NCBI RefSeq assembly: GCF_028858725.1
Contig: NC_084767.1
Span: 17,065,895-17,129,894, forward strand
Direction of reading: 5' to 3'
Length of the DNA: 64,000 nucleotides
Source of the DNA: Colius striatus
Lineage: Eukaryota > Chordata > Aves > Coliiformes > Coliidae
A program made the translations under genes and the position numbers. The notes beneath the pieces were generated by a model that saw only the letters and a program-made list of their open reading frames with translations, was not told the origin of the DNA and searched no databases. Positions 1 through 64,000 of the stretch are shown here, in pieces; positions within the stretch are counted from its first letter, which is position 1, and each line of letters begins with the position of its first letter.

Positions 1-3000
1 TCCCTTACGGGCGGCCTCGTGCGCCCCGTCCCGCCCTCCCACGCCTGCGCCCGCTGCTCCGTCCCGCCCCACGCGCGCCCGCCGCGTCTACCCACTCGTG
101 TCCCGTGGGGCCAGCCCACCTCCGTCCCATCTCTCTCGCCTCCTCTGGGCCCACCCGGCAGCTGCGGAGCCTTTCAGGGCTTGAAAACAAAGCCGAGACA
201 GGCCGTGACGCCGAAGCGGAGCTGGACGGGGTGTGCGGGGGGCGGGGAGCACCCCTCACCGCGGCCTCGCCTCCGACCCCGCGGCGCGGCGGCGGCTCCG
301 AGTCCGCTCTCCGCCCGGGCAGCGACGGGCAGCCCGCTCCGCGCTCCGTTCTCCGCGCAGACCTTGACATCTTTATACCGTGTATAAATTCTTTCGGGGG
401 CCTCTGCGCTTCGTCAGCTCTGACAAATGCGCTGGGAAATGCAATTCCAGAAGGGTTACCTCATTTTATATTTTATATATATATATAAGTATATATAGAT
501 AGATTTTTTTTTTTCCTCCTAACACGGCGCACCTTTTTCTGCCTCCAGCACTTCTCCGCGGTGCAGATCAAACCGCGGCTCGCCACTGGCTTCCCGGTGC
601 CCTGGCTGAGTGTGGCGACAGTGCGGGGAGGCCGGGGCCGGGATGGGCGCGGGGTGCAGGGGATGCGGGACGGGAGCGTGCCGTCTGCCCTCGGTCTTCG
701 GCCGGGGGTAGAGGAGGAGACACGGCCGCTGCCGGGGGAGAACGGGAAACTCTGGGCCGTCGATGAATTCCCTTTACACAAAAATAAGATTCTACAGCCC
801 TTCTGCTTTTCTTTCCGTTGTTGCTGTTGGTTTTCCCCTTTTTTCATTTTTTCGTATTTAAAAAATAGGCACCATCCTTAAGAAACTCCATATACAGCGA
901 GTAGCGAGTCTGCAGCTGGAGGGAAATTCTCAGAGTGGAAGGGGAAAGGCTTTTTTTTTTTTTTGTCCACGTAATAACCAGACTTAAATGGACGTGGGAC
1001 TCGCCATCGACGGTGTCTTTCAGATTTTTTTTTTTGGTCCGTTCTCTCATTAAAAAAAAAAAAAAAAAAGCCACTCGGTGAGTTTTCTATTATTTTGTCT
1101 CTTTTCCCCAAATTATGCCAACTGTGCCGAAGTCCGAGGCACGAAATGAACGTAAAACAATGCTGTTGTACCTGGATCGGGGCAGTGTTTGCTTTCTTAT
1201 AATAATTCAAATATATATCTTTTCCATTTAACAAACCAAGGTCCACGTTCACCGGGTTATTCCCTGCGCCAGATCCAGCCGCTGCTCTAAAAACTGACTT
1301 CCAAATATTTCCTGAGAGTTACTTCGCTGGGAGAATTTCCTCAAATTTCTTTATTGGCCTGAAATTCGGACAAAATCCCAGGAAATCCCGTGCTAGAGCA
1401 GTAGCAGCATTTCCCTGGGAAGGTTTTAGCCAAGTTAAAAGCAGGGATAGATATTTCCCACCAAAACCCACCGCCCAACGATAACCCGGTGGCTCTACAG
1501 CTTGTCCTTTACAGTCGATTTTATTGTTCACTACGGTTTTATTATTAAATGGTGTATTTCCACCAGTATCTATCCTTCTTATCGGATTTCGAGAGGGGAG
1601 TGCCTTTCTCCCTGAAAGTGACCGCAGCAGCTAGGGTATATATTGCTTTTAAATAACAAAAGGGGAGGAGAAAACATTCTCTAGTAAAGCTGAATTCCTT
1701 CGTTAGACCGCCTCCTAAACGTGCTAATAAAACTAATTCGTTTTATTTGCCCTGAACTTTTATATCTAACCCGGCGTGCTGGTTAGCACAGCCCTCTGCA
1801 AGGCAGCATGTTCCTATCTCTCCCCGAGATGTGTCCACTAAGATACGGCCGTTCTCGTAATGAAAAGGGAAATAAAAGTGTCCAGTGCCTTTATCTCGAT
1901 GGTGTTTGCTCCCTGAGCAGTGGAGAGAGAAAGAGGGCTGCGGGAGAGTCGCGCCGGGAGCAGCGCGGTGCCGCCGGGACGCAGGGCGAAATCGGCTTTT
2001 ACGGGGGAACGGGGAAATTAACATTTAAAGAAAAAAGAAAGAAAACAAAGGAAAAGATGGAGGGGAAGGAAAAAAAATAAAGTAGGAATCCCCCAAAAAT
2101 TAAGGAAGAGAGAAAGAAAAATAATGTAGGAGATGAGTTCGCATAAAGATTGTTTCTCCGAATTTGCATTTTAAAGCAGAAAATGGGCGGCTCTGCAGAG
2201 ATTCGCCGCTGTTCTGAGAACATTAAAGAGCCCACAGCGTTATTAGAATACTTCAGCCTTTCAGGAAATGTCCAGTTTAAGGGAAATGTGTTTCCCCCAT
2301 TCAAATGCTGGAGCAATTAAGAGGTTGCTCTCCCGAAACGGGGTGGGGGAAACCCACATGGAAACGTAATACCAGTGGTTCCAAAAGCAGCTGAAGAAGG
2401 GTCTTCCGCAAATGCCAACGGAGTGGCCAGGCCTTTGATTCTCCTGCTTCAGATACATCTTTTTTAGTCCACAAAAGAGACACATTTCGGGATCTAAAGA
2501 TGCACAGAGTAACTTAGGGAAGCTTCCTAACAAACTCCGGTGCTCTTTCCTCCATCAATTAATAAGAAAAGTATGTTCCTTCTGCTCAGAAAGAACTGTG
2601 GGAAGATATTGTAAATTTTCCCCTTTCTTCCCCCCACCTAGGGAAACAACTCCCTCTATCCCTGAGCTATCCATCACCCAGCGTGATCGTTTCAGGGCGC
2701 TGACATTCTCCTGCTCACATCAGCGGCCAGAAGAGAGAAAACCAAACCGTCGCCAACTAAGCATGGGTATTAGAGCAGAGTTTAGTGTCTGTGTTCTGAA
2801 GGATGCAGAGAGGGCTGGGAGACAGCTCTAGGCCAGGTTGGGACTGTGCCCTCAGGCATTCGGTGCAAAAAGAGTTGTTCCAGGTCGGCGGTGGACCCCC
2901 AGGAGATAGTTTGATTTTCGGGGTGAGGAGAAGGGAGGAGGGATGAGGGGGACACCCTCCTCAACCCCGCCTCTGCTTCCAGCTGCAGAAACCCGAATAG

Positions 3001-4301
3001 GAAAACCATTTCTCCAGCCGTCACTCATTGCATTTCAAGAAAGCCTTGGGGTATCATTTGTATCTGTCAGAAAATATTAAGCCTTCAACTTTTTCATCCT
3101 GAGTTTTTGCAAGTGCTGCCACTGGCCGCCGGCGCACGAGGCAGCCCCGGGACGGGATGGGGGTGACGGGGGTGGGGGGAACTCGGGATAAGCTGCAGCC
3201 TCGGGTGCCCCAGGTGCCCCAAGAGGTGTCATGGACCAAACGCCCAGGGAAAATTCCAGGTCCTCTATTGGATTTCAATGGAGGGAAGAGCCAAGGCGAT
3301 GGGGCAGGGTTTGCCGAGGGAAGTGGGACAGGACAGGGAGCGCTCGGGACGTTTGGGAGGCTGTGGAAGGCCTGGGGGAGCCACTGGAAACCCTCCCACC
3401 GAGCACCCGCGGAGGGGTCCTGCGCCCCCCTCGAAGGCGGAGGCTTGGCCAGGAGGCCGACGGACGAAGGCTGTGGGTCCAAAAGGGGCTGATTTCGTTT
3501 TGTTCAACTTCTTAGGAAAATCGCTCTCCTGGCTGAGCAGAGGACAGGCCGGCTGGGAGCCAGCGTAATTTTCCACTTTCTTCTCCTGAGCGATTTAACA
3601 TGCTCTCTGAGCTGGTTTTCTTCCCCCTCTCTGCTGCCCGCTCTGCCCGGCCCGGGAGGGGGACCTGGCTCCGGCGGGATTGCGAGGTTCGTTTCGGTGT
3701 GTTGGGGTTTGCTCCGTTTTCTCTTCGGGCCGGGGCTACGGTATCGGTGGGCAGTACTGAGCTTTGCCTTGCGCGGGGAACCACATACGCGTCTTCACCT
3801 TGCACGTAATGCGGCGTTTTAGATGATGCTGTTTTGGGGCCGGACATCCCCGGGACACTGCCCCGACTGACACCACCACCCCATCCTCTTGATGGGCTAC
3901 ACCATCAAACGGTGCGGTCCGTGCTCCGCAAGCTCTGCGCTGCCCTGCGCATATGCCTGTGCGCATCTCCGGCCTCTTCTTCTTCCCAGCCCGCGTGGGC
4001 ATCCCGTGGATCAGAGCCTTGCACCAGCAAAGGCCAGGAGCGGGGACTGGAGGCCCAACACCACTCATCTACCCTTGCGGGGAACATTTTCATAGCGGAA
4101 AGCTTTTAAAACACTCCTGGGCGCTGCTGCAGGGCTGTCGGCGCTGAGCAGGGTGGGTCTGCGCCCTTCCAGCCGTTCTCCGGCCTCTAGTGATGCCCTT
4201 TCGCCGCTCGCCGGGCACTTTTGGGAGGGTTTTCTTATTAAAAGTTGTTTTTCCGCAAGTCCCGTCTGCTGGACTCCGCAAAAGGGGGGCCAGTCGGATG
4301 G
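1..4301. other. Distal 5' flank of PITX1, no gene seen
   Basis: No convincing coding exon on either strand: the open frames here are short, lack recognisable domains and overlap on opposite strands. The first 420 bases are very GC- and CpG-rich. Poly-T and poly-A runs occur near 950-964, 1025-1035 and 1052-1069. Two AT-richer islands stand out from the GC-rich background, at about 380-480 and 2090-2330. They contain ATTA/TAAT cores and look like typical non-coding conserved elements near developmental genes, but conservation cannot be seen from one sequence. Confidence 0.6.
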
Positions 4302-4502
4302 TTTGAGCTTGGTTGTGCTAGAATTGCTTCGTTTTAATTTGGCTTGGCTTGGTTGGGTTGCACTGGTTACGATTTTGTTTGGCTTGGATGGATTTGGTTT
4401 GGCTTGACTTGGTTGGGTTAGGCTGGCCGAGTTTGGTCTGGTTTGAGATGAGTTGGATTTGGTTGGGCTGAGCTGGGTTTGATTGGATTTGGTTTGGTTG
4501 GG
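4302..4502 (+). repeat. Degenerate GT-rich pentamer array (TTGGY)n
   Basis: About 200 bases read almost continuously as variants of a five-base unit TTGGC/TTGGT/TTGGA (for example ttggcttggcttggttgggt). The + strand has almost no C runs and many GG pairs. Copies have diverged by point changes and one-base slips. It lies about 3.8 kb upstream of the PITX1 start codon. The GG-rich strand could form G-quadruplex-like structures; that is inference. Confidence 0.8.
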
Positions 4503-5050
4503 AAGCCTCTCTCTCCTCTCTTGCCTCACTGCAACTGTATTTTTTAAGAGGATTTCCCTCTCCTTTTAGGCAGAGGTGCCCTTGGGAAAAGACGCCTTAA
4601 TTTTTGTAACAATTCCCAATAATTTATAGACTGAATCTGAGTCTATACAACGCCAATAAATCTGAAGAGGAAAAGCTGGCAGAGACTGAACTTCACCGTC
4701 TGATATACGGGCCCAGGTGGTTTTGCGTGGTTTACAACCGTTGCAATCCGTTGGGAATGGGAGCCCCTCGACTACAGCACAAACCCCTCCCCGGCACTCG
4801 GGGACGACACGGCCCTGTCTCCCTTGGGAGGCAACAGGCTTTCTGCTCTCCTTCAGACACGTCTCATCCTCTTCCTCACGGGGTTGTCACCGGCGTGGGC
4901 AGCACTGATTTATTTAGAAGCACTGTCCCTCGTTCTTGGGTTATTTATAGCAGCAGGAAGCGGAACGGTTTATTTGTTGGCTTCCAGCGTTTTACAGATC
5001 CCTGGTGCAAGCCCCCAGCCTGGGGATGCGGTGGCTGCGCGGGCGCGGAG

Positions 5051-5074
5051 CGACGTGGGGCCAGCCCCACGTCG
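5051..5074. repeat. Perfect short inverted repeat (hairpin)
   Basis: Two perfectly complementary 11-base arms, cgacgtggggc and gccccacgtcg, are separated by two bases. Each arm holds an ACGTGG/CCACGT core similar to bHLH or bZIP binding sites. It may be a cruciform or a dyad-symmetric binding site; function is unknown. Confidence 0.75.
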
Positions 5075-5494
5075 TGCTGCGTGGAGGTTTCCCACGCAAA
5101 GTCCTTCCACTGCCCGCGCACATCGCTCGTGTCCCGCCCGAAGCTCCTTGGGTCCAGCTCGGCCCCTGGCCCGACCCTCCCTCTGACTCTCCCCGGCCCT
5201 TCACAGGCCCATGCAGGTCATAGCTCCCCAGGGGCGCTCCGGCGGGGCCGGGCGACTGCATGGGACCCCCGCGGCCGGTCTGGCCTCGTCTGCTGAAGCT
5301 TCTCATCCATCCTCACAGTCCCCCGGGGCCCCAGAGAGACCGAGGTGGTGGCAGGGGAAAGGGAGAGCTCGAGGCCACCATCCTGCCCGGTCCATTGGGC
5401 CACCGACCCGCCTTCCCATCGAGGGAAGAGCCACTGGCGCCGAGCAGGGCATCGAGGCTTGCCTTGGACCCTGGCCTGGCTGAAAGGCGGGTCA

Positions 5495-5523
5495 TGACGT
5501 CAAATAAGCAAGACATGACGTCA
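5495..5523 (+). promoter_or_regulatory. Tandem pair of consensus CRE sites
   Basis: The full palindromic cAMP response element TGACGTCA occurs twice, at 5495-5502 and 5516-5523, both inside the longer identical string catgacgtca. The two are 21 bases apart, close to two helical turns, so both would face the same side of the DNA. CREB/ATF family proteins bind this sequence. It lies about 2.8 kb upstream of the PITX1 ATG. Whether it acts on PITX1 is inference. Confidence 0.65.
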
Positions 5524-5793
5524 CGTAGGACGATCCGTGACTTAGCGCCTTGGTGGAGGGTGTTGTCGGTGGAGAGGTGTCCCCAATGCCTAGGAATAAA
5601 GCAGATCAGGCAGGGAGGAGAGAGGAAAAAGTGTAAATGTGAGGGCAGCAGCTCCGCGGGTGCTCTGTGTTGTCACGACACATGTTGTCGCGACCAGCAA
5701 TGCAAAGAATCGGGAGGATTTGGATCTGTGCGGTAGAAATGCCCTGAAAGGATGCCCTTAAATCCACCTAGGACGTAGACGAGTCATACAGAA

Positions 5794-5796
<3 letters not shown>

Positions 5797-5832
<36 letters not shown>
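5797..5832. repeat. (AT)n microsatellite
   Basis: Uninterrupted AT dinucleotide run of about 18 units, likely length-polymorphic. Confidence 0.95.
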
Positions 5833-5834
<2 letters not shown>

Positions 5835-6599
5835 TTCCGCCTGAGATTGTCAACCTGTGTGCGGTAAATGCCTGACCCATGACACAGCCTGGGCGCGGAC
5901 ACGCGTGGGGGAGGGCAGGAGGGTGCCAGGCTTTACTCCGCCTCCCAAGGGCTGGGAGAGGCAGGACTGGCCCATTACTCTCTACTTAACCCCGGTATCT
6001 GGGGATGGCTGCCCTGGAGACCCTCCAGAAGGAGCCGGGGGCGAGGGGCCCGTCGTCCTGGGAAGCGGCCGGACTCGTCGTTATTGGGTGCTGAGCCGCC
6101 GGGGCTGAGCCTTTCCCCGCGACCGGCCGGGAGGAATTGAGCCTTGAACGAACTTTAAAAAACCAGATTGTATAGATCAGAACCAAAACTGTGAATTAGG
6201 GATGTTAAACGTAAATACAAGAAAAAGGGGAAAAATAGGGCTTCTCTCTGGGTTTCTGCATCGGTGGAGCCCTTCGAAGCCCAGAGGCCCTGGTAAATAT
6301 TTGCGTTTTAAACCCCGGCCATCTTTAGCAGCCCCGAGATTGCCTGGTTCACCTCGGGTGCCCGAAATTCCCCGTCATTTGCAGACTCCCGAGTGAAGTT
6401 CAGCTGAGAGAGGCGAACAGACAGCCGGACATCAATATGCCAATCAAACTAAAAGGAGAGAAAAAAGAAGAGTGAGCGAGCTAGGGAGAGCTGACCATGA
6501 CAGCACCCACCTGTGCATCCGCTAAACGCCAAAGGCACTGGAGATCGGAGATGTGGGGGTTGGGCATGGAGATTTGGGCTGTCCTCGCCCAGTATCCCC

Positions 6600-8020
6600 G
6601 GTCCCACGGGAAGAGGGTTGTCCGGTCGCGGCGGGACGCTGCCGAGGGGCGCGGGCTGCGCCCGGCTGCATCACCCAGGGGTGGAGGGAAAAGCTTGCGC
6701 GGCCGGAACATTACTTCCCTCCACTTTTCCATAAACCGGTTCAAAAGTTCTCTTCCACATCTTTACTTGATTTAAAAGCAAAATAGAGTGTCAGGATGGA
6801 TCAGTTAAAGTGAGCCGAGAAAATAAAGAGAGAAGGTCCTTTCCCCAGGCAGAGTTACGGCCGGGGTCCTTCTCGCCCTTTCTCTCCCTCTACCCTGATG
6901 CTGCGAGCGCTCCGTCGCCTGTCCCGCCGGTACGCCCCACTTCCCGCCTTCTCCCCGAGACTGAGGGCGTCCCGTGGGTTTGAACACCTCCCCTAACACC
7001 GAGGATGACCCAAGGCAGTGTCCCGGCCTGCGCGGGCAGCACCGGGGACCGGCCCCGCTCGCCTGCCCCCGGCACTGCCCCCAGTGTCCGCTGCAGGACA
7101 GGAGGGTTCCCCGCCCCGTCCCCTCGGGCTGCCCCGGCCCTCGGGGGGTCACCGCGAGTTCGACTCAGGGAAGAAAATTATTTGTTATTAATCACGTGCT
7201 GAGAGGTGATGCGATGGGAGGGTTCACCCTGCCGCTGCTCCCCGGGCTTCGGTCCCCCCGCAACCGGGCAGGTCCCAATCTCAGCCGGAACAATAAAAAA
7301 AAATGTTAAAAAAGGATAACAGCAGTTTAGACACACCCCCCAAGAGACTGTCGCCCCCAGAGACATCCCCTTCAGCTCAATTCCCTGCGGCAATGAAACT
7401 CGCGGCAAGGTCTGTTCGCGCCGCGCAACCCAGCGCGAGGATGCTGAGGGGTGCGCAGAGTGCGCGTCCACTGCAGGGCGGGGCGCGGAGGTTCCGCGGT
7501 CCCGGGCTGTCTAGGAGAGGTTGTGCTGCGCATGGGCGCAACCTGCTCTCTGCCTGCTGGCAATAGGCTGCGGAGGAGAGTGGGCTGGCGGGGGGGCGGG
7601 CATGGGGTGTTCGATCCACCTCCCCGCACGACTGGGAGCGATTTTCCACCTTTCCATTCGTTTCTGAAATATTTTTCAGTACCTCAACGAGTTTGAGGTG
7701 GGAGACTGCGGGGGAGGGGAAGGAGGAGGAGTGGACGGGGGGAACCCTTGGAGGAGAGGCAACGGGACGGCGGGGGCCGGCTAGGGGCCCGCCGGGGGAC
7801 CACGGGCCTGGCCGCAGCCGCGCAAAGCGCGCACATCGTCGGGGAGCGCGGAGGCAGGTCGCCGGGCTGGGCAAGCGCTAGATGGAGTGATGCCTTAGCA
7901 AGACGGGGAGGTTTTAACCTTCAGGGGGAGGAGCCCCGTTTAACTACAGGCATTTGTTCTAGGGCAGGTCACTTTAATCTCTTTAGCTTTAAACTGTCCA
8001 ACTCGCAACTCGCGCTTCTC
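6600..8020 (+). promoter_or_regulatory. CpG island / PITX1 promoter region
   Basis: Dense CG dinucleotides and high GC content run up to and beyond the first PITX1 exon, as expected for a developmental transcription-factor promoter. No other gene start is evident. The island continues through much of intron 1, exon 2, intron 2 and exon 3, broken by AT-rich islands. Confidence 0.6.
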
Positions 8021-8027
8021 TATAAGG
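8021..8027 (+). promoter_or_regulatory. TATA-like box for PITX1 (candidate)
   Basis: TATAAGG sits in a GC-rich setting about 285 bases upstream of the PITX1 ATG. It would place a transcription start near 8050 and give a 5' UTR of about 260 bases. Initiation elsewhere in the CpG island is equally possible without transcript data. Confidence 0.35.
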
Positions 8028-8049
8028 GATCTTTACCACTTCCCTGCCT

Positions 8050-14659
<6,610 letters not shown>

Positions 14660-15440
14660 CGGACTTGACACAAACCACCGCCGACAAAGCACCGCCGACA
14701 AAGCAAAGCAGAAGCAAAGTGACGTTTGAAAGGAAAAGGGAAAAAATACTAAAAACAAAAAATTTATACCCAACGATGATTAAAAGCAAAACCCGAGCAA
14801 GTGAGAGAGGGAAAAAAAAAAAACCCAAACCAAAACACCACCAAAACGAAAAAAAATACCAAAACCAAACCACCCAAAAGCTCCACGGACTTCGACTGTC
14901 TAGGAAAAAAGTAAAATTAATGCAAACCGACGGCGCAAGGAAGAAAACAGCGCTTAAAAAGAAACTAAATTAAAAATAAACCATCAAAAACCGTAAACGG
15001 ACCAGAAAACTTTTGCAAGAGACAGCGAAATCTGGTACATGGATGAGTTGCAATTTTTTTTTCTCTGGATTATGCGGGTTGTACGTGTTTACTTGAACTT
15101 GCACAGGAGCTGGCGGGCGGCGCGGGGGGGCCGCCCCGGCGGGAGCGGGCGGGACGGTGCGCGGCCGCTGCGCCCGCGAGGAGATGGGTTGATGTTTACC
15201 ACTGAGAAACAGAATCACACTCGGAAAAAACAACAAAGAAAAAGGGGAGGGTGGGGGGAGAAAAAAAAATATAAATCGCAGACTCTGCGCGGAAAATGGT
15301 TAAAATATTAGGTATGAAACTATTAAAAATAATAATGACAAGGGTCAACCACTTATATAAGGTTATATTTATATCTACCGTTGCATTGTGCCGGATCATT
15401 GTCCTTGGCCGCTGAATAAACTGTTTTTTAAATGCATGAT
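14660..15440 (+). other. PITX1 3' UTR
   Basis: Starts after the TGA and runs to just past the AATAAA at 15415-15420. It is A/C-rich for the first 300 bases (repeated CCAAAC/AAAACC strings) and GC-rich at about 15110-15180. An earlier AATAAA at 14975-14980 lies in A-rich sequence with no GU-rich element after it, so it is less likely. A further AATAAA at 16304-16309 could give a longer transcript. Confidence 0.6.
15415..15420 (+). terminator. PITX1 polyadenylation signal (AATAAA)
   Basis: A canonical hexamer is followed about 15-20 bases on by a CA-type cleavage site (aaatgca) and then a T-rich downstream element (ttgattttttttcttt). Confidence 0.65.
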
Positions 15441-17600
15441 TCTTGATTTTTTTTCTTTAGTTGGAAGCTATAATCCAGTCATTCCTGATACTGAGCAGCT
15501 CAAGGTTCCTACCTCTTCATCCTTTCCAAAAGACTGCAGTATCCCCGGGTGGGAGAGAGCTCAGAAACCCTCCAGCGATGCAAAAACTGCTCAGCATTCT
15601 CTCAGTCCAAAGTCTTATCCTGATAATGAAATTATCATTCATCTTTATTTAAATACAGGAGGAATTCTCTTTAAAAAAAAAAAACAAACCAAACATCCCA
15701 AGCAAACAGACAAAAACCCAAATCAAACCAAAAGAACAAATCCCTTTTAGAGTCGAGGAAAAAAAAAAAAAAAGAGGAAGAATGATCTGTTATGAAGTGA
15801 AGCCAGATCCTGCATCTCTGCTAGAGAAACAGCGAACCTCGGCGTCCGGGAAGGTTCTAAGCAAAGCTGAAAGCGGTCCTTGCTTTTCTAACTGTGAAGG
15901 AAAAAACAAGGAACCAAAAAAAAAAAAAAATCCCAGACCCAAACTCTCTTAAGGTGTTATTATGTAAATGTAGATACTTTAACAAGTGCTTGTTGGCAAA
16001 AAAACCCAAACAACCGAACCATGGAAATGATAAATATGGTCTTTATTAATACGCATACAAAGCGCATATGAAGTTTAATTGCAGACATATTTGTTGCTTA
16101 TTTTTTTTGTCGATACTTATTACCTGTAGGTGACAAAGAAACGTAATATAAAATGCACACGGTACTTCTTTCCCAGTGTATTTCACACCTGTGGTAAACG
16201 TTACGCTGGATGTTTCAATTATGCTGTTGTGGATAAGGATGCAGTATATATATTGTTTTATAAGTTATGTTTTGTGGTTTTTTTTCAAAATTAAGAGCAT
16301 GGGAATAAAACGAAACAAATATAAAAAAAAAAAACAACAAATCAAACGAAACCTAGAAATGCCTTTAATGTTCTTTTCTGTCTATGTTTAAGAGAGCGAC
16401 TAAAGAAGACAAAAAGCAGCTTCCTCCCGCTGCTCCTCGCCCCGCCATGGCATTTTGGGGAGGGCCCCTCCACTTCCCCCCGGTAATTGCGCCGTCGCCC
16501 CGCGTTCCCCTGCCCGGGCCCCGGCCGGGGAGTGGGTCCAGATCTCTGCCCTCCGGGGGGCACTGGAAATCCTTTCCCCCCCCCCACTAATTTTATGGCA
16601 GAGTTTACCGCTGCCGTTCTGGCGGCGTGGCGGTGTTGGGAGGACAGCTCTCCTCCTTGCTGCCTGTGTTTCTGCGGCCGCGAAATGCTCACGCCTCGAG
16701 ACATGGGTTGTGGGCTTTTTTTTCCTTCTCCCCAAAGAGTTAATCCTGGCACCCTGAAATTTCCCTTCCTCGGTGTGTCGCAGAGCCGGGACCGCTCCTT
16801 CCCACAGAACCGTTTTGCCTATTTTTGCTACGGTGCGCTTTTCTTTTGCTCCTCCAAATGCTCCAAAATACTGAATTTTAAAGGTTGTCTGATATATTTC
16901 TCTTTTTTCCCCCCAAACTGTTGCAAGCACAAAAGACTTTGAATTCATTACATTTTTTTCCTTCCTAATAATATTTAGTGGAAAACGCCATAATTGAGCC
17001 AACGAATCAATTACCTGCGGCCAGGCCGGATCCGCCGGCAGCCGCCTTCCTTCGCGGCGGGAAAAACCATCACCGGGGCTGCCCTCCCGCGCCCAAACGC
17101 GGTTTTTGCACGGTCGCGAATGTGTCTTTTCCGGGGGTCTACAGTTTTCTGGGCGGCTGCGCACGGCAGCAATCCCCTTCTCGAGAGTTCTTCCTGACCC
17201 CGCGGAGTCCCGGGAGCCGTTCCCTGGCATCGGGAGGTGTGTGTGGGGGATTCACTTGCGGAGCCCCCGTCACAGGGCTGAGGGGCTGCGCGGTGGCTTT
17301 GCACCTAAACCAGAGGCTCAGCACAGAGAAGGTGGGTCTACTCAGCTACTTTATCACTTATTATAGCTACAGGAGCGTGCACCACAGCAAGAAAACGACT
17401 GTTTTTTCCCTCCGGTTTCCACATGGGTGGGAGAGGAGTGTGTATGTCTGCAGGCACTCAGCTGTTATTTTAGCTGGGATTTGGGGTGTTCGTTTTCTCC
17501 TGTTCCTGGAGGTAGCACTGTTAGTCCTAAATCACAGTAGCGACGGCAGGGCTCAAGTTTAGCCAAACCCTGACGCAAGTTTCAGTTGTTGTCAGAGTAC
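15441..17600. other. PITX1 3' flank with a second CpG island
   Basis: A/T-rich to about 16400, with several A-runs and A/C tracts (15672-15740, 15918-15932, 16323-16350). A separate GC- and CpG-rich block then follows at about 16420-17330. The - strand of that block has a 276-codon open frame (16400-17230) without a recognisable domain. The island could be a promoter for an antisense or intergenic transcript, or part of the extended methylation-free domain of PITX1. Confidence 0.45.
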
Positions 17601-20060
17601 TCAACCCCTCCTAAAACTCAGCTGGGGACCAGGAACACAGCCTGCTTGGTTTTCGGTGCTGGTGGCCATTACTGGCATCCCTCTGCCGAGTGAATATACC
17701 AAGGAAAGCTGATCTGCTGCTGCTGGGTGAAATTTGGGCATCTTGACATATTTATGGCTCACAGAAAGGAAAATTCCAAGGAGACGCTGAGCAGAAAGCA
17801 GCTCCTACACCTTTCCTGTGTGCTTTGACAGATGCCCCACTTCCAACAGTCTCTGGGTTTCCTCCACAGTGGTTAGAGCTTGGATTATTTGAGGGTTTGG
17901 TGTGTTTCAAGTGTGACTTGGGACAAACTTGCCCAAGTGCAGGTCCCTTAGGGGTATGCCCTTGGAGGTGCCCAGATTTGTCCCCATGCTGGGAACAGCT
18001 GAGAAGGCTGTCATTTAATGCCCCCAAAGCCCCTAAAGGGAAGTCCCACATATAAAATCTCTCCCCACCGGTGTGTTTTTGAAGCCTCCTTGCCAGCGTC
18101 TGGCTGGCTAGGGTTCCATGTACCAGGCGTGATGGCTTTCCATCCCTCACCCTGTGCATTCTTCCATGCAGTTTCCAGTGTGTGAAGCTTGATCCAGGAT
18201 TTCTGAAGCTCCATGTCTTCCACTGGTGGGATTCTGCCTTCCGGGGGGTGCTGCAGAGAGCCCCTACTCCCCCCTGCTCCTCACAGCCTTGCCTTTGTCA
18301 AGACAAGCAGATATGTGGAGCCAGAGAAATAGTTGAATCCAGTTTTCCATTTGTTCTGGCTGTGCTGGCTTACCTATCAGCATTTCCAAGGCTAAGCTGC
18401 CTGATGAGCCCTCTACAAACCTATCTGGACTAGGGATCTGCTGAGGAAGGCGATGTGATCCTGAGAGGTCCCCAGTGACCAACCCAGAAGTTGCTGCACG
18501 GTGGAGGCTCCTATTGCACCAGCCCAGATGAAGCTCACAAAGACTTTACGCCTCAGAACTGCACTGTTTGTTTGAGATTAAATGTCTTCTAATAAAAAGT
18601 TGTGGTCAGTTTAACTCCAAGTTGCATATTTTTCTTTATCTGTGGCCTGGAACTCAGCAGACTATGCAAAGTCCCATTTAAATTAATGGGATGCTTCAGT
18701 ACTGATTTTAATGGGATTTCATGTAATAAAAATAACACTTAGAAATGCCCTAACATTTTGCTGCAAACTTCCAACAAAAGTTGCTGGAACTGGGATAACA
18801 AAAATACAGGCTTTATATGAAACCTATGAAGGGTTTGTCATTAACTCCACTGGCACAGTTTCAGGTTTTATTACTTTAATTTACCCTTGTATAAGTTAAA
18901 ATTACTTTATCAGTCACACAAGAATCTGTGACAATTTTTCAGTTTCAGTCTGGCAACTTGAAGGTGAAAATTTAGCTTGATATTATCAAAACAGCCATGA
19001 TATTCAGACTCATAAAGCAGCCTGTATGCAGGGACTGAGAACAAACCAAAATAAGAAACTGCATGTTGTTTTTACTAAGAATCAGCCCATCAAACAAAGT
19101 TAAGTTATTACTTTTAAAAAAATGACTTGCTTCATATTCTTCCTTTAATCTATCTAGGAGAACAGTTTTCTACTCACCCTCATAGAAAACAGTAAAAATC
19201 TCCTTCAAAGTAAAATATGTTTCAATTAACAGCTGCAAAATAAAATCCACAGCTATGCAACAAGCCTCCTCTGCAGCTCACCGTTGAGCGAACTGCTCGG
19301 GCAAGCTGCTCTTATTAACAAGGTACAGGCTACGCTCTGCTCCAAGCTGATTAAGCAGTAGGGCTGCAGGCAGATTTTCTATCAAAAATGTTTCAATGGC
19401 AGCCAGTCTGTTCTTTTGTGGCATGTTTTTATTATTCTTCTTCCCTTTTTTTTTTTACAGGAAGAAAAAAATTGGTTATCCCCCAACTCTAAGTTCTCAA
19501 ATGAAGAGAGCATACACAGGAAACTTTTATTTATCAAAAACTTCCCAACAAATACAAATTCCCATAGGATTTTTTCTTTAAAAAAGAAAAAAACTAAAGA
19601 ACATATGCATTTGATTTCATCGTTCCCCCCCCATTTCTTCACCCAAATAACTTCTTGCAAGAAGCCAGGTAACAATGTTCAGCCTTTGCTAGAGACAAGC
19701 AAATTTTCTCAGAAATCTTCCCAGGAGATCAGTGGAGCTGAGGGAGGGCTGGTGCCCACAGGCAAACCCCACTGATGGAAATCAGCAGCCCAAAACCAGC
19801 TTCTGCTGCCACCTCTGCTGATGCAGACCTGCACCCACGGCAGCCGGTTGTGCCTCCCGAGCACAATGTGCCCAGCAGCACTACATCCCAGTTGCTAATT
19901 TACCTCACATAGCAGCTCCAGAGCTTCCTCCCAAAAAATCTATGTGCTAATATGCAAGGAACAAAAATCTTTCTTAGCATATGCAAGGACAAAGTAGTTG
20001 CTGTCTCCCAGGAGTGCAAAGCAATTTATTTTACAGGCTTCAAAGTGATACATGCCCGGG
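17601..20060. other. Intergenic, no gene seen
   Basis: Moderate GC falling to AT-rich after 18.5 kb. At about 18668-18720 there is an imperfect palindromic string of the type cccatttaaattaatggga, resembling the core of old amniote MITEs. No exon-like open frame with splice sites and known protein similarity was recognised. Confidence 0.5.
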
Positions 20061-20064
20061 TACA

Positions 20065-20430
20065 GGAGATTAGCAGTGGGATTTTCAAAAGCCCTATATG
20101 AGTGAGGACCAGATTTTTTTAAATGATTCAGTGAAACAATCCTAGTGTGAGATTTTCCTAGAAGTGAGTTAGGCACCTGGGATTTAGGCACTGAGAGTGA
20201 GACTTCTAGAGGGATTTAGATGTCTGAAGATACAGATGAAGTACATAGTGGGATCTTGCAAAGCACCCAATGCCTAGAAGTATCTGCTCTGGCTCCTGCT
20301 GAAGCTCCTCTGACTGCCTGGATGAAACTGTGGGAATCCAGTTTCACCCAGTCAGTCAGAGGAATCTCAGCAGAGTGCTCTTGGCACTTGGACACCCTCA
20401 AAAATTCCCCATTCTCCCTCCCCTTCCTTC
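20065..20430. mobile_element. Old palindromic MITE-like element
   Basis: A long imperfect inverted repeat is centred near 20334. The left arm, with ctcctctgactgcctgga then tgaaactg, pairs with the right arm cagtttcacccagtcagtcagaggaatc, and similarity continues outward to about 20250 and 20420. Open frames on the two strands therefore translate to similar peptides. Flanking strings (gattttcaaaagccc, ggcacctgggatttaggcac) resemble the GATTTTCAAAA...GGGATTTAGG signatures of ancient non-autonomous DNA transposons in reptile and bird genomes. The family name is not certain. Confidence 0.55.
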
Positions 20431-21559
20431 TTTTCTTTTTCCCAGAAAGTCTAGGAGAGTTCACTCATTTAAGAGCTAATTCAGGAAAGTACTTAAGCAC
20501 ACAAGGAAACTACACAACAAACTGCTTCTAGGCATGATGTGAAGTCCTGGTCCCACAGAAGCCAGCTGGAGATTTGCCATTGACTGCAGAGGAGTGGGCC
20601 TGTGCCCCCCAGGTAACTACAGCCCTCCTCTCACTCTGCTGCTCTTGCCCACTCAAAGTCAGCAAACTCAAGTTGCTTAAAGTTAAGTGTACAGTTAAGT
20701 GAGAAGAAGGAAACATTATAGAGAGTCGTGCTCTCACAAGTCTGTGTTTGAAGCCAGGTCCTAAATTTAATCTTACACTCTCACAAAGTGAGACATCACT
20801 CTTCAAACATTTACAGGGGTGGATTTTGAACCTTTGAAAGCAAACCTGGAAAGGCAGGTGAGGATGCTGGGGGTCAGTCTGCTCTCCCCTCCCTAGGAAC
20901 CAGATAACACAGTCAGCAACCTCCTCTCCCTGGCCTGTAGAAGCCAGCAGCTTTTGGGAGCATCCCATCCAAGGTGGGTTCAGCAGCAGAGACACAGGCT
21001 GCAACATCCTGCACGGGTCTCTGCCCATGTCACTAGCTTATTCCCTGAGATGAGGGGAACAAAATACCATAAGTCAATGCAAATACTTGGAGCTGGAGGA
21101 AAGTTTGTTAATGTTTATGTCTGGGAAGCACGATTGCACCCCTTGCCCTGCACCCTGCAAGTGCCTGCTGAAATGAGTCCTGGACACTCTCTGCTGACCC
21201 ATCTACAGTCCCACAGACCAATGTGATGACACTGAACTGACTTCAGCACAGGACCTGTGCAACCCCTCTGCTTGGCACGGTAGCAAAAAGGCCTGGATTC
21301 TGTTTTCTGGTTACACTTCATGCTGCCTATGTGAGGCTCCTCTCACTGCTCATGTGAGACTTCCCTCCCTGCCCCCAGCTCATTTCCAGGGCTGCAGGGC
21401 GAGCAGTACGCAGCATGAGCCTGCAGTCTGTGGGCTAAAGCTCCATGTGGGCAGTGGCTGGCATCTCCACTGCTCACGTCAGCAGGGGTCACAATTTGGA
21501 AAAGGGAGAAGCTGCCAATCTATAGTCCTTCCACTTTCCTGACCCACTTTGTAACCCAT
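20431..21559. other. Intergenic, no gene seen
   Basis: Ordinary mixed-composition sequence. A string gctaattcaggaaagtactt at about 20475 resembles one end of the MITE seen again at 30672. Nothing else is supported. Confidence 0.5.
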
Positions 21560-22039
21560 CCTCTCCAGATATTTCAACATGCTCTGACAACACACATACT
21601 CATTCCAGGGCTCCCCTGTTTTGTGTGTGTTCACCTGCCTTACACTTCCTACTCTCTCCTTCCTCATCTGTTTATCCCATATAGATATCTGTCTGCATTA
21701 TTTAACCACTGCTTGCACATATCACTCTGTTCTATACATTTACATCTATCTGATCTACGCTCAGAGATCATAGCTCTGAATTTATTTGCTTGCACACTCT
21801 AAGCTCTCTGGCATAACTGTTTTACACAGACATAATTAATTTGTTCATCTCTACCTTATACCCACTCATTTAGCCAACCCTCCTACCTCCCCATAGCCAA
21901 TGAGCAATTGATGAGCATATAGCTTCATCATGCACAAAACTGATAACTCCATTTCTGACATATTTACCTAATCTTTCTTTGTTTTAATGCAGTTTGATGT
22001 TACTTACATACAAATGCATCGCATATTTTTACCTGTTCC

Positions 22040-22430
22040 TCTGAGGTGCAAGGTTATAGAGATAGGGTTAAGGTTTAGTTTGGGTTTGGTTATGTTTACA
22101 GTAGGGTTGAGATTGGTTTATCTAGAGATAGGACTGGTTCAGCATTTAGGATGATGTTTGAGTTACGGCTGGGTTAGAGTGAAACATGGGTTAGGTTTAG
22201 GATAGAGTTATGGTTGGTATTGGGGTCGATGGTAGGTGTCAGCTTGTGTTAGGTATTTGATGGAGCATTTTAGATGAGATTAGAATTATGGGTTAGTGCT
22301 ATGTTCAGATACTGTTGGGTTTGCATTAAGTTTGACTTGGTGTGTTAGGACAAGCTTTAAGCTCAGGAATGGGTTTGTGTCAGAATTTAGAATTAGTTAG
22401 TTTTGGGATTGGTTTGGAAGCCACATCTCA
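22040..22430 (+). repeat. G/T-rich block with degenerate TTAGGGTT/GGTTTAG words
   Basis: Contains many near-copies of gggttaggtt, agggttaagg, gtagggttga and gggtttgg, with G far exceeding C on the + strand, the reverse skew of its flanks. It resembles decayed telomere-like or GGTTA-type satellite DNA, but no perfect tandem TTAGGG array is present. Confidence 0.5.
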
Positions 22431-24359
22431 GCCTGAGTCATGCAATTTCTCTATGCTGATTTCTTGTGCTAACAGAGCTGATCTCCTTCTGTCTGACTAC
22501 TGCAGATCACCTAATTTTTTCTCCCACACCACCCTGTAGGTGTTTCGTAACACTTGGCAGTCCATTTTCCCCATATATTCTCATTTACCTGACCTCTTTG
22601 TCTGTTTTGCATACATCAATGTCTCACACATCTAGTCTATCTCACATCTGCTAATCGCCCTGCTACTTTCTTACAGCACTAATGTATTCACCACTCTTGC
22701 TTTTGCCTGTCATGCCTAAGACATCAATGCAACTAATGCCACGGTTAACCATCTTTTGCTACAGTCTCTTTTAAACATACTCATGAAGCTAACACCTTTG
22801 ACTACTTACCTATCTGATCAGTCTGATGCAAATTTTAATTAATCTCTCTGGATTTCCATAGCACATGTTAAACTATATATTTTCATCTTCCTCCTTGTGC
22901 CATCCATATTCATCTCTCTGCTGGCTCGTACTTACACTGATGAACTTCCTGGTACCCACACATCTGTATGTGCACCCACATCCTTCTTCATCAATCATCC
23001 TGTCCAGGATTTACTCCCTCATTTAACATCCATCTAAATCATTCTTGATCACCAGGCTAATTTCTCAACACTCCCAGCTCATGAATAGTCTTCCGTCTTT
23101 TTATCTACCTAATAGCCAGTACAACCTGTTACCTCGCTAATTGTTCCAAGCTTGTTTTTTTCAGCATAATCTCTTTATTCTGTGTAAATTTTATATGAAA
23201 GATATTTCTTCCATGCCTACTTGCCTACTTTATCTGACTCTCTCTTAAGTGGATTTTTTTGGGGTTTTTTTTCCCCATATCTAGTCTTCTCTCGTGTCTG
23301 TGCACTACATCTTTTTTTTGTGTATGCATCTACCTAATACTTCCTTCACTCATCTATGTCATGTACATCACCTTATTCACACTTCTCTGTCTTTGTACTT
23401 GCTGTGAGTCTTGATGACTAGATATCTTCCATATGAGTGTCATCTATTGCTCTATTAATTGCTCCTCTATTAACTCCACTATTGTTGTTCTTTTATCTGT
23501 TCTTCCCTCTCTCTATATTCCTCATATTCAATGCCCTGTTCACCCTATTAGCCCATATTTTCTGGCTATGTTACTCATATATTTGTTCCATCCTTCCAGC
23601 TATCTTTCCACACCTTTACCCAGACAGCACATGCCTGCTGTAAACCTGTCCATCTCGATCTAATCTCCTTCTCTTTTGGCCATTAATTTTTTAATCTGCT
23701 CTTTACAGGTTCAGCTAGTCAATCTTTGTAGCTAATACAAGTTCAGCTAATAATCTCTTCAGTTGATATATATACTAATCTCTTCATCCATCATCAATCC
23801 AACTTCTGTCCAGCTGACCTAATCTCAGAATATTCACAATGTTTCTAGTGGATCACGGCTTCCTTCTTACATCCATTTTCCCCTTTCAGATCTATTAGTG
23901 CCACGACTGTTCATATCACTTTTATTCAGTTTATGTAGCCCAGAATATCTCTACATATCTCTTTACCTAAACACGTTAATGGATATGGATATCAGTTCAC
24001 ATTTCCATTTATTCCCTATGTCCCACTAAGTTTTCTATTACATCTGTACTTATCTACTTGCTACCTATTATAGCTACATACTTACAATATCGCCTTGCGA
24101 TAGCCTATATTTCCATATTTTAATCTATCCACACTACATTTACTCTACTTAACTTCTCAGGCACCCAGCAGTTACTTTACCCACACAATCCAGCTTTTTC
24201 TCTTCCACATTTATCTGTTACACACCCATTCAACAAACTGATACGTGATATACAGACACCTATTTGCTCATTTTAACATGGCTATTGGGCTCAGGTATGC
24301 TGCAGTCCATCCCATGCATATTTATCTGTCTAGCTAATTTCAGGTTTATTCTAAGCTTG

Positions 24360-24362
24360 TTT

Positions 24363-24413
<51 letters not shown>

Positions 24414-24459
24414 CTTTACTCTCCCTTTCTTCCGTCCTTCCTTCCTTCCTTCCTTCCTT
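24360..24459 (+). repeat. (TTTC)n then (CTTC)n microsatellites
   Basis: About 13 uninterrupted TTTC units (24360-24413) are followed after a short break by about seven CTTC units (24430-24459). It is a pure polypyrimidine strand and could adopt triplex (H-DNA) structure. Confidence 0.95.
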
Positions 24460-25000
24460 TGCTTTCCCTCCATAGTTCTCCCATACCTAACTCTACATTT
24501 TAAGACATTTTGATTTTATGTCAAATTCAATCAGTGTCTCTTCTGTCTACATATTCATCCCATGGGTTCAATGTGCAGCCCATCACCCAGCTCCACTACC
24601 CAGCTACCCAGCCAGCTCCTACATAAACTTTCTGCCCACCCAGATGGGACTTGTTTTAACAACACACCACACATCTGTTCTACTTACGCAGATGTACATC
24701 AAAGCACTTACCAGGTCAACCTCCTGGCCAGGCAATCTAGTCCATATCCAATACACATGCTTTCCTTCCATCATGGCTTCTTCTGTACTAATATCAAATT
24801 ACCCATCCTCTGCACTAATCTTGTGTATGCTTGTATAATGATGCCAGTTATTTGAATCCATCTGTCCCCCATGTACCTGGGTATCTCTACTCATTTATTT
24901 CTGTACATTTATCTAAACTGCCCATCATTTTACACCACAAAATCCAGCTATGAAACATGGAGCCATTTGATCCATGTGTCCAACATCATCCAAGAGGTAA

Positions 25001-25140
25001 TTCATAGAACCATAGAATGGTAGGGGTTGGAAGGGACCTTTAGAGATCATCTAGTCCAACCCCTCCTGCAGAAGCAGGTTCACCCAGATCAGGTCACATA
25101 GGAACATGTCCAGGCTGGGTCTTGAAAACCTACCCTTGGA
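25001..25140 (-). mobile_element. CR1 LINE 3'-end fragment
   Basis: Reads on the + strand as the reverse complement of a CR1 3' end: tcatagaaccatagaatgg, then gttggaagggacctttagag, atcatctagtccaacccc and the aggtcacataggaacatgtcc region. Such 5'-truncated copies are the commonest interspersed repeat in birds. It supports an avian source. Confidence 0.9.
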
Positions 25141-28140
25141 ATTCATCCCAAACTCACTCCAATAGTAATGCTTTTATCACTCTCAGTGCCCTAGTCTGGT
25201 ATCAGACCAATGGGTGCAGGGATACAGTGAGCAAGAATGGATATTATCTGAGTAAGTGTCATGTAACTCCCTGTGCCTCAAAGCAGAAGTAGCAGCTGGC
25301 TGTGAACAAGTAGAAGTTTGCTCCTGACATGGCAGGTGGGTCAAGACCATTATGCCAACAAGATGAAGAAAAGTGGATGTTGGGAACAGACAAAATAATC
25401 ATATCTGCATCTGTGAAATATGTGATTTTCATGGTATGGGGCTGATTTCCAACTTCAAATACCCACGTGGTCGTGGCAGCTGCAGTGCTGTTACTTAAGT
25501 ACGTCTTTTGTCATCATATATATCAGGGCAAGAGAAGTGATATCAAAGGTTCCCACCTGAGCATTCCACTCTCTCCTTGTAAGTTTGATTTCCTTTTTTC
25601 TTTTTCTTTTTTGGTACTCCAAGTCTTTCCCATACCAGGCAAATCTACACCTGCCTGCAGCTGTTCCTGGGGAAGTTTCTGTGCTATAAAAGAGATACCC
25701 TTCCTTCTCATACTCTTAGACATCTTTTTTTTTTTCCCTACTCAGATTCTGGACCCTGACTTAGGTTCAAACAAGAATCTCACAGAGCCAACCGGCATGG
25801 CTGAAACAGGGAAAGCCTTTGAAGTTCTGAGTTTGGAAGTGTTCAGACACAGGAATTTGGATTATCAGGATGGTGAGCAGAGGGATTTGGTTTTGAACGC
25901 TTCGCTGTTATTTTATCTATTATCAATTACTCTCCAAAATCAAATCGGTGTCACTTGGAACATTAAGTGGCAAAAACTGACAAGGCAAGTCTCGAAGTTC
26001 ATGGAATTATGCTCCTAGGTGCCCAAAGATCTAAATACCCTGGAAGCCTTTGCCAAATCCTTGCAAGTTGCACACAAGGCAGGAACTGGGGGAGAGGAGG
26101 GCAGGAGTCAGGAAGCTCTTGGGAAAGTGTCATAAATACCTCTCGATATTCCCTGCGATAGCAGAGCCTGTACATGCACTTCTGGCCACAATCACCAGCC
26201 GCTGTGGGAAATTGTTTGTCTTGGTCTTTGCATTAGGTAAATGCCCAACCCGAACTTACTGATAAAAGCAGACACTGAAGGGGGAAAAAAAAAAGAGAAA
26301 GAAAGAAAGAAAAAACAACCCAGAGACAAGGTACCCTTGGGCCCCCAATCGACAACAAAAAAAGACAGCAACCAGACAGCCATTTAGTGAGCATCTCAAA
26401 GCTATCTACTGTCTGCTGAAGGGGCTTTAAAAGCATCAGATTTGTGTGTTTGGCTCAATCCAAGTGAATTGTAGTCTTAAGCTTTTCCTTGAATTCAAGG
26501 CTGTGTTTACTGCAGGCAGGTCGAAGGGAAGGAGGCAACCCCAAAGCCCTCCCTCCTCCTCTTCCCCCACCCTGCAAGCCCCAGGCTTGAAACTTGATTT
26601 AAAAAAAAAAGTACAAGATTGAATTTCAGTTTTCAGGATTAGGGAGACGACTTTTAGGGGCTGCTTGTTGGAAAAAAAGCAAAGCAAAGCAGCTGGGAGG
26701 GATTAGGCTGAGCTGGCGTCTGCACTTTCAACTGATTCAATTTTGCTCCACAAGACATTGTATCTGAGCCTTTCTGGAGACTATTCAAAGCAAATAATTT
26801 TCATTTTACCATTTGGTAAGTGATCAGAGTCTATTTTTAGTGTCTTGGAAGCGTCGGGTTTTTTATCTCTCTCCTTTTCTTTTCTTTTTATTTTTTTTTT
26901 CTTTCTCCATTTTCTTCCACAACTGAATATCTGCATTTGGGGTATCAAGAACAGGCATGTTTGGAGGGAATGTTTACCACAGCCAGCAGCTTCAGTTTAT
27001 TTTTATGCCTCACTTCAAGAAGAAAAGGCACCAGAGAGAGATTGGGGCTGGCAGGGCTGTCAAGCCATTCTCTCAGAAAGCCTCCCAGAGCCCATCCTCT
27101 GCACAAATTTGGTTTTTTCAGGTGATTCCTTATGGTTTTGGCAAATTCAGAGAGTTGTATGCAGGTCCCTGTAGCCTGTGAGGCTGTTAGCAGAGCCTGG
27201 AGTCCCTGAGCCCGGCAGGCATCAGGCAGGAGGGCAGGGGGGCTGGGATGCAGCCAAGGCTCCGAGCTGATGTTTTTCCAGCTGATCCTTCCCTCCCTCT
27301 GCCAAAGGTTAGTTTGGCAACTTGGTGATGTTTTGCAAAACCTTTGGTGCCTTCACTGCATTTTTCATTGAAGGAAACCCAGAAATCAGAAAACCATTTG
27401 GAAAAGAAAAAAAGGAAGGAAAACAAGTCTTACCAATTATGGGAGGGAAGGAAATGATTTTCCTTCCAGTCTAATTGTATTTTCCCACATTTTTCTTTTT
27501 CTTAATTTCTTTTCCTTGAAAATGAAAGCGTTTGGAGGGTGTCATTATTTTTAATTTATTTTGTTTTCATCCTTGGAGCTGTTTGGGCCAGTACATTGCT
27601 CCGCATACTGAAATCTCCCCACAAAAGGGGGATACAGGCTGGATGAGGGTTCCACAGCATCATCCTCTGGTCCTTCATGGCCATAGCAATTTCCTTAGAC
27701 TTTGGGGAGAGTAAGGGGCTGCAATTCCCTCCCCAAAAGTACTGATAGAGCAAGGCTCTTGCAAGCAATAGTTGAAAGCATTTCTCTTGCTGAGCTTGCC
27801 ACAGATTCATTGTGTGCCTTTATTAATTATCTTTGCATTTTCTCTTATATAAAATGCCCGTAGCAGGGAACAGAAAATGGTAAATGCTAGGATGTTTGCC
27901 TCCCCAGACTTTACTGCAAAATGTGAGTTTACTTTGGAAGCACCAATGCCTTCTTCAGTTCCCTAACCTAGAAATGAGAGATAACTGATGCAATATCAAA
28001 CACTGCATTTGCAAATTAAAAAGCTGATTTCTGCACTAGAGTCTTAGAGGATGAATGTTTTTTTCTTCTCCTATTATATTCTTCAGGAGATGTTTTTCCT
28101 ATTAGCAGTGTCTATGAAGCACTTTAGTGAGATCATTCAG
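25141..28140. other. Intergenic, no gene seen
   Basis: AT-rich with poly-T/pyrimidine runs (25724-25738, 26862-26902). A block at about 26380-26830 (ctcaatccaagtgaattg onward to caagacattgtatctg) is free of repeats and is a weak candidate conserved element. Open frames, including a 183-codon + strand frame at 25467-26018, have no recognisable domain. Confidence 0.5.
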
Positions 28141-28229
28141 TGATGGGCTTGGCAGTGTTGGGTTAGTGGTTGGACTTGATGATTTTAAAGGTTTTGCCCA
28201 ACAAAAATGATGATTCTATGATTCTATGA
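28141..28229 (+). mobile_element. CR1 LINE 3'-end fragment
   Basis: Sense-orientation CR1 tail. It carries the CR1 words gttggacttgatgatttt, aaaggttttgcccaac and the diagnostic terminal octamer repeat attctatgattctatga. Confidence 0.9.
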
Positions 28230-30671
28230 CTTGTTTTGTGTGACAGGGTGTGGATTGCATCCCAAATCAAACCAAGTGGGTGAGTTTATTCAGTTTGGTT
28301 TGTCTTAAAAATGGGGTAAGACATGGTAAGTCCCTCATGGACATCCCTGAGGCGGTGTGAGGTGTTTCAGAGGGATGCTGGCAGCAGACCCCTTGGGACC
28401 ACCAACCTTTGAGAAACACAGGGCTGCTTACAGTGAGCACTTATGTTGGTAAGATGCAGCCCAAAAGGAATGAGTAAAGCAACAAGGTTGGATGTAATAA
28501 AATATTGCCTTATGCTGGGGATCAGGCAGTGCGGGAAGTCCTAATGGCACCAGATCCAAAAATGAAGCCACAACTGAGGCAGGGACACTCTGCTGTAAGA
28601 AGGACCTTTACGAAGGTTTGGTGAGTTATCTAGGATCAACTATTTCTTCAAAACAAGGAAGAAGTCTCTCCTGCCTTGTTCTTGCTGTCCCGGGCTGAGC
28701 CTGTAGCCTGAATCTGCAGCAGGGGGAGAGAAGGGGGAGCAAAGAACAACTTGATCTTGTAAAAGAGAGCCTTAAAAAATACCATACATGAAAGTCCTCT
28801 CACAAGCCTTTTATTTATCAGTCTGCAGTCAAAAGAAGAAAATGCAATAAGTGCATGGCACATTGGGAAATTGGGGTAGGAGAGTCTCCTAATAAAAAAG
28901 AATGCATCTGAACAAAGAAAAAGGTTCTGCTCAAGTGCTGGTGGCAGATGGCATCAGCCCCACCATGTTCCCTTTCAATTGCGGGAAAATATAGTAAAGC
29001 AATTTAATGAAAATGCTTAAATAAGCAAACAGTGCAGTTAATTGAACCCATATGCATTAGGAAGGAAATCTAAAGTATACTGATTCATTAAGTTTTATAT
29101 AACTGTAAACCCCCAGAACCTAAGACAGAGTAAGAAGCCATGATGAAGTGCCAACTAGAAGGAGACCTTCTACCCAGCTTCACTTCGATCTGTTTTGTTA
29201 TGACAAGAACAAGTGGTTTTAACAAGTACACCATAAATCAGGAGTGTGCACTCCAGCCTGGAGTCTTCCAGGTACCAAACTATGTTGCAAACTCACATTC
29301 CTTTTCTTCTGGTAGGTTTGGTTTTTTTTTTTCCAAGACAGAAATAACTGGAACTTGGATGCTGCCATCTGCAAAGAAAATAATCAGCGAAGTGCTGGGC
29401 TTTGAGATCATTATTATTTTTTTTTTAAATCAAGAAAATTGAGTATAGTTTCTAGATTATATTCCCTGATTCATGTCCAACTGACGGACACAGGTTTGGC
29501 ACCCTTGGCTTTGAAAAAAACAAAATCCTCTCTTGTGTAGTGAGCACATCTTTCCAAATGTGACCTTTTGGACAGAGAGGTAGAACAGACAGAAAGCTGG
29601 GTTTGGGAATGGCAGCAGGTTTCTGTCTAACAGGCTTCTCTAGTCCAGAGAGCTTCTGCCTTACCCACAATCTAAAAATGTCCAGAAATAAAATCCTGGG
29701 GAGAAAGCAGCTCTGGCCCCATTGAAGTGAGTACAAAAGTTCCCTTTAACTGCAAGGAGGGCAGTTTCACCTATAGAATCTCTAGAAGTTCTTATTTCAG
29801 GATTTGCCTTGTGTCTTTTGGGTCTGGAAGTACCAACTTTGGTTTTCACTTCCCCTGAGCTCTCTCCAACTCATGAAACAAGATCTGTTTGGTTTTCAGA
29901 GAAATCTGGTTTGATGCAAATAAAAGCCAATAAGTTATGATGGTTTGATCCCAAGCTGTGGAAAAGAATGAGAAGACCTTTGTCCTCAGTAACTTTGGCC
30001 TGAAATGAAGGTGATTTACAGGTAAGAAGAGTCTCAAGTGAACTGGAAGGACATTTTGGAGCATCCAGGCTGGTTCAGGAGGTCACCGGTAACCCGTTAA
30101 GACACCAAGGCCTCTCCCATTCACGTTAACCTGATGTTATGCAGAATTGAGCAGATGAGAGATGTAACAGGAGAAAGAGCTACAAAAGCCAAAAATTGGA
30201 AAATCCTATTTTCATGCACTAAGGTTGACCAGGGAGGCTAAGTCATGGTACAGTGCAGTTCTTGGTGCTAGGACTGAAAAAAACCCAACCACCTGAAACT
30301 AAACACAAAGAAAGCAAACATCTTTTATGAACACACAAAATATCAGGGAAAAATATCTTGATTTAAAACCCCATAAAAATAATGATATGAAAGACTTCTA
30401 GGGGAGTTCTCCATAAAGACTGGCAATCATGAAATTTCTCCGTCTCTCCACAGGTGACTCCAATGGCATGGGGCTCCCAAGAGATGGGGCATGAAGATGC
30501 AGGAGGTAGCCTGATCCTCCCAGCACAAGCACTCGGGGTTGCTGCAGAAGAGATGCAGCCACTCTTTGAAGAGAAAAAAAAGTCGGGTAGGTGAATACAG
30601 CAGCTCTCATCTGAATTTCCTGTATGTCAGGCACAGTTAATGTTAGGGAGACAGAGAGAGTTGAAGTATTG
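28230..30671. other. Intergenic, no gene seen
   Basis: No exon, RNA gene or clear repeat was recognised. AT-rich sub-blocks at about 28980-29110 hold several AATTAA/TTAATT cores. Confidence 0.45.
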
Positions 30672-30831
30672 GCCCCGATTCAACAAAGCACTTAAGCATA
30701 AGCTTAACTATAAGTAGGTACTTAAGTCCCTCCTTATGTAGCAGGACATGTGTTAACGCCTGGCTGGGGCCTGTGTTAAGTGCATGCTTAAAAGTTAAGT
30801 GTCTGTTTAAGAGCTTTGTTGAATCAGGGCT
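30672..30831. mobile_element. Palindromic MITE (about 160 bp)
   Basis: The termini are inverted copies: gccccgattcaacaaagc at the left and gctttgttgaatcagggc at the right. The inner arms carry paired cttaagcataagcttaac and gttaagtgcatgcttaa words. This structure matches an old non-autonomous DNA transposon type familiar from turtle, crocodile and bird genomes. The family assignment is from memory. Confidence 0.75.
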
Positions 30832-33800
30832 GTTGTTTACTTCTAACAACTGATGTCTCCTGGAGTATCCACAGTTCTGGTTGCAAACCTGATGTATCTG
30901 TTTTCTCTTAATGTTATTAATAGAGTCATTCTTTTAAAAAAGACATGATGATCCTTGAAAACCTGTGACTGCTGCACTCAGGAGAGCAAGTGACCAACAA
31001 TTCCTGAGCATCTCCATAGAGATCCCCCATGTTTTCCTGGACTTGCATTTCATTCTAGGGAATTTAAGAGGAAGTAACAGGATTACAAAACAATGTGGAA
31101 TCACTAAAAAGACAAGTAACCTGAATTTAGCTTGATTAAAAAAAAGAGAAAGCATTAGCAGTGTGAAGAAATCTTGAACCATCAGAGATTGCTGGGTTAT
31201 AAACTTGCAAATGGCAATTAAATTATTAATGTAAATGTGTGTCAAATTAGTATATGTACATGTAAATAACATAAGTATTAAATTGTTCCTATAAATGGAA
31301 TCGCTACGTCAGGAGATCCTGAACTAAGGAAGATTATTGGAATACGGCTTAACTTCACCATCAGCCAGCAGGAAGGACATCCTAGGGAAATGAAGATAAT
31401 TCACAGTTTGGGTTCTTTTCAAAGATATACACTTCCAAGGGGATCAGCAGCCATAGAAATTGCACTCCTCGTTAAAATTCACTGCAGTGTGTCTGGGAAA
31501 GTGCTATCGGGATGCTCTCAAGGGGCTACAAGGACAGGTAAGGCACAGAGCAACATTTTGTGTCTCTACTCGCCCTTTTAATTTTTTTTTGCCTGCTTGT
31601 TGGGCATCTCTCCTGTGCTTTGCTCCCCTTCAGAAGGCTGCTCACTCCATCACTCTGGGTGGGTGCTCACATCCCCATGAAGGTCCCAGAGCGGCTCTGG
31701 GGACTCACTGAGGCCCCACAGTGCTCCAGGAGTGGTGGGTGGCCATCCTGGCCATGGTTTTACTGCCCAGGACGTGGATCTGCCATCAGCCCTCCTGGCC
31801 CTGCCGGGCGGTTTCCTAGCGATGCTGGAGACCTAGACCACAATAGAAGGAAATCACTAAAGCTGAATTGCTCCAAGTAAGACCTCAGCAGGGTTTGACT
31901 GGTAAATATTTAACAAGGAGAACTCCCTATCCTCTCCTGGTATGTATTAAACTAATACATTTATTTTAACAAGGGAAACAGTTTCCCCAAGCTCCCGCTC
32001 AATTTGAGCCCTTGACTTCTACAAAAGCCTTACTAAGGGAGGCTTCCTGGGGCTCAGTAATTCACTGGGACTAAACGAGAGATGGCTCCGAGCCATGAAC
32101 TTGGAGTCTGGAGGCAATGGGACCTCCCTAAAGTTGAGGAGAGCTTGGTACCAGGGTTTCCATTCCCATTTGCCTCCAGACTGGTCCATTACCTGCCTCA
32201 GGACATCACTGCCACCAACAGGTTCTGACCACTTCAGCCATCCCGTGGAGCTGAGTTGACTGTAACCCATCACAGTTTCTACAGGGGAAGCAGTTCACAT
32301 GCCAGGTCCTCCTCACAGATGCTTTGCAAAGTGTTGGCTCCATCAATACCCTTCCCATGCTCCCCAGCCCTTCCTGCTGCCTCCGTCTCTGTGCAGATGA
32401 AGCTGTGTGACATGGGAAATGACAAGATGCTGGGAGAGCAAGCAGCTCGCATCCCTTCTCCCTGGGCTGATGATGCTGAGGTTTTATCCCCCACTCAGCA
32501 TTGCTCTTTGCACCATTGCATAGACCAGAGGGAAACTGGCAAATCCCTGAGAGCAAAAGTGCTTTCACTACAGAAGATCCTTCGAGATGCCCAAAGCCAG
32601 TTGTCCTCAGGAAATCCTGCTGAGCCATCTCCTGATGCAGTCTGACCTAAATAGGACACACTCACATATGTAGCCCTGTACATGGGGGCTCAACACTCCC
32701 CAGGACATTCCTGCAGGAGCCAGGGCTCTGTCTCACCACTGGGGCTGGAACCAACCACACCTCTCTGTGCTCCAAGCAGAGGGTGCTGGTTGCCATGCCA
32801 ACCTTGCCTCTGCAAGACAGACCCCAAATAGCTCGTGGGACATGTCATCAGTGCCAGGGATCACCCACGGGAACCCACAACCTGCGTGGCCACTTTTCCT
32901 GCCACAACATCCCCATCACTGGGGACTCCAGAGACAGTCCCGTCCCCTGCAGATTTTGGTGCTGCAGGATCTGAGGCTGCTGGAGTCTCTCTCACTCCCT
33001 CTCTAATGTTTTTCAGACTTACCCTCAAGGAAATAAAAAGCTCTGAAAGCAACTCCCAGCTTTGCATCTTTGCTCTGAGCCATCCCAAGACTCCAGCACT
33101 TCCACTGTGATTCACGGGAGAGAGGGCAGGTTTGAACAACTGTGGCTGCCTCTGCCAAGGCAATTATGAGTCCTGGCATCATGGCCCAAAAGTTCCTGGG
33201 AAACTTTCCCTGCTCAGGTTGCCCCACTTGCAGCATGTGCAAGCAGCCAGAGGTGATGTGCAGGATTCCCTGGAGAAATGGAGACGCTTCTAGGTGGAAA
33301 TAGTAGAGACAAGACCACGATGCATTGGGAATAGCTCCCTGGTATCATAAAACATCTGCTCCACACCCTGCAGAGCAGAGACTGCCTTAGCATCTCCCTT
33401 AGTGTCTCACTGGTGGGTAGTGCTGGGAGATCCTTTCAGGTGATGCTATGAGCATGGGAACATCCAGCAAAACCCTCTTTTGCCCTGGACATCTGACGCT
33501 TTATCTCCTGCCACCGCAGCCTGACACTATGTCTATTCTTCATCACCACCAAAAACTAACCCGTGAAGGGTCTATTTCAAGCTCCCCTTCCCCAAGTATT
33601 CCAATCTGCTCTCAATTCTTCACAATATTTAATAAACTTCCCTCTTGGAAAGGGCTGAGGAGAAACAAGGAACATTTGCAAATGTTTTCCTCATCCTCAC
33701 AAGCAAGCAGAAGGCCCAACTCCATGCCCATCCCCACCTGTCCCAGCCTGCAGCAGACAGTGAGGTCTCTCCCACTGCCAACAATAGCTGCAGGAAAATC

Positions 33801-36589
33801 CTTTCCACTCCATTTTTCTAAGATTGTGATTCCAGCAAGTCTTACAGCAGCTTGGCAGTACAGTAAATAAGAAACAGATTTCCAAATGTTTTGTTTAACC
33901 TTTTTTTTCTTTGTAGCATCCAAGCCCAGAGGCCAGGGACCTGATTCCTGAAGGTCTCCATCTGGATGGCCAATTCATATCTGCAGGCAGCAACCCAGCA
34001 GCAAAGCAGGGACCAGGCCTGGGCAGAGTCTGCCAGGATAGCCTCTCAGAGGACTGCATGCCACATGGATCAGCAGCTCCTCAGGCTAACAGGACCACAA
34101 GGATGGCTCTTCTGAAGTGCCCAATTTTGGTGCAAAATGGAAAACTGGATTAAAAAAAAGGTCTACAGGATATACCCTATGCTGAGGGTGGTAAGCAATG
34201 AAACGTTGACTGCAGTTGCTTGGGCACTCCTACAGCCACATTCTGTGATGATTTGAAGTTTTGTGTTGCTTCCTATCACCATTGTCCTCAGCTACACTTT
34301 TTCCCATATGCTGTCTCACATGAGTGAGTATTAATGCTGGGTCTCGGAACTCTGAGACCAATCTTCTTCCCTCATGAGCATCAGTCCAGAATGACTTCAT
34401 CAACTGGAAACAGCCCTGGTGCAGGGGCATGCAAGAGCAGCATGAACTGAAGGGTTCAGGCTATTAGCCCTATTATGACAGAAAGCCCATGTTCAGGCCT
34501 TTGTCTAATCTCCTTTCAAATGGACTCTGCACTTCTTCAACTCGAAGACTTTCGTAATGGGTTCAAACCCTCCCCTACAATATTTCTTGCTGCTGGGACA
34601 GGTGGTGGGGATGGTTCTGGATCTCATGACTTTCAGAACATGATGCTACCTCGTAGCAAATGCAAAGCTATCTGAAGATTGCATCTTGTACAGGACTAAA
34701 TACCACCCGGTAGTACTTTTTTTTAAACAATTTACAAGGAATGACTCCTCTGGGATGGAGTCATCTCACAGAATAAAGGCTGTTCTCCGCGTCTGACTCA
34801 CACAGGTGATGACTAAGCACACAAAGCATTGCTCAGCCCATGGGTTACTCACAGATCTTTCATCCAAGCCTTCTTCGAACACAGGCAAAAACCATACTGC
34901 AACCCAACAACTGCAGAGGGAAGCCACTTCTGTATCTCGCTGCCAAATAACTACATTGTTCAGGGCCTGCAGCCTTGGAGAAATATATGTCATGACACCT
35001 CGAGGGAGTCCTCTAGAAAAGACCTGTCTCTGATCTGTATGCAAAAGCTTCCAAACTTCTTTATCCTCATAATTATCTTTTTTCTCTTTTAAATATCATG
35101 TTTCACACATTGCAGATTTGTTTTTAGAATACAGCAGAATCGCTTAATAAGGTCAGATTAGTCCTCCACTTGTTTCAGCTAGAACCAGAGTGTCAGTAAT
35201 AACAGTGATCCAGCCTCTAACACTAACATGCCTTTAAGCACCTCCACAATCTGTTGTGCAAGCTTGACTTGCAAAGTAGGCAGATTAATTGTGTGCTTAT
35301 GCATTTTGTAATTTTGGCACTCAGGTGGCATGGTAATCCCCAGGGATCATAGAGGGAGTATTTTGAGTGGAAGGCTTCAAAGCAGAGTCTAGATGCTGCA
35401 GGAACTGATGCTGGCATGGACTGCATTCCCAACTATAATTTTCCCTACTGTTTGCTGCTACATCTGTTTCTTCAAACTCAGCTGGCAAAACAGGGTGAAA
35501 ATGGATAGAAGGCAATTCATGCCGTGACTACAGGGGATGAAAGAGTTGATCACACTGGGAAGAAGGACCTGGAGCTTGCCACCCTCCAAATCAGGCTCCA
35601 AGGCACTTCCTGGGTTGTGTTACGCCTTGCACAGGCACCTGCCAGCACCTCACACACACAGAGCTCTGTGTGTGGAGATGCCACAGTTGGTGGGCACAGG
35701 CTGAAGGGGAAAAAATGGCACAGGCACCTTCAGAGAGTAGGTCAATGAGTGTCCAAAGCCATCCACAGACATATGCATGCAGTGTATAGTCATCCACCAA
35801 TACAAACAGATGAGAAAGTTGTGATGGGCAGGGTTTTATGTTAAAAAGACAAAGTCCTACTGGGTTGTAAGACAAAATCAACATCACCCCAGTTGGCGAC
35901 TTAGTAAGTAATTAAGAGCAGTTTTACAGGTGCAAGATCCCACTGTGTGATAGACCAGTAAAACCGTGTCTGAGGCTTCTGATGGATGCATGCAGAGGTG
36001 TGTGTAACATGCGGGCCAGGCTCATGCCACAGGTGGGCCTGTGCCTGCTCATCCCCACCTCCTCCACCCATTGGGAAGAAATCAGGACACTTTACATGGG
36101 ACTCGATTCTCCTCTCACATACGCCAACATTTGGGCACAACTCCACCTGCTTTGGAGGAGCACACTCTGATTCACCTGATGGCTAAAACAAAAACAATGG
36201 GCCATGCTCCCAAAAAGCTGGACCAAATTTATAGGATTCAACTAGACAGAGGTTTTGCAGATCAGCTTTGAGGCAGCAGTGAAGGAGTAGTGTTGTGAGC
36301 TTGGGTACATCCCACTGCACTGTGATCTGGCCATCCAGCGCCTCCTACTTGGGCATTCAGAAATGGAGGCAACGAGCAAAGGCCAGGTGTTTCCCCAGGC
36401 CCAGCCTTTGGGTATCGGTAGTTCCACACCATTAGAATGGGCAGGAGGTTGTTTTCAAGATGACAAAAGGAAACACAACAGTGAGAGCCACTAAGCCTTT
36501 CAGTCCTCCCTCCCCAGTTTCCCCAGAGCAGGCCGTGAGGCCAGTGCTTGGCTAAACCAAGGGGGCCCGAGAGCCAGCTCGTGTTTCCA
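30832..36589. other. Intergenic, no gene seen
   Basis: Mixed-composition sequence without recognisable exons. A 22-bp perfect palindrome (arms cacacacagag / ctctgtgtgtg) lies at 35653-35674. A B-box-like string gggttcaaaccc at about 34560 is not part of a foldable tRNA. Otherwise nothing was seen. Confidence 0.45.
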
Positions 36590-37150
36590 GATTAAGGCAA
36601 CATTTTTACCACGCCAGTTTAGGCCATTAATAATTGTCTCTACAATCCCTCACAAGTTTCCAGCGCTATGTAAACACAAGTGAATTAAAATAATTTCTTT
36701 TCCATCGCTGTTTAGAATGTGTGATGCTTTATTTCTAAAGGGCCCCAGAGAGTGGGGCTTAGAGTCAGGGTTGATTCCGACAGACATCAGAAATGATGTA
36801 AATTTAGGGAGGCAGCATGCCCCGATGATGAGGGCAGCCATCCACAGAGGTGTCCCATCTCTGGCGCTGACCCCCACCAAGCGTCACCTCTCCTTTATCT
36901 GCAAAGTGGAAAGAGCTGACCTACTTCACAGAGCAAACCTGGAATCAATTAATGTCTGGCCTGCATTTAGGAGAGGCAAAACACTATATAAACATTATGT
37001 ATCATTTGGCTTCTGAGGAAAAATCATCCCCTGAAAAAAGGGGCCTCTTCTTTTTATTTTACGAAGCCCAGTTTACACTGGCGTAGCCCTCTTGACTTTT
37101 TTGGCCTGGTCCTAATTTACAGAAGCCTGAAGTGCGGGAGAAGCCAAACA
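36590..37150. promoter_or_regulatory. Candidate conserved non-coding element
   Basis: A repeat-free block with homeodomain-type cores (ggccattaataattgtc, gtgaattaaaataattt, ggaatcaattaatgtctgg), a forkhead-like core (tgtaaacaca) and a long A/T-balanced stretch. It lies between PITX1 and the CATSPER3 relic, where distal PITX1 elements would be expected. No conservation data are available, so this is a prediction from composition and motif density. Confidence 0.3.
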
Positions 37151-39539
37151 CAAAGTGCATTAATTTCCCTCATTAATATATAGATCTCTGTTTGCTGAGA
37201 ACCCCCATTGTATGTTTGGCTGCCTGGCAAGTCTCCCCAGGACAAAGCTGAGAGGCAATATCACCCAGTGTATGCACATCATCACCAAAACAAGAGGCAG
37301 GGAGGCTTCTTCCAAAGCAGCAATGTTCCTGGCCATTAGACAAAGCCACAACATTTTAAGGAATATGAAAAACTTTAAAGTGCTTTGCCATTCCCAACTG
37401 TAAATTAGAAATCCATAGGCAGGGTTAGAGGATTTTACCACTCTCTACATTTTTGATTGCTACCTGTGATTGCTGACCTCTGCATTCATCCTGAATAACT
37501 CATCATTGTCACTGTTGCATGTTCCTGCCATCAGAATTTTATTTTTGGTTTAAAGATATCTCCAGACCATTTATGATCCATATCCTTTCATAGTAGTTGC
37601 TGTCCTGTGGCCTCCAGCCCTTGCACACCATTTTTGCAGGCTGTAAGTCCTATCTGTAAACACAGAGAGGCTTAGGATGGGTTTTCCCAATACACAAAAC
37701 TTTAATCTTAACATTAAAATAACGACAACTAGGATTACCAACAGTCCATGTGCAGGGCTGGGGATGTTCAGCATGGTGTTGCTGTAGGTGAATTTTCGAG
37801 GACCCTCTGCACTCACCCCTGTAGAGAAGGGGCTGCCAGTGAGCATGGTGAGCCTTGTTACTCACCCAAACATATATACTGCAGCAATTGTCCTAGTTGA
37901 GTCAAAACTGCTGCAGCATGTCCCAAATAGAGTCAGCGATGCTGATCACAGTCACAGCCTTTGTAGAGGGATTTGCTAATTCAATTAAGCCAAAGCCCTT
38001 TAACCTTGGCATTATTGGTTTTAAAGCCCACAAATCCCATTTCTGGAGTTGATGTTTGCTTCCCCCAGTTTGTCCTTGGACTGAGCACAGGAGCAAAACT
38101 GCACTTGGATAAAATCCCAATTGATTCTTTCCATGTCACCCACGGGTGACACACGGACGCACATGGGCATAGAGCTGGGCTACTCCTAGCAAAGGAGAAA
38201 AAGTTTAAATAATCAATTAGCAAGAAAACCCATCTGGAGATTGTGTATACAAAGATATGCAGGCAAGATTTCTGGAGGGCTGAACAGTGTGGGCACGGCT
38301 GGTTGTCCATCTCGCTGGGCTGTATCCTGTGGAGATGCCACAGAGAAGCAGGTTTTCATTTCCTCACCCCACTAAAAGGGTCACAGGTATTAGAGCACCA
38401 CATGTGTTTCCATCATGTTGGGGAAGTTTGAGGAAGTATCCCTCATAAAACAAAAAAATATTACAAACAAGGACGTGGAAAACAAATTGAGCAGGAGCTC
38501 ATGTCTTTGGTTTCTCCCAAGCTCTTTTAAGGGGAGCTACTGTTAGCAGCTCTCACCCTCCTCATGCTGGCCAACTCAAGCCAAGGTCTTGAGGTGCAAA
38601 CTCATTGCAAATGGCATCCTAGGGCTGCTATGGGAAAGACAAGTGTTGGAGAACCACAGGGATGAGCTCTCTGGGGTTGTTAAGAGGCAGGCAGGCCCAT
38701 GGCAGAAACAGACAGAGCTCTACAAAATCAACTCACTTATCTCTGTAGGGATGTGTCAATATATTTTTTAATATGCTGCTCGTGCCTGATTCTCATTTCT
38801 CTTCCTGGTGGAAGCCATAGGATAGTAGTGAAGAGGGTATTTCCTAGGTGTTCCTCTGGTAATGTTGAATTCCTACTGGTGGTGCAGAATCATGAGGAAC
38901 AGTCATTTGAAAACCATCATGATTGAGAAAAACTCAACACCTGATGTGCCATCAGCACACCATGTTCCACCAGCAGTGCCATCAAAGGCAAAACAGCCTC
39001 CTGTCCAGGTCATTGAAGACCTGAGCCTGCCTACTCATCACAGAGGCTGAGGGAGAGCCGGGAGCCTCCAGCATCCCCAACACAAGGAGCCCACCTCTCT
39101 CCCCATGTCATCCAGCCTGGAGAGAGCCAAACCTAGCCCCACCCAGGCACTTCTCTCCCTTTTGTCATGCCCAACACTCATTTCTCAGTTCTTATCATTG
39201 TGTCCTAACAGGGGACCTTGTCAGGGGAAAAGCTCTGCTCATTCCTGTTGCCTGCATGACTGAGAGTGAGTCATTGGGGCTCTTTCCTTGTCATCTCATG
39301 GCCATGGTGCCTGACCTTGGGGCTGTAGCTCTGTACTGAGACACCCTGTGCACATGGAGGAGTGGCTGCTGCTCCGCAGGTCTCCTCTTTCCTTCCCTGA
39401 TTACCCACAGTTGTGTGGGTGTATTTGCATTAAAACTGCCAGGCAAACCCAAGCAGGTTATTCAAAGACACTAATCAGCATCAGAGTGAAGAAAAAAGTT
39501 GTTTTGCTTAGAGATAGCACAATCCATTTCCTTAGCATG
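37151..39539. other. Intergenic, no gene seen
   Basis: Mixed sequence without recognisable exons or repeats. Nothing is supported beyond low-quality short open frames. Confidence 0.45.
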
Positions 39540-39690
39540 GGCTGCTTTGCTCTGACTCAGAGCAGCCCTTTCACTATGCCAAGGCTGCTTGATCTTAGAA
39601 AGAGAGGGAACTGGCAGGGAGAGCACCAGAGTCCTAGGCTCTAGTCCCAACCTTGCCACCAGGTTTCCAGGAAAAGGACCTGGGCTGTGA
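39540..39690. mobile_element. Possible ancient MIR/CORE-SINE-like fragments
   Basis: gagtcctaggctctagtccc followed by aaccttgccaccag resembles the GGACTCCTGGGTTCTA...CTCTGCCAC segment of old amniote tRNA-derived SINEs. The adjacent ctttcactatgccaaggctg resembles the other-strand ACCACTAGGCCATGCTG motif of such elements. Both are short and divergent, so the call is tentative. Confidence 0.35.
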
Positions 39691-41207
39691 TGCTGTCCCA
39701 GCCTATGGCATCTCCGGTGTGCCTCCTTCCATCAGCAGCTGCTGGCAGCGTGGGGCCAGAACTGGTGGCTGCACTTCCACCCAACACCAAGCAGAAAGGA
39801 GAGCAGGTATTTTCTCAACTATTTTTAATTGTAAATGTTTCTGGGTTATTTCAATGAAGGTTTGAGGAGGAGGTTGTAGGCAGAGCTCTGGCAGTCACAA
39901 AGGACCATGTTCCTCCTAAAGAGCTTTTGACTTTTCATTTTCTCATGACCTGGCAAAGACTTTTCTTTCCTGACTTCCGCAATCTTTCTCAATATGCCAG
40001 TATGTTTGTAATACCGATGTTGCAGCCTGCAGTGAGAGAAGAGCATGGTGAAAAGATCCCCAAACACCATGTAAAATGGGAAGTGCCATGCCTAAGGCAC
40101 ATGGAGAACTGCACCTCTGGAAGCAGCCGTCCATTCACCGGGTGGGACACGCAGCAGTGGAAAGAGCCCAAGTATTTTGCATGACACTGAGCCCTCTGGT
40201 TCTGCCAGTTTTCTTTAATATCCTTGTAAATATTTTTCTCCCAAAAGATCAGAGGAGAATGGCAGAAGCACAACCCAGGACTGGCTCTGCAATGTGCACC
40301 ATGTACACAGTAACACATTTTTCAGAAGCACTCGTCCTGGTCGGTGCATTGAAAGCACCACGGGAATATAATGCAGAGACTCCTGACAGCAAAGGCAGTC
40401 ACCTGGTGAATGGGGCAAAAGGGAAATTTTGAAATCTAGGGACTTTTTTCTGTATTCCAGGCCAGACCACACTTTTTTTAAACAATAGGTACCAAGCTGT
40501 GATCACAGGCTTGCATCATATTAAGGTTAACCTAAGACACGTAAAACGCAGCAGTCTCCATTTGGGGAATTTGTGGGAGGTTTTTCTGGTTACATGGGCT
40601 ACACTCATTGCCTGAGGTTAGTCATTTCCTAAATGAGATCCAGAGAAGTCCATTGCTGGGGCAAAGGACAGGACAACCTGGACTGCTGCTGCAATAGGCA
40701 GGCAAGTCCTCTTGTCCTCTCTCCTCACCTCCCAAACTTGGCTGTAAACACATCCTCCAACCCCACTGCCCCGTAAATCTAGGATATGCTCTCACTTCTG
40801 TCCCAGGAATGCTGAAGAGTGGGACATGGCAGCCAGACCAGGAGAATGGAACCTCTACAAACCCCAAAATATGTCAGGGCTGAGGTGCAATGAACAACAG
40901 TGAAGAATAAAGAATTTTCCAGCAGGAAGCTGAGCCCATTTGTGATGGACACCAATCACACACCAACGTTGCATGGTGCTAAGAAATGGTGTTAGCCTTC
41001 CTGATGGGGAGGAAATCAGCCCCATTTCTAGCATGTGCCATATGTCAGAACCTTCCTGGGACTTTCAGCACAGCTTGTGTTGAAACCAGTAGCATTTTGC
41101 CCAAGGAGAAGAGTGTCAAGATGTCCATTCATTCCAAGAAAAAAAATCAATACATCTAAATGGCATTTGGTTTTGTAACTTGGTCTCTCTGCTCCACCAT
41201 CACTGAC
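39691..41207. other. Intergenic; expected place for the final CATSPER3 exon
   Basis: No gene recognised. The human C-terminal segment after the exon matched at 41208-41368 was looked for on the - strand and not found, so it is deleted, too diverged, or hidden here. Confidence 0.45.
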
Positions 41208-41368
41208 CTGTTCAGTGTGTCATACTGAAGGTGCAGGAGTGGCAAATATAGATTGATAAATGGGATGGTGAAACAAAAACACTCCATAAGGACCATACTG
41301 GAGTGGTGCAAAGTCTTTTTGATGTTATTCAGCAGCTCACTGAAATATTTGCCATGAATGATTTTGTG
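41208..41368 (-). pseudogene. CATSPER3: CATSPER3 relic exon: C-terminal tail
   Basis: Reads KYFSELLNNIKKTLHHSSMV then PFINLYLPLLHLQYDT, aligning with human SFSELVENFKKTLSHTDPMV and PFIDIYFSTLDYQDTT. The acceptor is ttttccacag and the donor aacag|gtcagt. One codon appears added near LQYDT, and the exon start is shorter than in human, so some coding sequence before KYFSEL is missing or diverged. Confidence 0.92.
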
Positions 41369-42395
41369 CTGTGGAAAAGAACAAGCCCAGGAAGAGAATG
41401 TTGTTAGCAAGGAGGAGGTAAGACTTGGAACCGTCATCCTGCAGACCCTTCCACAGCCTGCACATCAGTTGAGAGCTAGAAACAGGGTCATTTGTGAGCC
41501 TCATTCCCAATGCAATTTGGAGCAGACAGTGGTGCCAGGTGGTGCAGGAGGTCCTAGGCACTGATGGATTGAGGATGACTGCCCAGGGTGTCCTCAGAGC
41601 CCAAGCGGGCAGGCGGGTCCTGCAGCTATGCAGGTACTCCCATCCCTGCCTTTAGGCTTGGAACCCAAACTACTGACCCAAACTGGTCCCTTGGTCTAGT
41701 GCTCATAGCATTGATCTTCTGGCCCAAAGGTGAGCACACTCTCAACCAAGCCATCCTGAACTGATTATTTCTAAATTACATTTGCTAAAAGCAAGAATGA
41801 GCAGAAGAGTTGGGGGAAATGGGGAGTCACATTGCTCTAATCGTTTACATTTCAGTGGCAGCTTTACTGCATTTGTTTCAAGTCAGCTTTGCAAAAGCCC
41901 TTCATCAAACAGTGCACAGCCCTCCTTTGGACTCTGCAGCATGTTTCAAGCCCGTAGTAGCATTTTGGATGTCACATCAAGGGTCTGTGAGAGCACAGGA
42001 AGGAGCATAACCTCCCTCGAGCGCTCGCAGAAAGTGAGTCCAAGCCATTTCTGGACGGGGCTCTTGGCTTGACGTGACCTAAAAGGATTTCTTTTTAAAC
42101 CTCTCTTTGAAGTGAAACAAACTCAGACAAAACACATCACAACCAATTAGGAGGCTTTCTCCACCTTTATAATACTTTAACTGTTATGTGCTATCACAAT
42201 ACTTTCAGCTGGATGTGTGATGAGCCTACCAAAAAGGCACATAGGATCTACAGCCTGGATTATTATAAACATTCCTCCACTGAAAGGGGTTCATCCACAT
42301 CTTGCCCCATTAATCAGGATCTGACATTTACAGACAGTGCTGTCCACCCACAGCTGACCACAATCCACCTGCTCCAGCATGACTTGGTTGCTTAC

Positions 42396-42491
42396 CTTCT
42401 TCTTCAGCCTTTTCAGGATCTTCTGTTTCTTGGCCCAAACAGCAGCTGCCTACACTGCTTTGCAGTCCTGTTCATAACTCTGAGCCAAATC
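42396..42491 (-). pseudogene. CATSPER3: CATSPER3 relic exon: coiled coil, premature stop
   Basis: Thirty-two codons align without a gap to human CATSPER3 from the Asp that starts the exon (DSIRKFERE) to QRQQEE: bird DLAQSYEQDCKAV, stop, AAAVWAKKQKILKRLKKK. The stop TAG (42450-42452) stands where human has a Gln, so a single C-to-T change of CAG explains it. The acceptor is ttggcag and the donor aagaag|gtaagc. A CR1 fragment begins about 21 bases upstream of this acceptor. Confidence 0.9.
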
Positions 42492-42512
42492 CTGCCAATG
42501 CCAACCCACAGA

Positions 42513-42590
42513 GATTCATAGAATGGTTTGAGTTGGAAAAGACCTTAGAGATCATCTGGTGACAACCCCTTGCCATATGCAGGATGCAAG
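42513..42590 (-). mobile_element. CR1 LINE 3'-end fragment beside a CATSPER3 relic exon
   Basis: ttcatagaatggtttgagtt, ggaaaagaccttagag and atcatctggtgacaacccc are the reverse complement of a CR1 tail. In the direction of CATSPER3 transcription it ends about 21 bases before the acceptor of the coiled-coil exon, so it occupies the region where the branch point would lie. Confidence 0.88.
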
Positions 42591-43141
42591 CGAGTCCTTG
42601 AGCATCGTTCAGAGCTGGTAGGTAAGGGAGACTTGGGCTTCAAAGAAAACCCTGATCCAGCCTCAGCCCCATTCAGAATTGAGAAGTGTTAAACAGGACC
42701 ACCTCAGGGCTGGCAGCAGAATGCTGCTGTGGAGCAGACGCCTCTCACACAGGATTTTCCATATTCTCCCTGTACATCCAGCTGATACTGGCCCTGGCTC
42801 CACACAGGGGTTTGTTGCAGAAGGACCATGAGAGCAGCTCTGGGTTAAATAGAGGCAGAGCAGGTCATGGCTGAGAGGATCTGGATGCAAAGTGTGCACT
42901 CAGGGCACCTGGGGGCTGTCTGTGCCAGAGGAACGGGAGCTGGCAGCAGCTATGGAAAAACAAAGCAGCGGTGTAGAGATGGAGACCACAGGGAAAGATA
43001 CACTCTCTCTGCTCAGAGACTGGGCACTTCTGGAGGCAGCCAAGCACCACCTGTCCAAGATAGCCTGTTAGCTGGTGGTACACTCACCCCCTCACACACA
43101 TTCACCTGACCTCACACACACATGCACAGAGCTCGTGTGAC

Positions 43142-43282
43142 CTGGGCTTTGGTAATCACAACTGCAATCAACATAGTGGGAAGGATGAAGTTTCCCAGCA
43201 AGATGAACACGACTGCAAACACGTGGCTGCTCATAAACCCCTAATGATCCATCCACTGCTCTAAGTCTGTCCAACCATCAAC
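43142..43282 (-). pseudogene. CATSPER3: CATSPER3 relic exon: pore and S6, premature stop
   Basis: After the acceptor tttgcag the exon reads VDGWTDLEQWMDH, TAG stop (43241-43243), then GFMSSHVFAVVFILLGNFIL and PTMLIAVVITKAQ. Human CATSPER3 has VDGWTDLQKQLDNREF then the S6 helix RAFTIIFILLASFIFL and VGVMIMHTE. The pore aspartate of the [T]xDxW filter motif is preserved although the frame is broken. The exon ends before GTCACA, a decayed donor. Its length is 141 bases, a multiple of three. Confidence 0.94.
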
Positions 43283-43640
43283 CTGCAAATGTATTTAAGC
43301 AGACCAGAGAGCTTAGTTCCAAACCGCAGCATAACTCACAAACCATATGAAATCTTCCTCATCTTTTCATTATTTTTTTTAAAACTAAGCACAGTTTCTC
43401 TGTTCCTCAGAGTTCCAGATTCAAATCAGCCAGTACAGATCTCTCTGATATCAGCTTTAGAGATTGTCCCCTCTGAGTCTGGAATACTGGGGAGGGATTT
43501 TTTTCATATCAAAGCAATTTTTCCCAAGGACCTGGAATATGAGTTGACTGCTGAGCAGTCCATGCTCTCCCCAGTGAAGTTACAGGGAAATCAAAGGATT
43601 TCTTCAGCAGCACTCCAAAATACGCATTTTGTCATTTGAC

Positions 43641-43834
43641 TGAGACAGACTGGAAAATGCTGCTGTATTTAGGGTTGCCGAAATGAAGAGCGTAAGACAG
43701 ACCACAGTGTCTCCAGCTTTGGGATCTCTGTAGCATGCATGTCCCAAAATGACAAACGTGAACATCAGCAGGAACACCAAGGTGAGGGCAGACATCACCA
43801 GCTGCACTGTCTGGCCAAGAGTCCCTGTGAAAAC
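43641..43834 (-). pseudogene. CATSPER3: CATSPER3 relic exon: S5, frameshifted
   Basis: Acceptor ttttgcag then VFTGTLGQTV, LVMSALTLVFLLMFTFVILG and YRDPKAGD, matching human TLITAVGQTV, TVASVLLLLFLLMYIFAILG and FGSPDNGD. Downstream, a different frame matches GNLAAAFFTLFS as GNPKYSSIFQSV. The exon is 194 bases against 183 in the human-like exon, a net gain of 11 bases. The expected donor reads GTCAAA instead of a consensus. It is the longest clean helix match in the relic. Confidence 0.93.
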
Positions 43835-46800
43835 CTGCAAAAGATAAAACAAATGTGTACTCTGTAGGTGAGAAAGATCCTTGATATGGATGAAGGCTGG
43901 GAAGTGAGCTGGGGATACAGGAGGTAACAGCCCCCCTGGGCCACCTCTGAACCAGCTCCCTTGCATGCATCTGCAGAGTTGTACTGGCAATTGAGGAGAG
44001 GGATGGGGAAACCAGCATGATGCATGGGAGCATGGCATAATTCAGAGGCTGTGGCCGTGCATCAGTCCTTTGGACTGTGAAATGGCCCCTGTAGGTCTCA
44101 GTGTTGAGAGTGTGCTGAACAGTGGCAAGACTCAGTGCTGCTTGGTCCCAGAAACATCACATCTAGCACAGAGGGACTTCTCCCTGCATTCTGAAACATG
44201 GACAGGTTACTAACCAAGTAGTGGGTTCCTGTTGATAAAGGACACAGCTGTTCCCAAGCTTCTGCATCCATCAATTAGCTGAATAAAAATGACCAGTGCT
44301 GTTAAGCCTCGTGCCTTTGGGTCTGAGCACAAACTGGATGTAAAACAATTTCTCTGCTGCCCTCACTGTCTGACTGCTCCTTCCCTGCCATGCAGGATGG
44401 GCCAGGATGGGAGATAGGAGGCCACAGTCATCTGTCATTACCCCATGGCCGCTGAGCTTGGGGAAGGCCTGTGCAAAGCCAGGTGACCAGGAAGGGATAC
44501 GATACTGCTTCTGAGACTGTCTCACTTCTTATAGAGACCCACATATGACACCAAACAAAAGACACTCCTGGGAGTTGATGGGAGTGCTGGTTTGGTCAAC
44601 TGAGCTTACTATTGGTCATGACTTTCAGACAAATGCAAAGGTTCCCATTGACTGCAAATCACAGACAACTCCATGCAGCCTCATGGATCCGCGTTACATC
44701 ACCCTGGGGAGCAGCAGCAGCACAGACTGGCCACTCCCCCACTAACCCTGTGCCTGCTAGTGCTAAGAGGTTCTTAGACAGTGCACCATCATCTCTGGCT
44801 GTCAACACCTCTGTCTGTCAACATCTCCCTCAGCTTGTTCAGATGGGTGAAAGGCTCCTGGAAGAACCAGTGGAGGGTTTTCCTGTCTCCCTGCACACGT
44901 AGCTGTCTTGGACAGGCACAGCCCAGGACTAGCAGAGGAACAAAAGCCATTCAACCCCCAAAATCAGGTCACATTTTTGCCAAGTTGTGTCATGGTATTG
45001 GGCAAGTTTGGGCTGTGGTACGTGGTCATAAAGAAAACCAGCCACCCAAAGCTGGGGGTGACTGGAGAGCCGTAAAATAGTTGCAGCAGCTGCAGGCTGG
45101 CGAGTGCCTCCCGTGTAGGACCATCATCTCACTTTGGTTGCCAAAGCTGCTCGGGCTGCTCCAGGAACTGCCATGGAGTCCTCTGAGCCCTTATTAAGAA
45201 GGAGCTTTGTGGTTCACAGTCTGCACAGTTAGTTAACTACATTGGAATTAATCCCAAATATATATTTTTTTAAAGGCAGAAAACTCGATTTTTTCCTTTT
45301 TCTTTCTGGGTATTTTTTGATGTTGTTTTTTTTTGTTTTTTACAGAACAACCTGGCATTTTTAAAGTTTATTTTGAAATTGAAATAAGGATGAATGGGGC
45401 CTAAACTAAAGCAGTGATTGCAGCTAACAGAACGTCTCTGTATGGAATACAACAAGGAAATTATTTCCTCAAGGTGGAAATTTATTGCTCCAAGGTGGAA
45501 GGCAGAGTGTTTTAAAGAGGTTTTTAATTAATAAAGGGAAACGTGCCAAGAATGTGTTGCATGTTTGAGCTTTCTGCATTAAATATTGCTAACCTGTTGA
45601 GGGCTAATTTAGGCTTCAATTAATAAATTACAATACACACAGAGGCATAAACAGCCTCCTGCACCTTCAGCAAAATGCATTTAGACAAGCCCATCACATT
45701 TTAAAACACTTTTTAGGCAAAGAGGTGTTGCTTCATAGGATGCCAAGTGGCTCAGAGCACTTGTTTCTTCAGGTCAGGATGCAAAGGCAAGTACCCAGTG
45801 TCCCTGGAGCTGGAAGGTAGTGGCGCAGCAGAGCTTTGCAGGATATTTATAGCATCCCTGGAACAGGAAGAGTCTGGGAGAGCCTAAAGAATTTTCCTCT
45901 TTGGTATTTTTTTCCCCTCGTAATGCCATTCTAGGCATTCTCACCCAAAGCCAGGTTGCAATTTCCCAATGGCCCTAGTCCCTTAAGTCTCACTGGGTGT
46001 TGCATAGCCCAGATTTTCAAAGGCATTAGGGCTCTTAAACTTGCAGATTTGTGCTGAGTGGGATTTTTTTTCAAAGCACATCAGCATTTTTAAGTGTCTC
46101 GGGGGGAAACGGTGCCAAATCTTATCCTACAGGTTTTCTTCTTTGTGGTCCCCAGATGAGGCATCTCCCAGCAGTGAGTTACACAAGTGCATAGCAGGAG
46201 GCTCAAATCAACAAACACACACCCACCCTGACTTAAGTGTCTCCCCATTTTGCCAGCCAGCAATTTGCTCTCTTACAATCAGCCAGACCAGAGCATCTGA
46301 TGCCCCATGCTTAAACCATTAATTATTTCATGCACTTCAATATGTCTTCCCTTCTCCCAGCGACGCAGAATAATTAACACATAAAAGTCTGGTGATAAGT
46401 GAAGTTTACGATTCAAACTAGAGGAATGAAGGCTCAGAAGTGAACATTATAAGCACCCTGTGCTCATAAACATCCCACTTCTGGTGGGCTACCCAGCCAA
46501 TTAATTACACACAGAAATTCTGGCTGAGCATTCATTGCCCACATAAGCTCCTTGCTGAAAAACAAACCTCCAGAGTTGTCAGGAGAAAACTAAGTAGGAG
46601 ATGGTGTGCTGGAGAGAAAAATACACACAGACCAAGAATAGGATGTGACCTATGTTTTATAGGTTTGTGGGTTTTTTTGGTGTCTGCTCTGCTGTAGTAA
46701 AAAAAGAAAATCTCTCATCAGGGAAGAAGAAATAGGGGAATTAACCAATGGTCAAGCCTTGGGCACCTTAAAAAGATCAGGAATCAATAGTTTTGATTTG

Positions 46801-46939
46801 TAGTTCGTGAGCTACCACAAGCATCAGCCCTTCTTGAGCCATAAGGCCCCCAACACCTGAGTACAGCAGAGCCTCACCCTGCTCCTGGGCTTGAGATCCC
46901 CCCTCTCTGTTGGGATTTAACCAGTGAGCAGTGCCTCAC
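43835..46939. other. CATSPER3 relic intron between S4 and S5 exons
   Basis: About 3.1 kb without recognised exon. A stretch at 45985-46100 (cagattttcaaaggcattag ... gtgggattttttttcaaagc) resembles old GATTTTCAAAG MITEs. AT-rich repeat-free blocks at about 45460-45720 (ttttaattaataaaggg, cttcaattaataaattac) and 46320-46560 (ttaattatttcatgcac, ccaattaattacacac) are rich in AATTAA cores and could be enhancers kept inside the dead gene. Confidence 0.45.
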
Positions 46940-47163
46940 TCTTGTTCTGCTGCTGTGCCTGAGAAGATCAAGGATGAGGAAGGTCTGGAGACCTTTGGCC
47001 ATTCCCTCCAGGGGAGTGTGCACAGTGGTGGCCATAGGCATGGTGTGAGGGAGGAAGTCAACAAGGAGGATGATCCAAGATGTTGCAGCTGCTTTTGTAG
47101 TAAGCAATGGGATCTACATGCAGCTTCAGCAAAATCTCAGCGGTGTAAACAGTGAGGAAGCAT
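46940..47163 (-). pseudogene. CATSPER3: CATSPER3 relic exon: S2-S3-S4, frameshifted
   Basis: Reads FLTVYTAEILLKLHVDPIAY, KSSCNILD, aligning with human FFVSICTSELSMKVYVDPIN and the NLLD before S3. After the Asp codon ending at 47073 the frame shifts. The continuation ILLVDFLPHT ... GLQTFLILDLLRHSSRTR matches human IIIVMFLPYA ... GMQSLRILKLIGYSQGIR. Exon length is 224 against 229 in the human-like exon, a net 5-base loss. The donor acaaga|gtgagg and acceptor gtcacag are plausible. The few positive S4 charges of the human protein are largely lost (LQTFLILDLL). Confidence 0.92.
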
Positions 47164-47906
47164 CTGTGACCTGGAGAGAGGAGGAGGTGACACTGGACAG
47201 CTGCCTGTCCTTGACAAACTTCATGCATCAATACAGCACTGTCATATTAAACATCCCCAACTATGTCTTTCTACCCACAGGGATCATTTCAAACGGGAGC
47301 TGAGCTCATCCCTCAGCAGTCACCATCCCATGGGTCACTGCCCAGCGTGGGAGGTCCTGCTGCATCCCAACACAGCATGCAACCCATCAGCCCCTCAGAG
47401 CTGGGCACGTGCTGCTTTCTTCCCTGCACAGAGTCTGGTCCTGCAGCCAGAGCTCTTGGAAACCTCTGACGCCCGTGACTGGGTTTCTTGACATTAGCCA
47501 GGCCTGGCTATATATTACTGGGATATATAATTAAGGCTCAGAGGTTTGCATACAGTAGCTGGCTTGTGTAAGACAAGGAAATCAAGGAGTGTGACCAAGA
47601 GGGATTTTTCAACGTGAAAATTGAGTACTAAAAGGGTGCTTAAACCAGCTGTGCTAAAACCATGAGAGGGAAAGGGCTGCTGTAGAAAGGACGGAACAAT
47701 CGCATTTGAAGAACGATAATTATCAAATAAGTGAAGGGATCTGAAGCCGAAATCCATTTTATCCAGGCCCTGTGCTAGTGCAGGCACTGGTGCAGGGCAG
47801 GACAGAGGGCTGGCAGCCAGCCCGAGCGGCGGTGGGGGCTGGACTCCCATCCCCTCCATCCCTCCCCTCCTGGCCATGGCACGTGGGAGCTGCCACTGCA
47901 GCTCAC

Positions 47907-48080
47907 CTTGAAAAGGCACCCCAGGATGAGCAGTGGTGGCCATTGATCTCCACAGGCAGGGAGATGGTGATGATGGAGATGATGCAGATAGTAAGCTTGA
48001 TGACTTTGTGGCTGCCCAGCAGCCCAGGCAGGGAGGCACCAAACTCAGCATCCCTTCTCTTTTCAGAAACAGTGGCAGAG
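47907..48080 (-). pseudogene. CATSPER3: CATSPER3 relic exon: cytosolic N-terminus and S1
   Basis: Reads EKRRDAEFGA then HKVIKLTICIISIITISL and ends WGAFS with donor tcaag|gtgagc. This aligns with human FKRNDDECRAF, the S1 helix SRFFKIIMISTVTSN, and the LLEFSE end of the exon, with about four residues missing. The candidate acceptor is ctccctcag at 48081-48082. The frame is open throughout. The weakest of the six matches by sequence alone, but its donor phase (two bases of a split Arg codon) fits the next exon exactly. Confidence 0.7.
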
Positions 48081-51000
48081 CTGAGGGAGCTCTTCCAGCT
48101 TACTCTCTGGTTTTGTTGGTTTTCCCATGACCCACCCCAGCAGCCAGACACAGCTGGAGACTCTGCCCGTATTTAAGTCCCTTCTTCACTCAGGTTGAAC
48201 TGGACCCCAATCAGCAGGTCCCACAGCATAAGTATCACCCAGGGGGTATTCCCCACCAAAAGGGCTTTGCTCCATGGGTACTTGAGCCAGCAGAAGGGAG
48301 CATGCCCTGCAACGGCCTCCAACAGACACCAGAAGGATCTACTAAGAAAATTGGACCTGGCTTCTCCATTCTGTAAAAGATCTGGATGCTCCATGTGCTG
48401 CTTCCCTGATGGCTTCACAGAGTAGCTGGGTGCTTCTTACCTCCCCTAAGTGACCCTCGGTGTGGGTGGGAGGGTGGAACTTGCTGTTTGACATCCCCAC
48501 CTTCTGAGTTCACTTCCAGAGAAGAAACCTCACAGTCAAATGCCAGGGCCAAACCCTGTTCCCAGGGCTCCAGCATCCTCACAGCCCACACGAGCTGGCC
48601 TGGCTCTAACCAGAGGATCACTGGCAGCTGTGCCTGGACTCTTTCCAAAGTCCATTTTCAGTGAGTTGTCAGTTCCTCACCAAAGGGTCCAACTCTGCAA
48701 CAGAACTTCAGCACGAGCAGCACTTACATAAACCTGGCCTTTGATGTCCTCAGGGTAACTCACAGCCATGTTTGATTCTTGCCTAAGCTCTTCAGGAGGA
48801 AGAGAATTAACAATTGCCAATTTATTTCAACTTGCCAGCATCCCTGTGCTCTCTAGCCTGGACACTCTGCAAGCACTTGTTCCAGGACACACATATTTGG
48901 CTAAGCCCAAGATGAAGCTTTGAGTACGCCACAAATATTTGTTTCTTAGGGCAAACAATTGTGAAAAACTGAAGCTAGCTCATGCAGAATAACTCATTAG
49001 CTTCAGTTAACTGGCAATTCCTTCATTAAGCTGAGACTGAAAGAGGCCAGAGGACTTGCACACACCTTTAAGAAGCCACAAAAAGCATGAGGCTTTCAAA
49101 ATTGTGGTTTGCACAATTGAAAAGTGCTCATGGACAGGAGAAAGGTTAGAATAGGGCAGAGGACCTAGGAGGCTGTGAGGCTGAGCATGAAGACAATGCT
49201 AGAGCAGGGATCAGGCAAACCCAGAAATTGTGCTCATCATAAAAAATCCTGACCTAGGACCAAACCATCTGGGGGATATAAATCACCTGAAAACTCCAGT
49301 CCAACAGGATCCTCCCTGGGGTTTCACTCTGATGAGGTGCCAAGGCTCCAGGTGGGGCCAATGCACTGGCACAGCAGCCTGGACACATCTCCAGGGATGT
49401 TCTGGTCCCTCCAGCCCCATCCTGGAGCCAGGGACGTGTCACAGAATGGGAAAGCCTCTGAAATGTAATATCAGTCTGTGCTTCCAGCCTTGAGAAGAGG
49501 CTGGGTGAGGAGACATCCTTACTAGCCTTCTAATATGCAAACTGCCCTGATGAGAGATTAATGAATAGAAAACTCACCTCTTCTTCAGCCACTCCACCAC
49601 CAGCTGGGAGAAGGAGGAAGACAAGAGGGATGCCAGCAGTCAGACTGAGCCCTAACTCATAAGCCAACACAGACTTTTGTTTTCTAACATGTTTCCACAG
49701 AGCTGCCCATGGGACCTCATCCCCAGAGCCCTAAAGCACATCTGATGCTGACACCAGCCCTTTCAATATGATTTCTGCAGTTTACTGGACCTGAGCTCCC
49801 ACTCTGGGGAAAGGAAAAGGATTATTCGCTGGCCCTGTTTCAGAGACGGTCCTGTGAAGGTGTGATCTCCAGCCTCACAGGACTTGAGCAGCAATCCCAA
49901 CCATGCAGCATGTTGTAAGCATCTTTCCTACTGTGCTCTCTCAGCCTGGAGTTTTTGCTTTTTAATTTCCTGTAGCCATGGAGCACCCTTGGAGGGTCTC
50001 CCAGGGACAGAATTTCCCACAGGCCATGGCTTGGGGGGGTGGACACACTGAGTTAATTCAATCTTGATGCAGGGATGTGACCTGGAAGGAGAAGGTTGTT
50101 TCACGATGGATTATCCAAATACTTCAAGCCACAATCAACCTTAAAAGAAAAAAATAACCCAAACACTCCAGGGGAATATGAAACCTGGTGGCTGCTAGCT
50201 GCAAGCCGAACCTCGGTGACCAGGAAAGGGTGATTTGTTTGCAGGAGCAGAGCTGTCGCATGCTGGGGTGCAACCTGGAGGCACACGGGGCACAGACACC
50301 GAGCTGACCCTGAGAAGAAGCTGGCATTGCAGCTGAAGCTGTATTCTGGGCAGCTGCTTGAGCCATATCATCGTGAAGCAGCACAGCTCCAGTGATGCCA
50401 TCACCTGGAAAAGACCCAAATCCCGCATTCTGGCTTCTTTCATTCAGAGCAGTGCTGGTGATGCTCTTCATAAAAGAAGGTGTCTTAGGCTGAGTTTCCT
50501 GGCCCAAATTCAGTGCCTATCATTAAATTTTTGCTGTATAAATTTGCTGTGAAGTTCCAGATTGGACAGGGAGACTGTGCGTGCCCTCTCTGTGTCCCTC
50601 AGCATCCTCCACTCACCACACATCAGCCAGCAGCATATGTGAAGGCGGAGAAGAGCTGGCGAGTTGCAAGAGCACAGAGTGGCTGTGAGCTGGCTGTTGT
50701 TGGTCTAGGGAGCTGCATGAAGGGTGGGTCAGGGCTCCTCAGTATTGCAGGGCTCCCCTGCTCACCTCTGCAGAGAGCAGTGATTTGGGGATGCCGCTGA
50801 GCTGAGGTGGGAGGTGGAGCTCAGTGGGCATTCGTTGCAGATTGGGGCTGTGTTTCAGAAGTGCTGGGCATCCTGTCAAAACCAAAAACCAAAATAAAAG
50901 GTGCTTTTTATAATGAAAGACATCTCTGGTGCCTGCAAGTTGAAACAAGGTCCAGGAGTGTGCCACTGCTTCCTGACCCATGCAGGGAGCAGCCAGCAGA

Positions 51001-51544
51001 ACAAGACCCAGCAGGGCTAGAGGCAAAGGTACCCATGGGGAACCCATGGCATGAGTGGCAGGATGGCAGACCTCTCCATGGCAGCAGTGGAGCCAGGGCT
51101 TCACTGTGAGATTCCTCTGAAGTCAGCACTTGTTGGAAAAGAAAGCAGAAGCCATTTATTCACTAGTTTTATTATTATTAGTGTTGCAGAGCAATGCTCA
51201 CAAAAGGCCCTCACAGGTCTCTGGGATGCTCCAGAAGTTATAAGAAATTGTGGCTAATCAAGTGCTGACCTAGAAATTAGAAGAGCTGCAAAGCCCTGCT
51301 CCTCTATTTTTGCATCTTCACCAGTCAGGGATCCCCTAATCCCTACGGGTGCACAGCTCTACATCGTAGCTGGACAGTGCAGCTCTCTGAGCTAAATTGG
51401 TTGGTGGGGATTTTTTCCTTGAAGTATGTAAATAAATACCAATATTCTAAACCAAAGACCTCCCAGTAACTAAATAGTATTTATCTTAAATCTATCTTAA
51501 AACTAAACAGCTCTGTCACATATGTACAATAATAAAGAAACATT
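48081..51544. other. Interval between CATSPER3 relic and PCBD2 3' end
   Basis: Would hold CATSPER3 exon 1 and promoter, but the human N-terminal segment was not recognised. The sequence is mixed, with an AATTAA-rich patch at about 48950-49030. Nothing else is supported. Confidence 0.45.
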
Positions 51545-53255
51545 ACTAAGGAGGAATTTGATTTTATTGGTTTTATTCAAAGCGCAGGCATTACACATCA
51601 ATTTCTAACAACAAAGTTTTCACAGTTCATTAGAGATGTTGTCAAAACTTTGGGTGAAGATTGTTTCACTTCCCCACTAGTAACAGGAGACATCACAGCC
51701 CAGTTGTTTGTTTTAGTTTCCTTCATTCCTCACAACATTTCAAACCATATCAGGGAAATCTGCTGCTTCACTGAGGAAAGGCACTTGTGAGCAAAGAACA
51801 GTTGAGCACGTAGGTTGAATTGGAGTCTTTTTAGGTGTTCGCTTGATTTCCCAAGCAAGCTTACTGACAATAAACCCCAACATCTTACATCTTGCTTCCT
51901 GCCACCAATTAGCACATGACAGCGCACTTGCTAAGGATTAACAAAAAAAATCCCTTTCTCTTTTCATCGACACGAATGCTTGTGGGGCACCTGGCGGCAT
52001 TTTGCACCCCAAATATCTGAGGGACCACACACACCTTGCAGGTGCACCCAACCGGGATTTTGGCCTCGGTGTGTGTCGCTGCTGGGGAGCCGCAGGCTGT
52101 GCCGCCGGCATCATCCCAGCAATGCGCTCCGGCATTTCAGAGGTGTCAATCTCCCGCAGCTCAGTGCTGGGAGCTGCTGGCGGGGCATGACGGAGCATGC
52201 TGGGGACACGGCAGCGGGGCTGCAGAGCCAGAGGCCCTCTGCCAGCCTGCAGCAGGTTGAAATCTCCCTGACAGTGGTGGAAATCTGCCTCGGTGAGGAT
52301 CAGAGGATAAAACCAAAGACTTCAAAACCACCAAAGAAACGATTTTAAACCTTGTCAGTGGGGATTGGCAGCTCTTGCAACAATGTTCACAATGAGTAAC
52401 TGTAGCTACAGAAAAAAAAAGGGTGAGCATAGTTGAGCCGAGCCCAGCTTAACATGAATCCTGCTAATGCTGCTTCCTTCACTGCCGGCAGCTCTGGACG
52501 GTGCTCCAGGCACCCGGCCAAGACACAGCCCCCCGCTCCAGCAGGTACCACACAAATAATGGCTCCATCCTGCAAGGTGCTGAGCACTGAGTCGGCCCAG
52601 CCAAGCACTGAAGCACAGCTTCATTTAATGATGTGACTGCTGGGAGTTCATTGGGAGGTTTTTTTGTATTTTCTGGACCAGAGCTAAGGCTTTGAGCAAC
52701 TGCAGGATCCAGTCCTGCTTCTCAGATGGGGAACAGTTCTCAAGCACACAGCATGACTTTTGATGGATGTAACTGCTACGTTGTGGGTGCCAAAAGGGCA
52801 AATGAGTTCGAAGAGCTGTCGGGCAAGTACAAAAGATACTAATAACCACAAAGTTGTAACTGCTAATTGAGCTGCAACTCCAAGGAAACAGCAGCAGCAG
52901 CAGCTTGAGCTGCTCCCACTGACATCCCTGGCACTTTCCATTGGCTACGGGCAGAGGAGGAGGTCCCAAGCCAGAGGAAACTAACCTGGCCTGGCAGCTC
53001 TTACACTGAAGGGCAAAGAGGTACAAATCTACAGGAGGGCACTGGCCAGGCACAGTGGAAATGCTCCCTGTGCAGAGCCAGTAACAGCAAAGGACAAGCA
53101 CAGGCATCCAGATGGATCTCAAGACTAAAGTCTTAAAGTCCAACAAAACTAAGCCACTCTTCTTACATTTTGTGAACTAGGGTTACAAGGAATGGGGGAT
53201 GTCATTTAAATACAAAATACTGGTGGACACCGTATTAAAGCATTTTACATCTTGG
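51545..53255 (-). other. PCBD2 3' UTR (extent uncertain)
   Basis: Follows the PCBD2 stop codon on the - strand. No canonical AATAAA is seen close to the stop. An ATTAAA variant lies near 52622-52628 followed by GU-rich sequence, and two close AATAAA hexamers lie at 51563-51577. The end could be at either place. Confidence 0.4.
51563..51577 (-). terminator. Candidate PCBD2 polyadenylation signals
   Basis: Two - strand AATAAA hexamers (51572-51577 and 51563-51568) lie nine bases apart, followed by T/G-rich sequence (taatgtttctttattattg) suitable as a downstream element. Confidence 0.4.
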
Positions 53256-53351
53256 TCACACTGAGGCAGCAGCTTTGTCAATAAACTGAGCCAACTTCAC
53301 GTCTCTCTTGGTCAGTCCACCACGGTCATGGGAAATCAGAGTTATCTGAAC
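53256..53351 (-). CDS. PCBD2: PCBD2 last coding exon
   Basis: Encodes [20 protein letters not shown] then [11 protein letters not shown] and a TGA stop (53256-53258). The acceptor is ctttttgacag. The His and Asp of the family signature are present. Intact. Confidence 0.96.
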
Positions 53352-54900
53352 CTGTCAAAAAGGAAAAGAAAGGGGTTACAAAGCCGTTTTGATCTCTGCG
53401 ATGTAGGCTGAGCAGCAATTCATTGGGAACATCGCGTCTCTGCAGTGAGCCGGTCTTACACGATGGTCCCAGAGAGCTGGATGCTCACTGCTCACAAAAA
53501 CCAGCAGACATTGTAGGCAAGGAGGCTTAACACAGGCTGAAGCCTAACTGAAGCGAGTCCCTTCACAGAACAAAACAGGCTTTGAATTCTTGGGTTTCAT
53601 CCAAGAAGAGGTGTCCGATTAAATAACTCCTTCTTTACATTTAAATTCCACGGAACAGTTTCACGAAGAACCTGGGCCCGTGACCAAGCTGCCAACACCC
53701 GAGTCAGAGGCTCACACGTTTTGTTAAAAAACAGCACCCTGAAGGTGAAAAAATTGTTAAGCTTGTTGCAGATTAATTTAAAAAAAGGAAAACAAATGGA
53801 CCGGTGCATTTTGCTGTGACGCCGCTGCCTGCACTGGTTTGTTTAGACTAAGCCAGACGACAAGTTGGGCATTACTTTGTCTTGCCTCTGACTGAGATTT
53901 TGGGAAGAGAGAAAGATGAATTCTGAACATTCTGGCAAGCAAAGAAAAAAGAGTAAGTGAGCAGGACTTTGTCTGGTGATTGTTTAATATTCCCTTAAAC
54001 TGGGTGACCTAAAGGACTGATGAGGAGGAGCCCATACTGGGATGCCTCTGTCTGGGAGGAGAGGTGGGGTTGTCCTGCTCTGAGGGAGTGGTTCCCAGCC
54101 ATGGGCTGCTTGTCCACATGTCCTTTTATTATATTTTTAGTGGGATTGCCATATATTTGCCAAACGCTAAAACAAAGAGCTCAATACAATACAATAAGAA
54201 ATATCAGAAAATAAAGAAACGGGGAAGAACAATAATTTCCCCCTTCCCACAGCAACTTTCATTCTAGAGTTGCAGTACACCTTGTAGCCCTTACAAACCC
54301 ATCATCAGTTAGGTAATATTATAAACAAATTTTATAAGCTGCTATGTTAAGACACGGGAGTCTCCAATTATAAAAAATTCAAAAATCAATCCTGAATCGG
54401 GACTGTCAGGTTCCCATTCAGGTACCTACACATCGACGGTCTGCTGCCCTACACTGCTATGCTGCACAGACAGGAATGAGACTTGATGAGTAGTTTCAAA
54501 ACAGTAATTTATTCAGGCTGGCTAAATATGAGTTTAAAGGTTTCTATTCTATTTTCAGATCTCAGTCAGAGAGGCAAAGCGACAGGTCCAAACTATGCAG
54601 CTGGTAGCAACTGTAAAGAGCTTGATTCTTGATCCCTCACCACTATAAATATCTCAGCATCTCTTTAAAATCTCACATCTCTTTATAAAGACACAACTTC
54701 TTTCTGTTTCCTTAGCTTGTGTACCTGCTACAATAAAAAAAAAAAGGCAGAGAGAATGGGCCAGTGGTGTGGTCTCCTTAACTTGCCATGTCTCTAACTA
54801 AGGCTGGTGAAGACATTACCTTGCTGTAGACATTAAACCATTCCGGGTGGTGATTCATTTTCTCTGCTTGTAGAGCAACACGCGTCATGAATCCAAAAGC
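53256..54900 (-). CDS. PCBD2: PCBD2 (DCoH2), last two coding exons
   Basis: Join of 54820-54900 and 53256-53351 on the - strand gives the C-terminal 58 residues of pterin-4a-carbinolamine dehydratase 2. The enzyme dehydrates 4a-hydroxytetrahydrobiopterin during BH4 recycling. The family also dimerises with HNF1 homeodomain proteins as a coactivator. Seen here: [21 protein letters not shown] with the catalytic His-His-Pro, then Tyr (FNVY), His (LISHD) and Asp (TKRD) in the family spacing, ending FIDKAAASV. Both exons have GT/AG borders and phase 0 junctions, and exon sizes match the human gene (27 and 31 codons). The paralogue PCBD1 is ruled out by [15 protein letters not shown] with ...KAAASV and by synteny. 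The N-terminal exons are outside the window. Confidence 0.95.
53352..54819 (-). other. PCBD2 last intron
   Basis: 1.47 kb intron with consensus ends (gtaatg ... gacag). It holds an A-run at 54735-54746 and AATAC-type short repeats near 54183-54195. No further exon was seen. Confidence 0.9.
54820..54900 (-). CDS. PCBD2: PCBD2 penultimate coding exon (active-site His-His)
   Basis: Encodes 27 residues from [10 protein letters not shown] to FNVYSK. It carries the EKMNHHPEW motif whose histidines bind and protonate the pterin in this family. The acceptor is ag just before GCTTTTGG (54901-54902) and the donor is agcaag|gtaatg. The upstream pyrimidine tract is weak (cactttctctccttag). Confidence 0.96.
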
Positions 54901-57900
54901 CTAAGGAGAGAAAGTGCAAAGAGGACAATACTCCTCCACCCGCCAGGACTGGCAGCAGATCTGCCAGATCCACTCCAAAATCCCAAAAACTCCTAGAGAT
55001 GCTCCAGACTGCACCTTGGGTCTGAGTGTGTTGAAGGGACATCTCACCTTCTGATGCCACCAATGCATTTCCTCAGGCTGCTGAAATCATCCCCTTCAGA
55101 CCCAAATAAATCACTCTGATCAGTGCTGCCTAACTCTAAGATTCAAAGCCATTGCACAAGAGCAATGATTCTTACCTTTGGCATACAATAGTGATTTTAA
55201 ACATCCATCCCAAACCCCTCAATCCCTTAGAAACGTGCCATTTCTAATTAAGCATCATGCCACAGTGTTGCCAATACCACTTCCAGAAACACATCCTTTC
55301 ATGTCACTATTTTGCTATTTATTTTGCTGGGAGGAGAATGGCAGCAGGTGGGTTTACCCCTCTGCTTTATGAGAAAATGTTTGCCCTTAAAATGAGTTAA
55401 AATAGGTTTCCCAATCCTCTCCCCCTACATTCTGCACGGCACGCTCCCTCAGGACACAGCTTTTATCACAGGCTCAAGAAGAAAATAATAGCAGGCCCTT
55501 GCCAAAATACTTAGGAGCAAATCACTGCATTATAAAGAAAATTAGAATGTCCATGTAAATCAAGAATGCAATTATGCAGCGGGGCCCAAAGGGCCTCAGT
55601 GCGTGAGCAGGACGCCTCCAAGTCAGCGGGCTTTGTTCATACCAAGCTCCATCCATCGGGGTTCAGGACCCGAATTAACATGCAAAGCTTAAGTAACATC
55701 CACGTTATAGTCTGGTTCATATTATAATACAACAACCTCAACAAAACCCTACCTGATTTAGGTAGGTTTTTAGTGATCATTTATGGAAGAGAATGTATAT
55801 ACCCTGCATTCCATCGAGTGATGGCCATTTCAAACAAACATGTGGTCCATGAATAACATATAATGGTTGATAATAGTTTCAAGTCTTTTTTCCTCTCACA
55901 AATTACAAATACCTTTAGGTAAAAAAAAAAAGCCTTGGTGCCTGGATGAAGTATGACTTTGTTAGTCGTGTTGCCAGTCAAACGAATGCAAACATTATAA
56001 TCAGAGAAAATCATTCCAATGAGGTTTGTCGTTTGGAAATCACCAAACTGTCAGCAATTAAAAAGCTTTTTTCTTTGACCCAAGAGCATTCCAAAAATCG
56101 AGAAAATCTAACTTCCCTTGAAGCTCTTGCTCAGTTTAGTTTTACTCGGAGTGAACAATTACTTCTAAAAATTTGCAAAGGTCTCAACAGCAGGCTCAGA
56201 AGCAGAAAGCTGCAAGTTGTGCATTAAATGTTAGCAATGATTTGGAAAACTTCTGCATTGTAGTACTGGGGATGATACTCAATTTAAAAGATTTTAGAGG
56301 GTCCATAGGCTTAATAAGGAATGTTACTTCCAACACAGCAATTCTACACACAGACATGTCCTCAAAAGTTTAAAACAGCAACGCATCTGCGACTAGATTG
56401 CTTTCATACATACAAAGAGCAAGGGGAAAAGACAGATTACATTTCTCAAAACCTCCACCGGGTTCACATATGCACAACCAGTGTCTGCCTGGAACTCACC
56501 CACCTATGCACACATGCAAGTCATGCTACACAAACACAGTTCATCCATCGTGGGACAATAATCGCCACTCCAACAGAAGCCAGATAGAGTGAACTGCACC
56601 AGTAAACAAGGCCACTAAATTAATCTGCTCTACAGACCTTACTTCACGCTTCGTGATGACAAATCCTCCTGATCACCAGACCACCAAATTTTCACCAGCC
56701 ACTGGATGCCAACTCACTGCCTCTTCCCTTGCAGATGGTAAAAACTCTCCAGCTGGATAAAATGGACGTGGTCTTAAAATTTCTCACGTTCTCAAAGAGT
56801 GCTCAATTTGAGGCTGTCCGAGTCATGTAAATGAATTAATTATGGGCAGGGGATTCTCCTGCTGCTCATTGCTCCAGCTGCCCACGACTGTACCGGTCAG
56901 GGCAATCTGCAGTTACAGTGAAGGACAGCACATGCAGACCCAAGGGATATGCCCACCTTCATGCATGCCCTGCTCTGCTCAGAGACGTTCTCCCTCACTG
57001 CACATTACCCAAAGCAACTTACTACTTGTATTTTAGTTTATTTTAATCATACACAATAAGTATCTCCCACTAAGAAAATGAGCAACGGTTCTAATGAGCA
57101 ATTTCACCAACACAATCTCCATTAAGGTCCTAAATGCTTCCTTTGCTAATTAAAAGAATTGGAAAGCTATTGTTTATGAATCACCTTTTTATTTGTAGAG
57201 CCATAACCTTTCTTTAGAAAAATACAAGTGGCTCTGGAAGGAAAAGATATTTAGGTTTGATTAGATTTGAAAACTCTATTACATAAAATCAGTTTGGACA
57301 TTTCTTCACGTCTTGAAACTTGATCAGTAATTTGGTCTAATTGGTGATCAAGGAAACTATCTTGTGATCAATTAAAGTAATTACCACATTCCGGCAACAC
57401 AACCAACCTTAATTTGAACAGGAGTCTGCACTTCTTCAACTTTAATTAAAAATAATGAAAATTATTATGCAGTCTGCAGTGCAAGATCATTGTCAAGACT
57501 GCTTTGGTGGGCAGAGTTTATCAGACCATCACACATTTCTTGATGAAAGTGAGACAAGTACTTTACTCACGACAGTAAGACCCAACACAGTCTTGACTTT
57601 CACTATATTACCAACAGAGATCTGCACCCCCTCGGCCACTAACAAGAACTTTTTCAAATTTTTCCTGACAAAATAAAAGGAGGGTGAAAAGAAAGGATTT
57701 GTGCACTTTCTAGAAGCCATTAAGAAGTATTAAAAGACATTTTGACGTATTGAAAATCACTAAGTATTTGGCTATTTTGGTAACAGGCATATTAGGCAGG
57801 TATTTTCAACCTAATCTTTTTAGGATGTTTGGGTTAAAATAACAATCAGACACAGAAGTTACCCTAAACAAGTACATCACGTCACCTGAGTGAAGGCAGA

Positions 57901-60900
57901 CTGCAGAGCCCCTGCAACAAACCATAAAGAGCAATAGAAGAAGTAACGAGTGAAGCAATCCTGCACAGACAAGATGTCTTGGGTGTGCCAGCATGTCTCT
58001 TCAACTCATTTCTTTCATGACTGTAAAAGAAGGAAGTGAAAACTAATGGTGTTCCATTAGCCCAGTCATAACATCACTTCTAAAATGTTTTTTTTTTAAT
58101 ACTAGCAGTATGGTATATCTATAGCATATCCATAGTATATATCCGTGAGATAAAAATCAGGGCATCTGTTAGTAGAGCAAGTTAATATGGAAAAAAAAAC
58201 ACCAAAACAAACTTAAAAAAATCAAGCTATCACATAACATTTTAGGACTGGCCAAACTGCTTTTGAAAGTGACATAATAAGCTATCACAAAATAAAACCT
58301 AATGCGACTTTTGTGGCCTGAGAATGGGAAATCCAGGGCCAGACGCTCTGCTGGCAGAAGTGGGAGGGAAGATGAAATTCCATCCTCTCCTCTGCACTGC
58401 TCAACACTGCACGGCTCCGGGAGAATCGTGGGGTCCTGGAGCTAATCAGCTATTATTCTTCCTTTCACACTTCTTAAGCAGGGAATCAATTCATCTTAAT
58501 ACTTTTTAAACATGCTGCTTTTGTACAATGCTTGCCAACATTATCTTGATGAGTTATACATCAAAGGAACACAGGTCGATAAGTCGTGCTAATACATCAC
58601 CCACCCGCGAGTCCCCAGTGATGGATTACCACAGTGCATCTCCAGAACAAAGCAGCTGACAGTACTTGACTCAAAAGTGGAGATATTCAAGAAAAACAGC
58701 TGAAAGACTCAACAATACAACCATACACACTTTTTATTTATTTGTTTTAGAATGTGCACTATGAGGAGCATACCCAGGCTTCTTAAATCCTTTGGACATT
58801 CAGCCAAGGAAACCATATGCTAATCATGAGTACATTAAGGTTTTTGCCTCCCATCTGTCATTATAACACTGGAGGTAGCATTAACCTCGACCTTCTGTGG
58901 TGCGAGGGCTACCTGTCTTCCCTTCCCCATCCACCCAGCCTAAATCTGCATCAGTTATCAGTGGGAAATGAATAAATAAAACAAGTCCTAGTGGCGTTGC
59001 CATACAAGGCGAGAGATGACACCTCAGACATTTTTTTTCCATTCACTCGAGGGAAAAGCACGCAGTATATGGCTCGTGTTTTACTTAGCAGCTTGACACA
59101 ACAACAACAAACTCAAATAACGAAGGTTCACTTCTAAACTGCAGCAGCTTTCACATGTACAGCTGATGTTACTACCTAACAATGAGCTACAGGCCAGCAG
59201 ATAAAAGGAAAAAGCTCTTTTCTTTTTTGTTTGTTTTTGGCCCTGTCTGGATTCACCCACAACATTAATCAAAGGAAGACCTTCCTGATGCTCTTCTCCT
59301 TTTTGATATCATTCCAGGAATAGCGGGACAGTCCTTAAGAACAAAATGAAATCACATCCCAAAACAGAGGTAAATTCAGGCGATTCCCATCACCATCTCT
59401 CTGATATCGTGCCCACATTTCCCTCTCCCTCCACTCTACCTCAGCCAGGCATGGGTAGGCAACAGGTTCTGAAGATGAACACCATCTAACACACTACAGG
59501 TAGATCGGTTTTTTTCCTTCCTCTTTAGTAGCTCAAGCAGCAAAATCTTGTGCATGCAGCCAGCCTTCCCATTCCCCAGGCACTGGCTGTGACCGGGGAA
59601 AGCAGTACTCCTAGCTCTGAAGGACAGTGATAAAGGCAAAGGACGGAAGACGAATACTACAGGCATACTGGCATGTACTGAGACACCATTTGTCTTCAAA
59701 ACGTGAAACTCTAAAAAGCCCACAACTCCAGTTTCCAACTTAATTGTCTACGCTTTTCCGTGTTTACAATACTCTTTTAAAATGCAGAGCTGACTGCTCA
59801 AATCCCCGATACTTATCTGCACACATCATTTATACAAAAGTGAAATGCTGCTTTGCATTCTAAAAAAAGCTACCTATTTATATTCCTGCTGCAGCCGTAA
59901 ACACTGCTCTCCATGTTAAATCTGCAGCAGTGTATGTGAAAACCTTTGCGCCATGTTCTACAAAGAACGCTGTTTCTGTCTCCCAACACTTGTTTACAAT
60001 TATGTCGGTGAAGAAACTAGCTCGCCAGCTCTATATCAAACATTTTTGACAGCAAAAGCACAAACACTGATCTATTCTAAGTAGTTTGCCACTCTGTGTA
60101 ATCTTGGAAAAGGCATTCTTGCCTTTGATTCTAAAAATGTTTATACTTCATACATTATGCAAATAGTTTTGATATATTAAGAAACAATGCAAGCAAAGCT
60201 CAAGTTAAATTAAATTCTTCAACAATAACCTTGCCAAAGCACTGATTTTCCTATTAAAAAAATTATTCCAATTTGTTGATCTTACATTGGATGAAACATA
60301 CTGTAACAATCTTCATAATTTATGTCCTGTTGGGACACTATGATTTAAAGTAACATAATACAGACCAGCATCACTGCTAATCTAAACCACCTGAGCAGAT
60401 AAACAACAGTTTCCCCTTCTCTCTTCATTGAGGGTATTTCTGTTTATTGTCATATGATTTACCAATTTGAAGAACATGAAGAATAAATGGAGGCAAAGGG
60501 AAGCGGAGCTCGGAGGCACGGCCTTTCCTCAGTGGGGACGTTTCTCACACAGGTACCGGTACAATGTCAAGAGCTGCAGGAGATGACAGAAGGCAATTTC
60601 AGGAATGCTGTCCCAGGAAAAGCCCGAGCCGCCCGCGGCAGAGGGAACTTTGCACTCGCTCAGCACAATCTACACCAGGTGCGGCTCCAGACGTGGCACG
60701 GTCCTGATGGTGCTCAAGACGCAGCTCTCCAAAAGAGCTCCAAGTCAAAAGCTTCATCTCCCAAGCTCAGCAGTGACCTAAGCTATGGCATCACTTTGTC
60801 ATAAAGCAGGTGCAAGCATCATTTGCCCCATCTGAGATTCACCTGGTCTGAAAAACAAACACGAATTTTCTGCTGAGGCCAAGGGATACGGATCAATGCA

Positions 60901-63900
60901 AGAAAGGTCCCAAGAGGAAGGTAGAGAGCACTGACCTGCTCTTAAAGCCTTCTCCTTGCTTTGCTTTCCTCTCCCCTTGTGCTAAGAGTGTGAATTACCC
61001 TTGTGTGCAATCTCCACGGCAAACCTCAACTTTTCCAAGCCTGTTTATATCAGGACTTACGGAACTGCTGAATTTAAACCTATCTTTCTCTCGTTGGTGA
61101 TAATACGATACAAAATGTTACATCTATTACCTTCTTCCTCATCACATCTTGACTTTTCCAGCAGACTCGGTGCCGAGGATCATTTTTCCTATTCTCATTT
61201 TTATTACAGCAAGTCACTGCCCCTGGATTTCATGAACAGAAAGTAGATAATATTCTCAGTGATTCAATGAACAGACTTCACACCAAAATTAATCGCCTAT
61301 TCCACCAAAAAGATTTACTGACTTGATAGAGTGGAAGTGAGAGAACGTGGAGCTGTCTTAAGGCAGCATAAAAACTTCTTTCTGGGAGTGATAAAATTTC
61401 AAGCCTAGACAAGGCTCAGTCAAGACAACCATATTGCAAAATACATTCATGTGCTTTAAGGTAGATAGAAATGATTACAGTTGCCCATAAAGACTACTTA
61501 CTGCATAAAAAGTAGACATCGTAAATCCCAATCAAACCTGGAACAAGGTCACACGGTATTTGTGATATATCACTTCATTCAGAAATACTTAAACACTGTT
61601 TTCTTTTTTTTTTTCCCCAGTTCTAATTCCTTAGCACTCTAGGTAAACACAGATCCATAAATATTATTTTGTTTACTAAAAATATAGATCTCTAAACTTG
61701 ATTTTTGAGAAAAAGAAGGAAAAATAATCCCGGGTTTCAGGACTGAATTCAAACATGGAACAAATCCTCCGGCCATGTAGTCAGCTAAACATGGCTCTCC
61801 ACCTCCTAAGACATTGTTGTGTGCTCTGTGCTCAAAAATGGAATATAAAGATTGCACCTAGGAGGTTTACAACAAATAAAATGGCTATTTCAAGAAACAT
61901 GATTTTTCAAATGAGCTTTTTGCACCCTACCTAAAGCATTAAATACTACAGCAAAGCCCCCATTAACTGAGCACCTGCTAAAGCAATCAGTCACTTAAAA
62001 TAATAAACTCTCTTGGCTACGGGACTGAAAGAACAATGATAATTTTACTTGTTAAAGCAAATGTTTGGTCCAGCAAATCAAACCCCTGGCTGTACCGTAA
62101 TAAAGCCATCACACAAACCACTATAAAAATAAACTAGTAACAAGGTGCACTTAGTCCCCAGTTCCAACCATTTGAATTCTGGCACCTGACCCCCTGCTAA
62201 GGCACTCTGCTCACCCGACACGCCTCGTGCTGCACAAGGACAACACATCCTCGGTGCCAGCCCGCAACACGAACCTATTGTAAAAAAGACCAAAACAGAA
62301 GTAATTTCAGGGAACGCTCCACTTCAAAAAGCTACTCAAATCCCCTGACTTTTATAGAGCTCAGGTGCACTGTGGAAGAACAGAGAAGTTCATTATCCCA
62401 TCGCACCGTGGTTGGGATAGAACAGGTCTGGCTACAGCAGAACTCAACACCACTATTTTGCCTAATGTTTCTTTTCACATGTGAAGGAATTATTTCATCC
62501 TGTAGACATGACAGGGAAGCTCACATGCCATACATGCTGCTGATAACACAGGGAGCGCTCTGAATAAATTCTCCTTGGTCTTTTGGCCAAGATTACATAT
62601 ACTACCAGTTTGACATCCACGATCTTCTCTGCTGAGTATCCAAGGGCAATCATATCCTGCCTCTGATAATCCTCTAAATCTCTGCCATTTATGATCCCAA
62701 GAAAACATCAAAGAATGATAAGAAAGGCATCACTTTATGATGGATTGAGAGAAGAAGCGGCTGCTCTCACAACCATTTCATCTTCCACTATCCTCTTTTC
62801 CACTGCACTGTCAGCTTTTTTGGTTTGATTTGTTTTTTAAAGACAGGGTCAGCAATTCAAATGTGTGACAGAGAAATCACAATGGAGATGTGATACATTT
62901 GGAGAGGCCTTTCAAACACCCTCTTGGCCAAGCCAGAATCTAAAAACACATCTAAAGCTGTGAAATAAAGTAAACTTGGGAACATTTACTGTAGATCCAG
63001 TCAGGGAGTTATTTTAACTCAACTCTGCTGCTTGAAGGCATCCTACTGTATTGTCAGAATGGGTGTGGATGTCTCTTACAGCAGAAGAGAGTAGAGGATC
63101 CATGGGGCAGTGAGCTCAGCAGGAGACTTAACTGGGCCAGCACTGGCAGGCTTTTAATTTATGTTGCACTATAAAATTCAAATATTACTTTGCAGAAAGA
63201 CACTTCAAATCTTGGAGTGACAGATCCTTTAGTTAAAAAAAAGAGACTGAGAGCAAGCACCTTCCCAGACAAATTGTTTCTGTTCAGAAGAAGCAGAGTA
63301 CCTTGCCTGATTTGCTATGCCCGCTGTTCCCTGTGTGATCTGTAGGCCACCTAGATCTGTGCTTCGTCTCCTGTCTTCTGTATTTAGAAGAATGGCTGGA
63401 GCAGGTCACAAAGAAATGAGCAAAGGTAGCTACCTTAAGTGACATTATTAAGAAAGAGGCTCACTTAACTGCCAACAATTTAAACAGACAACCCACACTT
63501 GACATTTTCAGCTGTCTTCAGACCCCTCAGAGCACATGCCTGGAAGTGGCAGAGTACATGTGATGTGAAACATTTTGAGAGGTTCCATGGGGTTATTTTG
63601 TTGTTTGGGTTTTTACTAAGACGGCAGGGTTCCTCTAAGCAAGCCACACCATTTGTACACTGGTACCTCTGGAAACGGAGAGATGGGCTCACAAGGGGGG
63701 ACAAATGCTAACTCCGAGTCCTCCAGTGAATGTCAAATTTCTTTTAAAAATTTGTATGAGCACAAATTCACAAAGGGAAATCCTTAGTACAGCTCTGTTT
63801 TTTTAATTAGAGTGGGCATTACAAGACATGCAGAAACACAACATCTAGGGCTTGTACACCTAACGGCATTTTTGCTCACTACAAACACCCACCCACTGTA

Positions 63901-64000
63901 TCATGGGATAAAGATTCTCCCAGCCACAGATACCTTGGTCATGAACAGGCAAATATTTACCTGCCTGCTGCTATTCTCGTCACGACATGAGGAAAATCAC
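54901..64000 (-). other. PCBD2 upstream intron (continues past the window)
   Basis: At least 9.1 kb. The exon that should precede AFGFM (encoding the WSEL..RDAIYKEF..KNFNQ segment in human) was searched for on the - strand and not found, so it probably lies beyond 64000. AT-rich repeat-free blocks at about 55480-55750 and 57060-57460 hold several AATTAA cores. Short open frames such as + strand 55946-56227 have no recognisable domain. Confidence 0.7.
62563..62660 (+). pseudogene. U2 snRNA-like pseudogene fragment
   Basis: ttctccttggtcttttggcc followed by aagattacatatactacc resembles the 5' end of U2 snRNA (TTCTCGGCCTTTTGGCTAAG ATCAAGTGTAGTAT), which includes the branch-point-pairing GTAGTA, here changed to ATACTA. 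Further on, agtatccaagggcaatcata resembles the U2 ctctatccgaggacaatata segment, in the right order with about ten bases missing between. It is too divergent to be functional. Without alignment the call is moderate. Confidence 0.45.

Follow-up and report, generated by a model that had tools for sequence, protein, structure and literature searches.

A probable unitary pseudogene of CATSPER3 at its ancestral place in a mousebird genome

Degenerate remains of CATSPER3 have been reported from birds before. Cai and Clapham (2008, PMC2572835) compared the synteny of the human and chicken loci and described degenerate fragments of CatSper3 from both chicken and zebra finch. In zebra finch, CATSPER3 fragments were placed at chr13_random:2493868-2500983, a span of about 7.1 kb, and the chicken is reported to show the same pattern (Friedrich 2019, PMC6679542). 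That study reports no trace of CATSPER1, CATSPER4 and CATSPERG in zebra finch or chicken, and it places the loss of these genes in Neognathae, since ratites have them. Among birds, CATSPERB was reported only in a ratite (Lovell 2014). CatSper is reported from kiwi and tinamou, and three of the four alpha subunits from the ostrich (Romero and Nishigaki 2019, PMC6660944). The statement that CatSper is absent from birds, on which the sequence-only reading of the present locus drew, is therefore too strong. Since the ostrich has only three alpha subunits, a CATSPER3 relic alone is no proof that its bearer is a neognath. The lack of CatSper in birds has been tied to their hot internal testes in a paper of 2025 (PMC12006431), and as a result, the order and timing of CatSper loss bear on a live hypothesis. 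A readable relic can help to date the disuse of CatSper in a bird lineage and to show which subunit failed first.

An avian CATSPER3 relic is thus already known in kind, and the exon-level reading of the mousebird locus is a finer grain of the 2008 finding. The suggestion that such a relic might be undescribed does not hold, as a syntenic relic in chicken and a zebra finch fragment have been in print since that year (PMC2572835). The chicken and zebra finch sequences belong to the same gene, synteny is conserved in chicken, and their translations resemble human CatSper3. They are described there as short stretches, whereas the mousebird locus yields five exons with their junctions, a probable sixth exon and a list of lesions. 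The zebra finch fragments span about 7.1 kb against 7.2 kb for mousebird exons B to G. Unlike the present account, the passages on zebra finch CATSPER3 in that report (PMC6679542) were found to contain no exon-level lesion analysis. A literature search over listings and text passages found no exon-level account of an avian CATSPER3 relic, though the 2008 paper may contain one in its figure or supplementary table. A further parallel is the avian pseudogene of Ant4 (SLC25A31), a germ-cell gene that is degenerate at its syntenic place and whose authors cite CatSper as a parallel case (PMC3155547). The gene differs, and codon models served to date its decay, whereas the decay of CATSPER3 is gauged here by lesion counts.

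We read the mousebird block as an unprocessed unitary pseudogene of CATSPER3 that sits at its ancestral place, has been inactivated and is decaying, with a probability of about 0.95. Retained introns and an ancestral location, the marks of an unprocessed pseudogene, are both seen. The window, that is, the whole stretch of DNA analyzed, comprises 64 kb of contig C11 (17065895-17129894) from a genome of 1.21 Gb in 191 contigs. Its flanking genes were located by tblastn with PITX1 and PCBD2 protein sequences as queries. PITX1 coding blocks lie on the plus strand at 8309-8509, 11372-11581 and 14120-14650, and the final two coding exons of PCBD2 lie on the minus strand at 54900-54817 and 53354-53259 (E=1.2e-14 and 9.7e-11). 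The relic sits between these genes on the minus strand, that of PCBD2, so that the gene order in the window is PCBD2, CATSPER3, PITX1. The strands agree with the human orientations of the three genes. Placement between PITX1 and PCBD2, in human order and orientation, was claimed in the initial reading and is borne out by the tblastn flanks. Repeats close to the avian CR1 consensus, the genome size and the relic itself all point to a bird. A list of genes at human 5q31 gives the matching order PCBD2-CATSPER3-PITX1 (PMC2222245, Table 1).

The exons were detected in two ways. Mouse CatSper3 residues 26-395 were compared with the window by tblastn, with composition correction and masking off, and the top six rows form one collinear minus-strand series of CatSper3 pieces. 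The strongest cover the pore and S6 (43282-43154, E=1.7e-7), S2-S4 (47159-46940, E=3.7e-7, split over two adjacent frames) and S5 (near 43.8 kb, E=6.6e-7), followed by a C-terminal piece (41344-41225, E=0.003) and a coiled piece (42500-42342) that is not significant alone (E=0.12). The lowest E-value was 0.068 across 20 shuffled windows and 0.32 in the reversed window. With mouse CatSper3 as bait, a purpose-written, frameshift-tolerant spliced aligner was run on the 38-52 kb segment and scored 282 for the minus strand versus 37 for the plus strand. The maximum in 100 dinucleotide shuffles was 54, the two strands of the reversed sequence scored 42 and 40, and three other 14-kb stretches taken within 1-38000 scored 36-47 over both strands. 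A human CatSper3 bait scored 304 versus a maximum of 54 in 40 shuffles. Small additional introns appeared in the loose alignment and were discarded as artefacts, the intron cost being low.

Five minus-strand exons, B to F, are recognized in this way. Exon B (47170-46940) encodes S2-S4, corresponding to mouse residues ~87-164, and both of its splice sites are canonical; ahead of a frameshift, 16 of 29 residues are identical to mouse. Exon C (43834-43673) covers S5 and the pore-helix region (mouse 165-225; 24/54 residues identical), and exon D (43282-43142) carries the selectivity filter VDGWTDL and S6 (mouse 226-272; 20/47 identical). The cytoplasmic coiled segment falls in exon E (42491-42396; mouse 273-304), which has a donor reading AAG|GTAAGC and shares 10 of 32 residues with mouse. 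Exon F (41368-41208) encodes the C-terminal domain (mouse ~311-364), with 13 of 40 residues identical in the aligned part. The scores of exons E and F (42 and 69) were not reached by any of 300 shuffles in either case, those for exon E being local. Junctions B/C, C/D and D/E are all in phase 0 and correspond to mouse 164|165, 225|226 and 272|273 without gap or overlap. The E/F junction is less certain because about six mouse residues are not accounted for between these exons. Exons B-F are bounded by ten splice dinucleotides, of which nine are canonical. The aligner, with its preference for canonical sites, picked seven of the ten, and the B and F acceptors and the E donor were chosen by eye. 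The retained introns noticed at the outset are thus confirmed by the spliced alignment and the splice-site remnants.

A further exon probably lies beyond the bounds first drawn for the relic. The segment at 40026-39936 on the minus strand, exon G, is probably the last coding exon, with a phase-2 acceptor and an approximate 3' end. The donor of exon F is also in phase 2 (AG|GTCAGT), so the acceptor phase fits. The translation of exon G, RLQHRYYKHTGIL, aligns with human KLQELYYEIVHVL, and its start reads RLQHRYY... versus KLQELYY... in the human bait. Its acceptor ranks first of 362 AG sites on the minus strand of 36.0-41.2 kb with both baits. Over both strands of the whole window, it ranks first of 9204 with the human bait and fourth of 9204, tied, with mouse. 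This anchored rank is no clean prior prediction because the candidate had already been seen in the full alignment. By unanchored score, exon G is not significant with the human bait (101 of 200 shuffles reach it), and other unanchored C-terminal matches fall within the null (272/300 and 136/300 shuffles).

The other end of the gene is less legible. Six exons had been proposed; B to F stand as a collinear minus-strand series, and the sixth block, at 47904-48061 on the minus strand and read as the S1 exon, is not confirmed. When the 5.3 kb upstream were shuffled, 38 of 300 replicates attained its score; with the search limited to 1.3 kb, 2 of 300 did. The block was not picked by the human bait, and its donor found no support in a donor-anchored scan, so that it is unsupported as S1; it may be what is left of an N-terminal exon. 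With the human bait, another N-terminal match came up at 51786-51664; it is weak, and 38 of 200 shuffles do as well, which places it inside the null. Two baits, shuffles and the donor-anchored scan led to no recognizable N-terminal exons or start upstream of exon B.

The recognized exons carry several lesions. Both in-frame stops proposed initially are present, a TAG in exon D (43243-43241) and a TAG in exon E (42452-42450). Two frameshifts had also been proposed; one, near 47072 in exon B, is upheld, and the second was found only in the unsupported block at 47904-48061. Exon C lacks 21 bases, in frame, in the pore region; this gap counts as a deletion relative to the mouse and human CatSper3 sequences only. 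The donor after exon C is lost and reads ACC|CTAAAT, with CT in place of GT. The lost donor, the 21-base gap and probable exon G were absent from the first list of features. Stops, frameshift, gap and lost donor interrupt what would have been an open frame across six transmembrane segments and the pore, and the locus no longer works as a gene. The two stops, the frameshift, the donor, the 21-base gap and the six exon positions provide a set of markers for this locus in other birds.

How CATSPER3 came to decay can be outlined in a simple way. An obligate CatSper subunit would have been lost first in an ancestor of the mousebird, most likely among early Neognathae. Selection on CATSPER3 would then have ceased, and substitutions and small indels would have built up; no residual function would be needed to explain the pattern. 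The decay of CATSPER3 may follow simply from the prior loss of a partner subunit. The initial proposal that loss came by decay and not by deletion stands for exons B-F, and probably G, of CATSPER3. It does not extend to the N-terminal exons, which are unrecognized, or to CATSPER1, CATSPER4 and CATSPERG, reported as traceless in zebra finch and chicken (PMC6679542). A claim of decay over deletion for the whole channel exceeds the evidence of one gene.

The age of the loss was estimated from lesion counts over 262 codons with two stops, three indels and ten splice sites. By maximum likelihood, the stop count corresponds to 0.095 substitutions per site after inactivation (95% interval 0.012-0.344). 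The probability of two or fewer stops is 0.57-0.69 at 0.1 substitutions per site and 0.03-0.07 at 0.3. Survival of at least nine of ten splice sites has a probability of 0.435 at 0.1 and 0.108 at 0.2, and the nine that survive fit 0.05-0.2 substitutions per site. Three indels favour 0.1 or less, as the probability of three or fewer is at most 0.045 at 0.2, under an assumed indel-to-substitution ratio of 0.05-0.1. At ordinary avian rates, a loss on the neognath stem corresponds to about 0.1-0.2 substitutions per site. With two stops over 262 codons and nine splice sites of ten intact, the damage is light, and a very ancient loss in a rapidly evolving lineage fits it poorly. The lesion load is compatible with an early neognath loss in a slow lineage and leans, if anything, younger.

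This lean leaves some room for an independent and later inactivation of CATSPER3 in the mousebird lineage, as opposed to one in the neognath common ancestor. The low stop count, which would reflect a younger loss, the surviving splice sites and, under the assumed ratios, the three indels all point that way. However, the stop interval covers the neognath-stem expectation, and the indel ratio is an assumption. Chicken and zebra finch represent two deep branches of Neognathae. Degenerate fragments are reported in both (PMC2572835, PMC6679542), which speaks against a separate mousebird loss. We leave a later loss as unlikely because the recognized exons are biased toward the better preserved ones. 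It is likewise improbable, to a similar degree, that CATSPER3 died after the neognath ancestor and that the channel was lost repeatedly in birds, with a different subunit broken first each time.

An inactivated and decaying CATSPER3 also accounts better for the locus than does co-option of the relic, whether as a non-coding RNA or as a regulatory element that serves PITX1 or PCBD2; such a role would have slowed the decay of the relic. For a dead gene the exons have kept well, which would favour co-option indirectly, but it is the coding and splice structure that survives, in line with residual ancestry, and the window has no Rfam match at gathering thresholds. Nothing decisive came from the Rfam, tRNA and Pfam scans. 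We regard co-option as very unlikely.

It is more doubtful still that a diverged or truncated CatSper3 is made and functions, or that the lesions are sequencing errors. The splice sites are mostly canonical and the filter ATVDGWTDL is unchanged across the exon C/D junction, which would favour function. Against this stand the two stops, the frameshift, the pore-region gap and the lost donor, together with the unrecognized N-terminal exon and start. The S4 stretch that reads SLRILKLI in mouse has become TFLILDLL. Moreover, a genome search with CatSper4 gave 11 matches, none better than E=0.10, one of them at 23% identity with four stops.

The identity of the blocks was judged against other channels on the same DNA. 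In the transmembrane part, CatSper3 scores 235 (null maximum 51), CatSper4 scores 64 (null maximum 58) and domain II of Cav3.2 scores 52 (null maximum 54), each with 30 shuffles. Four pieces of the relic were also compared with 177,635 distinct PDB sequences by phmmer. The S5 piece from exon C matched CatSper3 chains only (E=1.6e-4 and 4.5e-4), and CatSper3 was the sole match of the C-terminal piece from exon F (E=0.017). For the S2 piece, the first half of exon B, CatSper3 ranks first with E=3.7e-5 and the next family follows at 0.11 among the best 60 of 72 matches, so that the two differ more than a thousandfold in E-value. The 31-residue S6 piece from exon D had no match in this set. In Pfam, none of five pieces gave a match above threshold; sub-threshold matches were to Ion_trans for two of the five (exons B and D) and to a GPCR family for the C-terminal piece. 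Descent from a different voltage-gated channel, be it a Cav or Nav domain or CatSper1, 2 or 4, is almost certainly wrong, for the weak Ion_trans matches and a CatSper4 score just above its null maximum are set against the far higher CatSper3 score in the same comparison, the PDB-wide searches, the match of C-terminal exons E and F to CatSper3, and a position that is that of CATSPER3 in the human 5q31 list (PMC2222245). The first assignment to CatSper3 is thus sustained by the spliced scores and the PDB-wide searches alike, and by position and by best match among the channels compared the blocks are the CATSPER3 orthologue by descent.

The remainder of the genome was searched for further copies with mouse CatSper3 against all 1.21 Gb at E<=1, with only the best candidates scored. 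Three of the 23 matches are relic exons D, C and B (43, 42 and 53% identity), and relic exons E and F are missing from the set. The top nine matches lie outside the locus, have long open frames at 35-38% identity, and appear to be exons of voltage-gated sodium or calcium channels. The remaining 11 non-relic matches, viewed at the level of the match table, include one with an internal stop (C23, E=0.2). Judged at that level, none of the 20 non-relic matches was identified as CatSper3. CATSPERB gave two weak matches under the cut-off, one with a stop. CATSPERD gave none, and control genomes likewise gave none, so that its absence is not established. As a check for stray vertebrate DNA, C-terminal mouse CatSper3 was compared with prokaryotic genome contigs, and the 58 pattern matches contained no relative. 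The peptide of relic exon B, searched against the mousebird genome, returned a single match, which is itself.

The minus-strand block at 47904-48061, which the sequence-only reading had proposed as an S1 exon of CATSPER3, is a hydrophobic open reading stretch with a good donor (AAG/GTGAGC). The CatSper3 match of this block is not significant, and it may represent either a ruined N-terminal exon or a chance occurrence.

Three fragments in the window are similar to the 3' end of avian CR1 elements. One of these CR1-like fragments (42509-42583) lies inside the relic gene, in the intron between exons D and E, and the other two are present at 25003-25069 and 28144-28228. Simple repeats span 24361-24459, where a pure TTTC array (24361-24413) is followed by a CCTT-type repeat (24424-24459).

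Elsewhere in the Colius striatus genome, a weak CATSPERB match (18.4 bits, E=0.54) was found at G000:C8:23707132-23707284, corresponding to 1501-1653 of the stretch L002, and it contains an in-frame TAA. This locus could be a CATSPERB relic of the kind published for chicken. Equal-scoring channel-exon matches appeared in pairs on two contigs (C39:41384986-41389475 and C40:915555-920055); a single channel gene may have one copy on Z and another on W, or the assembly may contain it twice.

PITX1 lies in the middle of a 35.25-Mb contig (C11), with the window at 17.07-17.13 Mb. In chicken, its location is chromosome 13, which is ~19 Mb long, and this difference hints that a fused chromosome carries PITX1 in Colius striatus.
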